Source: Thalassospira xiamenensis M-5 = DSM 17429 (GTDB lineage Bacteria > Pseudomonadota > Alphaproteobacteria > Rhodospirillales > Thalassospiraceae). Taken from it: a DNA stretch of 64,000 nucleotides. The translations under genes were made by a program, and so were the position numbers. The stretch spans positions 1,965,501 through 2,029,500 of the forward strand of contig NZ_CP004388.1 in NCBI RefSeq assembly GCF_000300235.2, read 5' to 3'. The notes under the pieces were generated by a model. That model was not told the DNA's origin, ran no database searches, and worked only from the letters and a program-made list of their open reading frames with translations. Of the stretch, positions 1-64,000 are shown piece after piece (positions within the stretch are counted from its first letter, which is position 1; each line of letters opens with the position of its first letter).

Positions 1-1100
1 AAATTTTGAAGGCCCTTTATCGGGGGGCCGAAATTCTAATTCTGGACGAGCCGACCGGGGTTCTGACCCCGCAGGAAGCCGATCATCTGTTCCGCATTCT
101 GGAAACCCTGAAACAGCAGGGCAAAACGGTTGTTCTGATCACGCATAAACTGCGCGAAATCATGGCGGCAACGGACAATGTTTCCGTGATGCGCCAGGGT
201 GAAATGGTGGCCCATCGCAAAACGGCCGAAACCAGCCCCGAAGAACTTTCCGAACTGATGGTCGGCCGCAAGGTGCTTTTGCGCCTTGAAAAGGGTGAGG
301 CCGCACCGGCGGCAACGGTTCTTGAGGTTGATAATCTGTGTGTTGAAACATCGCAGGGGGTGCGCAAGGTCAAGAATGCCAGCTTTACGGTGCGTGCTGG
401 CGAGATCGTCGGCATTGCCGGGGTTTCCGGCAACGGGCAAAGCGAACTTCTTGAAGCGCTTGGCGGGATACGTACGGTAACCGAAGGCCTGGTCCTTTTA
501 AACGGGCAGGATGTGACGCCCGGTCGTGGTGTGGATGCCGCCGAACTGCGTAAGCGCGGTGTCGCCCATGTGCCTGAGGATCGCCATCGCATGGCAATGG
601 TGACGTCATTTTCGGCCAAGGAGGCCGCTATCCTCGGTTACGAGGATGACGCGACCTATCAGAATGGGCTTTTCCTGAACTGGCATGCAATTTCCGATGC
701 TACCGAACATATGATGTCGGAATTCGACGTAAGGCCAAATGATCCTGATCTGAAAGCGGCCAATTTTTCCGGTGGCAACCAGCAGAAGCTGGTTCTGGCG
801 CGTGAAATCATGCGCGATCCAGAGCTTCTTCTGGTCGGACAGCCGACGCGCGGTGTCGATATCGGTGCCATCGAATTCATTCACAAACGTATTGTTGCGA
901 TGCGTGATGCTGGCAAGGCCGTTTTGCTGGTATCCGTCGAACTGGACGAAATCATGTCTCTTGCCGACCGCATACTGGTGATGTGTGATGGTGCCATCAT
1001 CGGTGAAGTTTCTGCTGCTGATGCCAATGAACGGGTGCTTGGCCTGATGATGGCCGGAGTTGATCCCCATGAAGCCAAAGCTGCGGAGGGGCAGGCATGA
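1..1100 (+). CDS. Nucleoside ABC transporter ATP-binding protein, 5'-truncated by the window edge
   Basis: ATPase subunit of a BMP/Nup-type (YufO-like) nucleoside importer, which hydrolyses ATP on the cytoplasmic face of the membrane. The reading frame is open to the first base of the window, so the true start and the first Walker A lie upstream. The visible part begins just before the Walker B of the first ABC domain ([12 protein letters not shown]). It is followed by a second ABC domain with a P-loop-like GVSGNGQSE near residue 140 and the signature FSGGNQQKL near 255. Two tandem ABC domains in one chain are typical of the sugar/nucleoside CUT2-like class. Its stop overlaps the start of the permease gene by 4 bp (ATGA). 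The function is well supported by the two permeases and by the nucleoside catabolic genes downstream; the exact substrate is inferred. Confidence 0.93.
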
Positions 1101-2215
1101 GTGACAGTGTTCAACTGCCGCGCTGGATTGATGTCGGCGCGTTGCCGCTGCTTAATCTTTTGCTGGCACTCGTTGTTTCGGGGCTTGTTGTTCTGGCGAT
1201 TGGTGAAAGCCCGACGCAAGTCGTTGAAATCCTGCTTTATGGCGCGTTTGGCTATGAAGAGGCGTGGGGCTATACGCTTTATTACACCACCAACTTCATC
1301 TTTACCGGTCTGGCCTTTGCCGTGGCATTCCATTGCGGTCTGTTCAATATCGGTGCCGAGGGGCAGGCCTATGTCGGTGGCCTTGGTGTTATTCTGGCGG
1401 CCCTTTACCTTGATTTCCTGCCATTCCCGATCATGCTGATCGTTGCCATTCTGGCCGCAGCAGTTTTCGGTGCGGCGTGGGCTTATATCCCGGCCTATTT
1501 ACAGGCACGTCGCGGGTCGCATGTCGTGATTACCACGATCATGTTCAATTTCATTGCGTCGTCGCTGATGGTTTATCTGCTGGTCAATGTTCTGCGCCCG
1601 CAGGGATCAATGACCCCGGAAAGCGAACAGATTGCCGAACATCTGCGTTTACCGTTCATTCATGATATCGCGGCCACCTTTGGTATCGAAATGGCCAGCA
1701 GTCCGCTGAACCTTTCGTTTGTGTATGCGCTTGTTTGCAGTGTTCTGGTCTGGCTGTTCATCTGGCATACCAGATGGGGGTATGCGATCCGCACGGTTGG
1801 TGCCAATGCGGTTGCCGCGACCTATGCCGGGATCGAGCCAGGACGTTACATCATCATGGCGATGATGATTTCAGGCGCGCTTTCGGCCTTCATGGCGCTT
1901 AACGAAGTGATGGGGGTCCAGCACCGGTTGCTGATTGATTTCACGGCCGGGTACGGCTTTGTCGGGATCGCGGTTGCCCTGATGGGGCGCAATCACCCGT
2001 TTGGTATTTTTCTGGCGGCATTGCTGTTTGGGATGCTGTATCAGGGCGGGGCGGAGCTCAGCTTTGAAATCCCGACGATTTCGAACGATATGGTCGTGGT
2101 TATTCAGGGGCTTGTTATCCTGTTTACCGGTGCGATGGAGCATATGTTCCGTCCGCGCGTGACCCGGATTTATACAGCGTGGCATTTGCGCCGCCGTGCG
2201 CAGGAGGCCGCATAA
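1097..2215 (+). CDS. Nucleoside ABC transporter permease (YufP-like)
   Basis: Inner-membrane permease of the BPD_transp_2 class, 372 residues with about ten hydrophobic segments. The stretch FNIGAEGQAYVGGL near residue 84 matches the conserved cytoplasmic loop of Nup/Rbs-type permeases. The start ATG overlaps the ATPase stop and follows a GGAGGGG Shine-Dalgarno. The gene ends in TAATG, so it is translationally coupled to the second permease. It should form a heterodimeric pore with that protein. Import of purine and pyrimidine nucleosides is inferred from the cdd, punA and deoA genes in the same operon. Confidence 0.93.
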   Translation: MSDSVQLPRWIDVGALPLLNLLLALVVSGLVVLAIGESPTQVVEILLYGAFGYEEAWGYTLYYTTNFIFTGLAFAVAFHCGLFNIGAEGQAYVGGLGVILAALYLDFLPFPIMLIVAILAAAVFGAAWAYIPAYLQARRGSHVVITTIMFNFIASSLMVYLLVNVLRPQGSMTPESEQIAEHLRLPFIHDIAATFGIEMASSPLNLSFVYALVCSVLVWLFIWHTRWGYAIRTVGANAVAATYAGIEPGRYIIMAMMISGALSAFMALNEVMGVQHRLLIDFTAGYGFVGIAVALMGRNHPFGIFLAALLFGMLYQGGAELSFEIPTISNDMVVVIQGLVILFTGAMEHMFRPRVTRIYTAWHLRRRAQEAA

Positions 2216-3186
2216 TGGATAATTTTGAACTGGTTATCCTGCTTCTGGATGCGACGCTTCGGACATCGACCCCGCTTATTCTTGCCGCACTGGCCGGGAT
2301 GTTTTCAGAACGGTCCGGCACGATCAACCTTGCACTTGAAGGCATGATGCTGGGCGGGGCGTTTTCGGCGGCGGCTGTTGCCTACTATGTCGGAAATCCC
2401 TGGGCCGGGTTGCTGGCGGCAATCGCAACGACGATCTGCCTTTCGCTTCTGCATGGTTTTGCCTGCATCACGCATAAGGGCAATCAGGTCGTATCGGGCA
2501 TGGCGATCAATATCCTGATGTCGGGCCTGACGGCACTTGTCGGGATTGCCCTGTTTGCGCAGGGCGGTAAGACTCCGTCGCTTGACCATGCTTCCCGGTT
2601 CCAGCCGATTACCTTGCCCGGCGCGGATGCCGTTGCCGATGTCCCGGTTCTGGGATCGATTTATTCAGAATTGCTGAGCGGTCATAACATTCTTGTCTAT
2701 GTCGCATTTCTGGCAGTACCAGCCGCGTGGTGGGTGATGTATCGCACCCGTTTCGGTTTGCGTCTGCGTGCGGTTGGCGAAAATCCGGGGGCGGTTGACA
2801 CCGCCGGTATTGGCGTGGTCGCCATGCGGTATCGTGCGGTGATTTGCAGTGGCGTTCTTGTCGGTATGTCGGGTGCGTATCTGTCGACCGCGCAGGGGGC
2901 GTCGTTCCTGCAGGATATGACGGCGGGCAAGGGTTATATTGCGCTGGCGGCGATGGTATTTGGTAAATGGCGGCCTTTCCCGGCACTGTTTGCGTGCCTG
3001 CTGTTTGGTTTCCTTGATGCCGCGGCAACCCGCATGCAGGGTGTTATCCTGCCGGGGATTGGCGAGGTGCCGGTGCAACTGGTGCAGGCATTGCCCTATG
3101 TTTTGACGGTAGTCCTGCTGGCGGGCTTTATTGGCCGCGCCACGCCGCCAAAATCGCTTGGTCGTCCGTATGTGAAGGAACGCTGA
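2215..3186 (+). CDS. Nucleoside ABC transporter permease (YufQ-like)
   Basis: Second integral-membrane subunit, 323 residues, with the conserved segment SGTINLALEGMMLGGAF near residue 34, equivalent to the NIGAEGQ loop of its partner. I chose the ATG whose first base is the last base of the preceding stop (TAATG), because the N-terminus then starts at the usual place for YufQ-type permeases. An in-frame start 36 bp upstream lies inside the other permease gene and is unlikely. About nine hydrophobic segments are visible. The protein is expected to pair with the upstream permease and with the tandem-domain ATPase. Confidence 0.92.
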   Translation: MDNFELVILLLDATLRTSTPLILAALAGMFSERSGTINLALEGMMLGGAFSAAAVAYYVGNPWAGLLAAIATTICLSLLHGFACITHKGNQVVSGMAINILMSGLTALVGIALFAQGGKTPSLDHASRFQPITLPGADAVADVPVLGSIYSELLSGHNILVYVAFLAVPAAWWVMYRTRFGLRLRAVGENPGAVDTAGIGVVAMRYRAVICSGVLVGMSGAYLSTAQGASFLQDMTAGKGYIALAAMVFGKWRPFPALFACLLFGFLDAAATRMQGVILPGIGEVPVQLVQALPYVLTVVLLAGFIGRATPPKSLGRPYVKER

Positions 3187-3237
3187 TCGCGTCGCGGTCA
3201 GCTTCCCTATCCGGTATATCTGGCAAACGAGGCTGTG

Positions 3238-3782
3238 ATGAATTCCAAACAGGTCTTTTTCATCATTGCCGTTCTGGCTGTTTCGCTGCCTGCCACGGTT
3301 TGTGCCGTGCAGGCCGCCGAAATTACGCCGACAGTTGTTTATTCGACCGGTCAGCGTGGAACGACCACGATCGTGGGGCCGAACTGGCAGCCACACAGAT
3401 CGGTCTTGGAGCGGATGTTGTTTTGCAGCTGGTCGGTGGCACGGGAATTGGCATTTTGCAGATAACAGCGGATGCCGGAAAGCTTGGGATTGTATCGGAT
3501 GCAAACCAGAACGGACTGCATTCGGAATTGGTTCTGACATCGATGGTTAAGCATGTCGATGTCGCCGTTTTCGAGGTATTCGCGGCGGCGCGAGATGGGG
3601 ACTGGAAACCGGGTATTCTAAGTCTTGGCCTTGCCGAAGACGGGGTTGACTGGACGTTAGACGATTAACAGGGACCTGATCATGCCTGCGATGAAGGATG
3701 CGGCCGATGCGGCGCGCAACGACATCATCAACGCCAGGTTACGGTTCACGACTATATGCAGAATGGAACCTGCCCGCGATAA
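3238..3782 (+). pseudogene. Remnant of a BMP-family nucleoside-binding protein gene
   Basis: The ATG at 3238 follows a GAGG Shine-Dalgarno and opens a good signal peptide (FFIIAVLAVSLPATVCAVQA) and the mature start ITPTVVYSTGQ, as in BMP/PnrA solute-binding proteins. The frame then breaks. BMP-like sequence resumes in another frame (LAATQIGLGADVV, GKLGIVSDANQNGLH, WKPGILSLGLAEDGVDW), shifts again around 3665-3670 (RDLIMPAMKDAADAARNDII) and returns for the C-terminus VTVHDYMQNGTCPR, ending at TAA 3780-3782. About 180 codons remain of the usual 320-350, so there is a large internal deletion as well as at least two frameshifts. The cognate binding protein of this ABC transporter is therefore not made from this locus; another copy may lie upstream of the window. 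Confidence 0.85.
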
Positions 3783-3808
3783 GCGGCAGGAAAAACAGGA
3801 TAAGACAT

Positions 3809-4228
3809 ATGACATCGCAAACTGTAATCAACGCCCCCCGCGATTTGATTGATGCGGCACTTGCCGCGCGTGACAGGGCATATGCGCCCTATTCGAAATT
3901 CCACGTCGGCGCAGCCCTTCGGACGGAGCGCGGGCAGATCATTGCCGGATGCAATGTTGAAAACGCGGCCTATCCCGAAGGTGTTTGTGCCGAGGCCGGG
4001 GCGATTTCGGCGATGGTTCTGTCGGGTGAAACCAAGTTTGACGAAATCGTCGTTGTGGGGCTGGGGGATGTTGCCTGTACGCCATGTGGCGGGTGTCGCC
4101 AGAAAATCCGGGAATTCACTGGATCGGATGCGACGATCTATATCATCAATGATGCAGGCAAAACGCTTTTGACCCTGACACGTGAAGAACTTATTCCCCA
4201 TTCCTTCGGGCCGGAGAATTTGAAATGA
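3809..4228 (+). CDS. cdd: Cytidine deaminase
   Basis: Deaminates cytidine and deoxycytidine to uridine and deoxyuridine in the cytoplasm. The 139-residue length is that of the small homotetrameric class. Zinc and catalytic motifs are present: C60-A-E62 within EGVCAEAGAIS, and C93 and C96 in PCGGCRQ. The substrate-binding NVENAAYP segment precedes them. An upstream in-frame start is possible, but it would add 37 residues encoded by the adjacent pseudogene. The ATG at 3809 has AGGA about 9 bp before it and gives the family N-terminus. The stop overlaps the punA start by 4 bp. It feeds uridine or deoxyuridine to the downstream phosphorylases. Confidence 0.96.
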   Translation: MTSQTVINAPRDLIDAALAARDRAYAPYSKFHVGAALRTERGQIIAGCNVENAAYPEGVCAEAGAISAMVLSGETKFDEIVVVGLGDVACTPCGGCRQKIREFTGSDATIYIINDAGKTLLTLTREELIPHSFGPENLK

Positions 4229-5031
4229 GCAACGTCAAAGCCGCATTGGAAATCATTGCCGCCAAGGCACCGGGCTTTAAGGCCGAGGTCGCACTTGTTC
4301 TTGGCAGTGGGCTGGGGGGCGTTGTTGACGCCGTCAGTGATGCAATCAAAATTTCCTATACCGACCTGCCGGGCTTTCCCAAGCCGACGGTAGTGGGCCA
4401 TGGCGGACAACTGGTTCTGGGCCGTATCGGGGGCGTTTCCGTTGCCGTCATGCAGGGCCGGGCGCATTATTATGAACATGGCCGTTCGGATTTGATGAGC
4501 GAGCCGCTTGAGACATTGCGAGAATTGGGTGCAGACCGGCTTATCCTGACCAATGCGGCGGGCTCTCTAATCTCCGAGGCATCACCGGGGAACCTGATGC
4601 TGATTACGGATCATATCAGCCTGTTCGGGCCCAATCCGTTAATCGGATATCATGGTGATGACCGGTTTGTCGGTATGGATGTGCCGTATGATCCGGAAAT
4701 CGGATCGGGGTTGAAAAATACTGCGGCCGAGCTTGGTATTGACCTGTTTGAAGGCACTTATTGCTGGTGCACCGGGCCGAGCTTTGAAACGCCGGCCGAA
4801 ATTCGTGCACTTAAGGTTTTGGGGGCAGATGCGGTCGGGATGTCGACTGTGCCGGAAAACATTCTTGCCCGGCGTCTGGGATTCCGGGTGGCGGCAGTCT
4901 CAAACATCACCAATCTGGCCGCGGGCATGAGCCCGACCGCTCTTAGTCATGAACAGACACTTGAAATGGCGAAAGAAGGATCTGCCAATTTGATCAAGAT
5001 CCTGCTGCGTTATTTTTCAAGTGATGCATGA
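4225..5031 (+). CDS. punA: Purine nucleoside phosphorylase
   Basis: Phosphorolytic cleavage of purine (deoxy)nucleosides to free base and (deoxy)ribose 1-phosphate. The 268 residues match the trimeric PNP class. The phosphate-binding GSGLG lies near residue 27, a GHGG motif near 58, QGRAHYYEHG near 83, and TNAAGSL near 110. The purine-site region ETPAEIRAL near 190 and the serine of VGMSTVPE are present. The gene overlaps cdd by 4 bp, which supports operon translation. Uptake, deamination and phosphorolysis genes are therefore co-transcribed. A MtaP-like specificity cannot be excluded but is less likely with cdd and deoA as neighbours. Confidence 0.94.
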   Translation: MSNVKAALEIIAAKAPGFKAEVALVLGSGLGGVVDAVSDAIKISYTDLPGFPKPTVVGHGGQLVLGRIGGVSVAVMQGRAHYYEHGRSDLMSEPLETLRELGADRLILTNAAGSLISEASPGNLMLITDHISLFGPNPLIGYHGDDRFVGMDVPYDPEIGSGLKNTAAELGIDLFEGTYCWCTGPSFETPAEIRALKVLGADAVGMSTVPENILARRLGFRVAAVSNITNLAAGMSPTALSHEQTLEMAKEGSANLIKILLRYFSSDA

Positions 5032-5089
5032 AGATTTTTTGATCGGGTTTGGAAACGTAATTCAATAATAAGCGCGCAGGAGAAAGCAT

Positions 5090-6430
5090 ATGCTGCCGCA
5101 GGAAATCATTCGCCGTAAACGTGAAGACGAAGTACTGACAGACGCCGAAATCGCCTTTTTCGTAAAGGGCATTGCCGATGAAAGCATCAGCGAGGGGCAG
5201 GTTGCCGCCCTTGCCATGGCCGTTTTCTTTAACGGCATGACCATGGATGAACGTGCGGCCCTTACGCGCAATATGCGTGATTCCGGGACCGTTCTTGATT
5301 GGAAGGCGCTTGGCCTTGAGGGCCCGGTCGTTGACAAGCATTCCACCGGTGGGGTTGGCGACAAGGTCAGTCTGATGCTGGGGCCGATTGTTGGTGCGTG
5401 CGGCGCATTTGTTCCGATGATTTCGGGACGGGGCCTTGGTCATACGGGTGGGACGCTGGACAAATTTGATTCCATTCCGGGTTATCGCACCGCGCCGACC
5501 CTGGATGAATTTGCCAAGGTCACACGTGAAGTCGGTTGTGCCATCATCGGACAGACCGCCGATCTTGCCCCTGCGGACAAGCGTTTTTATGGCATCCGCG
5601 ATGTTACCGCGACGGTCGAAAGCATTCCGTTGATCACCGCATCAATCCTGTCGAAAAAGCTGGCAGCGGGTCTGGATGCGCTGGTTATGGATGTCAAATT
5701 CGGATCGGGCGCCTTCATGAATGAATATGATCGCGCGCGCGAACTGGCCGAAAGCATCACCGAAGTCGCAACCCGCAATGGCGTGCCGACGACAGCGCTT
5801 CTGACCGATATGGAGCAGGTTCTGGGCGATACGGTTGGCAATGCACTTGAAATGCACGAAGCGGTTGATTTCCTGACTGGCAAGCATCAGGAACAGCGGG
5901 TTTATGATGTTACGATGGCGCTGGCAGCGGAAATGCTGTTATTGACCGGTGTTGCAACCGATGTTGCCGATGGTTTGCAGAAAGCAAGCGACGCCCTGAC
6001 ATCGGGCAGGGCTGCCGAGGTGTTTGGTAAAATGGTGTCGGCCCTTGGCGGCCCGGCTGATTTTATCGAAAACACGTCGGCCCATCTTGAAGCAGCACCA
6101 ATGATCAAGCCCGTCAGCGCGGCAAAGACCGGGCGCGTTGTATCGATGGATGCGCGCAAGGTCGGTCTGGCGCTGGTTGCGTTGAAAGGTGGCCGGACGC
6201 GTGCCGATCAGAAGATCGACTTTGCTGTCGGCTTTACCGATTTCATCAAGGTCGGACAGGCGGTTTCAGCCGAAATGCCGCTTTGTAACGCTCATGTCCG
6301 TGATCAGGCACAGCTTGACGAAGCGACTACCCTTTTGCGCGAGGCAATCGTCATTGGCGATGGCGAGGTCGCCAGAACCGGTTCGGCAGCAGCAGTTCGC
6401 GAACGGATTGTTGCCCGTACCAAAGGGTGA
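5090..6430 (+). CDS. deoA: Thymidine phosphorylase
   Basis: Converts thymidine and phosphate to thymine and 2-deoxyribose 1-phosphate. The 446-residue length is close to the E. coli enzyme. The phosphate-site [10 protein letters not shown] lies at residues 83-92, followed by the family signature [17 protein letters not shown] near 111-127. The pyrimidine-site region [17 protein letters not shown] follows near 175-190. The start has a clear CAGGAG Shine-Dalgarno, 58 bp after punA. It is the last gene of the nucleoside operon and is followed directly by a strong terminator. Pyrimidine-nucleoside phosphorylase (Pdp) is a related alternative, but the length and motifs fit DeoA better. Confidence 0.95.
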
Positions 6431-6455
6431 TTAATCGGGCGCGCAAAAATGCAGA

Positions 6456-6487
6456 AGGCCGGGCAGGATGATTGCCCGGCCTCTTTG
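6456..6487 (+). terminator. Intrinsic terminator after deoA
   Basis: Perfect 10-bp stem (AGGCCGGGCA paired with TGCCCGGCCT, loop GGATGAT) followed by CTTTGTT. It lies between the convergent deoA and GMC oxidoreductase genes and probably stops transcription from both sides, best from the deoA side. Confidence 0.85.
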
Positions 6488-6501
6488 TTCGGTCTGTGTG
6501 G

Positions 6502-8100
6502 CTAGTTTCGTGTGCTTTCCATGATCATGGTAGCTGCCTTTTCCGCGATCATGATGGTCGGTGAATTGGTATTGCCCGATGTAATGGTGGGCATGATTGA
6601 GGCATCGGCAATCCGAAGCCCGTCAAGCCCGCGCAGGCGCAATTGCGGGTCAACTACCGATGCCGGGTCCGCACCCATGCGACATGTGCCAACAGGGTGG
6701 AAAATTGTCGTGCCGATATTGCCCGCGGCTTTGACCAGATCATCCTCGGTCTCGTATGACGGGCCGGGTTTGAATTCTTCGGGCCGGTACGGGGCAAGGG
6801 CGGGCTGATTGGCAATTTTGCGGGTCAAACGGATTGAATCAACCGCGACCTTTTTATCGGCATCCGCACTGAGGTAATTTGGTGCGATGGCCGGTTGGTC
6901 GCGAAAATCGGGTGATTTCAGGTGGATGCTGCCGCGACTTTGCGGGCGCAGATTGCAGACACTTGCCGTAAAGGCCGGAAAGGGATGGACAGGATCACCG
7001 AACTTTTCAAGCGATAGTGGCTGCACATGATATTGCAGGTTTGCCGTTTCAAATGATGCGTCCGATTTGGTGAAGATGCCAAGCTGGCTTGGGGCCATCG
7101 ACATCGGCCCTGATTGATTAAACAGGTATTCCAGAGCGATCCCGGCCTTTCCGACAAGGCTGCTGGCCTGTTCGTTCAAGGTCCGAATGCCAGAGACCTT
7201 GAAGGCGCAGCGCAATTGAAGGTGATCCTGAAGGTTTTCACCGACCTGTGCGCTTTCATGGATAGTCTGGATGCCATGTTTTTGCAAAACATCGCCGCGA
7301 CCAATACCCGACAATTCCAGAATATGGGGCGATCCGACGGCACCGGCCGACAGAACGATTTCACGACGTGCCGTGACGGTTTCAATCTGGCCACTGCGGT
7401 CATATTCAACGCCCGTGACGCGACCGTTTTCAATGATCAGGCGACGAACTTGCGCGTGCGTGCGCAGTTCGAGGTTTTTGCGCGACAGGGCAGGCTTCAG
7501 AAATGCCTTCGAGGTATTCCAGCGAATGCCGCGTTTCTGGTTGACGGCGAAATAGCCCGACCCCTCGTTATTGCCGCGGTTGAAGTCGGCGACCTTGGGG
7601 ATGCCTGCCTGTTCGGCGGCATCCTGAAAGGCATCAAGGATTTCCCAGCGCACGCGCGCCTGTTCAACCCGCCATTCGCCGCCTGACCCGTGCATATCAT
7701 CTGAGCCGAGATAGTAATCTTCGGATTTTCTGAAATGCGGCAAGACGTCATCCCAGCCCCAACCGTTACATCCCGATTGCCGCCAGTGATCATAATCGGC
7801 AGCCTGACCACGCATATAGATCATGCCGTTGATCGACGAACATCCGCCCAGAACCTTGCCGCGCGGATATCCCAGTGATCGGCCATTCAGGCCGTTCTCG
7901 GCCTCGGTTTTGAAGCACCAGTCGACATTCGAATTGCCAATGCAATAAAGGTAACCCACGGGAATATGAATCCATGGATTGGTATCCTTGCCGCCGGCCT
8001 CTAGCAGAAGAATGCTGGCATCGCCCATTTCCGAGAGGCGATTGGCCAATGTGCATCCGGCAGAACCGGCGCCAATGATAATGTAATCGAAGCTATCCAA
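6502..8100 (-). CDS. GMC-family FAD oxidoreductase (choline/alcohol dehydrogenase-like)
   Basis: Flavoprotein of the glucose-methanol-choline family, about 532 residues. The N-terminal dinucleotide fold carries GAGSAGCTLANRL. The first GMC signature is GKVLGGCSSINGMIYMRG near residue 80. The C-terminus has FHPVGTCRMG and ADASIMPTITSGNTNSPTIM, where the catalytic His and the His/Asn partner reside. I prefer the TTG start at 8100: GGAG lies 8 bp before it, and the frame then begins MDSFDYIIIGAG as in relatives. An ATG at 8133 would add 11 residues with a poor ribosome site. The substrate is not determined; choline dehydrogenase is possible, but no betaine genes are adjacent. Confidence 0.88.
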   Translation of the reverse strand: MDSFDYIIIGAGSAGCTLANRLSEMGDASILLLEAGGKDTNPWIHIPVGYLYCIGNSNVDWCFKTEAENGLNGRSLGYPRGKVLGGCSSINGMIYMRGQAADYDHWRQSGCNGWGWDDVLPHFRKSEDYYLGSDDMHGSGGEWRVEQARVRWEILDAFQDAAEQAGIPKVADFNRGNNEGSGYFAVNQKRGIRWNTSKAFLKPALSRKNLELRTHAQVRRLIIENGRVTGVEYDRSGQIETVTARREIVLSAGAVGSPHILELSGIGRGDVLQKHGIQTIHESAQVGENLQDHLQLRCAFKVSGIRTLNEQASSLVGKAGIALEYLFNQSGPMSMAPSQLGIFTKSDASFETANLQYHVQPLSLEKFGDPVHPFPAFTASVCNLRPQSRGSIHLKSPDFRDQPAIAPNYLSADADKKVAVDSIRLTRKIANQPALAPYRPEEFKPGPSYETEDDLVKAAGNIGTTIFHPVGTCRMGADPASVVDPQLRLRGLDGLRIADASIMPTITSGNTNSPTIMIAEKAATMIMESTRN

Positions 8101-8426
8101 TGATCGAACTCCGTTGCGTGACGCGGGGATCATTCCGGACAGGGTAAGGTCGTGTGATCATGTTTTCTATCCTCCCAGTGGTATCGTTGTTTCGGCAGCA
8201 CAATTGGCTGCATTTGATTTTGGCTGTAACGCTATCATTGATTGCCGGGATCGGAAATATAATCGATGGCGGGATGCGTTCCGCGATACGGAAAACTCCG
8301 AAAGTAATTGAAAATTGGAATAATTATATAAAAATCAAACTGTTGCGAAGAGATTGTGATGTCGTAAGTTGATGGCATATCACAGCGTTTCACAGCACAT
8401 ATGCTGCCTTATGGCCGGAGCATCCG
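8101..8426. other. Divergent intergenic region between the GMC oxidoreductase and DASS transporter genes
   Basis: No convincing gene. The part nearest the transporter (about 8280-8350) is AT-rich and probably holds promoters for one or both divergent genes. I see no clear operator repeat or RNA element. Confidence 0.5.
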
Positions 8427-9986
8427 ATGATCCGATTTCCTCTGATTGACAGGCTTCCGATCTCGTCGACGGGTGCCAACCCGGCATCGCCCCGCCGACC
8501 CGGAGCATTACGGCGGCAGGCCGGGCTTTGGGGCGGGATGATCCTGTTTGTTGCCATGGTGCTGATGGAGCCACCAAGTGGCATGAGTTCGATTGCCTGG
8601 TACTCGGCATCCCTTGCCGCCTTGATGGCCGTTTGGTGGTTGTCGGAAGCGATCCCGATAGCGGCAACAGCACTGGTGCCGGTCGCCCTGGCGCCGGTAT
8701 TTGGTTTGGCATCGGTTGCACAGGTAACGCCGCACTATGCCAATCCCCTGATATTCATGTTTTTGGGGGGATTCATCATTGCGATCGCCATGGAGCGCTG
8801 GAACCTGCATCGACGCATTGCGCTGATGATCCTGAAAACGGTAGGGTTTAGGCCGCGTGCTCTTGTCGGGGGCTTCATAACCGCCACGGCATTCCTTTCG
8901 ATGTGGGTCAGTAATACCGCAACCGCGACGATGATGTTGCCGATTGCGCTTTCGATTGTGAATTTGCTTCGAGACAATGAAACGGAACCGTCCAGAGGCA
9001 TTGAGGACGACGATGAAAGTGTGACGGAAAAGCTTGCTCCGCTGACGCGCAATTTTGCGCTGGCCCTTCTATTCGGGATTGCCTTTGGTGCAAGCATCGG
9101 CGGGATCGGGACCCTGATCGGGACGCCGCCGAATGCGTTGCTTGCCGGTTATCTTGCCAGTAACTTTGATGTCAGCATAGGGTTCGGGCAATGGATGATG
9201 CTGGGGGTTCCGTTTGCTGCGGTCCTTTTGCTATTCTGCTGGTGGATACTGACATCTGTTGTCTATCCGCAGGCGGATGATCTTCCGGAAAATGCACGAC
9301 ATGCTTTGGCGCGTGATATTGCCGCACTGGGACCGATGTCACGCGGGGAGAAGTCGGTTGCCATCGTCTTTGTGGCGACGGCCTGCCTGTGGCTTTTCCG
9401 ACCGCTGATCGAGGTGGCTTTGCCCGATGTCCCGATCAGCGATGCATCGATTGCGATGTTTGCTGCGATTGCCTTGTTTGCGATCCCGGTCAAGGCACGT
9501 GAAAATCTTTATGTGCTGGATTGGAAGGCGACATTGCGGTTGCCTTGGGGCGTTTTGCTTTTGGTGGGCGGCGGACTGGCGTTAGGGGCGTTGATCAATG
9601 ACAGCGGCCTTGCGGCCTGGATTGCCGGAAATGCCGGTGCTTTACCAGACCTGCCGGTGTTCGTGCAGATCGGTCTGATTGCCTTGATGGTGATCCTGAT
9701 CAGCCATCTGACATCCAATACGGCGACGGCTGCAACCTTTTTGCCTCTGGTGGCAACTTATGCGTTGGGCGAGGGCATCGACCCGCTATTGCTTGCCGTG
9801 CCGGTGGCGATTGCCGCAAGCTGTGCCTTCATGTTGCCGGTGGCAACGCCCCCGAATGCTATTGTTTTTGCCAGCGGCTATCTGAAAATTGGCGATATGG
9901 TTCGCGCCGGTGCGGTTGTGAACCTTGCCGGGCTTGCTCTGCTGGTGGTGTTTTCCATGATTCTGGTGCCCATTCTGTTTAAATAA
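8427..9986 (+). CDS. DASS (SLC13) family sodium-coupled anion symporter
   Basis: Inner-membrane transporter of 519 residues in the divalent anion:sodium symporter family (di- or tricarboxylates, or sulfate). Two Ser-Asn-Thr motifs mark the two inverted halves: SNTATATMMLPIA near residue 165 and SNTATAATFLPL near 430. These tips bind substrate carboxylates and sodium in VcINDY-type proteins. The first-half TPPNALLAG near 233 and second-half TPPNAIVFASGY near 475 are the usual companions. The N-terminal 30 residues are basic and probably cytoplasmic. GGAG lies 7 bp before the ATG. The substrate is unknown; the DeoR-type regulator just downstream may control it. Confidence 0.9.
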   Translation: MIRFPLIDRLPISSTGANPASPRRPGALRRQAGLWGGMILFVAMVLMEPPSGMSSIAWYSASLAALMAVWWLSEAIPIAATALVPVALAPVFGLASVAQVTPHYANPLIFMFLGGFIIAIAMERWNLHRRIALMILKTVGFRPRALVGGFITATAFLSMWVSNTATATMMLPIALSIVNLLRDNETEPSRGIEDDDESVTEKLAPLTRNFALALLFGIAFGASIGGIGTLIGTPPNALLAGYLASNFDVSIGFGQWMMLGVPFAAVLLLFCWWILTSVVYPQADDLPENARHALARDIAALGPMSRGEKSVAIVFVATACLWLFRPLIEVALPDVPISDASIAMFAAIALFAIPVKARENLYVLDWKATLRLPWGVLLLVGGGLALGALINDSGLAAWIAGNAGALPDLPVFVQIGLIALMVILISHLTSNTATAATFLPLVATYALGEGIDPLLLAVPVAIAASCAFMLPVATPPNAIVFASGYLKIGDMVRAGAVVNLAGLALLVVFSMILVPILFK

Positions 9987-10092
9987 CAACTTCTTTGTGC
10001 GCAGGGCTTGCATTGCCGTTCATTAGAAAGCATTTTGATCGGTAACGAAAATTAACAATCAAAGACGAAAATTCAGGGCGGAAGGAAACAAT

Positions 10093-10857
10093 ATGGGCAA
10101 GCTTGATCGGCGGCGTCGCGAAATTCTTGAACTGGTCGCGGCGAACAGTTTCATGACGATTGACACATTGGCCGATCATTTTTCCGTTACCCCCCAGACC
10201 ATTCGACGTGATATCAACGAGATGGCCGAAGAAGGGCTTGTTGCGCGTTATCATGGCGGGGCGGCCAGCCTTTCGACCACGGAAAACACGGCATATACTG
10301 ATCGGCAGGTTCTTAACCTTGGCAGCAAGCGCGAGATTGCCAAGCTGGTAGCGCAGCATATCCCCGAAGGGGCGTCGATATTCATCAATATCGGCACCAC
10401 GAATGAAGAGGTTGCGCGCGCGTTATCGTCACACAAGAGCCTGAAAATCATCACCAATAACCTGCATGTCGCCCAGATTTGTGCCGCCAATCCGGGCTTT
10501 GAGGTGATTATTGCCGGTGGCGTTGTTCGTCAGCGTGACTTTGGCGTGATTGGTGAGGCGACCATCGATTTTATCAACCAGTTCAAGGTCGATTACGCGA
10601 TTGTCGGGATTTCCGGCGTTGACGAAGATGGTAGTCTGATGGATTTCGACTATCGCGAAGTCCGGGTGGCGCGTGCGATCATTTCCAATGCCCGCCAGAC
10701 GTTCCTGTGTACCGATGCATCGAAATTCGGGCGGCGCGCGATGGTGCGGTTGGGGCATCTTTCGGAAATTGACGCCCTGTTTACCGACCGTCATCCCGGC
10801 CCGGTTTGGGCCGATGTCATCCGTGAAGCGGATTTGTCGGTTTATACCGTGAATTGA
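10093..10857 (+). CDS. DeoR/GlpR-family transcriptional regulator
   Basis: 254 residues with an N-terminal winged helix (LADHFSVTPQTIRRDINEMAEEGLVARYHGGA, quoted only by its ends: LADHF to HGGA, residues about 25-57), the DeoR hallmark. It is followed by a DeoR C-terminal sugar-phosphate sensor domain with FINIGTTNEEVARAL near 98 and VGISGVDEDGSLMDFD near 175. Such regulators usually repress sugar or polyol catabolic genes and release DNA on binding a phosphorylated sugar. The start has a strong GGAAGGA. It sits 106 bp after the DASS gene on the same strand, so it might regulate that gene. A role with the nucleoside operon is also conceivable but purely inferred. Confidence 0.88.
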   Translation: MGKLDRRRREILELVAANSFMTIDTLADHFSVTPQTIRRDINEMAEEGLVARYHGGAASLSTTENTAYTDRQVLNLGSKREIAKLVAQHIPEGASIFINIGTTNEEVARALSSHKSLKIITNNLHVAQICAANPGFEVIIAGGVVRQRDFGVIGEATIDFINQFKVDYAIVGISGVDEDGSLMDFDYREVRVARAIISNARQTFLCTDASKFGRRAMVRLGHLSEIDALFTDRHPGPVWADVIREADLSVYTVN

Positions 10858-10877
10858 CCGGCAACAACGATTTGCGA

Positions 10878-11702
10878 TCAGGCAACCATATGGTCGCCGC
10901 GCTTGCCCATCCGCATGGTGATCGGACCTTGGGACGAACCATTGAGCATCTGGGTCAGATGTTCGTTATGGGCGTCATCAATATCGTTTGTCCGACCCGA
11001 CCAGTACACTTTTCCCGCGTGCATCATCACAAGGTTAGCGTAACGCGTGCGGGCGATCTGCATGTCATTGGTGATGGTAATGACGGTGGTACCGCGCTGG
11101 GTCGCGATCTTGCTGATCATCAGTTCGATATGGTTCGACAGAACCGGATCAAGACCCGCGGTCGGATTATCAAGCAGCAGAATTTCCGGATCGGTTGAAA
11201 TGGCACGCGCAATGCCAACGCGCTTTTGCATGCCGCCGGAAAGATCACCCGGGGAAAGAAAGGCACTGTCTTCGGACAGTCCGACATGACCAAGCAGATT
11301 GATTGCGTGGTCTTTTGCGGCCTTGCGCGTCAGTGTTCCGCGCTCGATCTGGCGAAAACAGATATTTTCCCAAACCTTCATGCTGTCAAACAGGGCGTTT
11401 TGCTGAAACAGCATGCCAATCCGTTCGGCCCAATGTTTTCGCGCAGGCGAACTGACCTGGCTGACATCGTCACCGCCCAGCATGATCTTACCGCTGTCGG
11501 CTCCGTGAAGACCGACGATACATTTCAAAAGCACGCTTTTACCAGCCGCCGATGGGCCTATGATCGCCATGGTTTCACCCTTGCCGAGCGACAGGCTGAC
11601 ATCATCAAGCGCGGTATTCGGACCGAACTTTTTGGTCAGTGACTGAACCGTGATGAAGCCCGATGTTGACGCAGCGGTAGCAGGTGTGGAAGGCGTGGTC
11701 AT
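10878..11702 (-). CDS. MlaF-like ABC transporter ATP-binding protein (phospholipid/organic-solvent type)
   Basis: Single ABC ATPase of about 274 residues, closest in pattern to MlaF/Ttg2A. Walker A is GPSAAGKS, the signature is LSGGMQKRVGIARAI and Walker B is LLLDNPTAGLDP; the Asn-Pro after LLLD and the GMQKR signature are typical of the Mla class. Mla systems move phospholipids between the inner and outer membrane. The usual permease (MlaE) and MCE-domain (MlaD) genes are not adjacent: the convergent DeoR gene lies downstream and an IS upstream. The frame stays open into the IS, but that extension is IS sequence, so I start at the ATG at 11702. Its ribosome site is weak. Confidence 0.8.
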   Translation of the reverse strand: MTTPSTPATAASTSGFITVQSLTKKFGPNTALDDVSLSLGKGETMAIIGPSAAGKSVLLKCIVGLHGADSGKIMLGGDDVSQVSSPARKHWAERIGMLFQQNALFDSMKVWENICFRQIERGTLTRKAAKDHAINLLGHVGLSEDSAFLSPGDLSGGMQKRVGIARAISTDPEILLLDNPTAGLDPVLSNHIELMISKIATQRGTTVITITNDMQIARTRYANLVMMHAGKVYWSGRTNDIDDAHNEHLTQMLNGSSQGPITMRMGKRGDHMVA

Positions 11703-11784
11703 GAAGATGTTTATCCATTGCTGTTTGCCCGCCGATCTTCGGCATTTGACGGGCAGGGGGCAAGCCCGAAATTTGCAAAAAAGA

Positions 11785-11810
11785 AAACGGCCCCGTTTCG
11801 GGGGCCGTTT
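11785..11810. repeat. Left target-site duplication, a palindromic terminator hairpin
   Basis: 26-bp sequence, itself a near-perfect palindrome (AAACGGCCCC, loop, GGGGCCGTTT), directly abutting the left end of the IS. The same 26 bp abut the right end. On the minus strand this copy is followed by a T-rich run (CCGTTTTCTTTTTTGC), so it is the half of the ancestral aap-operon terminator that kept its T-tract. Confidence 0.88.
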
Positions 11811-13316
11811 CAGACCGCTGACAAACCCCGTCATATTTTGGCGGGGTTTTGCTTTTAGAGGTGTTTGAAAGCTGGCTTGAGTGTGCCGAGGGGATTATCC
11901 CTCGGCGATTTGCCCCTTGGGGCCCAAAGCCAGGGCTATTTTCTTGATATTTTGGGCGGCGGCGGCCAGCAGACATTGGCATTTGACATTGATCAGTCCC
12001 CGGAACCTTGCATATCGATTACCGTGAAGCTGTTTGGCATCTGCAAAGGAGCGTTCGACCGTCTCTTTTCGGCGCTTGTAAACCCGCTTGCCCCACTCTG
12101 TCAGACGATAGGCGTCAGCCCGGTCTCTGGCGTCTTGCCAGACATGGCGCGTGACAGTTTTTCGGTGGTGGGCATTGGCGGTACAGGAAGCCAGCACAGG
12201 ACAGGTGCGGCATTTTTCCGGGTCGCTGTGATAATGGCGGTATCCATTTCGGTCGGTTGTCGCATAAGACAGAAGCTGACCTTCGGGGCAGCGATAAGCA
12301 TCACGTTCAGGGTCATAAACGTATTTGCGTTTGGGGATGTAGCCTTCCCGAAGGTTCGGGCGGCGATAGCCCGTCACGCCAAGGATGTCACGATCTTCAA
12401 GGCCTTTGGCAATCGCGGCGGTCGCATAGCCCGCATCCAGTCCGACGGCGATAACATCAAGGTCAAAACGCTGCCCTTTGTCGGTCAAGACGGTCGAGAT
12501 AGGGAATACTGTCATGCAGATTGGCCGGGGTGGCGTAACTGTCGGTAATGATCCCAAGCTTGCCATCGACTGTGCGGTGATCGAGATAGAAAAAGCCCTT
12601 GGGCTTGCCGTCGCGCACCATATATCCGCTGTCGGGATCGGTTCGGCTGATCTTGGTTTCTTTCTCAACCGGCTGGCGTTCTTTGGCTTTGAGCGGCTTT
12701 TTCGCATGAGCCGTCCGGTCTTCCTCAATCGCCAGATCCAGATCATCCCAATAGGCCGCGCGCGATTTGGCAACCACTTCGCGGTCCCATTTGTTCTTGT
12801 TGGCATCGGCCTTCAAATGCGTGCTGTCGGTATAGAGAACCTTACCATCCACCAGCCCGTGCCTGATCGCCTGCTCGACGATCTCGTCAAAAATATCCTG
12901 CGCAACACTGGCATCATGATATCGACGCCGCCGGTTCTGCGACAGGGTCGAGGCATCAAAGACCTTGTCGGTCAGCTTGAGTTGCAAAAACCAGCGATAG
13001 GCGACATTGACCTCAATCTCGCGCACAAGCTGGCGCTCCGAGCGCACGCCAAACAGATAGCCAATGAACAGCGCCTTAAACATCATCACCGGATCAAGGG
13101 CGGGACGGCCATTGTTCGCGCAGTACAAATCGGCCACGCGCGCATGGATAAAACTGAAATCGATCACGGCATCGATCTTACGAAGCAAATGATCGCTGGG
13201 GACCAAACTGTCGAGTGTCACCATCTCAAGTTCGGTTTGATGTGGGCTGGGTTTCTTAAGCATTCCCCATTGAATCAAAAATCCCCGCCAATGGCGAGGA
13301 CTTTGTCAGCAGTCTG
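11811..13316 (-). mobile_element. Insertion sequence, IS1182/IS5-like DDE element (1506 bp)
   Basis: Ends are imperfect inverted repeats. The left end reads CAGACCGCTGACAAA and the right end (complement) CAGACTGCTGACAAA, with a second matching block TTGGCGGGG.TTTT about 30 bp in. Both ends are flanked by the same 26-bp palindrome, taken as the target duplication. The element carries one transposase gene on the minus strand, broken by a frameshift. From memory, IS1182-family elements are about 1.3-1.95 kb with variable, sometimes long, direct repeats, which fits; the family name was not checked against a database. Confidence 0.87.
11895..13263 (-). pseudogene. IS transposase gene, split by a single frameshift
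   Basis: DDE transposase of about 454 residues if the two frames are joined. The N-terminal part starts at ATG 13263 (MLKKPSPHQTELEM) and carries a DUF772-like DNA-binding region and the first Asp in LYTDSTHLKADANKNK. It runs through PYLDRLDRQ and stops shortly after. The C-terminal part continues in another frame with QRFDLDVIAVGLDAGYATAA (second Asp), a Cys-rich insert (CRTCPVLASCTANAHH) and ERSFADAKQLHGNRYARFRG (catalytic Glu region). The shift lies at CAAAGGG (minus strand, around 12474-12480) and would be repaired by skipping one base. It may be an inactivating indel, a sequencing error or programmed +1 frameshifting. Confidence 0.8.
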
Positions 13317-13342
13317 AAACGGCCCCGTTTCGGGGGCCGTTT
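13317..13342. repeat. Right target-site duplication, a palindromic terminator hairpin
   Basis: Identical 26-bp copy of the hairpin at 11785-11810. It lies 38 bp past the aapP stop codon on the minus strand. It retains the stem-loop, but its T-tract has been replaced by the IS end (CAGACTGCTG), so it may terminate aap transcription less well than before. Confidence 0.85.
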
Positions 13343-13380
13343 CCGGTACGCAATCTGTGGAAGTCCACCGGGCGTTTTGC

Positions 13381-14169
13381 CTAGTGCGACAGGATCTGGC
13401 TGAGAAACAGCTTGGTCCGTTCGCTTTTGGGGTTCGCAAAGAATTCCTGCGGACCTGCCATTTCAACGATTTCACCGGCATCCATGAATACGACGCGGTC
13501 GGCGACTTCTTTGGCGAAGCCCATTTCGTGGGTCACGCAAAGCATGGTCATGCCTTCCTTGGCGAGTTCGACCATAACGTCGAGCACTTCCTTGACCATT
13601 TCCGGGTCAAGGGCCGAAGTCGGTTCATCGAACAGCATGATTTTCGGCTGCATGCAGAGCGAGCGGGCGATTGCCACACGCTGTTGCTGACCGCCGGAAA
13701 GCTGGCCGGGGAATTTGTGCGCCTGCTCTGCAATCCTGACACGTTCCAGATAGTGCATTGCTAGATCAATGGCTTCTTTCTTGGGCATTTTGCGAACCCA
13801 GATCGGGGCCAGCGTCAGGTTTTCCAGCACGGTCATGTGTGGGAAAAGGTTGAAGTGCTGGAACACCATGCAGACTTCGCGGCGCACGGCTTCGATGTTT
13901 TTGACATCGTCGCCAAGTAGAATGCCATCAACGGTGATTTCGCCGCTCTGATAGGTCTCAAGACGGTTGAGTGTACGGATCAGGGTCGATTTACCCGAAC
14001 CGGACGGCCCGCAGATAACGATGCGCTCGCCCTTGCGGACATGCAGGTCGATATCCTTGAGAACATGGAAATTGCCATACCATTTGTTGGCCTTGCTGAC
14101 GGTAATCACTTCCTCGTTCGACGGAGGAGGGACAACGCCATTGGTGGTTTGTGCTTCTGTAGCTGTCAT
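13381..14169 (-). CDS. aapP: General L-amino acid ABC transporter, ATP-binding protein
   Basis: ATPase of the polar amino-acid uptake family (GlnQ/HisP/AapP), 262 residues. Walker A is GPSGSGKS near residue 55, the signature [15 protein letters not shown] near 158, Walker [13 protein letters not shown] near 180, and the His switch VTHEMGFA near 215. The N-terminal 20 residues ([18 protein letters not shown]) are a low-complexity extension common in AapP. It is the last gene of aapJQMP, 18 bp after aapM. It energises uptake of a broad range of L-amino acids. The transcript then meets the IS-disrupted terminator. Confidence 0.94.
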
Positions 14170-14187
14170 TGTTTTTTTCCTCTCTCC

Positions 14188-15291
14188 TTACCGTTGCTCG
14201 CCCTTGCGGAGCTCTTTTTCAAGATAGGCCGAATATTTGGCCATGGAGAAACAGATCAGGAAGAAAATTGCCGAGGCGAAGGCATAACCCTCGACGTAGT
14301 ATTTCGTCCATGCCGGGTCGCTGCGCAGTGCCAGCTTGACGGTGCCAAGGAAGTCGAACAGACCGATGATGACCACCAGTGTCGTATCCTTGAGCATCGA
14401 AATGAAGCTGTTCACGGTCGGTGGGATTACCAGACGCAAAGCCTGCGGCAGGATGATCAGGCGCATGGACTGCCAATAGGACAGGCCAAGGCTGTCGCCG
14501 GCTTCGAACTGGCCCCGCGGCACAGCTTGGAGACCGCCACGGAACACCTCGGCAAGATAGGCCGCGGTGAACAGAATGATACCGATCTGCGCGCGCAGCA
14601 GTTTGTCGATGGTCACACCGTCCGGAAGAAACAGCGGGAACATGACAGATGCCATGAACAGAACCGTAATCAGCGGCACACCACGGATCACTTCAATATA
14701 GACAACCGAGATCGTCTTGATCGCAGGCATATTCGACTGACGTCCCAGTGCAAGAAGCAAGCCCAGCGGGAAGGCAAAGATGATGCCGATCGCCGACAGG
14801 ATCAGAGTCAGCGGAAGTCCGCCCCAATAGCTGTTCTGCACATAAGTCAGGCCAAGTGCACCGCCCCACATCAGGATTGCAATGATCGGAACCCCGATCA
14901 CCCACATCGGGATGATTGCCTTGCGGAAGGAAGGATATTTAACCCCGCCAAGGCTGAAGCAAATGATGCCCATCAGGACAATCATAGCAAGAAGCGGGCG
15001 CCATTGTTCGTCGTACGGATAGGTTCCAAACAGAATGAGACGCAAGTTGGCGTTCACAAAGCCCCAGCATGCGCCGGTGACTTCGGCACAACCTTCGATG
15101 GAGGGCGTCAGCGTTGCATTGATGATCCCCCAGTTCACGAGTGGCGGAATAAGCCACACAAGGAATGCGATGGAGCCTAGTGTCAGGAGGGTGTTGAACC
15201 AACCGTCAAACAGGTTCTTTTTTGACCATGTAACTGCACGGGCAGAAAAAGTGCCTGTAGGAAGCGGAGGTAATTTTGCCTTATCTGCCAT
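14188..15291 (-). CDS. aapM: General L-amino acid ABC transporter, permease
   Basis: Inner-membrane permease, 367 residues, HisM/AapM type. About eight hydrophobic segments precede and include the conserved BPD_transp_1 loop region (EVFRGGLQAVPRGQFEAGDS, followed by LGLSYWQSMRLIILPQALR), the EAA-like motif that docks the ATPase. The N-terminal extension of about 40 residues before the first helix is usual for AapM. The gene begins one base after the aapQ stop, so the two permeases are coupled and form a heterodimer. Confidence 0.93.
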   Translation of the reverse strand: MADKAKLPPLPTGTFSARAVTWSKKNLFDGWFNTLLTLGSIAFLVWLIPPLVNWGIINATLTPSIEGCAEVTGACWGFVNANLRLILFGTYPYDEQWRPLLAMIVLMGIICFSLGGVKYPSFRKAIIPMWVIGVPIIAILMWGGALGLTYVQNSYWGGLPLTLILSAIGIIFAFPLGLLLALGRQSNMPAIKTISVVYIEVIRGVPLITVLFMASVMFPLFLPDGVTIDKLLRAQIGIILFTAAYLAEVFRGGLQAVPRGQFEAGDSLGLSYWQSMRLIILPQALRLVIPPTVNSFISMLKDTTLVVIIGLFDFLGTVKLALRSDPAWTKYYVEGYAFASAIFFLICFSMAKYSAYLEKELRKGEQR

Positions 15292-15292
15292 C

Positions 15293-16489
15293 TTACCTCT
15301 CCACCAGTGCCATTTTCTTGTTGAACCAGTTCATAAAGAGCGAGGTCAACAAGGACAGACCAAGATAGATCGACATGAAGATCGAGATTGCCTCGATCGC
15401 CTGACCGGTCTGGTTCATGGTCGTGTTTGATACCGACACCAGATCGGGATAACCGACCGCGACAGCAAGCGAGCTGTTTTTGGTCAGGTTCAGATACTGG
15501 TTGGTCAGTGGCGGAATGGCGACGCGCATGGATTGCGGCAGAATCACCTTGCGAAGGGCAACCGAACGCTTGATACCAAGACTATCGGCAGCTTCCCACT
15601 GGCCGTGAGGGACGGCCTGAATACCGGACCGAACAACTTCGGCAACATAGGTTGACGTGTAAACCGTCAGGCCAATTAGCACGGCAAGGAACTCGGGTGA
15701 AACATTTGTGCCACCACGGATGTTGAAGCCTTTGAGTTCCGGTATGTCCATATCGGTCGGCGCACCGCCGATCAGATAGGCAATAAAGACCAGGCCGACA
15801 AAAATACCCGTTCCGACAAGAAATACCGGGAATGGCTGACCGGTTTCATCCTGACGTTTTTTAGCCCATTTTTTGATCAAGAATATTGCAACGAAAGCGA
15901 TGATCGCGGCAATTCCCATCAGGGTATAGGCATTATCGGCAACCGGAACCGGCATATACATGCCACGTGACGTCAGCAGGACGCCGGGCAGGGGTTCGAA
16001 TGCGTCGCGCGGATGCGGGAACGCGTTCGGAATGACGGCATACCAGAAGAAAAGTTGCAACAGGACCGGGATATTCCGGAAAATTTCCACGTAAACAGTC
16101 GCCAGTTTCCGAACGATCCAGTTCGACGACAGGCGCGCAATCCCGAAAATGGTACCGATAATGGTACACAGGATAATCCCGAGTAAAGACACCTTTACGG
16201 TGTTCAGAAGGCCAACCAACAGTGCGGTTGCATAGCTGCTTTGTGCACTGTACTGGACCATGCTTTCACTGATTTCGAACGAAGCTTCGAGATCAAGGAA
16301 GCCATAACCGGTTGAGATGTTTTGTCGTTCCAGGTTTACCAGCGTATTGGAAACCAGATACCAGCCCGCCAATATGACAAGTCCGATCGCAATGATTTGA
16401 TACAGTATTGCGCGAACATTCTCGTCATTCAGGTAATCGACGACGGTCTTGGAACGAACACCCCCCGGGGCATTTTGAGTCTTACTCAT
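15293..16489 (-). CDS. aapQ: General L-amino acid ABC transporter, permease
   Basis: Inner-membrane permease of 398 residues, the larger partner of AapM. It carries EVVRSGIQAVPHGQWEAADS followed by LGIKRSVALRKVILPQSMR near residue 285, the ATPase-contact motif. Its long central periplasmic or cytoplasmic segments (around 165-250) distinguish it from HisQ and are normal for AapQ. It lies 115 bp downstream of aapJ, behind a strong hairpin, and directly in front of aapM. Confidence 0.93.
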   Translation of the reverse strand: MSKTQNAPGGVRSKTVVDYLNDENVRAILYQIIAIGLVILAGWYLVSNTLVNLERQNISTGYGFLDLEASFEISESMVQYSAQSSYATALLVGLLNTVKVSLLGIILCTIIGTIFGIARLSSNWIVRKLATVYVEIFRNIPVLLQLFFWYAVIPNAFPHPRDAFEPLPGVLLTSRGMYMPVPVADNAYTLMGIAAIIAFVAIFLIKKWAKKRQDETGQPFPVFLVGTGIFVGLVFIAYLIGGAPTDMDIPELKGFNIRGGTNVSPEFLAVLIGLTVYTSTYVAEVVRSGIQAVPHGQWEAADSLGIKRSVALRKVILPQSMRVAIPPLTNQYLNLTKNSSLAVAVGYPDLVSVSNTTMNQTGQAIEAISIFMSIYLGLSLLTSLFMNWFNKKMALVER

Positions 16490-16530
16490 CTGACCCTCAG
16501 GTGTAGATTGTATCCAATGTGAGTGGCCTT

Positions 16531-16578
16531 AACGAAAAGCTCCGCCCATGCGTTCAGGCAGTGGGGCGGAGCTTCGTT
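16531..16578 (-). terminator. Intercistronic hairpin between aapJ and aapQ
   Basis: Long stem AACGAA.GCTCCGCCCC paired with GGGCGGAGCTTTTCGTT around a 15-nt loop, within the 115-bp gap. There is no strong T-tract, so it is likelier a partial terminator or 3'-end stabiliser that keeps aapJ mRNA in excess over the membrane subunits, as is common for binding-protein genes. Confidence 0.65.
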
Positions 16579-16604
16579 AGGCGATTTTTAGCCGACGCTA
16601 GGTA

Positions 16605-17624
16605 TTAGCGAACCGGCCAAGCATATTGCAGGCCACCGTCGGTCCAGAGAGCGTTCAGGCCGCGCTCGACACCCAGTTTCGCGGTAACGTTTTTCTCATA
16701 GCTTTCGCCATAGTTACCAACCTGCTTGATGATGCGGTATGCCCACTCTTCGTCAAGACCAAGAGCTTCGCCCATGCCCGGGGAAACGCCCAAAAGACGC
16801 TGGATGCCGGGGTTGGTGCTGCTCTTCATTTCGTCAACATTTGCCATCGTGACGCCGTATTCTTCGGCCTCGATCATGGCGGCAAGAGCCCAGCGACCGA
16901 TATCAGCCCACTGTTCGTCACCCTGTGCGACAGCCGGTCCAAGCGGTTCTTTGGAAATGATTTCCGGAAGAATCATATAGTCGTCCGGGTTCGGCGCCAT
17001 GGTGGTACGGATCGAGGCAAGGCCCGATGCGTCAGTGGTGTAAACGTCGCAACGGCCAGAGAAGAAGGCAGCAGTTGCTTCGTTGATGTTTTCGATAACG
17101 ACCGGTTCAAAGCTCATGCCTTTGGCACGGAAGTAATCAGCCAGGTTGAGTTCGGTGGTGGTGCCCGGCTCGACGCAAACGGTTGCGCCGTCAAGTTCCG
17201 TCGCGCTGGATACGCCCAAGGCTTTCGGAATCAGGAAGCCCTGGCCATCATAGTAGTTGATACCAAGGAAGGTCAGGCCAAGCTTGACGTCGCGCGTCAG
17301 GGTCGCCGTGGTGTTACGCGAAAGGATATCGATTTCGCCAGACTGCAGAGCGGTGAAACGCTGCGCAGCGGTCAATGGGGTGTACTGAACCTTGTTAGCG
17401 TCGCCCAGAAGTGCAGCAGCAATGCCACGGCAAACGTCAACGTCAATACCTTCCCATTTGCCTTCGGCGTTGGCAGCGGAGAAACCCGGAAGACCGGTGT
17501 TCACGCCGCACTGAACGAAACCTTTAGCCTTGATGCCGTCAAGCACAGCGCCCGCGTGGGCATTGTTTGCGGCGATGGCTGCAACAGACATTGCGCCAGC
17601 GGCCAGGATCGTTTTGATTTTCAT
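16605..17624 (-). CDS. aapJ: General L-amino acid ABC transporter, periplasmic binding protein
   Basis: Solute-binding protein of 339 residues, SBP_bac_3 family. The signal peptide MKIKTILAAGAMSVAAIAAN ends near AHA, then the mature chain begins GAVLDGIKAKGFVQCGVNTG. Family motifs include GIDVDVCRGIAAALLGD near 58, LSRNTTATLTRD near 100 and the C-terminal GVERGLNALW. Two cysteine pairs in the mature chain are as in other AapJ proteins. It captures L-amino acids and delivers them to AapQM. First gene of the operon; a 5' region of about 480 bp lies upstream. Confidence 0.94.
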   Translation of the reverse strand: MKIKTILAAGAMSVAAIAANNAHAGAVLDGIKAKGFVQCGVNTGLPGFSAANAEGKWEGIDVDVCRGIAAALLGDANKVQYTPLTAAQRFTALQSGEIDILSRNTTATLTRDVKLGLTFLGINYYDGQGFLIPKALGVSSATELDGATVCVEPGTTTELNLADYFRAKGMSFEPVVIENINEATAAFFSGRCDVYTTDASGLASIRTTMAPNPDDYMILPEIISKEPLGPAVAQGDEQWADIGRWALAAMIEAEEYGVTMANVDEMKSSTNPGIQRLLGVSPGMGEALGLDEEWAYRIIKQVGNYGESYEKNVTAKLGVERGLNALWTDGGLQYAWPVR

Positions 17625-18102
17625 TAGATGAGCTCCCTCATTAGCAAAGCATTCTTTATGGCTTTGGTAACTTTTATGCCACCCTGGATATGCCAGAGCA
17701 GCATATCCTACTGTCCTGTTTTTATCGGACCACCAAATTAAGAAATTTTCGGCTGGTATGTGTCAAGCCTGAAAAATTTTACGCTGGGGGCTTGTTCTTC
17801 AAATTTACGCCATTTCCTCGCTTTGGTGATGTACTGAAAAACGTTGTTTTGACGACTACAGAGCCTTTTTGCTGTTAAAAAACGCCATATTTCAAAAGGT
17901 TAAAAACCTGTTCGAATGGTCAGGTTCTGAAAAGCAACAAATCTCAAAATTTTTTTGTTGTCAGCAATGAAATGAGTATTTTTTGACCAAATGTAACTGT
18001 TGCTCAAAAAATAAACTCTGTTGCGGCGCGGAATCGACTTGCGATGTGCGCTGAAATCAAATCGGCACGCTTTATGGTTCTGATTAATCTTTTGCAAAAA
18101 CG
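17625..18102. other. Long AT-rich leader and promoter region of aapJQMP
   Basis: No credible gene: short open frames here lack ribosome sites and coding-like composition. The stretch from about 17690 to 18060 is clearly more AT-rich than the neighbouring genes, with several T- and A-runs. It must contain the aapJ promoter on the minus strand. I could not find a sigma-54 element (GG/GC spacing) or a known RNA motif. Confidence 0.5.
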
Positions 18103-18132
18103 AAAGCCCCGTCGATCACGCGACGGGGCTTT
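18103..18132 (-). terminator. Intrinsic terminator after the acetoacetyl-CoA synthetase gene
   Basis: Perfect 12-bp stem (AAAGCCCCGTCG paired with CGACGGGGCTTT, loop of six). On the minus strand it is followed by CGTTTTTGCAAAA, a usable T-tract. It begins 26 bp past the gene's stop codon. Confidence 0.87.
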
Positions 18133-18157
18133 GATGTTCTGAGCCGGACGTCTCGGC

Positions 18158-20110
18158 CTAGCTGCGCAGTTCCGGTAAATTGGAAAAAAGTTCAAGTGCT
18201 GTTGGGTTTGCGAGTGCTTCCTGATTCTTCACCGGGCGCCCATGCACAACATCCCGGACGGCCAGTTCGGTGATTTTTCCTGACTTTGTGCGGGGAATAT
18301 CGGCCACGGCAATGATCTTTGCCGGGACGTGACGGGGCGTACAATTGTTCCTGATCTGTTTGCGTATACGGTCGATCAGAAGTTCGTCCAGCTGATATTT
18401 TTCGCGCAGCACAACGAAAAGGATGACCCGAACATCGTTATCCCATTCCTGACCGATAACGATGGATTCTTGAATTTCGGGGAGCTTTTCGACCTGACGA
18501 TAAATCTCGGCGGTGCCGATCCGGACACCGCCCGGGTTAAGCGTCGCGTCTGATCGGCCGTAGATGACCATACCGCCGTCATCGTCAAGCTCTACATAGT
18601 CGCCGTGGCACCAGATGTTATCGAAACGGTTGAAATAGGCTTCTTTATAGCGTGCGCCATCGGGGTCATTCCAGAAACCGATCGGCATGGAGGGGAAGGG
18701 GGCGGTGCAGACCAGTTCGCCCTTTTGATTGCGGATTGATTTGCCGTCATCGTCAAAAACATCAACGGCAAGACCCAGTGCGCGGGTCTGAATGATGCCG
18801 CGCTTCACCGGTAAGACCGGACAAGCAAGAACAAAGCAGCCCAGAATGTCGGTCCCGCCAGAGATGGAGGCCAAATGGATATCGGATTTTATATCGCGAT
18901 AGACATAATCGAAACTTTCGGGGGCCAGAGGCGATCCGGTGGATGTCATGGCACGCACCGTCGATAGATCATGGGTTTCCCGTGGTTTAAGTTCGGCCTT
19001 TGCCAATGCATCGATATATTTGGCCGATGTCCCGAACAGGGTCATGCCCTCGGCATCGGCATAGTCAAACAATATATTTCCGCTGGGGTAGAACGGCGAT
19101 CCATCGTAAAGCAGCAGTGTCGCCCCAGCCGCAAGGCCGCCCATCAACCAGTTCCACATCATCCAGCCACACGTGGTGAAGTAGAATACCCGATCGCCGG
19201 GCACCACATCGCAATGCAGGACATGTTCGGAAACCTGTTTAAGAAGCGTTCCGCCAGCGCCATGCACAATGCATTTCGGTTTGCCTGTCGTGCCGGACGA
19301 AAACATCACATAAAGCGGGTGATTGAATTCGACCTGTTCAAATACGATCTTTTCCGGACTGAAGGGGGCTAGGAAATTATCGTAGGAAACGCCATTGCGA
19401 ATGCCGGTCGTGTTGGTGCCATCAAAGGCATATTTGACGATGACAACTTTCTGGATCGTCGTGATCCTGTCGACAACATCGCGGACTTTTTCGCGAATGT
19501 CGTGGCTTTTGCCATTATAGTGATAGCCGTCAACCGTAATCATCAATTTGGGTTCGATCTGGCCGAACCTGTCAACGACGCCCTGAACCCCGAAGTCGGG
19601 GGAGGCCGATGACCAAGTGGCACCGATTGCGGCTGTACCCAGCATTGCGATCACGGTTTCGACCATGTTGGGCATGTATCCGCATACGCGATCACCCTTT
19701 TTGATGCCTTCGGCGCGAAGTGCCTGCGAGAATTTCGATACCGCGATATTCAGGTCGCACCATGAGATACGGGTTTTGACCTTGTCTTCCCCCCAGAAAA
19801 CGAGCGCGTCGGTGTCGTCATCACGGACCAGCAGGTTTTCTGAAAAATTCAGTCGGGCATTCGGGAAGAACTTTGCACCGGGCATTTTGTAGCCGTCAAC
19901 AAGTACTGAGTCACCCCAGCTTTCTGCCTTCAGACCGACATAGTCGATAATTGCGGGCCAGAAATCTTCCTTGCTGGCAACCGACCAGTCATAGAGCGCG
20001 TGGAAGCTGTCCAGTTTCAGGCTGTGCTTTTCGTTCACCCAGTTGCGGAACCGGGTGACATTGGCGTTTTCAACGCGCGCTGGACTGGGCTGCCAAAGCA
20101 AATCGCTCAT
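18158..20110 (-). CDS. Acetoacetyl-CoA synthetase
   Basis: Acyl-adenylate-forming ligase of 650 residues that activates acetoacetate with ATP and CoA (EC 6.2.1.16). It has the N-terminal ACAS extension, the AMP-binding P-loop-like SSGTTGKPKCIVHGAGG near 277, the TSTGSPLAPESF region near 390, and the C-terminal YGRSDATLNPGGVRIGTAEIY near 520. LSFSEN-like RLNFSENLL near 88 and ATWSSASPDFG near 165 are typical of acetoacetyl- rather than acetyl-CoA synthetases. The last lysine motif KTKSGK-like (PRTKSGKITELAVRD) is present. It likely serves ketone-body or polyhydroxybutyrate recycling. It appears monocistronic. Confidence 0.93.
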   Translation of the reverse strand: MSDLLWQPSPARVENANVTRFRNWVNEKHSLKLDSFHALYDWSVASKEDFWPAIIDYVGLKAESWGDSVLVDGYKMPGAKFFPNARLNFSENLLVRDDDTDALVFWGEDKVKTRISWCDLNIAVSKFSQALRAEGIKKGDRVCGYMPNMVETVIAMLGTAAIGATWSSASPDFGVQGVVDRFGQIEPKLMITVDGYHYNGKSHDIREKVRDVVDRITTIQKVVIVKYAFDGTNTTGIRNGVSYDNFLAPFSPEKIVFEQVEFNHPLYVMFSSGTTGKPKCIVHGAGGTLLKQVSEHVLHCDVVPGDRVFYFTTCGWMMWNWLMGGLAAGATLLLYDGSPFYPSGNILFDYADAEGMTLFGTSAKYIDALAKAELKPRETHDLSTVRAMTSTGSPLAPESFDYVYRDIKSDIHLASISGGTDILGCFVLACPVLPVKRGIIQTRALGLAVDVFDDDGKSIRNQKGELVCTAPFPSMPIGFWNDPDGARYKEAYFNRFDNIWCHGDYVELDDDGGMVIYGRSDATLNPGGVRIGTAEIYRQVEKLPEIQESIVIGQEWDNDVRVILFVVLREKYQLDELLIDRIRKQIRNNCTPRHVPAKIIAVADIPRTKSGKITELAVRDVVHGRPVKNQEALANPTALELFSNLPELRS

Positions 20111-20536
20111 GATGGATCCTTTGTTTCCTGCCTGTTTTCTTGCAATTACCGACCATTTTTAAGGCTCAAATCGGTATCTCCCTACCACTTTTTTACGGTG
20201 AATTATGTTGCACGGCAAGAAAAGTCATGGGGCAGAGTGGGCGAAGTGTGAACTATCTTGCTGAAAGTCAAGTTTAAGAGTTTCAGGTTTTCTTCTTAGT
20301 GTTATGAAAATTAACATTAATTTTATTGGGTTTGTTGCCAGTTTTTTGAATGGAGGGTGATCGGGCCCGGGAAATTCAAGCGTTTTTCGGTAATTAAATA
20401 ACCAAAATTTGCGATCTTTTGTTCGATTGTGATGTGCTGAGGGTGTGTTGTGCGGTGCGGTATTTCGAAACGGCTTGCGCTTGTCTGCATGCTGACTACT
20501 CTGTCGGAAATGAAGCCACCATCCGGAGTTGATAGC
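20111..20536. other. Divergent intergenic region between the acetoacetyl-CoA synthetase gene and moaB
   Basis: No gene supported. The stretch 20260-20420 is AT-rich and likely carries promoters for both divergent genes. A longer moaB frame starting at 20450 exists but has no ribosome site. No molybdenum-cofactor riboswitch pattern could be recognised. Confidence 0.5.
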
Positions 20537-21067
20537 ATGTCCAGAATCGATGAAAATCGCCCGTTTGTATCTGTAAATATTGCTGTTCTGACGGTGAGCG
20601 ATACCAGAACGCTGGGGAATGATACCTCTGGCCAGATTCTTGCTGATCGGATCGAAGCCAAAGGTCACAAGGTCGCGGCGCGGACTATCGTAAAGGATGA
20701 TTTCGACACGATTGTCTCGCAGCTCCGGCAGTGGTGCGATGATCCGAAGGTTGACGTGATCATCAGTACGGGCGGGACTGGTGTGACCGGGCGCGATGTT
20801 ACGACAGAGGCCCATCAGAAGGTTTATGACAAGGAGATCCCCGGGTTTGGCGAGCTGTTTCGCTGGCTGTCATATGCCAAGATTGGCACATCGACTGTTC
20901 AATCGCGTGCAACCGCTGGCGTATCTTGTGGAACTTACATGTTTGCCCTGCCTGGGTCGAATGGTGCGTGCAAGGATGCCTGGGATGATATCCTGTTCTA
21001 TCAACTCGACATTCGTCACCGTCCATGCAACTTCGTCGAACTGATGCCGCGTTTGACCGAAAAGTAA
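20537..21067 (+). CDS. moaB: Molybdenum cofactor biosynthesis protein B
   Basis: MoaB/MogA-family protein, 176 residues, that binds molybdopterin and may adenylylate it during molybdenum-cofactor synthesis. The fold signature is LTVSDTRTLGNDTSG near residue 19 and ISTGGTGVTGRDVT near 76, with the C-terminal ALPGSNGACKDAWDDIL. The ATG at 20537 is preceded by GGAG at good spacing; the upstream in-frame start lacks one. It stands alone, with no other moa genes nearby. The catalytic role of MoaB versus MogA is unsettled in the family. Confidence 0.92.
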   Translation: MSRIDENRPFVSVNIAVLTVSDTRTLGNDTSGQILADRIEAKGHKVAARTIVKDDFDTIVSQLRQWCDDPKVDVIISTGGTGVTGRDVTTEAHQKVYDKEIPGFGELFRWLSYAKIGTSTVQSRATAGVSCGTYMFALPGSNGACKDAWDDILFYQLDIRHRPCNFVELMPRLTEK

Positions 21068-21117
21068 TCTGCCGCTCAGGTTTTAGACGAGACGATCACC
21101 TTCCGTAGGACGATTTT

Positions 21118-21888
21118 ATGGAAATTATCACCGATCCCTTCTTTTACCTTGTCGCAATTCCGGCAGTTTTGATTGCTGGTGTGTCAAAAAGCGGGTTTGG
21201 GGGTGGGCTTGGTGTTATGGCAGTGCCACTGATGGCATTGGCGTTGTCTCCGCAGGCCGCGGCGGCAATTATGTTGCCTATATTGTGTCTGATGGATATT
21301 GCCAATGTCTGGGCATACCGGAAGAAGTGGGATCGTCGCAATATGATGATCCTGATACCTGCCGCACTTCTTGGTATCCTGATCGGTACATTATCGTTCA
21401 GCTATCTGAATGAATATGCCGTGAAGCTGATTATTGCCCTCATTGCCATCGGCTTTACACTTGATCACTGGTTTCGTGGAAAGAGGCGTGGTGATAAAGT
21501 CAAGCCTGCCAATTGGGGCATGGGATCGTTTTGGGGGACCATTGCCGGTTTTACGAGCTTTGTCGCGCATGCTGGTGGTCCGCCGGTTTCTGTGTTCCTG
21601 TTGCCGCAGCGAATGGACAAAACGGTTTTCGTCGGTACGACCGTCATGTTCTTCATCGTTGTCAATTATGTGAAGCTGATTCCGTACTGGTATCTGGGGC
21701 AATTCGGTGGTGCCAATTTCGGAACCGCGCTTGTTCTGGTTCCGGTGGCGCTTTTCGGGACGTGGCTGGGGCTTTGGGCGCATGACAAGGTCAATGAAAA
21801 GCTGTTTTATCGGGTGTGCTACACCTTGCTGTTTATTACCGGTTTAAAACTGCTGTCTGATACCGTTATCCACTTTGCCAAGATTTGA
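21118..21888 (+). CDS. TauE/SafE (DUF81) family membrane exporter
   Basis: 256-residue inner-membrane protein with about eight hydrophobic segments. The opening AGVSKSGFGGGLGVMAVPLMAL, read only by its core GVSKSGFGGGLG, near residue 22 and the repeated SFVAHAGGPPVSVFLLPQ near 140 are the two family hallmarks in each half. Family members export sulfite, sulfoacetate or related organosulfonates. GTAGGA precedes the start. It follows moaB by 50 bp and may be co-transcribed. A molybdoenzyme such as sulfite dehydrogenase would link them, but none is present, so the substrate is unknown. Confidence 0.87.
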   Translation: MEIITDPFFYLVAIPAVLIAGVSKSGFGGGLGVMAVPLMALALSPQAAAAIMLPILCLMDIANVWAYRKKWDRRNMMILIPAALLGILIGTLSFSYLNEYAVKLIIALIAIGFTLDHWFRGKRRGDKVKPANWGMGSFWGTIAGFTSFVAHAGGPPVSVFLLPQRMDKTVFVGTTVMFFIVVNYVKLIPYWYLGQFGGANFGTALVLVPVALFGTWLGLWAHDKVNEKLFYRVCYTLLFITGLKLLSDTVIHFAKI

Positions 21889-21942
21889 ATGACGTTCTGG
21901 TGTGATTGATGCGGTAATTTTGTGTTCATCAGGTTGAATTTT

Positions 21943-21972
21943 AGGGCGGGAAATTTCCTGCCCTTTTTCTTT
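21943..21972 (+). terminator. Intrinsic terminator after the TauE-like gene
   Basis: Stem AGGGCGGGA paired with TCCTGCCCT (one G-U), tetraloop AATT, followed by TTTTCTTTT. Confidence 0.85.
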
Positions 21973-22136
21973 TGGCGTGATTTAATCGGGAAAATTATCT
22001 CAAACGCACTATGTAAGCATTTTTTTCATTAACCAATCGGGTATGAATTGCATATAAATTGCACGCTTAAGAATGATGCATAAAAAAAAGCATCAACACG
22101 GGGTGAAACCAAATTTTGCAAGGGGAGCTTGCGGGA

Positions 22137-23198
22137 ATGCCCGAACGAATTTTGCAGGTGGCAACAGAGATGTCGCAACTTGCCAATGAGAAGATCACAG
22201 AAATAAAAGGTGTAACCCGGGCTACGCGGACATTGGCGCTGAATGCGTTGATCGAAGCAGCACGTGCGGGGGAAGTAGGCCGCGGGTTTGGCGTCGTTGC
22301 CAACGAGGTTAAGGAAATCTCGCAGCGCGTAACCGTCATTACCGAAGAACTCGAACATATGTTTGAAAGTCTGGCGCTTGATCTTGAGCGAACGGCGCAA
22401 ACGGCGCGTGGAGACCGCTTTGCCGACCTGTCACGATATGTTGTCGAGCTTATGGACCGAAACCTGTTTGAGCGGTCTTGTGATGTTCGATGGTGGGCCA
22501 CAGACGCCGCGGTTGTTGATGTTTGCGAGAACCCGGACAACGGTGAAATCGCCAGCCAGACATCGCAGCGCCTTGGCGTGATCCTTGATTCCTATACCGT
22601 CTATCTTGACCTTTGGATTGCGGATTGTAGCGGCCGGATCATTGCCACCGGGCGTCCGGATAAATACCGTCTTGTCGGTACAGATATCGGTCACATGCCG
22701 TGGTTCCGCGAAGCTATGCGATGCCGGGATGGCGGGGCGTATGCGGTTGCGGATATCGCGCACAATGAGCTGCTAAATAACGCGGCTACGGCGACCTATG
22801 CGACGGCTGTTCGACGGGGCGGTAAGGCAAAAGGCGACGTTATCGGTGTTATGGGGGTTTTCTTTGATTGGGAAAACCAGGCACCGATGGTGGTAAAGGC
22901 ATTGAACTTCAGCGACGAAGAGCGTGCACGCACGCGTGTAATGCTGATTGACTCGCAAAATCGCATCATCGCGGCGTCCGATAATCAGGGCGTCTTGAGC
23001 GAGCAGATCCGGTTGGAGGTCAAGGACCCCAATCGTGGTTCCTATCTGTTGGCGGATGGGTCACTGGTCGCTTATGCGCTAACGCCCGGTTATGAGACAT
23101 ATAAGGGGCTTGGTTGGCGCGGGGTGATTGTTCAACAGCCCCGAAATGCCATCAAAGCAGCTGATAAGCCGGGGGCAAAGCTTTCAATGGCGTCATAG
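22137..23198 (+). CDS. Soluble MCP signalling-tip protein with C-terminal Cache-like sensor
   Basis: About 353 residues with no signal peptide or membrane segment. Residues about 15-75 hold the methyl-accepting chemotaxis hairpin tip (ALNALIEAARAGEVGRGFGV, then VANEVKEIS), the region that contacts CheA and CheW. Residues about 105-340 resemble a double PDC/Cache sensor (DSYTVYLDLWIADCSGRIIA, GTDIGHMPWFREAM, VMLIDSQNRIIAASD, GYETYKGLGWRGVIVQQP). The usual order is sensor first and signalling domain last, with membrane helices between; here it is reversed and cytoplasmic. ATG 22137 is preceded by AGGGGAG at about 10 bp; a TTG at 22116 is the alternative. It could be a cytosolic chemoreceptor-like adaptor or a CheA ligand; the ligand is unknown. 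Confidence 0.8.
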   Translation: MPERILQVATEMSQLANEKITEIKGVTRATRTLALNALIEAARAGEVGRGFGVVANEVKEISQRVTVITEELEHMFESLALDLERTAQTARGDRFADLSRYVVELMDRNLFERSCDVRWWATDAAVVDVCENPDNGEIASQTSQRLGVILDSYTVYLDLWIADCSGRIIATGRPDKYRLVGTDIGHMPWFREAMRCRDGGAYAVADIAHNELLNNAATATYATAVRRGGKAKGDVIGVMGVFFDWENQAPMVVKALNFSDEERARTRVMLIDSQNRIIAASDNQGVLSEQIRLEVKDPNRGSYLLADGSLVAYALTPGYETYKGLGWRGVIVQQPRNAIKAADKPGAKLSMAS

Positions 23199-23243
23199 GG
23201 GCGGTCGGCAGCAAAGCCAGACCAAGTAAAGCATAGCAACCAG

Positions 23244-23276
23244 AAAAGCGGGCACCGTCGGGGCTCGCTTTTTTGC
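23244..23276 (+). terminator. Intrinsic terminator after the MCP-tip/Cache gene
   Basis: A 13-position stem (AAAAGCGGGCACC against GGGGCTCGCTTTT, one mismatch, one G-U) with tetraloop GTCG and a run of six T. Confidence 0.85.
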
Positions 23277-23410
23277 TTATGCGCCTAGTGTTCGTGAAAC
23301 ATCTTAAAATTGGTTCCTGCTTGCGCAGGCTGGAAAAAGGAGATAGCGGTAAAATATAATATTACGACAATTCATCGATGAATTGTTAAAATAAGCCGCG
23401 GGAGGTTACC

Positions 23411-24217
23411 TTGACGTTGCTGTTTGCCAAGCTTGCAGTATCAATTTCTGTTGTGCTGGGGTTATCCATCCTTGCGGAGCGTACAGGCCCGCGTGCCGCC
23501 GGGGTGCTTTCCGGATACCCGCTTGGAACGGCGATCCTGCTTTATTTTATCGGGCTGGAGCAGGGCGTTGTGTTTGCGACAGAAAGCGCCGTCTATGCCC
23601 TGCCGGGGCTGATCGCAACACTTGCCTTTCTATATGCCTATTACCTGACGTCACGGTTGTTGTCAGACCGCCGGATGATATTGCAGATACCGGCAAGTTC
23701 CGTCGCGGCCTTTGGCGCATTCATGTTCGTTTCATGGATTTGCCAGCAGATCCAGTTTACCCGGATTTCAGGTGCCGTTACCCTGTTGGCTGCCATGATC
23801 GTCGCTCTGATACTGTTTCGGGGGATCGAGAATGTTCGCATATTGAACCGGGTGCGATTGACCCGACGCATCGTGCTGTTTAGAGCTGTTCTTGCCGCAC
23901 TGATTGTTCTTGGCATCAGCGGTATTGCGGCATGGATCGGACCGAAATGGGCCGGGCTTTTTTCTGGGTTCCCGGTGACGCTTTATCCGATGATGCTGAT
24001 CCTGCATGCATCTTATGGCATTGGTCCATTGCACACGGTAATCCGTAACTTCCCAAGAGGTATGGGATCGCTTTGGATTTATATTCTTGCGGTGACGTTC
24101 ACGTATCCGGTTTGGGGTATTAATGTTGGTACATTGCTTAGCTTCGCGGCAGCGACAGTTTATTTGATCGCTTATTCCACTTTGGTCTGGATGCGCGAAA
24201 AGTCCGTGCGTGTCTGA
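23411..24217 (+). CDS. Integral membrane protein with two related halves, function unknown
   Basis: 268 residues, almost entirely hydrophobic, with about eight to nine membrane segments. The halves are related: TGPRAAGVLSGYPLGTAILL near residue 25 recurs as IGPKWAGLFSGFPVTLYPMM near 175, each followed by a His/Gln-containing helix. This inverted- or tandem-repeat design is typical of small transporters. I start at TTG 23411 because GGGAGG lies 5-6 bp before it and no ATG is nearby. It ends 71 bp before the IclR-type regulator gene, so the two may be co-transcribed. I do not recognise the family with certainty. Confidence 0.75.
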   Translation: MTLLFAKLAVSISVVLGLSILAERTGPRAAGVLSGYPLGTAILLYFIGLEQGVVFATESAVYALPGLIATLAFLYAYYLTSRLLSDRRMILQIPASSVAAFGAFMFVSWICQQIQFTRISGAVTLLAAMIVALILFRGIENVRILNRVRLTRRIVLFRAVLAALIVLGISGIAAWIGPKWAGLFSGFPVTLYPMMLILHASYGIGPLHTVIRNFPRGMGSLWIYILAVTFTYPVWGINVGTLLSFAAATVYLIAYSTLVWMREKSVRV

Positions 24218-24288
24218 AGCCGATCCCATAATATTACAATATATCAGTTCCCAAGGCTCCAAAGCCTGCGACCGGAAGGATGATCTGC

Positions 24289-25050
24289 ATGCAGCAGGTT
24301 CAGTCATTGGTAAGGGCAATCAGCATTCTGAACACGCTTGCGGATAGCGAGTACGGGATGACCTTGACCGAAATCGCCCATCAGGTGCATTTGCCGCCCT
24401 CTACCGTGCACCGGTTATTGACGACGATGCAGCATGAACGCTATGTCACATTCGATGGTGAACGAACGCTGTGGTCGATTGGCGTGCAGGCGTTCAGTGT
24501 GGGTAATGCCTTTACGAAAAACCGTAATCTTAGCCAGATCGCGCGCCCCTATATGCGCGCCTTGATGGAAGACAGTGGCGAAACGGTCAATCTGGCTGTG
24601 GCTGATGGCGGCGAAGTTATTTTCCTGTCGCAGGTGGAATGTCGCAAGATGATGCGGGCATTGGTAACGCCAGGCCGCCGGGCGTTGATGCATTGCTCGG
24701 GTGTGGGGAAGGCGCTGCTTGCATTTCTGCCTGATGAAGAGGTGAATGCGGTAATCACGCAGCATGGTCTGCCAAAAATCACCGAACGTACACTGATCAG
24801 TGCCGATACGCTGAAAAGTGATCTGAACCGGTCAAGGCAGCGTGGATACGCACTTGACGATGAAGAACATGCCATTGGCTTGCGCTGTGTAGCAGGCGTT
24901 GTACGTGATGAGACAGGACTGCCGATTGCGGCACTATCCCTGTCGGGCCCCGCTGCCCGCATACCGAACGAACGGATTGAACAGTTCGGATTGAAAGTCC
25001 GGCGGGTTTGTGCAGATCTTAGCCGTGAATATGGCGGCAAACCGGTGTAA
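24289..25050 (+). CDS. IclR-family transcriptional regulator
   Basis: About 253 residues: an N-terminal winged helix (VRAISILNTLADSEYGMTLT, with the recognition region PPSTVHRLLTTM near residue 40) and a C-terminal GAF-like effector domain (SGVGKALLAFLPDEEV near 143, DDEEHAIGLRCVAGVV near 195 and the C-terminal ALSLSGPAARIP). This is the standard IclR layout. ATG 24289 is chosen over ATG 24280 because GGAAGG lies 9 bp before it. It may autoregulate or control the upstream membrane protein. The effector is unknown. Confidence 0.88.
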   Translation: MQQVQSLVRAISILNTLADSEYGMTLTEIAHQVHLPPSTVHRLLTTMQHERYVTFDGERTLWSIGVQAFSVGNAFTKNRNLSQIARPYMRALMEDSGETVNLAVADGGEVIFLSQVECRKMMRALVTPGRRALMHCSGVGKALLAFLPDEEVNAVITQHGLPKITERTLISADTLKSDLNRSRQRGYALDDEEHAIGLRCVAGVVRDETGLPIAALSLSGPAARIPNERIEQFGLKVRRVCADLSREYGGKPV

Positions 25051-25053
25051 GAT

Positions 25054-25091
25054 GATCAGCCCGCATTGATGTTCATGCAGGCTGATCTTTA
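25054..25091. terminator. Hairpin between convergent IclR and msrA genes
   Basis: GATCAGCC pairs with GGCTGATC over an 18-nt loop that contains a further short stem, followed on the plus strand by TTTAAA. Probably terminates the IclR transcript, possibly both. Confidence 0.65.
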
Positions 25092-25107
25092 AACCTTGTA
25101 TTGCGTT

Positions 25108-25752
25108 TTACATTCCCGGGCACGAAATGCCGGTTCCGCCAAGGCCGCAGTAACCATCCGGGTTCTTGTGCAGATACTGCTGATGGAAGTCTTCTGCATA
25201 GAAGAATGGCGGGGCGTCTTTGATTTCGGTTGTGATGGCATTCCGCCCGGCGGATTTGAGCGCATCAAGATATTGTTTTCTTGACGTCTCAGCGGCTTCT
25301 TTCTGTGTGTTGTTCAGGGTATAGATTACCGACCGGTACTGTGTGCCGATGTCATTGCCTTGGCGCATGCCCTGGGTCGGATCATGGTTTTCCCAGAACA
25401 GACGCAGCAGCGTCTGATATGAAATCACAGCCGGGTCATAGACCACCTGAACAACTTCCGCATGGCCGGTCATACCGCTGCAGACCTCCCGATAGGTCGG
25501 GTTTTCGGTGTAACCACCTGCATAACCTGCGGCTGTGGTATAGACGCCGTCCTGTTTCCAGAAAAGACGCTCCGCCCCCCAGAAACAACCCATGCCAAAT
25601 ACAACCGTTTCAAGGTTGTCTGGGAACGGACCTGTCATCGGGTTGCCTGTAACCACATGGCGATCTGCGACTTGCAATTTCTCGGCGCGACCGGGCAGGG
25701 CGGTTTCGGCAGACGGGATAGAGACTTTTTCTGGGGCGATCGAAGAGAACAT
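25108..25752 (-). CDS. msrA: Peptide methionine-S-sulfoxide reductase
   Basis: Repairs oxidised methionine (S-sulfoxide) with thioredoxin as reductant; cytoplasmic. 214 residues with the catalytic Cys56 in [28 protein letters not shown] (core [16 protein letters not shown]) near 90, and the C-terminal resolving cysteines in [11 protein letters not shown]. The fold matches class with an N-terminal extension of about 45 residues ([20 protein letters not shown]) that is usual in proteobacteria. It is convergent with the IclR gene and appears to be monocistronic. Confidence 0.96.
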
Positions 25753-25889
25753 GTCAGAACCTGCCTTGAGTTAATGGACTGAGTTGCAATTTAACCCAGA
25801 TTGATGCTTTGGCAATTGCCTTCACGGTAAATTGTCTTCGAACATTCTTTTGGTAAGGGCCGTGCGGGACGCGATAATAAGAATCCTGC

Positions 25890-26279
25890 ATGTCATTATC
25901 GCTGGAAGCCGCTGATTTGCGACGCGCAAGACATTTGAAATCATCCTTGCTGATTGGTGGCGGTGTAATCAACCTGTTCATCGGGTTCGTATTCCTGCCT
26001 CTGCCGCCCCCATTTTTCGGGATGGTTTTTATTGCGATTGGCATCCCGATGCTGGCGGCCGGGTCAAAACGCACAAGGCGTTTCATCCAGTATTTGCGTT
26101 GGCGATATTACCGGCACAACACCAGAATCGAGGCGGTTCTGAAGCGCCTGCCGGGGTTTCTTCGCAGGCATGGCCATAAGACAAGGCCGGAAGCGCTTCA
26201 TCGACACCGGTCATTCGGTCACTGGGCAGGTAAAGCATCCGGGGCGAGTATGCCACCCGACGATAAATCAAAACCCTGA
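25890..26279 (+). CDS. Small membrane protein with basic C-terminus, function unknown
   Basis: 129 residues. Two hydrophobic segments (about 20-37 and 42-58) are separated by a proline-rich turn, LPLPPPFFG, then a strongly basic tail (TRRFIQYLRWRYYRHNTRI, RRHGHKTRPEALHRHRS). The pattern loosely resembles PGPGW-type small membrane proteins, but I cannot assign it. It is divergent from msrA, with 137 bp between. Its stop codon lies inside the stem of a hairpin shared with the convergent SPOR gene. Confidence 0.6.
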   Translation: MSLSLEAADLRRARHLKSSLLIGGGVINLFIGFVFLPLPPPFFGMVFIAIGIPMLAAGSKRTRRFIQYLRWRYYRHNTRIEAVLKRLPGFLRRHGHKTRPEALHRHRSFGHWAGKASGASMPPDDKSKP

Positions 26280-26311
26280 AGCTTTTTCCGAAGATGTGAT
26301 TTCAGGGTTTT
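26270..26311. terminator. Bidirectional terminator overlapping both stop codons of convergent genes
   Basis: Perfect 11-bp inverted repeat (AAAACCCTGAA and TTCAGGGTTTT) with a 20-nt loop. The A-runs on one side become T-runs on the other strand. The TGA of the plus-strand gene and the TGA of the minus-strand SPOR gene each sit within one arm. Confidence 0.8.
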
Positions 26312-27630
26312 ATGTGACGGATCAGACAGTCAATTCCGGCGCGTTTCAGGCCGCCACACGCTGATTGTGCTTCGGACTGGCTGGAGTACTTTCCGGTCAT
26401 CAGACGGAAAAACAGACCTTGACCTTCAATCGCAATGCTTTGGACCTCGTGGCTTGCGCCACGAAGGATGCCGTTACCCATGGTTTCAAATTTCAACCAA
26501 CGGGATTCAGCCATTTCACGCGAACGATAGGCCGCCAATTGCACCGCGTAATAAGAAGAACTGCTTGTTTGAACCGGTTGAGACGCTTCTGGCTTGGGTT
26601 CCGGTTCACGGATCGAAGGTGCAGGGGCCTCAGCAATCTTTGCTGGCTCGGTTGGAATTTCCGCAGTGCTCTCTTCAGCTTGGGCTTTGTTTGACGCATC
26701 CACCATTGGAACTTCGATCAAGGTGCTTTGTGATGCAGATGTTTCATCTTCCAGTTCCAGCGTGCCGCTTTCAATGGGACGCGTTGTTGAAGTCAGAGCT
26801 TTGTTTGACGCCCTTGGCGTAACCGCATCGCCTTTGATCGTAGGTGGTGTCGTTGCCGCGGTTAGTTGCTCTGTTTGGGGGACAACAGACGGTGCAGCAA
26901 TTTTCCTTGCTGGTCGGTCAACAGAGGTCAGGCGTGCTGTATTGCTGCTAACATCCATTTCCATTGCGGGACGCGCAGCCGTTGAATCCTCGGGCGGAAT
27001 GTCGAGCGCGACAGTGTTTTTGTAAAAGTCGCGATTTCTTTGCACCGTCGGCGGATCGGGAAGTTCCGGGCCGGGCGCAACGATTGCCGAAGCAACCACC
27101 GCATCAATTTCGCGCGAGCGGGCAAGATCCGGATTGCTGATATCCATCGCCTTAATGCGCTTTTGTGCAAGGCTTGTGATCGTACCGCTTAGCATAATGC
27201 CGTTACCGCAATTGATCGAGATTGAGGCATTCGGATCGGCTGCGGTCAACCAGAGATAAAGGCGCCGCGCCTTTGCATGTTCGTTGGCAAGATCAAGTGC
27301 CATGGCATGACGCAGGTCATCGGCCGGATTGCCCTGCAGCGATATCGGTTCTGCTGCATTGTCATTCAGGGCTTGGTTCGAAACTGTCCCGGCAGATGCA
27401 TTATCAAAGAAAAGACCGCAGGCAGCACTATCGATGCCAGATGCTATTGCCGTTTGCGATTGGCTGTCCGTATCGCTGATTTTGATTTGTTTGGACCCAG
27501 TTTTGTTGCCAAACAGCGACATCATATCGTCAGAAGAGCATCCGGAGAGCAGGGGGACGAACAGTGCAATCGTCAGGCAGCCGTATTTCCAGCGCGACGA
27601 TATGACGGATTTGGCGCTTTTATTGATCAA
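26302..27630 (-). CDS. SPOR-domain lipoprotein
   Basis: 442 residues, predicted outer-membrane or periplasmic lipoprotein: signal CLTIALFVPLLSGCSS with lipobox LSGC near residue 31. A long low-complexity proline/serine-rich linker covers about 180-350. The C-terminal SPOR domain (SSSYYAVQLAAYRSREMAES, then FFRLMTGKYSSQSEAQSACG) binds denuded glycan strands at division or septal sites. Residues about 105-165 carry ALDLANEHAKARRLYLWLTA, a possible TPR-like helix pair. The start is TTG, with AGGTG 5 bp upstream and no nearby ATG. It is probably a cell-envelope or division-associated protein. Confidence 0.82.
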   Translation of the reverse strand: MINKSAKSVISSRWKYGCLTIALFVPLLSGCSSDDMMSLFGNKTGSKQIKISDTDSQSQTAIASGIDSAACGLFFDNASAGTVSNQALNDNAAEPISLQGNPADDLRHAMALDLANEHAKARRLYLWLTAADPNASISINCGNGIMLSGTITSLAQKRIKAMDISNPDLARSREIDAVVASAIVAPGPELPDPPTVQRNRDFYKNTVALDIPPEDSTAARPAMEMDVSSNTARLTSVDRPARKIAAPSVVPQTEQLTAATTPPTIKGDAVTPRASNKALTSTTRPIESGTLELEDETSASQSTLIEVPMVDASNKAQAEESTAEIPTEPAKIAEAPAPSIREPEPKPEASQPVQTSSSSYYAVQLAAYRSREMAESRWLKFETMGNGILRGASHEVQSIAIEGQGLFFRLMTGKYSSQSEAQSACGGLKRAGIDCLIRHIKP

Positions 27631-27797
27631 TTGGCACCTGATTTCCCTTTGAGCCCCCGAAGGTCCATTGCATGGACTTCACCAATTTTGCAACCGGGCG
27701 GCACACTGTCAAGCAGTCAGAGAAAACAGATGATCGATTTATCTCAGCGTTTCGCGGGATATCGTCGTTTCGATACGATTAGCGGTGTTATGCACTA

Positions 27798-28202
27798 TCA
27801 GCGGTTCATCAATGGGATGACAATCCCGGCAAGAAGCACCAGAACGGTAATCGCCAGAACGATGTTGACGATCCCCTTGCTAAACTGGTTGGCTACTTCG
27901 TGGCTGACGCCGGAATCCTTTGCGCGTGATTTTGCCGCGCCGCCATTTCCTGCGCCACTTTCCTGACGGGTCAGGATTTTCACAACCTGTTTTTTGTCGC
28001 GTTTTGTGGCGTCGTCATATTTGTTTTCGACAACGCGAACTTCGGAATTGTTATTGTTGGTCAATGCGTTTTTCGCAGAATTGATCGCGCTTTGATAATC
28101 CGAAAGCGTTTCCAGGTCCATTTGCTGTCCTGTGCTGCGCACGACAACAACAGTATAACTTTTCCGCAGCACAGCGTCAGGCATGACCAAGTCCAGTTCC
28201 AT
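27798..28202 (-). CDS. Tail-anchored small protein, function unknown
   Basis: 134 residues. A soluble N-terminal part (SYTVVVVRSTGQQMDLETLSD) leads to a charged middle and a C-terminal membrane anchor (IVNIVLAITVLVLLAGIVIPL). A glycine/alanine/lysine linker, SGAGNGGAAKSRAKDSG, precedes the anchor. No family recognised. It sits between the SPOR lipoprotein and the TPR protein genes on the same strand. The ATG at 28200-28202 lies in the stem of a perfect hairpin; a second ATG 18 bp further in (28184) would give MPDAVLRKSY and is the alternative start. Confidence 0.6.
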   Translation of the reverse strand: MELDLVMPDAVLRKSYTVVVVRSTGQQMDLETLSDYQSAINSAKNALTNNNNSEVRVVENKYDDATKRDKKQVVKILTRQESGAGNGGAAKSRAKDSGVSHEVANQFSKGIVNIVLAITVLVLLAGIVIPLMNR

Positions 28203-28231
28203 GTATTACCCACAAGAGGGGTAATACATGG
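28199..28231 (-). promoter_or_regulatory. Perfect hairpin enclosing the start codon of the tail-anchored protein gene
   Basis: CCATGTATTACCC and GGGTAATACATGG form a 13-bp perfect stem with a 7-nt loop (ACAAGAG on the plus strand). In the minus-strand mRNA the annotated ATG lies in the 3' arm, so the initiation region would be base-paired. It could also be a protein-binding palindrome on DNA. Confidence 0.6.
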
Positions 28232-28298
28232 CGACAAACGTGTGTGTTGCAAAGCTATCCTAACGAATAGTTTCGGAAGGTTTTTTTGCGGTGCAAAT

Positions 28299-28760
28299 CT
28301 ATTGCGGAATTTTTGCTGACAGCTCTTTGTATTCGTCGCAATCCATACCGCAGACTTTCTCCAGTCGCGCAAGGTTTTCACGCGCCATGTCGGGCTTTCC
28401 GGTCTGAAGGAACAGTTCGCCCTGATATTCCAAAGCACCCTTGTGTTCCGGATCAATCATCAATGCGCGTTCGTAGTTTTGGGACGCACTTTCAAGATCG
28501 CCTGATTTCCGCTGACTATAAGCAAGATAGTTAAGGATATCGGCATTTTTCGGATCATCTTCGAGCATGCCTTCAAGGCTTGCGATAGCCGTGTCGTATT
28601 TGCCAGCATCAATCATTTCGACGACTTCGGACAGATCGGGTGTGTCGCTGCCCCAACTGCTGCCGCTGCCCATCGCCAAAGCTGCGGAGGATACAGTACC
28701 CAATGCAAGCGTCATTGCCAGCGATGCAATAAAATAACGGGTTTTACCTTTGGAATTCAT
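28299..28760 (-). CDS. Periplasmic TPR-repeat protein
   Basis: 153 residues. Signal peptide KTRYFIASLAMTLALGTVSS ends near ALAM. Then come about two to three tetratricopeptide repeats: EMIDAGKYDTAIASLEGML, then DPKNADILNYLAYSQRKSGD with LESASQNYERALMIDPEHKG. The C-terminus carries two cysteines (EKVCGMDCDEY), probably disulfide-bonded in the periplasm. TPR repeats suggest a scaffold or protein-binding role. ATG 28760 is chosen; an upstream in-frame ATG would add 11 residues before the signal peptide. Confidence 0.78.
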   Translation of the reverse strand: MNSKGKTRYFIASLAMTLALGTVSSAALAMGSGSSWGSDTPDLSEVVEMIDAGKYDTAIASLEGMLEDDPKNADILNYLAYSQRKSGDLESASQNYERALMIDPEHKGALEYQGELFLQTGKPDMARENLARLEKVCGMDCDEYKELSAKIPQ

Positions 28761-28964
28761 TGTCGCTACCTTTTCCTTAAAAAACATATGCACCAGATAC
28801 GTTGGGGGCTTGGGATCAGTTTCGGATTTAGCACAACTTTGCGTTAAGTGCAGTCACGAGTTGGTGAAAGAAATATATTCCAAAGCTCTGAATTAGGTGG
28901 CGATTGCCAAACGAGTGTTAAAACCTTTGGTTTTGCTGTGCCGTTCTGAAATACGCAAAATGCG

Positions 28965-28992
28965 AAGGCCCGCAATAAAACATGCGGGCCTT
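28965..28992 (-). terminator. Intrinsic terminator after thrS
   Basis: Perfect 10-bp stem (AAGGCCCGCA with TGCGGGCCTT, 8-nt loop) located 30 bp past the thrS stop, followed on the minus strand by CGCATTTTGCG. Confidence 0.83.
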
Positions 28993-29021
28993 TGTGGTTT
29001 TGCCTTGAAGTGGGCAGGCGA

Positions 29022-30959
29022 TCAGAAATCGGCTTCGATTACGCGATCACGGATTTCGGTCGCCATGTTTTCGGCCAGCTCATCAATCCCCATGGTTCTC
29101 TGATGCTGAAAACCGAGGCGACGGACCGAAGCTGTTTTTTCCTCTGCTTCGCGTTTGCCAAGAGCAAGGATCAGCGGGATTTTCGCGTGGCTGTGTTCGC
29201 GAACCTTGTAGCTGATCTTCTCATTTCGAAGATCAAGCTCAACATTCAAACCTTTGGCCCGAAGTGCTTTTTTGACGTCCTCTGCGTAGCTATCGGCTTC
29301 GTTGGTGATCGAGCAGATCACGGCATGAACAGGTGACAGCCAAAGCGGCAGGCGGCCGGCATAGTTTTCGATCAGAATGCCAATGAAGCGTTCGAGCGAG
29401 CCAAGGATCGCGCGATGCAGCATGACCGGACGATGCTTTTCACCATCTTCGCCCATATAGGACGCGTCAAGGCGTTCAGGTAGTACGAAGTCGGCCTGAA
29501 GCGTGCCACACTGCCAGTCACGACCAATCGCATCACGCAGAACAAACTCAAGCTTCGGCCCATAGAACGCGCCTTCGCCCGGGTTAATTTCAAGCGTCAG
29601 ACCAGCTTCTTCGGCGGCTTCGCGAAGGGCGGCTTCTGCCTTGTCCCAGATTTCATCAGAACCGGCACGGACTTCCGGACGGTCCGAGAATTTGACGAGG
29701 ATGTCGGTAAAGCCGAAATCCTTGTAAACCGATTTCAGAAGGTCACAGAAAATCTTGGTTTCCGAGACAATCTGGTCTTCTGTGCAGAAGATATGCGCGT
29801 CATCCTGAATGAACTGACGCACACGCATGATGCCATGCAGGCCGCCGGACGGTTCATTACGGTGGCAGCAGCCAAATTCAGCCATACGCAGCGGAAGATC
29901 ACGATAGGATTTGCTGCCCATACGGAAAATCTGCACGTGGCACGGGCAGTTCATCGGCTTGAGAGCCAGAACCTTTTCCGGGTCGTCTTCATCCGGGGTT
30001 GTGGTGAACATGTTCTCGCGGAACTTTTCCCAGTGGCCGGATTTTTCCCAAAGGATACGGTCAACAAGCTGCGGTGTGCGCACTTCCTGATAACCTTCGG
30101 CATCAAGACGTTCACGGATATATGTTTCTACCTTGCGATACAGCTTCAGGCCCTTGTCGTGCCAGAAAACCGAACCCTGTGCTTCTTCCTGCATGTGGAA
30201 GAGGTCCATTTCGCGGCCAAGGCGGCGATGATCACGCTTTTCGGCTTCCTCAAGCATGTGCAGGTAGGCATCGAGGTCTTCCTGCGTTTCCCAGCAGGTA
30301 CCATAGATACGTTGCAGCATCTCGTTATCCGAGTTGCCACGCCAATAGGCACCGGCAACCTTCATCAGTTTGAAGGCTTTGCCGATCTTGCCGGTCGACG
30401 GGGCATGCGGGCCACGGCACAGGTCAATGAAATTGCCCTGGCGATAGCAGGTGATGGTTTCGGTTTCCGGAAGATCGCGGATGATCTCGGCTTTATAGTT
30501 TTCGCCCTTGTCGAGGAAGAATTTGATCGCTTCGTTACGATCCCATACTTCGCGTTCGATTTTCTCGTTCCGCTCGACGATCTTGTGCATCTGCTTTTCG
30601 ATCTTGATCAGATCGTCCGGCGTAAAGGGCGTCTTGCGGGCAAAGTCATAGTAGAAACCGTTTTCGATGGACGGGCCGATCGTGACCTGCGTGTCCGGAT
30701 AGAGTTCCTGAACCGCTTCGGCCATGACATGGGCGCAGTCATGCCGGATCAGCGGCAGAACTTCCTTGTGCCCCTTGGTCACGATTTCGATGGCGGCATC
30801 AGTATCGATTTCGCGCGACAGGTCGCGCAATTCGCCGTTAACGATGATGGCAAAGGATTTCTTTGCCAGCGAGGGACTGATGCTTTTGGCAACATCGAAA
30901 CCCGATACAGGACCGTCAAATTCGCGTACGGCGCCGTCCGGAAGGGTCAGGGCAATCAT
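29022..30959 (-). CDS. thrS: Threonyl-tRNA synthetase
   Basis: Charges tRNA-Thr; 645 residues, the full class II enzyme. The order is TGS domain (1-62), an editing domain with the H73-x3-H77 motif ([12 protein letters not shown]), the catalytic core with motif 2 ([20 protein letters not shown]) and the zinc site in [12 protein letters not shown] near 335, and the C-terminal anticodon-binding domain ([20 protein letters not shown]). A TGCAT-free start ATG gives the canonical MIALTLPDG. No T-box is visible upstream, as expected for this group. Confidence 0.97.
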
Positions 30960-31345
30960 GTCTGGCTCAACTCTGCTTTATCTGCGGGCATAAATGTCAT
31001 GTGCGCATTTTTCAAACCCGCATATTTACGCGGGCTTTAGGCACAAGAAAAGGAATTTCAGGATGAGGTCAAGTTCGCTCTTTGAAAAAAGCGACCGGGG
31101 AAACAACACAAAAAGCCGCGTTGCCCGAAAGACATGCGGTGATTGTGCATTCCATCAATTTATCGTCGGCCATGCCGTGCATTGATGCTATCCCGTTAAT
31201 TGAAAAGCCAATATAGCATCAAAAGAGAGCAGGGCAAGCCGTAACCCGGTTAATATTTTACAGCAGTTCCTTGTTCTTGTAGTTTGCAAAAACACCAGAT
31301 TGAAACGGCGCCACCACGCCAGAGCCTGATGAAAGTACGCCCCGT
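30960..31345. other. Divergent intergenic region between thrS and the MFS transporter gene
   Basis: 386 bp without a supported gene. A 63-codon frame near 30994-31185 lacks a ribosome site. The region should contain the promoters of both divergent genes; no riboswitch or operator repeat was recognised. Confidence 0.5.
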
Positions 31346-32533
31346 ATGTCCAGTCCCGAAGTGCGCCGAAATGTTCTGTTTTTAAGTTTATGTGTTGCCC
31401 TGTCGGCGAGCGCGATGTCACTGCTGTTTACGGTTGCAGCCGTAATCGGTTATTCGCTGGCGCCAGATAAATCACTTTCTACGTTACCGGTTGCATTCAC
31501 CATGATTGCAATGATGGCGACGACCGCTCCGTCGGCATTGATGATGAGCAGGTTCGGTCGCCGTGTCGGGTTCTGGATCGGATCTGGTATCGGCATGGTC
31601 GGTGCCGTGGCAGGCATGGGGACGGTCTATTGGGGGAATTTCTGGTTGCTGTGTGTAGCTTGCGCCTGCATCGGGTCTGCCAATGCCATCGCCATGCAAT
31701 ATCGTTTCGCCGCAGCCGAGGCTGCGCCGCCGGAATTCCGTTCTCGTGCGATTTCACTGACCATGCTGGGCGGGCTTGCTGCTGCCTTCGTCGGACCAAA
31801 CCTGGCAAGTTTTGCACGCAACTGGTTTGATACGGTGCCATTTCTCGGAACTTTCCTGGCACTGATCGGGATTCAATTTCTGCTGGTTCTGGCGATCAGC
31901 CAGTTGCGCCTTCCTGATATGCGCGGCACCAAGCATGATGAACCGGCGCGTCCGCTCAGAGTGGTGATAGGGCAACCTGCCGTGATCGTTGCAATGATTG
32001 CCGGGGCACTTGGCTATGCGGTCATGAGCTTTGTCATGACAGCAACACCACTTGCGATCCTTGATTGCAATTACGAGTTCGGCGATGCCGCCTTCATCAT
32101 TCAGTGGCATGTGGTGGGTATGTATGCGCCAGGTTTCTTTACCGGCAACCTGATCCGCCGGTTTGGTGCCCTTGGCATCATTCAGGTGGGGGCGGTGCTG
32201 AATCTGATCTGTCTCGCATTCGGTTTGGCCGGGGAGGATTTGATCGACAATTTCTGGCCGTCTCTTGTGCTGCTTGGGGTTGGATGGAATTTTATGTTCG
32301 TTGGCGCGACCACCTTCCTGACCGAAAACTATCGTCCGGCGGAGCAGGCCCGCGTACAGGCGATCAATGAATTTGTGGTGTTTGGTACTGTTGCCATTGC
32401 ATCATTGTCAGCTGGCTCGATATATGCTGGGGCGGGATGGTCAACCTTGCTGTATTCGGCGGCCTTGCCGGTTGGGTTGGTGATGTTGGTGCTTGCCGGA
32501 TACGCGTTGCGCCGCCGTCATCAACCGGCTTGA
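31346..32533 (+). CDS. Major facilitator superfamily transporter
   Basis: 395 residues with about twelve membrane segments. The cytoplasmic loop 2-3 carries SRFGRRVGFWIGSGIG near residue 67 (the MFS motif A region), and RFAAAEAAPPEFRSRAISL near 120 is the loop seen in YfkF/AraJ-like drug or metabolite exporters. The central loop (residues 190-210) is short. Substrate unknown. It is convergent with the DUF599 gene, with a shared terminator between them. Confidence 0.85.
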   Translation: MSSPEVRRNVLFLSLCVALSASAMSLLFTVAAVIGYSLAPDKSLSTLPVAFTMIAMMATTAPSALMMSRFGRRVGFWIGSGIGMVGAVAGMGTVYWGNFWLLCVACACIGSANAIAMQYRFAAAEAAPPEFRSRAISLTMLGGLAAAFVGPNLASFARNWFDTVPFLGTFLALIGIQFLLVLAISQLRLPDMRGTKHDEPARPLRVVIGQPAVIVAMIAGALGYAVMSFVMTATPLAILDCNYEFGDAAFIIQWHVVGMYAPGFFTGNLIRRFGALGIIQVGAVLNLICLAFGLAGEDLIDNFWPSLVLLGVGWNFMFVGATTFLTENYRPAEQARVQAINEFVVFGTVAIASLSAGSIYAGAGWSTLLYSAALPVGLVMLVLAGYALRRRHQPA

Positions 32534-32540
32534 AAACTGC

Positions 32541-32567
32541 AAAAGGCCACTTGATGCGGCCTTTTTC
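32541..32567. terminator. Bidirectional terminator between the MFS and DUF599 genes
   Basis: Stem AAAAGGCC paired with GGCCTTTTT across a 9-nt loop; T-run on the plus strand and A-run giving T-run on the minus strand. Confidence 0.83.
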
Positions 32568-32570
32568 GTG

Positions 32571-33248
32571 TCAGTGATGCCCGGCAAGAATATCAAGTGC
32601 GTGGGACCGAAATTCCCGATTGTATAAAACCAGCGTAACCCATGCGGCGCCGATGATGAACGCGACCGGATGATAGAACCACGCAAGTGCTGACAGCGCG
32701 AAGAAATAGGCGCGAATGCCGCGATTGAAATTGTGCGCTGACATCATGCTCATGCGTGATGCCCGGGCAGCTGCCCTGGCTGCATCCGGTGCGCTTGGGT
32801 CCGGGGCAGCACCGATCAGGATCGAACAATAGTTCGACAGACGGAATGCCCATGTGAACTTGAAGAACGCATAGATAAAGATCAGAATCAGCAGCACGAC
32901 CTTGCATTCCCAGACTGCTGCCGTTGTTTCGACGGCAAAGGGCAGGGCGGATACCGTTTGGATTGCTTTTTCGGTGTAGCCAAGAAGTGCGATCAAACCA
33001 ATCAGGACCAGAATGGTAGTCGATGAAAAGAAACTGATGCCGGTGATCAGGTTGCCCGCGATGGAGGTGTCAACCATGCGCAGATTACGTTGAAGCATCT
33101 GTTCCATCCAGCGATGCCGATTGCGCGCCATATGTGCCGAAATCGAATTACGCCGTCGCGAACTCGCATCGGCAAAGATGGTATAGCCCACCCACCAGAG
33201 AAATGCCCAACTAACAGCGGCAATGTCGAGTAACGTAAATTCGGGCAT
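32571..33248 (-). CDS. DUF599 family membrane protein
   Basis: 225 residues with about four to five membrane segments. The N-terminal membrane segment is followed by RNRHRWMEQMLQRNLRMVDT, and the C-terminal part has HNFNRGIRAYFFALSALAWF and TLVLYNREFRSHALDIL, both typical of DUF599. The family is widespread in alphaproteobacteria and has no known function. It is divergent from the acidic protein gene downstream on the plus strand, separated by 216 bp. Confidence 0.85.
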   Translation of the reverse strand: MPEFTLLDIAAVSWAFLWWVGYTIFADASSRRRNSISAHMARNRHRWMEQMLQRNLRMVDTSIAGNLITGISFFSSTTILVLIGLIALLGYTEKAIQTVSALPFAVETTAAVWECKVVLLILIFIYAFFKFTWAFRLSNYCSILIGAAPDPSAPDAARAAARASRMSMMSAHNFNRGIRAYFFALSALAWFYHPVAFIIGAAWVTLVLYNREFRSHALDILAGHH

Positions 33249-33464
33249 AATGTGATCCGTCTTTAAATTCGTTTCGACCGTAAAACACGGCGGCCTGTAA
33301 CTTCATCCTACTGAGGATACATGTTTCTTCGCAATTGGGTTTAATGTTTCCTGTATTCATTCCGATCTGTGATCCATGCATGTCTGATCCCTATTGACCC
33401 GGTGCGGGTTGTGTTTTTCACCGATACAGAGTATGAGCGGCGCAAATTTTCACTGGAGAGCGAC

Positions 33465-33950
33465 ATGAGCGACCTCGAAAACGATCTTGGCGAAGACATC
33501 GACTTCGAAGAATTCGAAGCGCACACCGAACAGCTTCTGGCCGAAGGCCGTAACAAGGACGATCTGTTCGAATTTATCGGTTTCCTGAACATCAATGAAG
33601 TCGGCACGCACATGATCGCGGCCGAGATGGTTCTGGACGAAGATGCCATCGACCAGATGAGCAAGACGCTTCGCAAGCTTGATGTTGATCTGGGCCCGCT
33701 TGGTGAATTGACCGGTGGTCTTAAAGGCGGCGAAGACGTCAAACGTGCGCTTGCGGCTCTGTTCCTTGAATTGGTAGAGCTGTGCGAACTTGATGAAGAC
33801 GATGAAGATGCCGGGGATCTTTCCGAAGAAGCGCTGGTGCTTTTGAATTTCGTTAAACGCTTTAATCCGCAGATGCGTCGCCTGACGGTGGCACTGACCG
33901 ATACCGATGATGACGATGTCGCGTGCGAGTACGAAGTCACCAACTGGTAA
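33465..33950 (+). CDS. Acidic conserved protein, function unknown
   Basis: 161 residues, very acidic (ELCELDEDDEDAGDLSEEAL, TDTDDDDVACEYEV), with short hydrophobic stretches but no clear membrane segment or signal peptide. I could not match it to a named family. The ATG at 33465 is chosen because GGAGAG lies 6 bp before it. A longer frame from 33369 would add a poorly coding N-terminus. Strong intrinsic terminator 40 bp downstream. Confidence 0.65.
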   Translation: MSDLENDLGEDIDFEEFEAHTEQLLAEGRNKDDLFEFIGFLNINEVGTHMIAAEMVLDEDAIDQMSKTLRKLDVDLGPLGELTGGLKGGEDVKRALAALFLELVELCELDEDDEDAGDLSEEALVLLNFVKRFNPQMRRLTVALTDTDDDDVACEYEVTNW

Positions 33951-33989
33951 GTCTTGGGACTTGCCCTTATGACAAAATATCATGTAGGC

Positions 33990-34022
33990 AAAGGCAGGGT
34001 GTTTTCATCCTGCCTTTTTCTT
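33990..34022 (+). terminator. Intrinsic terminator after the acidic protein gene
   Basis: Stem AAGGCAGG paired with CCTGCCTT, 10-nt loop, followed by TTTCTTT. Confidence 0.83.
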
Positions 34023-34038
34023 TGCCGGAGCCACCATT

Positions 34039-34833
34039 GTGACCACAGCCATTCTTGATGACGCGTCTGCACGTCTTCAGTCTTATCTTGATCGTTACGC
34101 AAAGGGGCAGGAACCGGTGGCGGATGCACCGCGACTTCGCCAATGGATCATTGATCATCAGGTTGATTTCGCGTCGGTCTTGGATTGCGATCTGAAAAGC
34201 TGTGCTAAAATCGTTTATGACTTTTCAAGCAATGACGATGTGGTGATTGGTGGTACCAGCGATCCGGCGCGCCAGACCGAAATCATGTGGCAGCAGATGG
34301 CGGATGCCAACGCGCCGGTAGGTGTCGGTCGTTATCGCGAAGACCGGATATGTTATCAATCCGATCAATTCAAAAATGATGGCGAGGCGCGCAGCCAGCA
34401 TCTTGGCATTGATCTTTTCGCCCCGGCGGGTACGCCCGTTTATGTGCCACTTGATGGCGTCGTCCACAGCTTTGCCGATAACAATCTGCATCTTGATTAT
34501 GGGCCGACCATCATCCTTGAACACAATCCGGAACCGGATGTGACTTTCTATACATTGTATGGTCACCTCAGCCGTGAATCGCTTGAGGGTCTTTATATCG
34601 GACAGCCCGTGGAAAAAGACCATCTGTTGTGTGCTTTTGGCGATTTCCCGATTAATGGCGACTGGATTCCGCATCTTCATTTTCAGATTATTTTCGATAT
34701 GCTGGGTAAAAAGGGAGATTATTTTGGGGCGGCAAAGCCATCGGAATGGGAAATCTGGGAAAGCATCTGTCCAAATGCCAATCTGATCCTTCAAATGCCT
34801 GAAAATGTGACGGCAAAGCGGGGGGACCAGTAA
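34039..34833 (+). CDS. Cytosolic LytM/M23-domain protein
   Basis: 264 residues. A LytM/M23 metallopeptidase domain covers about 125-240: first zinc ligands in QHLGIDLFAPAGTPVYVP (His and Asp), then TLYGHLS and the second ligand pair in PHLHFQI. The N-terminal 110 residues are a distinct domain (ARLQSYLDRYAKGQEP). There is no signal peptide, so the domain is cytoplasmic, unlike cell-wall hydrolases. In some bacteria such M23 domains are fused to aminotransferases or kinases; here only the N-terminal part is present. The start is GTG with CGGAG 8 bp upstream. It overlaps the next gene by 1 bp (TAATG). Confidence 0.8.
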   Translation: MTTAILDDASARLQSYLDRYAKGQEPVADAPRLRQWIIDHQVDFASVLDCDLKSCAKIVYDFSSNDDVVIGGTSDPARQTEIMWQQMADANAPVGVGRYREDRICYQSDQFKNDGEARSQHLGIDLFAPAGTPVYVPLDGVVHSFADNNLHLDYGPTIILEHNPEPDVTFYTLYGHLSRESLEGLYIGQPVEKDHLLCAFGDFPINGDWIPHLHFQIIFDMLGKKGDYFGAAKPSEWEIWESICPNANLILQMPENVTAKRGDQ

Positions 34834-35183
34834 TGCAGCCACGGCTTAAGGCTGGCATCTGGGTTCGCGGGCAGATTGCGATCTGCCAATCAAAGCTGAT
34901 TACGGCGATGGTGGTGCACATGGGCAATGAAGATGCCGGTGCGGTGCTGCTGAAGCTCAATCGTTTTGCGGCCGGATGCTATGTCTTTTCGCGGGTGACG
35001 ACACTTGATGGCGATATGGGCTGGATGCAGGTGGCCGGTGGCGCGGATGGTGGACGCGAGACCGAGTTCGCCTGCGACGAATACTGGCGCAAACAGGTGA
35101 AATTTGATCGCGATGTCTGGGTGCTGGAGATCGAGGATCACAAGGGCGAATACGAGCTTGATGCGCCACTGGTCGATTTTTGA
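34833..35183 (+). CDS. DUF1491 family protein
   Basis: 116 residues with the family core RLKAGIWVRGQIAICQSKLI and GNEDAGAVLLKLNRF. DUF1491 is a small, mostly alphaproteobacterial family of unknown function. The start overlaps the M23-type gene's stop, implying translational coupling. The 12-bp perfect terminator hairpin follows within 30 bp. Confidence 0.82.
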   Translation: MQPRLKAGIWVRGQIAICQSKLITAMVVHMGNEDAGAVLLKLNRFAAGCYVFSRVTTLDGDMGWMQVAGGADGGRETEFACDEYWRKQVKFDRDVWVLEIEDHKGEYELDAPLVDF

Positions 35184-35213
35184 TGGATGAGATTTCCGAA
35201 GTGCTAAATCAAG

Positions 35214-35241
35214 AAGGGCTCGCAAGATGTTGCGAGCCCTT
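35214..35241. terminator. Bidirectional terminator
   Basis: Perfect 12-bp stem AAGGGCTCGCAA / TTGCGAGCCCTT with tetraloop GATG, between the convergent DUF1491 and parvulin genes. Confidence 0.9.
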
Positions 35242-35262
35242 TGGTGTTTTGGCGAGGGCCAA

Positions 35263-35583
35263 TCAGGCGGTGCGCTGCAGCAGGTGGTAACCGAAATCGG
35301 TTTCCACCACGTCGGACGTGGTGCCGACTTCCATGTTGAAAGCAGCGGCATCGAATTCCGGAACCATCATGCCACGTCCAAAGAAGCCAAGGTCGCCGCC
35401 CTGTTGACCGGAAGGACAGTCAGAGTTTGCTTTGGCGACTTCACCGAAGTCAGCACCATTGGCGATCTGGTCTTTGAGCGCGTTGATTTCGGTAAGCGCT
35501 TCTTCTTTGGTGCGGGTTGCACTGGAGCGTGCCGAACCAGCATACATCAGAAGAATGTGCGACGCGCGAACTTGTTCACTCAT
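35263..35583 (-). CDS. Parvulin-type peptidyl-prolyl isomerase
   Basis: 106-residue single-domain rotamase (PpiC class). Motifs: RASHILLMYAG near residue 6, CPSGQQGGDLGFFGRGMMVP near 58, and FGYHLLQ at the C-terminus. No signal peptide, so it is cytoplasmic. Catalyses cis-trans isomerisation of prolyl bonds. Convergent with the DUF1491 gene; apparently monocistronic. Confidence 0.92.
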   Translation of the reverse strand: MSEQVRASHILLMYAGSARSSATRTKEEALTEINALKDQIANGADFGEVAKANSDCPSGQQGGDLGFFGRGMMVPEFDAAAFNMEVGTTSDVVETDFGYHLLQRTA

Positions 35584-35780
35584 AACTCGTCCTTTCTTCC
35601 ACAGGTGGGTTGCACCCTGCGGATTTTCTGCAAGATTAGAAATCTATGGGGAATGCAAAGGGTCCAAACCGATGCACAAGCGTATATACGCGTGTACATG
35701 GGCTTGGGCCCTAGACTTTCTCCATGCCTTGTGGCTTGTTACGACAAAATGATCAGAGATGAAAGAGAAGAGGCGTTTTA

Positions 35781-36554
35781 ATGCTTGCTGTCGTTTCTCC
35801 GGCAAAGAAACTTGATTTCGAAACGGATGCACCTGAAATGGCCGTTTCAGAACCGCAATTTCTCGACGATACTGAAGAACTTATTGAAGTTGCGCGTAAA
35901 AAAAGCCGCAGCGATTTGATGAAGCTGATGGGGATCAGTGAAAATCTTGCTGATCTGAATTATCAGCGCTTTGCGCATTTTTCACGGCCTTTTGATCGCA
36001 CAAACGCCAAGCCGGCAATTTACGCGTTCCGTGGTGATACCTATGTCGGTCTTGATGCCGACACGATGGATCAAAAAGATATCGCCTGGGCCGAAAACCA
36101 TTTCCGGATGCTTTCGGGCCTTTATGGTCTTTTGAAACCGCGTGATTTGATGCAGCCCTATCGTCTTGAAATGGGAACCCGACTTTCGAACCCACGTGGC
36201 AAGGATCTTTATGCATTCTGGGGTGATAAGATTGCCAGACAGATCAATACTATTATCGCTGATCACAAGAACCGCAGCCTGATCAATCTGGCATCGCATG
36301 AATACTTCAAGTCGGTGAAAGAAGATGTGCTTGACGGTCCGGTGATCACGCCGGTCTTCAAGGAAGTCAAAGCCGGTGTTGGCAAGGTCATTGGTTTCTC
36401 GGCCAAACGTGCACGTGGCATGATGGCGCGTTACATGATCGACAATCGTCTGGAAAAGCCCGAGGACCTTAAATCGTTCGATATGGACGGTTATCGCTAT
36501 CAAAAAGATCAGTCGAATGATAACGAGTGGATATTTACACGCGAACATAACTGA
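35781..36554 (+). CDS. yaaA: YaaA family peroxide-stress protein
   Basis: 257 residues. The N-terminal VVSPAKKLDFETDAP and the internal AFRGDTYVGLDADTM near 85, RMLSGLYGLLKPRDLMQPYR near 115 and EMGTRLSNPRGKDLYAFWG near 138 are the hallmarks of YaaA/DUF328. E. coli YaaA limits Fenton damage by lowering free iron. AGAGG precedes the ATG. It forms a likely two-gene unit with the YbiB-like gene 21 bp downstream. Confidence 0.93.
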   Translation: MLAVVSPAKKLDFETDAPEMAVSEPQFLDDTEELIEVARKKSRSDLMKLMGISENLADLNYQRFAHFSRPFDRTNAKPAIYAFRGDTYVGLDADTMDQKDIAWAENHFRMLSGLYGLLKPRDLMQPYRLEMGTRLSNPRGKDLYAFWGDKIARQINTIIADHKNRSLINLASHEYFKSVKEDVLDGPVITPVFKEVKAGVGKVIGFSAKRARGMMARYMIDNRLEKPEDLKSFDMDGYRYQKDQSNDNEWIFTREHN

Positions 36555-36575
36555 TAACAGAAGTGGTGCGATCGT

Positions 36576-37640
36576 ATGACCGACGACCATCTTGAGCAGC
36601 TTGAAGATGACAACCATCTGCCGGAAGCTCATCCGTTTTCCGGATATCTGCGGACTTTCTTCCGTGGACCGGGGCGTTCACGCAGCCTGACGCGCGAAGA
36701 GGCATTTGAAGCCTTTTCAATGATCCTGCGTGACGAGGTGGAACCGATCCAACTGGGCGCGTTTCTTTTGATGCTGCGTTATCGTGCCGAAACGCCCGAA
36801 GAACTGGCAGGCATGATCGAAGCCGTTCGCAAGGCCGCGCGGCTTGAGCTGGACGATGAAAGCCTGATTCCGGAAAAATGTCATCCGATGCTGGATTGGC
36901 CATCCTATGCGGCAGGGCGTTCGCGCGGTTTGCCGTGGTTCGTGCTGTCGGCGATGTTGCTGTCGCGGAATGGTATTCCGGTTCTGATGCATGGCTATAA
37001 TTCGCACCTGACCAACGGTGTGAGCACCGAGGTTGCGGTCAAGACGCTAAAATTGCCCTTGGCGATGTCGGCCGACGAAGCACGTTCCGATATTGCGTCG
37101 AAGGGCTTTGCCTATTTGCCGCTGCGCCACATCCATCCGAAATTGCAGGAGCTGATTGGTCTGCGGCCTTTATTGGGGTTGCGCAGTCCGGTCAATACCC
37201 TGCTGCGTCTGCTTAATCCGTTGCAGGCGCGTGCGGCGTTTCTTGGCGTATTCCATCCGGCGTTTCTTGATGTTCACCGGGAAACGGGAAAGCTTCTGGA
37301 ATTACCGCGTATTGGCGTCATCAAGGGCGGCGGCGGTGAGGCGGAACGCACACCGTTCAAGCATGTCGATCTTCGTATGCTTGACAATGGCGAGCTTAGC
37401 GACGTTCGCTGGCCGGCACTTCTGGCGCGGACTGAAAAGGACGATGAAGACAACAGCCCGGTGACCTTGCAGCATTTTATGGCCGTATGGCGCGGCGAGG
37501 TCGAAGACAGTGCCGCGATTGCGCGCATCAAAGGCAGTGCGGCAATGGGGGCGTTCCTTGCAGGCAAGGCCGACTACATGGACGAAGCCGAAGCACTGGT
37601 TGATGGCTGGTGGGAAAAACGTGACCGCAAGATCGGTTAA
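36576..37640 (+). CDS. TrpD2/YbiB-like glycosyltransferase-fold protein
   Basis: 354 residues of the anthranilate phosphoribosyltransferase-like family (TrpD2/YbiB). The N-terminal four-helix bundle carries RDEVEPIQLGAFLLMLRYRA and ETPEELAGMIEAVRKAA. The nucleoside/phosphoribosyltransferase-like core has LMHGYNSHLTNGVSTE near 145 and GVIKGGGGEAERTP near 248. E. coli YbiB binds nucleic acids and is not a tryptophan enzyme; the same is likely here. Follows yaaA closely, with a terminator after the gene. Confidence 0.85.
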   Translation: MTDDHLEQLEDDNHLPEAHPFSGYLRTFFRGPGRSRSLTREEAFEAFSMILRDEVEPIQLGAFLLMLRYRAETPEELAGMIEAVRKAARLELDDESLIPEKCHPMLDWPSYAAGRSRGLPWFVLSAMLLSRNGIPVLMHGYNSHLTNGVSTEVAVKTLKLPLAMSADEARSDIASKGFAYLPLRHIHPKLQELIGLRPLLGLRSPVNTLLRLLNPLQARAAFLGVFHPAFLDVHRETGKLLELPRIGVIKGGGGEAERTPFKHVDLRMLDNGELSDVRWPALLARTEKDDEDNSPVTLQHFMAVWRGEVEDSAAIARIKGSAAMGAFLAGKADYMDEAEALVDGWWEKRDRKIG

Positions 37641-37676
37641 AAATCGCAGTTATGAGTGACTGCGAAATCAAATCAC

Positions 37677-37708
37677 GGGATGGTGAGACGAGCCATCCCC
37701 TTTTGTTA
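37677..37708 (+). terminator. Intrinsic terminator after the YbiB-like gene
   Basis: GGGATGG paired with CCATCCC, 9-nt loop, followed by CTTTTGTTATTTT. Confidence 0.83.
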
Positions 37709-37711
37709 TTT

Positions 37712-38254
37712 TCAGAATGAAGAGTTTGGTTCTTTCAGGAACGCAATTTCATCTGGCGTTGATGTCCGCCCCAGAATGTCATTACGGTGCGGATAGCGAC
37801 CGAAACGATCAATGATCCGTTTGTGTTTGATTTCGTAGCCATGATTGTTTTCAAGGCCCGGCTGGTTAAACAAATCCAGTGCGATTTCGTGAATGGCTTC
37901 TGATTCCGAATGCATGTAGGGCATATACAGGAAGGATTTTTCGGCGGGCTTGGTCAGTTTGGTATCAAAGCCATGTGCAATGGCTTCCTGTGCCAGAGCG
38001 AGTGCCATAGGGTCGGAGGCAAAGGATTCCGGTTTGTCGCGATAGATGTTGCGAGAAAATTGATCCAGAATAATGATTTCAGCCAGTCGGCCATGTGCGG
38101 TTTTGCGCCAGCCATACAATTCCCCGGCTGCCGCGGCGGCATGAAAATCAGCAAATCGTTCTGCGATATAACGGTCAATTGCAGTGTCTTTTTCAAACCA
38201 TTGTTTAGGCTCAAGTTCCTTGAACCAGAACACAAGAATGGATTCAGGTTTCAT
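37712..38254 (-). CDS. DUF924 family protein
   Basis: 180 residues with family blocks VLVFWFKELEPKQWFEKD-like (ILVFWFKELEPKQWFEKD) at the N-terminus, IIILDQFSRNIYRDKPESFA near residue 62 and KHKRIIDRFGRYPHRNDILG near 142. DUF924 proteins are cytosolic, helical and of unknown function. Convergent with the YbiB-like gene. Next to the nickel operon on the same strand but probably separate, as 61 bp lie between. Confidence 0.9.
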   Translation of the reverse strand: MKPESILVFWFKELEPKQWFEKDTAIDRYIAERFADFHAAAAAGELYGWRKTAHGRLAEIIILDQFSRNIYRDKPESFASDPMALALAQEAIAHGFDTKLTKPAEKSFLYMPYMHSESEAIHEIALDLFNQPGLENNHGYEIKHKRIIDRFGRYPHRNDILGRTSTPDEIAFLKEPNSSF

Positions 38255-38315
38255 GGGGCGTTTCCCGTTCTTTTAAGATTGCTGAAGCATAGGCGAGCTC
38301 GCAAATGCCAGCAAG

Positions 38316-38975
38316 TCAGGCTTTGGATATAACGCCATCCTGAAGGCGAACGGAACGTGTTGCGACATGATCAAGAAATAGATGATCATGGGAAATGATC
38401 ACCATCGCCTGCGGTAAAGAGCGCAAAATTGCGATCAGACGTTGCTCGACATCGGCATCAAGCCCGTTGGTTGGCTCGTCAAGCAGAAGGATTTCGGGCG
38501 ACATCGCCAGAACTGTTGCAAGTGCAACCAGTCGCTTTTCACCACCGGAAAGCTGATAAGTGATCCGGGTTTCAAATCCGCCCAGTCCGAGATCAGCTAG
38601 CGTTTGCATAGCTATTTTTCGCGCATCATAGCGCGATTGACCAAGGTTAAGCGGGCCAAACATCACGTCTTCAAGAACGGTCGGGCAGAAAAGCTGATCA
38701 TCGGAATCTTGAAACAGCAACCCAACCCGGCCGCGAACGGCGCGAAATTCTGATTCTGTTTCGCATCTTGACCCAAGAATGGCTATCTCGCCATTCTCTG
38801 CTGTGACTAAACCCATCAGACAATGCAACAGGCTGCTTTTTCCAGCGCCATTCGCCCCCATCAGGGCCAATCTTTCACCGGTCCGCAGGTACAGGTCCAC
38901 ACCATTCAAGACCTTGCGCCCGGTGGGGAAGGTGAAATGCAGGTTTTTGACTGTGATCAGATCAGCGGCGGACAT
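38316..38975 (-). CDS. nikO: Nickel ECF transporter ATP-binding protein
   Basis: Single ABC ATPase, about 219 residues, CbiO/NikO type. Walker A MGANGAGKSS, signature QLSGGEKRLVALATVL, Walker B LLLDEPTNGLD. It powers nickel (or cobalt) import by energy-coupling-factor transport. The frame is open 132 bp further upstream, inside nikQ, but ATG 38975 has GGAGGT upstream and gives the family N-terminus (MSAADLITVKNLHF). It overlaps nikQ by 19 bp. Last gene of the nikKMLQO cluster. Confidence 0.93.
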   Translation of the reverse strand: MSAADLITVKNLHFTFPTGRKVLNGVDLYLRTGERLALMGANGAGKSSLLHCLMGLVTAENGEIAILGSRCETESEFRAVRGRVGLLFQDSDDQLFCPTVLEDVMFGPLNLGQSRYDARKIAMQTLADLGLGGFETRITYQLSGGEKRLVALATVLAMSPEILLLDEPTNGLDADVEQRLIAILRSLPQAMVIISHDHLFLDHVATRSVRLQDGVISKA

Positions 38976-39733
38976 GCGACCTCCAACCCGATCAGGGCAG
39001 CGGTGAAAAGGATGAGGGCACTGGCAAACAGATAATCCTGAGGACTGAACCGGGGCAGGGAGCCGAAATGCATATGACCGTGATAGGCACGACATTTCAT
39101 CGCCCAAAGAATGCGTTCTGAACGATCATGGCTGCGCACCAACAGCATCCCAAGTAAATATCCAAAACTGCGCCAGCTATGACGATTGTTACGCGCGACA
39201 AAGGCGCGTGCCCGCATGGCAACATGCAGGCGCAGATATTCCCGCCGCAAAAGATCGATATAGCGAATGGTAAACATGAAAAGCGTCACCAGCTTTGCCG
39301 GAACGTATATCCCCTGCAAACCCCGCCCCAGAAGGATTGCATCCATTCCGCCCATCAGTGCAATCAGAACAAGTATCGCAGCATTTGCCTTAAGCGCGAT
39401 CAGCACGGCCTGGAACAGTCCCTGATAGCTGGCGTCAAAACTCCAAAGGGTGAATATCACATCACCGGGCACGGTAAAGGGCAACATGATCAGCATCACA
39501 AGGATGAAGCCATCCATGGTCAAAACCATTTTAAGTGTTCTGGACCAGTTGGGTTTGGCAAAACCGGTAATGATCGCAGCGACCAGAACCAGCATTGCCA
39601 ATGGTTGCCAGCTTGAAAAACTGACGGCTGTTACGATCAGTGCGAGAGCTGCCAGCAAACGACAGCGTGGATCAATCCGTGACAGAACTGAATTGGATCG
39701 TGACGGTACAAGGACATTTGTCGCCCCGATCAT
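38957..39733 (-). CDS. nikQ: Nickel ECF transporter T-component
   Basis: Transmembrane coupling subunit, 258 residues, five or so helices, CbiQ family. The conserved cytoplasmic coupling motif region is MRARAFVARNNRHSWRSFGY near residue 180, with LVRSHDRSERILWAMKCRAY following (Ala-Arg-Gly-like helices that contact the ATPase). It overlaps both neighbours, indicating an operon. Nickel rather than cobalt is inferred from the gene order. Confidence 0.9.
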   Translation of the reverse strand: MIGATNVLVPSRSNSVLSRIDPRCRLLAALALIVTAVSFSSWQPLAMLVLVAAIITGFAKPNWSRTLKMVLTMDGFILVMLIMLPFTVPGDVIFTLWSFDASYQGLFQAVLIALKANAAILVLIALMGGMDAILLGRGLQGIYVPAKLVTLFMFTIRYIDLLRREYLRLHVAMRARAFVARNNRHSWRSFGYLLGMLLVRSHDRSERILWAMKCRAYHGHMHFGSLPRFSPQDYLFASALILFTAALIGLEVACPPLI

Positions 39734-40398
39734 GGTTTTTCATTCTGCTGATCGGGCCGTGATTTTCCGGCCCTGAACCATGCAAAGGCCCCGAATATTC
39801 CGACGATGACACCAATCCCACCCAGAAGATCGGAGAATCGGACTTTGTCCTCATAGGCAACCAGCTGTTCGCGCAAGGGCCGAACATGACGGGATACAGC
39901 CGCATCAATCAGGTTGTCCAACTCGTCCCGCGAAAGGGTGACCGTTGTGTTGGAACTATCCGTGGCAATGATTGTCGATGGGGGATGTGTTTTTTCGTTT
40001 TGAGACGAGGATGCTGTGTCAATCTGGCTGACCTGAACATCGATACCTTCATTTCCTGAGGGCAATTGACTGGAAAGCTCATCACCATTGATTTCGAAGC
40101 TGGCGATATGGCCATCACCGGAATTGGCTTCGATGACATAATCCTGTTTGTGGCTGACGCGAAGTTTGAATTCACCCTGATCATCGGTCTTTCCGGCAAA
40201 AATAACGCGACCTGTATCATCGAGAAGCTGGATTTTCGCATCATGTGGCCGGGCACCGCCCCCGAAATAGGCATAGCCGTCGATGACGTCGCCGTTTCCC
40301 ATCGCAAAAACATGCAGGCTGTGTGCCTGGGCATTGACGGATATGAACAGCGTGCCGATCAGAACAGAAAATACGCATAAAACGGGAAATCGCGGCAT
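39730..40398 (-). CDS. nikL: Nickel ECF transporter accessory membrane protein
   Basis: 222 residues: N-terminal signal (PVLCVFSVLIGTLFISVNAQ, then AHSLHVF), a periplasmic domain like a carboxypeptidase-regulatory/CbiL fold (GVDGYAYFGGGARPHDAKIQ-like), and a single C-terminal membrane helix (LGGIGVIVGIFGAFAWF). NikL/CbiL-type accessory subunits occur in nikKMLQO-type systems in place of CbiN. Overlaps nikQ by 4 bp and lies 3 bp after nikM. Confidence 0.85.
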   Translation of the reverse strand: MPRFPVLCVFSVLIGTLFISVNAQAHSLHVFAMGNGDVIDGYAYFGGGARPHDAKIQLLDDTGRVIFAGKTDDQGEFKLRVSHKQDYVIEANSGDGHIASFEINGDELSSQLPSGNEGIDVQVSQIDTASSSQNEKTHPPSTIIATDSSNTTVTLSRDELDNLIDAAVSRHVRPLREQLVAYEDKVRFSDLLGGIGVIVGIFGAFAWFRAGKSRPDQQNEKP

Positions 40399-40401
40399 CG
40401 A

Positions 40402-41025
40402 TCAGGCCGCATTTCGAAGCGAGCCGACGGGGGCCAACATGACCGGACGGACTTTTTTGACAAGATGCACGGCTGCTGCGGTCAGGATACCTTCAACCAC
40501 CATGACCGGTATGTGGCTCATGACCACAAGCTTTGCGGTTGGAACAAATTCCTGCCCGCTGGCTGCAAGTGACAGGCCAACCATTATGCTTGAAAGGGCA
40601 ATGGCACCGGACCCGGCGACAAAACCTGCCAGCAAGATCGATTTACCTTCGGCACGTGTCAGAAACGGTGAAACCAGCCACCACATCAAAACCGCAGGCA
40701 GGGCGATGTTGATTGTATTTACACCCAGAACGGTGATGCCGCCGAAACCAAAGAAAACCGCCTGCAATAACAGTCCGATGAATATTGCCGGGAAAACAGC
40801 CCAGCCCAGCATCAACCCTGCCAAGCCATTGACGATAAGATGTGCGCTGCTTGGCCCGACAGGAACATGGATCAGGGAAGCAACAAAGAAAACCGCACTC
40901 ATCATCGCCACACGGGGCATCGCATCAATATCGATTTTACGAAGTCCGTAACCGATACCTGCAACCGCAAAAACGGCGCCGGCTACAACGACTTCACTCG
41001 ATAGGGCTCCATCGACGATGTGCAT
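40402..41025 (-). CDS. nikM: Nickel ECF transporter substrate-binding membrane protein
   Basis: S-component of 207 residues, CbiM/NikM family, about six to seven membrane segments. I start at ATG 41025 because the chain then opens MHIVDGALSS; the free N-terminus and His2 (with MHI) bind the metal in NikM/CbiM and must not be extended. A frame continuing to 41091 has no motif. His residues in LIHVPVGPSSAHLIVNGLAG near 50 are also conserved metal-site neighbours. 207 bp separate it from nikK, and that gap carries an operator-like repeat. Confidence 0.92.
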   Translation of the reverse strand: MHIVDGALSSEVVVAGAVFAVAGIGYGLRKIDIDAMPRVAMMSAVFFVASLIHVPVGPSSAHLIVNGLAGLMLGWAVFPAIFIGLLLQAVFFGFGGITVLGVNTINIALPAVLMWWLVSPFLTRAEGKSILLAGFVAGSGAIALSSIMVGLSLAASGQEFVPTAKLVVMSHIPVMVVEGILTAAAVHLVKKVRPVMLAPVGSLRNAA

Positions 41026-41181
41026 GGTCAAATCCCTGTTAAGTGCATTTGCAATCCTGACGTCTACAGGACTGGCCTGCAAACGGATCAATTTACGTGT
41101 GCATTTTGTTCTGGTGGGGCAGGCAGGTCATAAATCCTACCTGAAAATCGTAGCGATTTCGCAGTCGCGAAGTCAAGCGGG

Positions 41182-41208
41182 TTTCATATTTTTTACAAAT
41201 AAGTATGA
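41182..41208. promoter_or_regulatory. Operator-like site A upstream of nikM
   Basis: TTTCATA, 14 AT-rich bases, then GTATGA. The identical half-sites at the same 14-bp spacing occur upstream of nikK (42097-42123). GTATGA and TCATAC are the known half-sites of the nickel repressor NikR, though in E. coli they face the other way round. Distance to the nikM start is about 157 bp. The binding protein is inferred. Confidence 0.6.
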
Positions 41209-41232
41209 CAGGCCTGGCGTGTTGCTCGAAAG

Positions 41233-42018
41233 TCAGTCCATTGGGTCGGTTTTAACCCAGATAACACCGCCGCGTTCGACTGGGACCTGATCATCCGATC
41301 CTGGGGCCGTCATCGTGCCATCTTCGACCAAGGCGGCAAACGCCCACCAACCATCATGGGGCATGGCATAGTTGAAAACACCATTGCCATCGGCTTTGAT
41401 GACCTGCGTTGAAAAACTTTCGTTTGGTAGTGTGATGCTGCCGTCATTGGCATATTCAACCTCGACCTCGGCAAACGGTACCGGTTCGCCGTTATGACGG
41501 ACAATCCCGCTGAATACATTACCTGTCCAGATGCCATAGGGGCGGGTCAGGGGCTCTATCTCGACCGGGAAGCCAACCATCTGGTCCCATTCTTCACCGG
41601 CACCAAACGCATCAATGATCGTTTTGGTGTACTGGATGATGTATTTACCCTCGGACGGTTCGAAATAGGGAATCGGTTCGACATAAAGCGCGTATCCGCC
41701 GGGACGATCAATATGGACAGTGGCGTCGAAGGCTGCTTTGCCATCGACCGTCTTTGCCACCAGACTGTCGCCAAGATCGGTTTTATTGCCGTTGGTCTGA
41801 ATGCCAAACCGAACCGGCCGTGCCATTTCCATTGCCGGGCCATTGGTCATTGGATGGGTAAAGGTCAGGTCGACCTCGATATCGCGACCGGTTTCCTGAG
41901 TGACCACGTTGGTTGACGGGATCATCTTCTGGAAGTGGGCCTGTGCAGCATGCTGGGCACCGATCAGCAACCCAAATGAAAAGCCCGCGGTCACGATAAA
42001 CCGGAAAGGAATCGACAT
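41233..42018 (-). CDS. nikK: DUF4198 nickel-transport periplasmic protein
   Basis: 261 residues with signal peptide FIVTAGFSFGLLIGAQHAAQ ending at AHFQKM, then a mature beta-rich DUF4198 domain (VDLTFTHPMTNGPAMEM near 48, and the C-terminal FNYAMPHDGWWAFAALVED). DUF4198/NikK proteins are periplasmic and associated with Ni/Co ECF importers. The order nikK, nikM, nikL, nikQ, nikO is the known nikKMLQO arrangement. Several histidines in the mature chain could ligate metal. First gene of the operon, 80-105 bp downstream of the second operator-like site. Confidence 0.87.
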   Translation of the reverse strand: MSIPFRFIVTAGFSFGLLIGAQHAAQAHFQKMIPSTNVVTQETGRDIEVDLTFTHPMTNGPAMEMARPVRFGIQTNGNKTDLGDSLVAKTVDGKAAFDATVHIDRPGGYALYVEPIPYFEPSEGKYIIQYTKTIIDAFGAGEEWDQMVGFPVEIEPLTRPYGIWTGNVFSGIVRHNGEPVPFAEVEVEYANDGSITLPNESFSTQVIKADGNGVFNYAMPHDGWWAFAALVEDGTMTAPGSDDQVPVERGGVIWVKTDPMD

Positions 42019-42096
42019 CTTTCTGTCCTGTGAAACTGGAATGATGCCGTACCCTATGGCGACCGATTTGCCGGGTCAATCCATTGAAACAAGATG

Positions 42097-42123
42097 TTTC
42101 ATAAAATATTTTAAAACGTATGA
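42097..42123. promoter_or_regulatory. Operator-like site B upstream of nikK
   Basis: TTTCATA, 14 AT-rich bases, GTATGA, matching site A exactly in both half-sites and spacing. It lies about 80-105 bp before the nikK start, in the space between the secDF terminator and nikK. Confidence 0.62.
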
Positions 42124-42136
42124 TTCTCTGGGATTT

Positions 42137-42167
42137 ATCGAAACCGGCGATGAAAGCCGGTTTCGAT
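42137..42167 (-). terminator. Hairpin after secDF
   Basis: Perfect 12-bp stem (ATCGAAACCGGC / GCCGGTTTCGAT, loop of seven), 18 bp past the secDF stop. On the minus strand it is followed by AAATCCC, a weak T-tract, so termination may be partial. Confidence 0.72.
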
Positions 42168-42184
42168 ATGGTCATATGGTCTTG

Positions 42185-44758
42185 TTAACTGGATGCCTTT
42201 ATCAGGGGATTGTCATCAATGTCGGTTTCTGATGCCAGTCGCGCATGCTTCTGGCGTTGTTTCTGTCGCCATGTGTCGAGGAACAGCAGGATTGGTGCCG
42301 CGATATAGATCGACGATGTCGTGGCAATCACAACGCCGAACACCATCGGAACGGCAAAACTTTCAACGGCAGACCCGCCCCAGATCGCCATTGGCACCAT
42401 CGCAAAAAGGGTTGTCAGAGATGTGAAAAGGCACCGGGCAAGTGACTGGTTGATCGACATGTCGATGATTTCACGCATCGGCATTTTTCGATAAAGCCGC
42501 AGGTTTTCACGCATCCGGTCATAAACCACCACCTTATCATTGACCGAATAGCCGATCAGGGTGAGCAGGGCTGCAATGGCCGTCAGATTGAAGTCGAGCC
42601 CCATAATCGCGAAAAAGCCGATGGTCTTGGTCACATCAAGGATCAATGTCACAATCGCGCCAACGGCAAATGGCCATTCAAACCGCCACCAGATATAGCA
42701 CAGCATCGCGAGGCTTGCGAAGATGACAGCGCTGACACCAGATTGGGCCAATTCACCGCTGACTTTGGGACCAACGACTTCTGTGCGTTCAAAATCTGCT
42801 GCCGGATCAATTGATTGCACGGCTTTCTTAACTGTCTCGACGGCTGCTGTCTGTGTCTGTTCGCCGCCTGGCTGACGTTCAACCCGGATCAGGATATGGC
42901 CATCCTTGCCGATATCCTGAAGGCTGACATCGCCAAGCCCCAATGTCGAAAGTTCCTGTCGCAAGGCTCCAAGGTCAAGCGGGCTGTTACCGTTATTCGC
43001 ACTGCCACTGGCAACTTCAACCTGAATGCCGCCCTTGAAATCAACCCCGTAATCAAGACCGGGTTTGAAGAACAATCCGATTGAAATAGCAGACAGCAAA
43101 AGCGACATTCCGATGCCGAGAAAACGTGCCCGCATGAAAGAAATGCTGGTTTTTTCGGGCATGAAACGCCAAAGCGGTTCAATGACGAGCTTTTTCATAC
43201 GGGTGCGCCAGACGATTTCGGTCATGATGACCCGAACCACGGCAACCGCGGTAAACATCGAAATCACGATGCCAAGACCCATGGTGATGGCAAAGCCACG
43301 CACCGGGCCGGACCCGAACTCAAACAAAAGGGCGGTTGCGATAAGGGTTGTTATGTTGGAATCAACAATCGTGGCATAAGCACGCTTGAACCCGGAATCG
43401 AGCGCCATGAACGCCGAAAGGCCCCTTTTGGTTTCTTCCCTGATACGTTCGTTGATCAGAACGTTGGCATCAACTGCAAGCCCGATCCCCAAAACAATCC
43501 CGGCAATCCCGGGCAGGGTCAACGTTGCCCCCATAAGACCAAGCGCACCAAATGTCAGTATGACGTTAAGCCCCAATGCCAGATTGGCGATAAGCCCCCA
43601 GCGGCCATAAAGCAAAAACATCAGTCCGGTTACCAGAGCCAAACCGATCAAGCCGGTATAAAGGCCCATTTCGATGGCATCTGCACCAAGGTCGGGGCCG
43701 ACGGTCCGTTCTTCGATCACGGTCATTGGTGCGGGCAGAGACCCGGCACGAAGAAGTGCAGAAAGTGTTACCGTTTCACCAACCGTAAAGCTGCCGCTGA
43801 TCTGGCCCGAACCACCGGTTATCGCTTCCCGGATGACTGGTGCGCTAAGGACTTCGTTGTCCAGAACAATGGCAAAGGGTTTTCCAACATTGGCGCGTGT
43901 GATATCGGCGAACTTTGCCGCACCGGCCGTATCAAACCGGAAATTGACAACTGGTTGATGGCTTTGCGGATCAAATCCGGCATGGGAATCTGTCAGATGA
44001 TCGCCCGAAAGGGCTGGAGTACGATGCAAGTGATAGCTTTGCCCGTCCTTGTCCTGCAAAGTTAGTACACTGCTGTCGCGTTTATCGGTCCTGCTGCGAT
44101 CCGCGAGCATATAGAAGCCAAGCTTTGCGGTGCTGCCCAGAAGTTTTCGGACCTGTGACGGGTCCTGAACGCCGGGCAACTGAACCAGAACACGATCACT
44201 GCCAATCCGTTGGATCGTTGGTTCCGATACGCCGATCTGGTCGATGCGGCTTCGAATGATCTCAAGGCTTTGCTGGGCGCTGGCGTCGACCCGGTTGCGA
44301 ATGCCCTGTTCGCTAAGTGCGATATGGATGCTGTTATCGGATGGCGCGGTAATGACAAATTCTGCCGTTGATCCGTGTCGTGGTGTTTCAACCTGCACAT
44401 TAGCAAGGTCTTCCAGAGCATCAAGGGCACCATCGTGGTCCTTGGTATCAGACAGGCTTACAATCACCTGATCATTACTGATCTGAATGCTGTTGGTGTC
44501 GACATTGGCCTTGCGAAGGGCGTTTGTGACATCATCGCGCGTTATTTCAAGGCGTTCGGCGATCATTGCCGCAGTATCGATTTCAAGCACAAGGTGCGAT
44601 CCGCCTCGCAGATCAAGGCCAAGGGCAACCTGGCGTGTTGGTAAAAATGAGGGCCAGTCTGCAAGCTGAGCCGGGGTGAAAAGGTTTGGCAGGGCTGTCA
44701 GGAAACCTGTCAGAAGGACAAGGCTATAGACAACCACGCGCCATCTTGATGTACGCAT
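42185..44758 (-). CDS. secDF: SecDF fusion, protein-export membrane subunit
   Basis: 857 residues joining SecD (about 1-540) and SecF (about 560-857) in one chain, with about twelve membrane segments. SecD marks are VALGLDLRGGSHLVLE near residue 45 and IGVSEPTIQRIG near 205; SecF marks are LDYGVDFKGGIQVEVA near 580 and GYSVNDKVVVYDRMRENL near 755. SecDF uses the proton-motive force to pull preproteins across the inner membrane. I start at ATG 44758; a GTG 18 bp further upstream is unlikely. Separate SecD and SecF are usual in this group, so this could be a second copy. Confidence 0.9.
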   Translation of the reverse strand: MRTSRWRVVVYSLVLLTGFLTALPNLFTPAQLADWPSFLPTRQVALGLDLRGGSHLVLEIDTAAMIAERLEITRDDVTNALRKANVDTNSIQISNDQVIVSLSDTKDHDGALDALEDLANVQVETPRHGSTAEFVITAPSDNSIHIALSEQGIRNRVDASAQQSLEIIRSRIDQIGVSEPTIQRIGSDRVLVQLPGVQDPSQVRKLLGSTAKLGFYMLADRSRTDKRDSSVLTLQDKDGQSYHLHRTPALSGDHLTDSHAGFDPQSHQPVVNFRFDTAGAAKFADITRANVGKPFAIVLDNEVLSAPVIREAITGGSGQISGSFTVGETVTLSALLRAGSLPAPMTVIEERTVGPDLGADAIEMGLYTGLIGLALVTGLMFLLYGRWGLIANLALGLNVILTFGALGLMGATLTLPGIAGIVLGIGLAVDANVLINERIREETKRGLSAFMALDSGFKRAYATIVDSNITTLIATALLFEFGSGPVRGFAITMGLGIVISMFTAVAVVRVIMTEIVWRTRMKKLVIEPLWRFMPEKTSISFMRARFLGIGMSLLLSAISIGLFFKPGLDYGVDFKGGIQVEVASGSANNGNSPLDLGALRQELSTLGLGDVSLQDIGKDGHILIRVERQPGGEQTQTAAVETVKKAVQSIDPAADFERTEVVGPKVSGELAQSGVSAVIFASLAMLCYIWWRFEWPFAVGAIVTLILDVTKTIGFFAIMGLDFNLTAIAALLTLIGYSVNDKVVVYDRMRENLRLYRKMPMREIIDMSINQSLARCLFTSLTTLFAMVPMAIWGGSAVESFAVPMVFGVVIATTSSIYIAAPILLFLDTWRQKQRQKHARLASETDIDDNPLIKASS

Positions 44759-44873
44759 GAAAAATAAACTCCGCACAGCAGTCAGACCGGGCCAACCTGA
44801 TACCCGGTTATGCTGTCATCTGATATTTCTGGAAACACGGCGCATATCGTGCCGCGATTATGAGTAGGAGAAA

Positions 44874-45317
44874 TCAGACCCGAAAGGGCGGAGCGCGCGG
44901 GGAAAATGGAAGAATTTCAGCGCCATGAGTGGGGATTGCACTTGCCACAAAGATGCATTTTGCCCGTTGGGCGGCTGTATGCTGTGTGACCGACGGTACA
45001 ACAACGGCATCATCGGGGAAGGTTGGCTTATGGCTTGGTAAATCGTCCGGGGTTTGGCGGGGACTGGCAATGGCACGATCCAGTGCCACCGGAAGGACTG
45101 CCTGCGACGGGCCGCTATCATGATTGACGCTATTAAACGGATAGGGGAAAGTCGACCCGTCGGAAATTGGCGTGTCAGTAACGGATGTGCCGCCACCAAA
45201 CAGGATAAGCGCGCAAGCAATCAGGCAAAATGCAGCATGGCGCAACAAACCCGGCAGGGATTGACTACGATCACGATGATCTATTGCCTTTGCGGCTTGG
45301 CTCGGTGGTTGGTTCAT
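44874..45317 (-). CDS. Putative small membrane or secreted protein
   Basis: 147 residues from ATG 45317. One hydrophobic segment near residues 30-45 (GLLRHAAFCLIACALILFGG), then a proline- and serine-rich tail with no domain I recognise. It lies 115 bp upstream of secDF on the same strand and could be co-transcribed. The ribosome site is weak and the composition only moderately coding-like, so the call is tentative. Confidence 0.4.
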   Translation of the reverse strand: MNQPPSQAAKAIDHRDRSQSLPGLLRHAAFCLIACALILFGGGTSVTDTPISDGSTFPYPFNSVNHDSGPSQAVLPVALDRAIASPRQTPDDLPSHKPTFPDDAVVVPSVTQHTAAQRAKCIFVASAIPTHGAEILPFSPRAPPFRV

Positions 45318-45425
45318 ATTGGTCCGGCAGCGGTGAAACAGCGACAGATATGGCGTGACGTCTGATAAAACACAAGCCCGGCAATAAAATCTAATCGGGC
45401 ATCGAGGTAACAAGGGGAACATGAA

Positions 45426-46982
45426 ATGCTCAGGATGGTTTATGTCACGCCGGATGGCGGGCGTCATTGGGTCGATTCTACCTGGCGCGAAACCTCAACA
45501 CTTCATAATGCGGTGGCCAATTGTGCACCTGGTGATTTGATCCGTTTGATGCCGGGAAACTATTTCCTGCCTGAACCGGTTGATATCCCGATAAGCGGCC
45601 TTGAAGATCAGCCGATCATCATTCGCGGTGAATATGGTGCCATTCTTGACGGTCGCCGTCCGCCTGATCCCGAAGTTTCGGCAATCGATCCCGGATGCGC
45701 CAAATACGCGGCGTTTCGCATCATCGGAAAGCGCCATATTCGTCTTGATAATATCCGTATCGAACGAGCATGGCCGAGTGCCGTCTATATCCGCGACAGC
45801 AATGATCTGATATTCAAAAACCTTCAAATCCGGGGCGGAACATATGCCTTTTATGCGACGGGCGAGCACACATCACGCATCATCATCGAAAATTGCGACT
45901 GGATTCAGGATGATGTGATCTGGCGGTACCTTGACTGGGCGATGATCCATGACGGCGAAATCACTCCGGGCAAGGAAGCACCATATCGATACCTGAACGG
46001 TGCATTTTTTGGGGCGGATGACATTGCGGGCGATATCGTAATCCGTGGAAACGATGTGCGCCACTGCTATAACGCCGTTCGAATGGATGTATCCGCAACC
46101 AATCTGCAAAAGCCGATCGGCAGTTTTAACCGCAATGTCCGCATCATTGATAACCGATTCAGTTTCGTCCGCGACAATCCGATTGAACCCGAAGCAACTG
46201 CTGTGGGCTGGTGGGTGGCCTATAACCAGTTTTACAACTGCCACAAACTTTTTTCGCAGGATAATCTGGCTGGCGGGTACTGGTATTATTTCGGCAATCG
46301 CGGCTGGTTTGATAGCCGCCCGGGGCCGGAGGGTGATGAAAACAACGGTGGTGCCGTTTTCAAATTCGGCAAGTCAAGCCATGCGCAGCCAATCATGCCT
46401 GTTGAATGCTTCCACAACAGCTTCTTCCTGCGTCAGAAATACGTCAAAAAGGGCGCAACCAGGATGTGGCAAAACCGGCGTAATGCCATTGGGTATGCCA
46501 ATCCGGCGACTTTGCCCATCAACCTGATGCCGCTTGATCAGACATTGTTTGGTCATACTGACGAACTTGATCTTGGCAGGGATGAAGATCGCGGTGTGCG
46601 GTTTTCCGGTGATGTGTGCAATCACGCGACTTATCCCGCAATATTTGATGCCTGGCCCGGTGTGCTGAGCAATCCACGGCCGGCAGCAGGGCCGATATTC
46701 AAGGCGGGTATTTGTGGTGACCTGGAACTGGTGCCCGAATATGCCGAGGGTTTCCGTGATCCGCTCGAAGTCCCAATGCCCGATGGCACCGTCTGGAAAT
46801 CCGATCCCCAAAGCTGGCCCGGGGCATTGACCGGCAAAAGCTATTCAACGGTCCGGACTATGTGCCGGTTGATTTGGCATTTATTCGTACCAAGACGAAC
46901 GAAAGTAACTCGAATGCAGGGGACTAGGGGGATTGGCGACGTTGTCGTAATCTTGGGAATGGCCTGCAGCGAAGTGACGTAA
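45426..46982 (+). CDS. Right-handed beta-helix protein, C-terminus apparently frameshifted
   Basis: 518 residues. The frame from about 60 to 400 is a parallel beta-helix (RIDNIRIERAWPSAVYIRDS-like LDNIRIERAWPSAVYIRDSN, then DLIFKNLQIRGGTYAFYA, IRGNDVRHCYNAVRMDVS, VRIIDNRFSFVRDNPIEPEA), like pectate-lyase or periplasmic copper-binding folds. No signal peptide. From about 46815 the predicted tail changes character (many Trp, Cys, Arg). A neighbouring frame reads LFNGPDYVPVDLAFIRTKTN and stops at 46927, so a one-base deletion near CCCGGGG at 46818-46826 is likely. The correct protein would be about 501 residues. Function unknown. Confidence 0.75.
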   Translation: MLRMVYVTPDGGRHWVDSTWRETSTLHNAVANCAPGDLIRLMPGNYFLPEPVDIPISGLEDQPIIIRGEYGAILDGRRPPDPEVSAIDPGCAKYAAFRIIGKRHIRLDNIRIERAWPSAVYIRDSNDLIFKNLQIRGGTYAFYATGEHTSRIIIENCDWIQDDVIWRYLDWAMIHDGEITPGKEAPYRYLNGAFFGADDIAGDIVIRGNDVRHCYNAVRMDVSATNLQKPIGSFNRNVRIIDNRFSFVRDNPIEPEATAVGWWVAYNQFYNCHKLFSQDNLAGGYWYYFGNRGWFDSRPGPEGDENNGGAVFKFGKSSHAQPIMPVECFHNSFFLRQKYVKKGATRMWQNRRNAIGYANPATLPINLMPLDQTLFGHTDELDLGRDEDRGVRFSGDVCNHATYPAIFDAWPGVLSNPRPAAGPIFKAGICGDLELVPEYAEGFRDPLEVPMPDGTVWKSDPQSWPGALTGKSYSTVRTMCRLIWHLFVPRRTKVTRMQGTRGIGDVVVILGMACSEVT

Positions 46983-47054
46983 GCGTAAATATATTGACTT
47001 GTAAGTACCAATGTTGCGATGTTGCACCATTGCATTCATTCAATAAGAAAAACC

Positions 47055-47492
47055 ATGAACGATAAGCTGTACAGCATTACCGAGCTTGCCGAAGAGTTCG
47101 ACATCACGCCGCGCGCTATCCGATTTTATGAAACCAAATGCCTGCTATCACCCCAGCGGGCAGGTGCGACGCGTGTATATAACTATCGTGATCGCGCGCG
47201 CCTTATGCTGGTGCTGCGTGGCAAACGTCTTGGTTTTTCGCTTGAAGACATCAAGGAATATATTGATCTTTATGACGCTGAACGGTCGGGTGCAGATCAA
47301 CTGGCGCATCTGATGCTGGTCGGGCGTCGTCGCATTTCCGAACTGGAACAACAGCTTGAAGACGTTCAGACAACCTTGGGCGAACTTCGCAAAATCGAAA
47401 GCGAGGCCGCCGACGCTTTGCGCGAAAAGGGGATTGACCCAGAAAAGGCATTGGCACACATCAAATCCAAACTGACGCCTGAAACCGCGTAA
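47055..47492 (+). CDS. MerR-family regulator, LiuR-like
   Basis: 145 residues. N-terminal MerR helix-turn-helix: ITELAEEFDITPRAIRFYET, then CLLSPQRAGATRVYNYRDRA, with RLMLVLRGKRLGFSLEDIKE following. The C-terminal helix is a short coiled coil. The N-terminal block closely resembles LiuR, the regulator of leucine and isovalerate catabolism in alpha- and gammaproteobacteria. No liu genes are adjacent. ATG 47055 is chosen; a longer frame from 47019 lacks support. Confidence 0.85.
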   Translation: MNDKLYSITELAEEFDITPRAIRFYETKCLLSPQRAGATRVYNYRDRARLMLVLRGKRLGFSLEDIKEYIDLYDAERSGADQLAHLMLVGRRRISELEQQLEDVQTTLGELRKIESEAADALREKGIDPEKALAHIKSKLTPETA

Positions 47493-47520
47493 TTTTTGGA
47501 TGTCGTCTGATGGCAAAATA

Positions 47521-47555
47521 AAAACCCGGCCAATTCAATGTGACCGGGCTTTTTT
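47521..47555. terminator. Hairpin between convergent MerR and Pat-like genes
   Basis: AAAACCCGG pairs with CCGGG(C)TTTT across a loop of about 14, with one bulged C, followed by T on the plus strand and TTTT on the minus strand. Confidence 0.75.
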
Positions 47556-47575
47556 CATGATTTATCAACCCGATA

Positions 47576-50266
47576 TCAGGCGACGTCGCGTTGCAAGGGC
47601 AGGGTGACTTCAAACACTTCCTCATCGGCAAGATATTTGCGCGAGAAGCCCAGTTTTTCGCAAAGCGTCAGCATACGGCGGTTATCTGGTAGAACCTGTC
47701 CGATAAAGGTTTCTGTCCCTTTCTGGCGGCAGAATTCGATCATCTTTTCCATTAATATGCGGCCAAGCCCGCGCCCTTTGATGTCTGAACGAACCATGAT
47801 CGCATATTCGGCATGCTCGTTGTTCGGATCTATTACGACCTGAACAATGCCATGGATATCGCCTGCTTCTGGCCCCTCTGGCACGATGGCAAGGAATGCC
47901 ATATCCCTATCGTAATCAAGTTGTGTCTGGCGGGCCATTTCCGAATGCGGCAATTCACGGACCGAGCCAAAGAACCGGAAATGAATGTCTTCCGGTGTCA
48001 GTTTCGACATGAATTCATAGTGCTTTGGCTCGTCTTCTGGCTTGATCGGACGCAGAAGATATTTTGTCCCGTCTTCAAGGATCAGTTCCTGTTTCAGGTG
48101 GCGCGGATAGGGGTGAATTGCCAGACGTTGATCATCGCCAACCACTTTTGGTGTCACCTTGATCCGTGCGTCCAGTGCTATCACCCCGGTCTGATCAATC
48201 AGAAGCGGGTTCATGTCGAGTTCAAGCACCTCGCCAAGATGCACAACCAACTGTGACAGCCGCACCAGCGTGACGTAAAGCTGTTCGAGGTTGACCGGCG
48301 GCACATCGCGATAACCGCGCAGCAGATTATAGATACGCGTTCCTTCCACAAGCTCGCGCGCCAGCTTCATATTCAGCGGTGGTAGCGCCATGGCCCGGTC
48401 GCGGACTACTTCAACTTCGACCCCGCCATGACCAAACAGGATCACCGGGCCAAAAATTGGATCGGTGGTCATGCCAACGATCAATTCACGCGCACCAGCA
48501 CGTTTGATCATTTCCTGAACGGTAAAGCCTCGTACCCGCGCATTTGGGAATTTCTGTTTGACGGTCCGCAGCATCTTGTTGCCGGCAGCTCGGAGCTCTT
48601 CGTCACTGTCGATATTCAGAACCACACCGCCAACGTCGGACTTGTGGCTGATATCATCCGAGAGAATCTTGAGCGCGACCGGATAACCGATGGCATCCGC
48701 CGTTTCGATGGCGTCATCAACCGATTCTGCGGCTACGGTTTTGACCGTATTGATGCCATAGCATTCCAGAACTGCTTTTGCCTCTGGCTCGGTCAACATA
48801 TCCCGCCCCGAATGAATGGCTGTGTGGATGATCTGGCGCGCCTTGTCGGTTTCCGGCGTGAAGTCCTGCGGAACTGATGGCGGCGTTTCCATCAGGACTT
48901 CCTGCAATTTGCGGTAATTCACCATATGCTGGAAGGCGGCAACGGCATTTTCCGGGGTGCGATATGTCGGGATCCCAGCGGCATAAAACAGATTGCGCGC
49001 CTTGGCGACGGTTGCCTCGCCAACCCAGTTGGTCAGGATGTTTTTGCGGCTGTTCTTGATCGCATCAATCACGCCTTGGGCAACTTCCACCGGATCGGTG
49101 ATGGCTGTTGGGGCATGCATGACCAGAAGGCTGTCGATATTGGGATCTTTCAGGACCGCATCAATCGACTTTGCATATCGTTCGCCCGGGGCATCGCCGA
49201 TAATGTCGATCGGGTTTGCATGTGACCAGGTCGATGGCAAGACACCGTTAAGCGCCTCGATCGTGCTATCTTCAAGCTTGGCAAGATGGCCTTGGCGTTC
49301 AATCAGGGCATCAACGGCCAAAACGCCAATACCGCCCCCATTTGTGATAATGCCAAGTTTGTCGCCCCGGAACGGGCGCATACGTGACAAGGTTTCTGCG
49401 GCGGAGAACATTTCCGAAACTGTATAAACGCGCAGAACGCCCGCACGTTTGATGGCGGCATCAAACACGTCATCGGCTCCGGCCAGCGCGCCGGTATGCG
49501 ATGCGGCTGCGGCTGCACCCTCGGCAAAGCGGCCCGATTTGATGCAAAGGATCGGCTTATTGCGCGATGCGGCGCGTGCTGCGGAAATGAAACCGCGGCG
49601 TTCCTGAATGGATTCGATATAAAGCATGATCGCACGCGTATTCGGATCCGACCCCAGATAATCGATCACGTCGCCGAAATCGACATCGTCGCATTCGCCT
49701 AACGATATAAAGTGCGAAAAACCGATGCCGCGTGCCGCCGCCCAGTCGAGAACAGCGGTGCAAAGCGCGCCCGACTGCGACACAAAAGCGATTTTGCCAC
49801 TGCCGATGCTTTGATGACTGAAACTGGCATTGAGTCCGATACCCGGCACCATCAGGCCAAGACAGTTTGGGCCCAGCAGGCGCATTTTGTGGCTTGCGGC
49901 AATTTCAAGCATCGCCTGTTTCACGCTGCGGCTATCGTCATATTGTTCGGCACCAAGACCCGCGGTCAGCACGATGGCTGCCATGCAGCCTTTGGCGGCA
50001 AGGCATTCCATGGTTGGCACAACGGCTTTGGGGGGGACGCAAATAACGGCAAGTTCGGGAACAACCGGCAGGTTTTCAACATCAGGGTAGGCCAGAACAC
50101 CACCAATTGACTGGCTGTGCGGATTAACCGGCATGATCGGTCCGTCAAAACCGCCTGCCAGCAGATTGCGCATGATCACCTGTCCAACGGAATGGGACCG
50201 ATTGGATGCGCCGATGACTGCGACCGATTTTGGTTTGAAAAGATGGTCCAGATTGATCGTGCTCAT
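47576..50266 (-). CDS. Pat-like bifunctional acyl-CoA ligase (NDP-forming) / GNAT protein
   Basis: 896 residues. The N-terminal CoA-binding domain (SVAVIGASNRSHSVGQVIMR near residue 17) and ligase domain contain AAAAASHTGALAGADDVF near 260, with the His expected to carry phosphate. Then an ATP-grasp domain (ALKILSDDISHKSDVGGVVL near 545) and a C-terminal GNAT acetyltransferase (RSDIKGRGLGRILMEKMIEF near 835). This matches Pat/PatZ lysine acetyltransferases, which tune acetyl-CoA synthetase, or NDP-forming acetate:CoA ligases. ATG 50266 is preferred over an upstream start that adds 10 residues. Substrate not determined. Confidence 0.9.
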   Translation of the reverse strand: MSTINLDHLFKPKSVAVIGASNRSHSVGQVIMRNLLAGGFDGPIMPVNPHSQSIGGVLAYPDVENLPVVPELAVICVPPKAVVPTMECLAAKGCMAAIVLTAGLGAEQYDDSRSVKQAMLEIAASHKMRLLGPNCLGLMVPGIGLNASFSHQSIGSGKIAFVSQSGALCTAVLDWAAARGIGFSHFISLGECDDVDFGDVIDYLGSDPNTRAIMLYIESIQERRGFISAARAASRNKPILCIKSGRFAEGAAAAASHTGALAGADDVFDAAIKRAGVLRVYTVSEMFSAAETLSRMRPFRGDKLGIITNGGGIGVLAVDALIERQGHLAKLEDSTIEALNGVLPSTWSHANPIDIIGDAPGERYAKSIDAVLKDPNIDSLLVMHAPTAITDPVEVAQGVIDAIKNSRKNILTNWVGEATVAKARNLFYAAGIPTYRTPENAVAAFQHMVNYRKLQEVLMETPPSVPQDFTPETDKARQIIHTAIHSGRDMLTEPEAKAVLECYGINTVKTVAAESVDDAIETADAIGYPVALKILSDDISHKSDVGGVVLNIDSDEELRAAGNKMLRTVKQKFPNARVRGFTVQEMIKRAGARELIVGMTTDPIFGPVILFGHGGVEVEVVRDRAMALPPLNMKLARELVEGTRIYNLLRGYRDVPPVNLEQLYVTLVRLSQLVVHLGEVLELDMNPLLIDQTGVIALDARIKVTPKVVGDDQRLAIHPYPRHLKQELILEDGTKYLLRPIKPEDEPKHYEFMSKLTPEDIHFRFFGSVRELPHSEMARQTQLDYDRDMAFLAIVPEGPEAGDIHGIVQVVIDPNNEHAEYAIMVRSDIKGRGLGRILMEKMIEFCRQKGTETFIGQVLPDNRRMLTLCEKLGFSRKYLADEEVFEVTLPLQRDVA

Positions 50267-50507
50267 GACCGAATTCCCGCTTTTTCCATGGGGCACGCGA
50301 TGACGCGGCCGGTGGCAATTGAATGGCCATCATATTTGTTCCGGCCACCTGTCAAAATCCGCTTTCGCAGATGCGAGATCATATTTCGTCAAAGAGTATA
50401 TTGTTTTGCTGTGGATCAATAAAGCATTGTGGACATAACGGTTTCGCACAACCGTCATATGCCATCCAAACATCTGCTGATCGGCAAGTTTATTTAATCG
50501 GCTTTAA

Positions 50508-50825
50508 TTAATGCAGATGCCCATTATGACTTTCGTCATCGAAACGCTCGGACTGTTCAATCCATTCCTCGACTTCGCTGGCACTTTGCATGGCCAGCGC
50601 TATTTCCAGATCATTTTGAACATGGGCAAGGCTGTCAAACATCGGGCACCAGCCAAATGCCTGGATACGTTCATCGGTCGTAGAGGAAATTGTAAACAGA
50701 TCACCATCTATCCGGTGCACAAGGCCATGAATGACATCGTCTTCGCAGACAATCATCCAGCCCTCAGTCGCACCGGAAAGCGTGCCAAGTTTCACTTGTT
50801 TCAATTCGATTTTGGCTGTTTTCAT
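50508..50825 (-). CDS. Small protein of unknown function
   Basis: 105 residues (KTAKIELKQVKLGTLSGATE start). A compact, acidic alpha/beta-looking sequence (RIDGDLFTISSTTDERIQAF, EWIEQSERFDDESHNGHLH) with no recognised motif. The frame is open further upstream, but only from ATG 50825 does the composition look coding. It lies 241 bp upstream of the Pat-like gene on the same strand. Confidence 0.6.
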   Translation of the reverse strand: MKTAKIELKQVKLGTLSGATEGWMIVCEDDVIHGLVHRIDGDLFTISSTTDERIQAFGWCPMFDSLAHVQNDLEIALAMQSASEVEEWIEQSERFDDESHNGHLH

Positions 50826-50870
50826 GGTCGATAGGTCCGGTTTTGGGGCGGATAAAGCAATATCAAAAGA

Positions 50871-50903
50871 AAAAGGGACCGAACAAATTGTTCGGTCCCT
50901 TTT
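50871..50903 (-). terminator. Intrinsic terminator after tRNA-Asn copy 1
   Basis: AAAAGGGACCGAAC / GTTCGGTCCCTTTT, perfect 14-bp stem with 5-nt loop, only 4 bp past the tRNA 3' end; the minus strand continues CTTTTGATA. Confidence 0.88.
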
Positions 50904-50907
50904 TAAT

Positions 50908-50983
50908 TGGCTCCGGCAGCAGGACTCGAACCTGCGACCCAATGATTAACAGTCATTTGCTCTACCAACTGAGCTATGCCGGA
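50908..50983 (-). tRNA. tRNA-Asn (GTT), copy 1
   Basis: 76 nt with the CCA tail encoded. Acceptor TCCGGCA/TGCCGGA, discriminator G. The D arm reads GCTCAGTTGGTAGAGC, the anticodon loop CTGTTAA (anticodon GTT, Asn), and the T arm GGTTCGAGTCC. An identical copy lies 1.27 kb away. Confidence 0.97.
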
Positions 50984-51152
50984 TCACGGTTGGCACTCCG
51001 TTCGAAGCGCGTGGCAGGGGTATAATAAAACAGCTTTGATCCCGCAAGACCTTTTTGAGAAAAAATGATCCGAAATCCATCTTTTTTCACGGTATCGTAT
51101 CGCCCGTCGCCTTCCGGTTAATTGAACGCCTGTTTCCTGTGCCTGTAAATGC

Positions 51153-52076
51153 TTAGGGGACCGGATGCCCCTGTGCCGCGACCAGAATTTCAAACCAGTC
51201 CTGCCGATCAAATTGAACGCCGCAGGATGTTGTTGCATCAGTAATGCGGTGTGTCTTCATGGTGCCAAGGACCGGCACCGGCTGACAGGGCAGGCGCAAC
51301 AGCCATGCAATTGCAACTTCGGCGATGCCGGGCAGGTTATATTTGTCACGCATTCGTTCTAGAACGGGGCGCAAGCGGTCGGCTGTCACATCATTTTGCG
51401 CGTTGAACAGTCGTGCGCCACCAAGTGGTGACCAGATCATCGGATGGATCCGCTTTTGCTGCATCTGATCAAACGTGCCATCAAAGATCGTGGCAAGTTC
51501 CAGAACCGAACATTCCACCTGATTGGTGGCGAGCGGTGTATCTAGTCGGCTTTGTAACAGATTGAATTGTGACGGCGTAAAGTTTGAAACACCGAAATGA
51601 CGAACCTTACCGGACTGGCGGAGTTCGTTGAATGCATCCGCAACCTCGTCGGCGATCATCAGTGGATCGGGACGGTGGATCAAAAGCATGTCGATACTGT
51701 CGGTTGTCAGGTTACGAAGCGAATTTTCAACCGATGCCAGAATATGCGCCTTGCTGGTGTTGTAATGATTGATCCGGTTGTCAGGCCGCGCATCCTTGAC
51801 CAGTGCGACATCGCACTTGGTCACGATTTCCATTCTCTTGCGCAGTTCTGGTGCTTTTGCCAGCGCCTCGCCAAAATAGGTTTCGCATCCGTAGCCTCCA
51901 TAAATGTCGGCATGATCAAATGTGGTAATCCCAGCATCAAGGCAGGCGTGGATCAATGCCAGAATATCACCGACATTTTTGATGTCCGTGCTGTCGCGCA
52001 ATCGCCATGCGCCCCACGCCAATTGCGAGAAACTCAAATCCTTGGCCATGTGACGGCGTGAAACAGGGGATGACAT
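51153..52076 (-). CDS. Aldo/keto reductase
   Basis: 307 residues, (beta/alpha)8 AKR fold. The catalytic Tyr lies in FDHADIYGGYGCE near residue 55, and the Asp in the FDHAD just before it. The downstream Lys region is VTKCDVALVKDARPDNRINH, and the His is in the LIHRPDPL motif near 131. GVSNFTPSQFNLLQSRL near 155 is the family loop. NADPH-dependent reduction of carbonyls. The start ATG has TTAGGA 6-7 bp upstream; an internal ATG 27 bp further in is the alternative. It is flanked by two identical tRNA-Asn genes. Substrate unknown. Confidence 0.9.
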   Translation of the reverse strand: MSSPVSRRHMAKDLSFSQLAWGAWRLRDSTDIKNVGDILALIHACLDAGITTFDHADIYGGYGCETYFGEALAKAPELRKRMEIVTKCDVALVKDARPDNRINHYNTSKAHILASVENSLRNLTTDSIDMLLIHRPDPLMIADEVADAFNELRQSGKVRHFGVSNFTPSQFNLLQSRLDTPLATNQVECSVLELATIFDGTFDQMQQKRIHPMIWSPLGGARLFNAQNDVTADRLRPVLERMRDKYNLPGIAEVAIAWLLRLPCQPVPVLGTMKTHRITDATTSCGVQFDRQDWFEILVAAQGHPVP

Positions 52077-52151
52077 ATATTGATCCTAATCGAAGTTCAG
52101 GGCGGATGATGCGCTATTGGTAGCAATTTGCAGGGCAGGGCACAAAAGCAC

Positions 52152-52180
52152 AAACCCCCGGAACAGAGTTCCAGGGGTTT
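52152..52180 (-). terminator. Intrinsic terminator after tRNA-Asn copy 2
   Basis: AAACCCC-C-GGAAC / GTTCC-A-GGGGTTT (one mismatch, 3-nt loop), directly adjacent to the tRNA 3' end. Confidence 0.85.
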
Positions 52181-52181
52181 G

Positions 52182-52257
52182 TGGCTCCGGCAGCAGGACT
52201 CGAACCTGCGACCCAATGATTAACAGTCATTTGCTCTACCAACTGAGCTATGCCGGA
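52182..52257 (-). tRNA. tRNA-Asn (GTT), copy 2
   Basis: Sequence identical to copy 1 over all 76 positions, CCA included, same strand. It is four bases from tRNA-Cys on the same strand, so the two are probably co-transcribed (tRNA-Cys first). Confidence 0.97.
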
Positions 52258-52261
52258 TTAG

Positions 52262-52335
52262 TGGAGGCGCGAGCCGGAATCGAACCGGCGTGCAAGGATT
52301 TGCAGTCCTCTGCGTAACCACTCCGCCATCGCGCC
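52262..52335 (-). tRNA. tRNA-Cys (GCA)
   Basis: 74 nt with CCA. Acceptor GGCGCGA/TCGCGCC, discriminator T (U73, the Cys identity base). Anticodon loop CTGCAAA (GCA). T arm GGTTCGATTCC. Confidence 0.97.
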
Positions 52336-52629
52336 TTCGCGTTGGCTGGCCGGTGTATAGCCCTATCGAATACAGGCCGTCAAGCACCCAATTTTAGATT
52401 TTTAAACAGAAAACAATCTGAAGATCGCCAACAAACAATTTGTGCGCGGATAAATCCATTCTGGATATGTTTTCAATATGTTTTCGCGAATAATTGCCGC
52501 TCTGCCGTTGATCCGTTGTTGTCAGTTGCCCATGTGCTGACTATAAACAGGGCAACATCTGTGACGTGGTTTTGGGGACAAAGACCGGTTGCAGGCTTTT
52601 TCTCGCGAGAATTTTCAGGTCAGATAAAC

Positions 52630-53283
52630 ATGGATTACCAAATCGCGCGCCATAACATGGTGGAAAATCAGGTTCGGACCAACAAGGTTACCGATCCCTT
52701 GGTCATCGCTGCGATGGAGGAGGTTCCACGCGAGCTGTTCCTGCCGGAAGGCAAGCGTGGCATTGCCTATGTCGATGAAGATATTCCTGTCGGAAATGGC
52801 CGATATGCGATGGAGCCGATGGTAATCGCACGCATGATGCAGTCTGCCGAGATTGCACGTAGCGACGTCGCGCTGGTGATTGGCGCAGGCTATGGCTATA
52901 CGGGAGCAGTTCTTTCGCGCGTTGCCGAAACCGTGGTTGCGGTTGAAAGCGATAAGGAAATGGCATCCATCGCTGAAAAGACATTCCAGGCGCACAGCTA
53001 TGACAATGTCATCGTGGTGGAAGGCAATCTTGCCGAGGGTTACGCCAAGCAGTCGCCGTATAATGTGATCGTCTTTGACGGTGCGGTTGCCGAAGTTCCT
53101 GCCAACATTCTTGATCAGCTTTCCGAGGGGGGGCGTTTGCTGGTTGTCGTTCGGGCACCTGGCAAGGTTGGTGTTGCGCGTCTTTACGAACGTGAAAACG
53201 GGGTCGTTGGGCATCGTGATCTGTTCGATGCCAACATTCCCTATCTTCCCGGGTTCGAACCGGCAGAAAGTTTCGTGTTCTGA
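52630..53283 (+). CDS. Pcm-like protein-L-isoaspartate methyltransferase family protein
   Basis: 217 residues. SAM-dependent methyltransferase of the PCMT family: N-terminal RHNMVENQVRTNKVTDPLVI, the MEEVPRELFLP motif near residue 29, glycine-rich SAM site VALVIGAGYGYTGAVLSRV near 80, and VIVFDGAVAEVP near 145. It may repair isoaspartyl residues. Proteins of this short type precede tolC in alphaproteobacteria and may lack repair activity. ATG 52630 gives the family start; the longer frame upstream is not coding. First gene of a pcm-rhodanese-tolC-popZ-valS string. Confidence 0.85.
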   Translation: MDYQIARHNMVENQVRTNKVTDPLVIAAMEEVPRELFLPEGKRGIAYVDEDIPVGNGRYAMEPMVIARMMQSAEIARSDVALVIGAGYGYTGAVLSRVAETVVAVESDKEMASIAEKTFQAHSYDNVIVVEGNLAEGYAKQSPYNVIVFDGAVAEVPANILDQLSEGGRLLVVVRAPGKVGVARLYERENGVVGHRDLFDANIPYLPGFEPAESFVF

Positions 53284-53293
53284 TATGATTTTG

Positions 53294-53325
53294 TTTTGCC
53301 CGGGGAAAACTCCGGGCAAAATTTT
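53294..53325 (+). terminator. Intrinsic terminator after the Pcm-like gene
   Basis: TTTTGCCCGG paired with CCGGGCAAAA, 8-nt loop, then TTTTA. It separates the methyltransferase from the rhodanese gene, so the two need separate expression or partial read-through. Confidence 0.83.
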
Positions 53326-53361
53326 ATGTAAACCGGTTCAGCAACCCGATCAGGAAAATAG

Positions 53362-53385
53362 AGCAGGTAAGCAGGTAAGCAGGTA
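53362..53385 (+). repeat. Triplicated 8-bp repeat AGCAGGTA abutting the rhodanese start codon
   Basis: AGCAGGTA occurs three times in perfect tandem at 53362, 53370 and 53378, followed by A and then the ATG. Each unit contains AGG, a Shine-Dalgarno core. The last copy's AGG is placed to serve the ATG at 53387. Confidence 0.9.
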
Positions 53386-53386
53386 A

Positions 53387-53710
53387 ATGGTGCGCGATCT
53401 TCGATGCAGCGAACTGGCATCAAGTCTTGAAGGAAACAATCCCCTCGTACTTGTTGATGTGCGCGAAGATTGGGAATTGGAGATTTGCGCAATCGCGGGC
53501 GCGATCCATATACCTTTGGGCGAATTGGCGGACCGGGCAGGGGAACTTGCCCCCGAAAAACCGGTCGCACTTCTTTGCCATCATGGCGTTCGCAGTCGCC
53601 ATGCCGCAATGCTGCTTGAGGATCGCGGATTTAAAGATGTTTTTAATGTTGCTGGCGGTATAGATGTCTGGGCGTTGGAAATCGACCCGGATATGACACG
53701 TTACGATTGA
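53387..53710 (+). CDS. Rhodanese-domain protein
   Basis: 107 residues, a single rhodanese domain. VLVDVREDWELEICAIAGAI with HIPLGEL near residue 42, active-site loop CHHGVRS with Cys64 (six-residue loop, sulfurtransferase type). Cytoplasmic. Likely a persulfide or sulfur-transfer protein. Its ribosome-binding region is a triplicated 8-bp repeat. Confidence 0.9.
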   Translation: MVRDLRCSELASSLEGNNPLVLVDVREDWELEICAIAGAIHIPLGELADRAGELAPEKPVALLCHHGVRSRHAAMLLEDRGFKDVFNVAGGIDVWALEIDPDMTRYD

Positions 53711-53852
53711 TAATTTGATGGCGAAAAGGTCGGCATTTTTATTTTTTCTCAAACAAATGCCTCTTTTGTTGGAAAATATTCGTTCCGTCGTTACCATATG
53801 CGAAACTGCGCCGGGGTCGGGACTTGGTGTAGGATCTTACAAGGGTAGATAA

Positions 53853-55205
53853 ATGTTAAAACGGTTCTTGCTGACCTGCAGTATTCTGGCCACTGGTGGC
53901 ATCGTTGCCAATGGGGCCTCTGCAGAGAGCCTTGAAGAAGCTTTGATCAAGGCATATCAAAGCAACCCGACGCTGGAATCCGGTCGTGCGTCGCTTCGTG
54001 CCACGGATGAACAGGTTTCGCAGGCGCTGTCAAACTGGCGCCCGAACGTTTCGCTTTCGGGCGAAGCTGGCTTCCGGGACTTGGATACCGATCAAAATGG
54101 TACCGAAACGGACAATAGCCTGACGCCTTATACTGTCGGTGCAGAAGTTGTTCAGCCTCTCTATCGTGGTGGTCGTACCGTTGCTGAAACTGATCGGGCG
54201 GAAGCGCGTATCCGTGCGGCACGTGCGGCCCTGCGTTCTTCAGAACAGGATGTGCTGCTGCAGGTTGCAACGGCCTATTTCAACGTTTTGCGTGATACGG
54301 CAGTTGTCGAACTTAATCAGAATAACGTCCGCGTGCTTGAACGTCAGCTTGAAGCAACGCGTGACCGCTTCTCGGTTGGTGAAGTGACACGTACCGACGT
54401 CTCACAGGCCGAAGCCCGTCTTGCCGGTTCCAAGGCAGACCTGATCTCAGCCCAGGGTAACCTTGCCAATACCCGTGCCCAGTACGAGCGTCTGGTGGGT
54501 AACAAGCCTGATAATCTTGAAATTCCGAATCCGCTGTCGGGGCTTCCGACCAGTGTTACGGATGTTCTGGCGATTGCCCAGGAACAGCATCCTGATGTGG
54601 TTCAGGCCCAGTATACCGAAGATGCGGCAAAGTCTGACATCCGGCTGAGCGAAGGGTCGCTTTATCCGGAAGTCAATCTGAGTGCCGGTGTGCAGCGCGC
54701 TTACGAAGCCTCGCAGGAGGATCTGACCTCGGACAGTGCAGAAATACTCGCACAGGTCACCGTTCCGCTTTATCAGAAAGGTGCGGTTTATTCATCTGTT
54801 CGTGCGGCCAAGCAAACAGCCGGTCAGGCCCGGGTTCAGGTTGATGAGGCCCGTCGCGCCGTGATTGAAAATGCAACCAGTTCCTGGGAAACCCTCGTGA
54901 CGGCACGTGCGAGCATCGAATCCCAGCAGGCGCAGGTATCATCTGCCGAGGTCGCTCTTGATGGAGTGCAGCGCGAAGCTTCTGTTGGTTCGCGTACCGT
55001 CCTTGACGTTCTAGATCAGGAACAGGAACTGCTTCAGGCACGTGTGAACCTTGTTGGTTCGCGCCGTGACGCAGCGGTTGCCGAATTCCAGGTCAAGGCG
55101 GCGATGGGAGCCTTGAATGCGCAGGTTCTCGGCCTTCCGGTCGAAATTTATGACACTGAATCCAACTATAACAAAGTCAAGGATCAGTGGTGGGGAACGG
55201 ATTGA
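53853..55205 (+). CDS. tolC: TolC-family outer membrane protein
   Basis: 450 residues. Signal peptide LTCSILATGGIVANGASAES, cleaved after ASA. Two related halves form alpha-helical tunnel and beta-barrel strands: WRPNVSLSGEAGFRD near 58, VSQAEARLAGSKADLISAQG near 190, and the repeat YPEVNLSAGVQ near 270. Outer-membrane exit duct for efflux and type I secretion. No partner transporter is adjacent. Conserved neighbours are the Pcm-like gene before and popZ and valS after. Confidence 0.94.
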   Translation: MLKRFLLTCSILATGGIVANGASAESLEEALIKAYQSNPTLESGRASLRATDEQVSQALSNWRPNVSLSGEAGFRDLDTDQNGTETDNSLTPYTVGAEVVQPLYRGGRTVAETDRAEARIRAARAALRSSEQDVLLQVATAYFNVLRDTAVVELNQNNVRVLERQLEATRDRFSVGEVTRTDVSQAEARLAGSKADLISAQGNLANTRAQYERLVGNKPDNLEIPNPLSGLPTSVTDVLAIAQEQHPDVVQAQYTEDAAKSDIRLSEGSLYPEVNLSAGVQRAYEASQEDLTSDSAEILAQVTVPLYQKGAVYSSVRAAKQTAGQARVQVDEARRAVIENATSSWETLVTARASIESQQAQVSSAEVALDGVQREASVGSRTVLDVLDQEQELLQARVNLVGSRRDAAVAEFQVKAAMGALNAQVLGLPVEIYDTESNYNKVKDQWWGTD

Positions 55206-55213
55206 CCTGATTG

Positions 55214-55239
55214 CTGACAGGGCCTTTGGGCCCTGTCAG
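55214..55239 (+). terminator. Hairpin after tolC
   Basis: Perfect 11-bp stem CTGACAGGGCC / GGCCCTGTCAG, loop TTTG, without a T-tract. Probably an mRNA 3'-end stabiliser or weak terminator before popZ. Confidence 0.65.
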
Positions 55240-55290
55240 ACCTTGGGGAAGGGTCGGTTCGGTAATGAAATCTAGTGCGGAAGATAAAAA

Positions 55291-55926
55291 ATGAGTGACG
55301 GGCAACAAGAACCTTCAATGGAGGACATCCTCCAGTCCATCCGCAAGATTCTTGCTGATGAAGGGGATGATGACAAGAAACAGGCCGCTCCTGAACCAGA
55401 ACCGATGCCGGAACCAGAACCCGAACCGGAAATTGAAGAAGAGATCGACGAGCTCGAACTTGATGAAGAGCCCGAAGAACTTGAATTCGATGAAGAACCG
55501 GAAGAGCTTGAGCTTGACGAGCCCGAAGAAGAGCTCGAACTCGACGATATGCTCGATTTCGATGAAACCCCGGAAGAAGACGAATTCGAAGAACCTGAAC
55601 CCGATCTGATGGATGACTTCGACGAACCGGAACCCGAACCGGCAATGCCGACGGTCTACGAGGACGACGAAGATGACGAGCCGCTGATTTCCCGTGCTAC
55701 CGAAAACACGGCAACCGGAACCATCTCGGATTTGGCGCAAGCCGTTGCAAAGAAACGTGCCGTCGCCCTTGGCCTTAATGCTGGTCATATCACGCTTGAA
55801 GACCTTGTGCGCGATATGCTGCGTCCGTTGCTTAAGGAATGGCTTGACGAAAACCTTCCCTATATGATCGAACGCCTTGTGAAAAAGGAAATCGAGCGGA
55901 TTGTGAACCGCGCCGAAGACCTGTAG
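55291..55926 (+). CDS. popZ: PopZ-like polar organizing protein (DUF2497)
   Basis: 211 residues. N-terminal helix MEDILQSIRKILADEGDDD (the conserved PopZ/DUF2497 start), a long acidic, proline-rich linker of about residues 35-130 made of EPE/ELE/DEP repeats, and C-terminal helices (TLEDLVRDMLRPLLKEWLDE, MIERLVKKEIERIVNRAEDL). PopZ makes a polymeric polar microdomain that anchors the ParB-bound centromere and recruits cell-cycle proteins in alphaproteobacteria. The position between tolC and valS is typical. The N-terminal helix is the client-binding part; the C-terminal helices drive oligomerisation. Confidence 0.9.
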   Translation: MSDGQQEPSMEDILQSIRKILADEGDDDKKQAAPEPEPMPEPEPEPEIEEEIDELELDEEPEELEFDEEPEELELDEPEEELELDDMLDFDETPEEDEFEEPEPDLMDDFDEPEPEPAMPTVYEDDEDDEPLISRATENTATGTISDLAQAVAKKRAVALGLNAGHITLEDLVRDMLRPLLKEWLDENLPYMIERLVKKEIERIVNRAEDL

Positions 55927-55947
55927 GCGAGCCGAAATATGATTTAC

Positions 55948-55980
55948 AGCGGCGCGCCAACGGTGCGCCGCTTTTTCTTT
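55948..55980 (+). terminator. Intrinsic terminator between popZ and valS
   Basis: AGCGGCGC paired with GCGCCGCT, 9-nt loop, followed by TTTTCTTTG. It suggests valS has its own promoter or depends on read-through. Confidence 0.83.
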
Positions 55981-56015
55981 GTACAGTGATAAAACCCGCA
56001 GCGGATCAAAAGACC

Positions 56016-58682
56016 ATGTTGGAGAAGACATATAGCCCGGCCGACGTTGAAGGCAGACTTTACGATAAATGGGAAAAATCGGGGGCGTTTGCCGCCGATC
56101 CGGCATCAGGTGCAAATCCCTATGTCATCATGATGCCGCCGCCCAACGTAACCGGCAGCCTCCATATGGGGCATGCACTGACCTTTACGCTTCAGGATAT
56201 TCTGGTGCGCTATAACCGGATGTCGGGCAAGGATACGCTGTGGCAGCCCGGTACCGACCATGCCGGTATCGCGACACAGATGGTCGTTGAACGCCAGCTT
56301 GGCGAACAAAACGTGACGCGTCATGACCTTGGCCGCGAAAAGTTCATCGAAAAAGTCTGGGAATGGAAAGAAAAATCCGGCGGCACTATCACCAATCAGC
56401 TTCGCCGTCTGGGCGCATCACCAGATTGGCCACGTGAACGCTTTACCATGGACGATGGTCTGTCGGCTGCTGTTCGCAAGGTATTCGTTACCCTGCACAA
56501 ACAGGGACTTATTTACCGTGACAAGCGTCTGGTCAACTGGGACCCGAAACTTCTGACCGCGATTTCCGATCTTGAAGTCGTTCAGAAAGAAGTCAAAGGC
56601 CATTACTGGCACTTCAAATACCCGATCGAGGGCAAGGAAGGCGAGTTCATCACCGTTGCGACCACGCGTCCGGAAACCATGTTGGGCGATACCGGTGTTG
56701 CGGTTCATCCTGATGATGAACGTTACAAGGATCTGATTGGTCAGTATTGCATTCTGCCAATCGTGGGACGCCGAATCAAAATCGTTGCTGATGAATATGC
56801 CGATCCTGAAAAGGGATCGGGTGCCGTTAAAATCACGCCAGCGCATGATTTCAACGACTTTGAAGTCGGCAAACGCAATGATCTCGAAAAAATCAACATC
56901 ATGGATGATCATGCGCGCATCAATGATGACGCGCCGGAAGAATATCGTGGTCTGGATCGGTTCAAGGCACGCGAACTGATCGTTGGCAAAATGGAAGAAC
57001 TCGGTCTGCTTGAAAAGATCGAAGACACCGTTCACATGGTGCCTTACGGCGACCGTTCAAACGTCGTGATCGAGCCGTACCTGACCGATCAGTGGTTTGT
57101 GAATGCCGAAGTTCTGGCCAAACCGGCGACCGAGGCAGTTGAAGACGGTCGTATCAAATTTGTGCCCAAGAACTGGGAAAACACCTATTTTGAATGGATG
57201 CGCAATATCCAGCCATGGTGCATATCGCGTCAGCTTTGGTGGGGACATCGCATTCCGGCATGGTTTGGTCCGGACGGTGAAATCTTTGTCGAGGAAACCG
57301 AAGAAAAAGCCTTGGCGGCGGCCAAGGCGCATTTCGGCAAGGATGTTGAACTTACCCAGGAAACCGACGTTCTTGATACGTGGTTCTCATCGGCATTATG
57401 GCCATTCTCGACCCTTGGCTGGCCGGATAAAACCCCGGAACTGAACAAATACTATCCGGGTGATGTGCTGGTTACCGGTTTTGACATCATCTTCTTCTGG
57501 GTTGCCCGCATGATCATGATGGGCATGCATTTCATGGATGGTAAAGTTCCGTTCAAGGATGTCTATATCCATGCGCTGGTCCGTGATGAACATGGTCAGA
57601 AGATGTCGAAATCCAAGGGCAACGTGATTGATCCGCTGGAACTGATTGACGAATATGGCTGTGACGCGCTGCGTCTGACCCTGACGGCACTGGCTGCTCA
57701 GGGCCGCGATATCAAGCTTGCAGCGTCCCGCGTTGAAGGGTATCGGAACTTCGCGACCAAGCTTTGGAATGCGGCACGTTTCGCTGAAATGAACGAATGC
57801 AAACCGGTCGACGGGTTCAATCCTGCCAATGTCAGTTCGACACTGGCACGCTGGATTGTCGGTAAGACCGCCGAGGCGGCAAAAACCGTTTCATCGGGCA
57901 TCGAAAGCTATCGTTTCAATGATGCCGCGAACGGTGCTTATCAGTTTGTCTGGGGCACTTTCTGCGACTGGTATCTGGAACTGGCAAAACCGGTCCTTAT
58001 GGGCCAGGACGAAGACGCCAAAGCCGAAATCCGGGCTGTGACTGCATGGGTTGTGGATCAGATTCTTTTGATCCTGCACCCGATCATGCCCTATATCACC
58101 GAAGAACTTTGGGAAAAGTCGGCTGATAATCGTGCGACGCTTCTGATGTCGCAGGCTTATCCGAAATTCGACGATGCACTGATTGACCGTGCCGCCGAAG
58201 ATGAAATCGATCTTGCCATCCGCCTGATCGGTAATATTCGTGGTGTTCGTTCCGAAATGAACGTACCGCCTGCGGCTGAGGTTCCGATCTATCTGGTCGA
58301 TGCATCCGATGCAATGAAGGCAGCCGTGTCCGCGCAGGAAGCCCAGGTTAAACGTCTGGCACGTGTGGCTGTGGTTGAATTCAAAGGGCAGGGCGATGTT
58401 GAAGCCATCGCCAAAGGGGCCATTCAGACCGTCGTTGACGGTGTAACCGTCTTCGTTTCGGTTGCCGATTTCATCAATGTCGTGGCCGAAAAGTCGCGCC
58501 TTGAGAAGGAAATCGACGGCAAAACCAAATATATCAAGGGTCAGGAAGGCAAATTGTCGAACGAAAGTTTCGTCAGCCGTGCGCCTGAACATATTGTCGC
58601 GACCGAAAAAGCCAAGCTTGAAGAAGCGCGCGATACCCTTGCCAAACTTCAGGAAGCTCACGCCCGCATCGCGGCGATGTAA
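56016..58682 (+). CDS. valS: Valyl-tRNA synthetase
   Basis: 888 residues, full class I synthetase. HIGH-type motif PPPNVTGSLHMGHALTF (H50-M-G-H53), editing domain near 200-330 (VATTRPETMLGDTGVAVHPD), catalytic KMSKS in QKMSKSKGNVIDP near 525, anticodon-binding domain, and C-terminal coiled-coil arm (SRLEKEIDGKTKYIKGQEGK). I start at ATG 56016 (LEKTYSPADVEGRLYDKWE follows); a GTG 30 bp upstream would add ten residues and overlap the popZ terminator's T-run. Charges tRNA-Val. Confidence 0.97.
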   Translation: MLEKTYSPADVEGRLYDKWEKSGAFAADPASGANPYVIMMPPPNVTGSLHMGHALTFTLQDILVRYNRMSGKDTLWQPGTDHAGIATQMVVERQLGEQNVTRHDLGREKFIEKVWEWKEKSGGTITNQLRRLGASPDWPRERFTMDDGLSAAVRKVFVTLHKQGLIYRDKRLVNWDPKLLTAISDLEVVQKEVKGHYWHFKYPIEGKEGEFITVATTRPETMLGDTGVAVHPDDERYKDLIGQYCILPIVGRRIKIVADEYADPEKGSGAVKITPAHDFNDFEVGKRNDLEKINIMDDHARINDDAPEEYRGLDRFKARELIVGKMEELGLLEKIEDTVHMVPYGDRSNVVIEPYLTDQWFVNAEVLAKPATEAVEDGRIKFVPKNWENTYFEWMRNIQPWCISRQLWWGHRIPAWFGPDGEIFVEETEEKALAAAKAHFGKDVELTQETDVLDTWFSSALWPFSTLGWPDKTPELNKYYPGDVLVTGFDIIFFWVARMIMMGMHFMDGKVPFKDVYIHALVRDEHGQKMSKSKGNVIDPLELIDEYGCDALRLTLTALAAQGRDIKLAASRVEGYRNFATKLWNAARFAEMNECKPVDGFNPANVSSTLARWIVGKTAEAAKTVSSGIESYRFNDAANGAYQFVWGTFCDWYLELAKPVLMGQDEDAKAEIRAVTAWVVDQILLILHPIMPYITEELWEKSADNRATLLMSQAYPKFDDALIDRAAEDEIDLAIRLIGNIRGVRSEMNVPPAAEVPIYLVDASDAMKAAVSAQEAQVKRLARVAVVEFKGQGDVEAIAKGAIQTVVDGVTVFVSVADFINVVAEKSRLEKEIDGKTKYIKGQEGKLSNESFVSRAPEHIVATEKAKLEEARDTLAKLQEAHARIAAM

Positions 58683-58704
58683 TTCCGGTTGTTGTGATCA
58701 CGTC

Positions 58705-58737
58705 AAAGGGCCAGTCCATCGGATTGGCCCTTTTGCG
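58705..58737 (+). terminator. Intrinsic terminator after valS
   Basis: AAAGGGCCAGTCC / GGATTGGCCCTTT (one G-U), loop ATC, then T-rich (TGCGTTT). Confidence 0.83.
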
Positions 58738-58869
58738 TTTCATTCACTCTGATCTTTGACGAATTTTGAAATTCATCCTCGCCAGAGTTATAGAATCGCA
58801 TAAATTGGCGACCAACCGTTATCTCGCTATCTGACGCAACTTTATCCCGATGATGGGCCGAACCGTAAA

Positions 58870-60267
58870 ATGCTGATTGAAGAATGCCCTTATATCGAAC
58901 CGCTTGATGCCTACGGTGCCTTTGCCGGGTTCGCAGACAGTCATTTTCTTGATTCCGGTGACCGGGACCGCTTTGCTTATGTTGTTGCATCGCCGTTGCA
59001 TAAACTGACTGCCAAGAACGGGCAGGTGAAGCTTGACGGTTTTCCCGTTCCCGGTGATCCGTTCGGGGTTCTTGCCGATCTGATGGCACGCTATCGCGTG
59101 GAAGCCGGTCCGGATTTACCCCCGTTTCAGGGCGGGGCTGTCGGTTATTTCGGTTATGAGCTTGCCCAACAGCTCGAAACGCTCCCCCAAGCTCCGCAGG
59201 ACTGGCTCAACATGCCCGACATAGCGGTTGGCATCTATGACCTTGTCATCGCATTCGATCAGCTTGATCGCCGCATGTGGCTTATTTCGACGGGGATTCC
59301 CGAAACATCGCCGACTGCACGGAAAAAACGTGCGGCTGATCGCATCGGGATTATTCGTAAGTACCTTCGGTTTGCACGGCCAATGCTTGAAACGCCCGAA
59401 ATTCCTCATACGCCAGATATCATGCCGTGGCAGTCGAATTTTGATCGTGTCGGCTACGAAGGTGCCGTGCAGACCGTCGTTGATTACATCCATGCCGGGG
59501 ATATTTTTCAGGCTAACCTGTCGCAAAGTTTCCGGGCCGAATATGCTTATGATGTCATTCCCAAACGGTTTGACCTTTATCGCCGCCTCAGCCTTGCCAG
59601 TCCGGCACCATTCGGGGCTTTCCTGAATTTTGGCGATGTGGCAGTCCTGTCCAATTCGCCCGAGCGGTTTCTGAAGGTCGCGGATGGGCAGGTGGAAACC
59701 AGACCGATCAAGGGCACACGCAGGCGCGGGGCCATGCCTGTCGAGGATGCCGAACTCGCACAGGAATTGATGTTATCTGCGAAAGATCGCGCAGAAAATA
59801 TTATGATTGTTGATCTTCTGCGTAACGATTTATCGAAAGTATGCAAGCCGCATAGCGTAAAGACGCCGCAGATTTGTACGCTTGAGAGTTATGCAAATGT
59901 CCATCATTTGGTTTCGACTGTGACCGGGGAATTGCAGGATGGCAAGTCTGCTGTCGATTTGCTAGCAGCCTGTTTCCCGGGCGGTTCGATTACAGGCGCA
60001 CCAAAAATCCGCGCAATGGAAATCATTACCGAACTTGAAGGATCGACGCGTGGTGCGTATTGCGGAGCAATCGGCTTTATCGGCTTTAATGGCAGCATGG
60101 ATACCAATATTGCGATCCGAAGCATTTGTGTAAATGGCGGTCGCATGGCGTTCAATGTAGGTGGTGGAATCGTCGCCGATAGCATTCCCGCTGCTGAATA
60201 TGATGAGACGCTGGTCAAGGCCGCCAAGATATTCGAAGCATTGGGGATCCGGCCCTATGCGGTGTAA
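58870..60267 (+). CDS. pabB: Aminodeoxychorismate synthase component I
   Basis: 465 residues, chorismate-binding enzyme. Motifs: GYELAQQLETLP in the N-terminal domain, DIFQANLSQSFRAEYA near residue 212, SNSPERFLKV, TRPIKGTRRRG near 276 with the lysine typical of PabB, KDRAENIMIVDLLRNDLSKV near 305, and PGGSITGAPKIRAME near 370. Makes 4-amino-4-deoxychorismate with PabA. The next genes are pabA and pabC, so this is a p-aminobenzoate/folate operon. Upstream frame is blocked by a stop, so the start is constrained. Confidence 0.95.
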   Translation: MLIEECPYIEPLDAYGAFAGFADSHFLDSGDRDRFAYVVASPLHKLTAKNGQVKLDGFPVPGDPFGVLADLMARYRVEAGPDLPPFQGGAVGYFGYELAQQLETLPQAPQDWLNMPDIAVGIYDLVIAFDQLDRRMWLISTGIPETSPTARKKRAADRIGIIRKYLRFARPMLETPEIPHTPDIMPWQSNFDRVGYEGAVQTVVDYIHAGDIFQANLSQSFRAEYAYDVIPKRFDLYRRLSLASPAPFGAFLNFGDVAVLSNSPERFLKVADGQVETRPIKGTRRRGAMPVEDAELAQELMLSAKDRAENIMIVDLLRNDLSKVCKPHSVKTPQICTLESYANVHHLVSTVTGELQDGKSAVDLLAACFPGGSITGAPKIRAMEIITELEGSTRGAYCGAIGFIGFNGSMDTNIAIRSICVNGGRMAFNVGGGIVADSIPAAEYDETLVKAAKIFEALGIRPYAV

Positions 60268-60321
60268 GATGGTTGACCTTATGCATTATCATCAACGCAC
60301 TCATGGACGGATCGGGTTGAA

Positions 60322-60915
60322 ATGATCCTGCTGATCGACAATTACGATTCCTTTGTTTTCAATCTGGCGCGCTATTTCGTGGAGCTTGGACAGAAGGTTG
60401 ATGTCGTGCGCAATGATCGGATCGATGTTGATGAAGTACGTCGGTTGAATCCCGATGCCATCGTCTTTTCCCCCGGACCATGCGGCCCGGATGAAGCGGG
60501 AAACAGTATCGACCTGATTACCAAATTATCCGGCGATTACCCGATGCTGGGGGTCTGCCTGGGGCATCAGTCGATTGCACGGGCATTTGGTGGCGTCGTA
60601 AAACGCGCAAATCGGCCGGTACATGGCATGACATCGGCAATTGATCACAATGGTTCGGCACTGTTTAACGGTATCAAATCTCCGCTGACGGTAACGCGCT
60701 ATCACTCGCTGGTTGTTGATCTTCCGCTGGATGGCACTTTGGTTCAGACCGCGACGGGACCGGACGGCGAAATCATGGCTTTTGCCCATCGGGATCTGCC
60801 GATCTTTGGTGTCCAATTCCATCCCGAAGCCGTCTTGACCGAGCAGGGACATGATTTGTTGTCTAACTTCCTTGCCATTGCCGGTGCGACCGTTCCGCGA
60901 AAGGCTGCGTCGTGA
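60322..60915 (+). CDS. pabA: Aminodeoxychorismate synthase component II (glutamine amidotransferase)
   Basis: 197 residues. Catalytic Cys in GVCLGHQSIA near residue 79, His and Glu in FHPEAVLTEQG near 172, and the SPGPCGPDEAG loop near 56. Supplies ammonia from glutamine to PabB. Could also serve TrpE in anthranilate synthesis; the pabB and pabC neighbours favour the folate role. The stop overlaps pabC's GTG start (GTGA). Confidence 0.95.
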   Translation: MILLIDNYDSFVFNLARYFVELGQKVDVVRNDRIDVDEVRRLNPDAIVFSPGPCGPDEAGNSIDLITKLSGDYPMLGVCLGHQSIARAFGGVVKRANRPVHGMTSAIDHNGSALFNGIKSPLTVTRYHSLVVDLPLDGTLVQTATGPDGEIMAFAHRDLPIFGVQFHPEAVLTEQGHDLLSNFLAIAGATVPRKAAS

Positions 60916-61778
60916 CGAAAGTCTGGCTTAATGGCAATATCATTGGTCAGACGGATGCGCATATTGCCGTCACGGATCGCGGATTGCTGTTGGGAGATGG
61001 TTTTTTTGAAACCATGCGGGCCCATAAGGGCAGGGTTGCATGGCTTGAGCGGCATCTTGATCGTTTGACCAGCCATGCCGAATTAATCGGCCTTGATCCG
61101 ATATTGCTGCCTAATGCCCAAACAGTTGCCGAAGCTATCGCATCGCTTTGTATGGAACTTGGTGGGAATGATGCGGTTATTCGCCTGACCGTTACGCGTG
61201 GTAGCGGCCCGCGCGGTTTATTGCCACCCCAAGATTGCCATCCCACGGTTCTTATAACGGCGTCATCCTTTATCAAACCGGCAAAGGATGAGGGATTGAT
61301 CCTTGCGACGTCAAAACGGGTTCGGCGCAATCCGTGGTCGATTGCAGGCAAGGTCAAAAGCCTTAACTATCTCGACAATATAGCAGCGCGACAGGAAGTC
61401 GCCGCTTGTGGCGCGGACGAGGCACTCGTTCTTTCTGTTGATGGTTCTGTCGCGGAAACAACAATCGCCAACCTGTTCGGGATTCGTGACAATACGTTTT
61501 ATACAGCACCTGCCAATTGCGGAATTCTTGCCGGGTTGGCACGGAAATTCGTCATTGATTGGTGTCGAGATCACGCGGTTGCCGTCCACGAGGCGTCTAT
61601 CGATCCGAAAGACCTGTTGTCAATGGATTTGGTTTTCGTCTGTAACGCATTGCAGGGAATAAGGTTTGTTCGCTCGATTGATGGCGTTGCTTTTGACTTT
61701 GATCAGGCGAAACACGATCACGCTATGCAATTGGTGGGTGATTTTGAAAAATCACTATGCCTTGGTATAGATGTTTAA
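60912..61778 (+). CDS. pabC: Aminodeoxychorismate lyase (class IV aminotransferase fold)
   Basis: 288 residues, PLP-dependent. N-terminal NIIGQTDAHIAVTDRGLLLG with DGFFETMRAHKGRVAWLERH, catalytic Lys in the segment WSIAGKVKSLNYLDNIAARQ near 145, and GADEALVLSVDGSVAETTIAN near 168, a hallmark of class IV enzymes. Releases pyruvate from aminodeoxychorismate to give p-aminobenzoate. GTG start overlapping pabA. A branched-chain or D-amino acid aminotransferase is possible from sequence alone, but the operon supports PabC. Confidence 0.9.
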   Translation: MTKVWLNGNIIGQTDAHIAVTDRGLLLGDGFFETMRAHKGRVAWLERHLDRLTSHAELIGLDPILLPNAQTVAEAIASLCMELGGNDAVIRLTVTRGSGPRGLLPPQDCHPTVLITASSFIKPAKDEGLILATSKRVRRNPWSIAGKVKSLNYLDNIAARQEVAACGADEALVLSVDGSVAETTIANLFGIRDNTFYTAPANCGILAGLARKFVIDWCRDHAVAVHEASIDPKDLLSMDLVFVCNALQGIRFVRSIDGVAFDFDQAKHDHAMQLVGDFEKSLCLGIDV

Positions 61779-61835
61779 CTAAAATTAACTTCAATCGGGC
61801 ATTTTCGTTTCCCACGCCTTTTGACGGGAATGCAC

Positions 61836-63113
61836 ATGACCGCGTCTTCAACAAAATCGGAACTGACCTTAGCAAGGTTCGTTGAAAACCTGCGCAAACA
61901 CGGGGCCAATGGCAAGCGGTCGATTGTTGCAATTTTGAATATCCCCGTATCCTTGCGCCTTGAACCGCAGGATTATCAGGATATTTCGCGTGATGCATTT
62001 CATCATCTGCCTGAAAAGACCCAAGAATATCGTCTTGAAAACGGTATGGTCGCTTTTATTCGTCCATCCAAATCGTTTGGTGAAACCGATACGTTTTTGA
62101 CCAGTGTGACCGAAACGCTCAAGGACGTTATCCATCGACAGGGTTTGGGCGACATCCCACAAAGGCTTTGGAACGAATTTTCCTGGCCAGAAGACCGCAA
62201 GGCAATGTTTGGTTTGTTGGGGCTTCCTGAAGAAAACCATTTTCCAAACGAAAGCCTGCAACGCTTTGATATGGCCGAAATGCTGCGTTCTGCCATCACT
62301 GATGAAGCGGTTTTCGATTCCTGTCGCCGTCAGGCTATTCTGGAATTTCACGACAGCCGTCGCGAAATCCTTGGCCATGAACTTTATTGTTCGCTGGATT
62401 ATCTGCGTCAGCACCATCTTGCCAGTTTCCTTCTGGAAGGCCCGGGCGAGGTTGAAATCCTGTCGCGCGTGCTTGATGAGAAGGTGATGGATGTCACCAA
62501 AAGTCTGGCCCCTCAAATGCTGCCGGATACCTTGCATCTGAATATGATGGTGCAATCGGTATTCAGTGATCGCTTTGCCGAGTTTCTGGGCTCGGAAGAC
62601 AGTCGTTTTGCTGAAAACTTGGCGATTGAAATCTCGCTTGAAAATGCGATTTCAGATTGGTGGGAGTTCGAAGATGCCTGCAATCTGCTGCATTCTGCTG
62701 GCGTGCGTGTGGGGCTTGATCGTATCACCTTACCATCGCTTGAATTCCTGTCGCCTCAAAAGATCAATGTCGATTTCGTCAAGGTGATCTGGGATCAGAA
62801 CATTATCGGCTCCAAACGGGCTGACGCGACAGACAGGCTTCGCGAATTTGCTTCTGTTTTTGCCGACCGCAACCTGATTCTGACCCGGTGTGACAGTCGC
62901 ACGGCACTGCGCATGGGCCGAAGCCTTGGTGTGGATGCGTTTCAGGGAAGCTACATCGACGCGCTTTTGGGGAAATACCTGCATAAGGAATGTAAATCGC
63001 GTAATACCACTTCGGATCGTAAATGTGCTGTATGTCAGTGGGCACCGCGCGAATTACGCAAAAATGGTTGCGAATTTCATTTCAGGGCTGGAAAAATTCT
63101 GGCCGAGATTTGA
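61836..63113 (+). CDS. Degenerate EAL-like domain protein with C-terminal cysteine cluster
   Basis: About 425 residues, no signal peptide or membrane segment. The part from about 215 to 390 follows the EAL phosphodiesterase fold: LHLNMMVQSVFSDRFAEFL, LAIEISLENAISDWWEFED, AGVRVGLDRITLPSLEFLSP, NVDFVKVIW and LGVDAFQGSYIDALLGKYL. The catalytic EAL and DDFGTG motifs are not intact (HELYCS and GLDRIT instead), so cyclic-di-GMP hydrolysis is unlikely. The last 35 residues hold four cysteines (C-x10-C-x2-C-x12-C, HKECKSRN to NGCEFHF), a possible metal site. The N-terminal half is unrecognised. ATG 61836 chosen on GGGA spacing. It lies 57 bp after pabC. Confidence 0.65.
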   Translation: MTASSTKSELTLARFVENLRKHGANGKRSIVAILNIPVSLRLEPQDYQDISRDAFHHLPEKTQEYRLENGMVAFIRPSKSFGETDTFLTSVTETLKDVIHRQGLGDIPQRLWNEFSWPEDRKAMFGLLGLPEENHFPNESLQRFDMAEMLRSAITDEAVFDSCRRQAILEFHDSRREILGHELYCSLDYLRQHHLASFLLEGPGEVEILSRVLDEKVMDVTKSLAPQMLPDTLHLNMMVQSVFSDRFAEFLGSEDSRFAENLAIEISLENAISDWWEFEDACNLLHSAGVRVGLDRITLPSLEFLSPQKINVDFVKVIWDQNIIGSKRADATDRLREFASVFADRNLILTRCDSRTALRMGRSLGVDAFQGSYIDALLGKYLHKECKSRNTTSDRKCAVCQWAPRELRKNGCEFHFRAGKILAEI

Positions 63114-63170
63114 CCTTGTCGCCCTACTACCCGGCAACACAGTGTTTCCACTGACACCCTGTATGGGGGT

Positions 63171-63199
63171 TTGACAACAATCTTTCCATTTTCTAAAGT
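63171..63199 (+). promoter_or_regulatory. Promoter of the FMN-riboswitch/ribB transcript
   Basis: Perfect -35 hexamer TTGACA, 17-bp spacer, -10-like TAAAGT, placed about 45 bp before the riboswitch. Confidence 0.6.
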
Positions 63200-63245
63200 G
63201 AAGAGGTCTGATCAAGGTGGTCAGGCATGTCGTTGAAACACGGCG

Positions 63246-63395
63246 CTTATTCTCAGGGCAGGGTGAAATTCCTGACCGGCGGTAATCCTGATTTCAGAGA
63301 AGCCCGCGAGCGCCTGCCAAAGCAATTTGGCAGGGTCAGCAGATCCGGTGAGATTCCGGAGCCGACGGTAACAGTCCGGATGGGAGAGGATAAAG
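63246..63395 (+). promoter_or_regulatory. FMN riboswitch (RFN element)
   Basis: Conserved blocks in order: TTATTCTCAGGGCAGGGTGA, ACCGGCGGTAAT, AGCCCGCGAGCG, GGTCAGCAGATCCGGTGAGA, TTCCGGAGCCGACGGTAACA and GTCCGGATGGGAGAGGATAA. This is the FMN-binding aptamer that represses riboflavin genes when FMN is plentiful. The variable arm TGCCAAAGCAATTTGGCA is visible. Confidence 0.96.
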
Positions 63396-63439
63396 CGTGG
63401 CGGATAACGGGGGAACCTGTTGTCGTCAGCCTATGACTG

Positions 63440-63480
63440 GCGTGCGGCTTTGCCGTGCGTGCAGACCTTTCTTTTGATGC
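63440..63480 (+). terminator. Possible expression-platform hairpin of the FMN riboswitch
   Basis: GTGCGGC / GCCGTGC (two G-U pairs, loop TTT) with outer GC pairs, followed by CCTTTCTTTTG. It would be a FMN-stabilised terminator; structure inferred by eye only. Confidence 0.4.
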
Positions 63481-63514
63481 CTTGATTCGTAAGCTCCTTA
63501 AACGGAGAACCGTT

Positions 63515-64000
63515 ATGAATCAGAGTGTTCATCAGGAACCGGAACTTTCGATCTTTGGCGATCCGATCGCACGTATGGAACGTGCACTTTCGGATTTGCG
63601 CAATGGCAAGGGGGTTCTGGTCGTCGATGATGAAGATCGCGAAAATGAAGGCGATCTTATTTTTTCCGCAGAAAATCTGACCAATGAACAGATGGCGATG
63701 CTGATCCGCGATTGCAGCGGCATTGTCTGCCTGTGTCTGACCGATGAAATGGCAACTGCACTTGATCTACCGCCGATGGTTGCCAACAACACGTCGAGCA
63801 TGGGAACCGGTTTTACCGTTTCCATCGAGGCAAAGGTTGGCGTGACCACCGGTGTTTCCGCTGCTGATCGCGTGACTACGGTCAAAACCGCAATTGCCGA
63901 TGGAGCAAAGCCGGATGACCTTGCCCGTCCGGGGCACGTCTTCCCGCTACGTGCGCGTGCAGGGGGTGTTCTGGAACGTCGCGGTCATACCGAAGGAACG
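63515..64000 (+). CDS. ribB: 3,4-dihydroxy-2-butanone-4-phosphate synthase, 3'-truncated by the window edge
   Basis: At least 162 residues, open to the window end. Motif [20 protein letters not shown] near residue 35 (acidic metal-binding loop), then [34 protein letters not shown] and the [20 protein letters not shown] region with the catalytic loop residues. Converts ribulose 5-phosphate to the four-carbon riboflavin precursor. Could be RibB alone or the N-terminal half of RibBA; the C-terminal part is beyond the window. ATG with GGAG upstream, directly downstream of the FMN riboswitch. Confidence 0.95.

Follow-up and report, generated by a model that had tools for sequence, protein, structure and literature searches.

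According to the available part of PMC7055735, NikR inhibits nickel-import genes, and the Escherichia coli operator before nikABCDE reads GTATGA-N16-TCATAC, with 21 bp between the centres of its pentamers. In Helicobacter pylori, a gap of 15 nt separates the NikR pentamers and their centres are 20 nt apart, a distance described as two helix turns and assigned to one tetramer (PMC5385501, in excerpt); they have the forms TRTTA and TAWTA, and swapped order goes unmentioned in the accessible passages of PMC5385501 and PMC4464171. The latter paper, in those passages, models H. pylori NikR as acting upstream of the ureA promoter, with activation from upstream and repression on the promoter. Signals in which the NikR halves stand in the opposite orientation were predicted in 2004 in the delta-proteobacteria, in the form GTAACAC-N13-GTGTTAC: the consulted part of that work (Rodionov 2004, PMC545781) places them before nikMLKQO and a second cluster in Desulfotalea psychrophila and before nikK of Desulfovibrio vulgaris, where nikMQO has the ordinary order.

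The candidate sites described here, before the nik genes of Thalassospira, resemble these delta-proteobacterial signals in their swapped halves and 27-bp frame, but their halves are TATGA-type, as in enterobacteria, instead of GTGTTAC (PMC545781, same part). They share the GTATGA half-site with the E. coli operator, in the opposite order and with 20 instead of 21 bp between pentamer centres (PMC7055735, same part). Their 15-nt gap and 20-nt centre distance are those of H. pylori, whereas their pentamers are TATGA-type and swapped. Compared with what the 2004 work reports in the part consulted, reversed sites precede nikK and nikM separately in Thalassospira, promoter-like pairs are visible beside them, and 29 genomes of a single genus were compared. 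Since reversed NikR signals were predicted there, the kind is already known and the lineage is new; the placement of the sites upstream of -35 may also be new. Within a coverage that leaves out most subscription journals, a search for Thalassospira together with NikR found no paper, and one for opposite-orientation NikR found nothing beyond PMC545781 and a broad review.

Two reversed sites in the nikKMLQO locus

The window, that is, the whole 64,000-nt stretch of DNA that was analysed, carries on its minus strand, behind secDF (42185-44776), the nikK, nikM, nikL, nikQ and nikO genes of a nickel/cobalt ECF importer, with nickel as the predicted substrate (Table 1). The earlier note had reported twin copies of TTTCATA-N14-GTATGA in this locus, and a pattern scan located both without mismatch and nowhere else in the window: one (41182-41208) lies before nikM, in the 207-bp gap between nikK and nikM, and the other (42097-42123) before nikK, both being genes of predicted nickel transport. 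Their halves are inverted and NikR-type, with centres 20 bp apart (within about 20-22 bp), and at both sites the order is the reverse of the ordinary GTATGA...TCATAC, in agreement with the earlier remark that it is opposite to that of E. coli.

Table 1. Features of the nik locus, in window coordinates
Feature	Coordinates	Strand	Remarks
Reversed NikR-type operator (candidate), nikK	42098..42124	-	core 42099-42123; pentamers 42119-42123, 42099-42103
nikK promoter (inferred)	42051..42079	-	TTGACC-N17-TAGGGT; operator ends 19 nt upstream of -35
nikK	41233..42018	-	ATG at 42018; DUF4198, PF10670; no NCBIfam model match; named from operon position
Reversed NikR-type operator (candidate), nikM	41183..41209	-	core 41184-41208; pentamers 41204-41208, 41184-41188
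nikM promoter (inferred)	41147..41176	-	TTGACT-N18-TACGAT; operator ends 7 nt upstream of -35
nikM	40402..41025	-	ATG at 41025; CbiM family, PF01891
nikL	39730..40398	-	NF058648, NikL family
nikQ	38957..39733	-	CbiQ, TIGR02454
nikO	38316..39005	-	ECF-type ABC ATPase; start codon uncertain; under curated cut-offs of CbiO/ECF models

The suspicion that such a pair is improbable by chance held, as about 0.0014 exact matches are expected from base composition per window and 0.1 per genome. The relaxed core TCATA-N15-TATGA was then scanned through the genome (4,768,950 bases), as the earlier note had proposed, and has its sole two perfect places in the two nik gaps. Because a control pattern, the core read backwards, likewise has 2 places in the genome and base composition predicts about 3 for the core itself, the copy number is unremarkable and what counts is location: the probability that two random core places both fall inside the 373 bp of the nik gaps is about 6e-9. 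A plasmid search with positions 42000-42200 of the window gave no match.

Conservation in related genomes, on which the earlier note had staked its reading, was examined in 29 Thalassospira genomes, and both sites are kept. Orthologues of nikK (at least 63% identity) occur in 19 of them, all 19 preceded by a reversed site, which is perfect at N15 in 17, has a single mismatch in G019 and is perfect at N16 in G011; before nikM, the site is present in 11 of the 11 genomes having a nikK-nikM gap. The pentamers are thus perfect at N15 in 28 of 30 nikK and nikM upstream regions, and across the 30 aligned sites they are invariant except for one base of one site. Genome G020 has a second reversed site before a second nikK that directly abuts nikM without a gap; as this site belongs to the second nikK, it was left out of the nikM count, and the nikM match of G006, for which no locus was obtained, was dropped before counting.

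When 1.5-kb flanks were scanned at 27 same-genus nikM loci, 12 had a perfect reversed site and 15 had none, and in these 15 genomes a divergent nikK (36-42% identity) stands beside the matched nikM. No reversed site within 2 mismatches was found in 10 upstream regions of this paralogue, in a scan of 420 nt that may end short of the promoters and from which 6 of 16 paralogue rows, having no loci, were dropped. A search for nikK outside the genus (84,980 species, two peptide patterns that distant relatives could escape) returned 15 loci, 14 of them in Thalassospira and one in a Rhodospirillales MAG.

NikR and ordinary-order sites in the genus

Each of the 29 genomes has a single NikR match, which leaves no NikR-less genome in the set for comparing site loss. 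The NikR of the window's genome passes the NikR equivalog cut-off, has E. coli NikR as its best solved-structure match, and keeps R3, T5 and S7 near its start as well as the H/H/H/C positions (three His, one Cys); we take the former to be the DNA-contacting and the latter the nickel-contacting residues of NikR. Its gene lies 1.1 Mb from the nik locus of the window beside a divergent DUF4198 gene, and the gap between the two carries the ordinary order, GTATGA-N15-TCATAC. This ordinary-order site was found in 18 of the 29 genomes, in 9 of them perfectly and in 9 with a single mismatch (gaps of N13-N17 scanned); all 18 have a divergent frame of 262-265 aa with similar beginnings, the DUF4198 family assignment coming from G000. 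At locus L003, the DUF4198 gene (453-1244, minus strand) is divergent from nikR, with an ordinary NikR-type site common to both.

Ordinary-order N15 sites also precede nikA in all four genomes having this gene and hupE in all six having that one (two with one mismatch), although their spacing is partly circular, both groups having been first noticed via the exact N15 pattern and then sought by protein in the 29 genomes. The two orders occur side by side: G010, G019, G023 and G027 combine the ordinary order at nikA with the reversed order at both nikK and nikM, and G003 and G011 combine the ordinary order at hupE with the reversed order at nikK. Together, the ordinary sites at nikA, hupE and nikR and the reversed ones at the nik genes suggest that NikR genes of this genus share TATGA pentamers separated by 15 nt and arranged in either of two orders. 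The earlier description of the half-sites as NikR-type thus gains support from a NikR encoded in the same genome and from the same half-sites before nikA, hupE and nikR/DUF4198.

Conservation in the genus, NikR in every genome, the ordinary-order sites and the 20-bp spacing point to NikR operators with swapped halves as the most likely identity of the reversed sites. As far as sequence can tell, the two sites of the window are probably operators for the single NikR of the genome, through which nikK and nikMLQO would come under nickel control. Each site would be occupied by a single NikR tetramer, whose two ribbon-helix-helix pairs would each contact one TATGA pentamer. A tetramer could span both TATGA-N15-TCATA and TCATA-N15-TATGA, since the distance between pentamer centres is 20 bp in either arrangement, and inverting each half-site need not disturb the tetramer, given the twofold symmetry of the ribbon-helix-helix pair. 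Read in this way, the genus lends many-genome support to the 2004 prediction, swapped NikR halves apparently being tolerated if about 20 bp apart, a rule that makes a testable statement on how ribbon-helix-helix tetramers read DNA. It would also follow that NikR regulon searches using the ordinary motif alone miss targets such as this ECF importer.

Promoter-like pairs and the direction of control

Both sites are followed by a conserved -35/-10-like pair of their own (Table 1), which supports the earlier suggestion of two promoters in the operon, as inferred from these pairs. The nikK pair, TTGAC-N17-TA, is found in 12 genomes, with a gap from operator to -35 of 19 nt in 10 and 18 nt in 2, and the nikM pair is kept in 11 genomes, with a gap of 7 nt in 6 and 18 nt in 5; at the second site of G020 the gap is 18 nt. 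In all, TTGAC(T/C/G)-N17/18-TA lies downstream of 24 of the 31 reversed sites, at each of which it is the best or tied-best scoring pair, the distance from site end to -35 being 7, 18 or 19 nt. If -35 starts at -36, the site centres would by our own arithmetic fall near -56, -67 and -68. The other seven sites, all before second-clade nikK genes, have no TTGAC within 30 nt downstream (G011 has one at 34) and overlap weak -35 candidates. Given that each operator would serve its own promoter, nikK and nikMLQO could form separate transcripts, both controlled by nickel. A DNA loop joining the two sites is also conceivable.

Just after the inferred nikM start, a hairpin can be read by eye on the minus strand (41124-41143, CAGGT/ACCTG, loop of 10). 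Relatives have CAGGC/GCCTG there, with both sides of one pair changed, in a comparison of six genomes in which one pair is broken in G005.

The nickel-responsive repressor proposed in the earlier note fares well as to the likely identity of the regulator, NikR, but NikR need not be a repressor here, as 24 of the 31 reversed sites lie upstream of -35, a placement uncommon for a simple repressor that is activator-like or would fit alpha blocking. Within the NikR reading we lean slightly, with about an even chance, towards a nickel-dependent lowering of transcription in which NikR would cover the AT-rich RNA polymerase alpha stretch, repression being favoured by the inhibition of nickel-import genes that PMC7055735, in the part available, ascribes to NikR. 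The chief alternative to lowering is activation from upstream, a possibility to which we give less than even chances.

In the explicit form of that alternative, which we hold to be rather unlikely and whose share of belief is taken from within the NikR reading and adds nothing to it, NikR would activate at the reversed sites by helping to recruit RNA polymerase and repress at the ordinary sites on core promoters (nikA, DUF4198/nikR). The distances of 7, 18 or 19 nt between 24 sites and a TTGAC -35 fit such a role, as does the change of gap from 7 to 18 nt, which at 11 bp is about one helical turn but may reflect a single event. The ordinary site overlaps -10 at nikA in 4 of 4 genomes, TTGAC starting 24 nt before it, and a TTGAC immediately precedes the DUF4198 site in 17 of 18 cases, an arrangement in line with the H. 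pylori model, as far as the accessible passages of PMC4464171 describe it, of activation from upstream and repression on the promoter. Against this, a nickel importer activated by nickel would be odd physiology, the nikK sites of seven genomes lack a nearby TTGAC and overlap weak -35 candidates, and no TTGAC lies within 40 nt upstream of the ordinary site in any of the 6 hupE cases. A bolder generalization from the sequences, which we regard as unlikely, is that half-site order tracks both place and sign: ordinary sites on the core promoter would repress nikA, hupE and nikR/DUF4198, reversed sites upstream of -35 would activate the ECF importer, and one sensor would exchange nickel importers as nickel rises. 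Should the sign indeed depend on order and placement, dual regulation by NikR would extend beyond Helicobacter.

That the sites belong to a different regulator whose half-site is TCATA/TATGA, with an accidental likeness to NikR half-sites, we consider improbable. NikR binding is deduced from sequence, and the G of GTATGA is missing from the promoter-side half in 24 of the 31 reversed sites, including both in the window; the 7 that have it are the very second-clade nikK sites without a nearby TTGAC, and no others. However, in this genus an identical pentamer, also with a 15-nt gap, precedes nikA, hupE and nikR/DUF4198 in the ordinary order, and reversed NikR signals were independently predicted in another class (PMC545781, in the part consulted). 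It is very improbable that the sites have no operator role and are chance repeats or AT-rich UP (upstream) elements: the spacers average 81% A+T against 54% for upstream regions, conservation extends in part to a run of T at spacer positions 8-11 and to A's immediately following the site, and the window shows no enrichment at up to 3 mismatches (16 matches against a shuffle mean of 12.7; 17 of 100 shuffles reach 16), but each pentamer base agrees in 29 or 30 of the 30 aligned sites amid mostly variable flanks, the spacing is fixed, and the genome's only two perfect copies both lie at nik genes. NikR operators with swapped halves therefore remain the reading that we prefer.

The pattern elsewhere, nickel use and riboswitches

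Across the genus, TCATA-N15-TATGA is not specific to nik genes. In the 29 genomes there are 73 perfect reversed places against 17 for the control pattern, of which 29 are the nikK and nikM sites and 44 lie elsewhere, and 62 perfect ordinary-order places against 14 for the control, 17 of them at nikR, nikA or hupE; some non-nik places recur as an identical string in many genomes. At the ordinary-order places fetched from G000, G005, G020 and G026, the neighbouring genes were not nickel-like by eye. An ordinary-order site before a gene EamA-like by eye (L171 1987-2011; G000:C1:3703886) has near-identical counterparts in G015 and G025. A reversed site of G022 (L119), also before a gene EamA-like by eye, was taken as chance, as were two one-mismatch N16 matches, one reversed and overlapping the ordinary site before hupE of G018, the other ordinary and some 240 nt upstream of nikR in G010. 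A search of 289 genomes from the class for perfect TCATAC-N13-GTATGA gave 9 places in 8 genomes, none with a protein match to nikKMLQO, nikA, hupE or nikR in the 3 kb fetched; as G000 itself scores 0, this form is stricter than the sites of the window, so degenerate reversed sites may exist elsewhere.

Nickel use is likely throughout the genus, as every one of the 29 genomes has a urease alpha; no [NiFe]-hydrogenase was matched in any of the 29, and the imported nickel would presumably serve urease. A riboswitch upstream of the nik genes of the window was dismissed, no Rfam family matching positions 38000-45000 up to E 1. Rfam searches of 12 loci from relatives found cobalamin riboswitches in 7, and in G010, G026 and G020 one lies downstream of a reversed site, so that cobalt may be a substrate besides nickel. 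At L010, L011 and L121, a reversed NikR-type site and a cobalamin riboswitch share one upstream region, where a double control by nickel and B12 is possible. A different operon, nikK'MLQO, has a cobalamin riboswitch upstream in the same genus (L116, L028) and in other families (L029, L032); both same-genus divergent-nikK loci searched, L116 and L028, carry the riboswitch, and three more loci align with L116 there. At L116, this nikK'MLQO operon adjoins orthologues of nikK and nikL.
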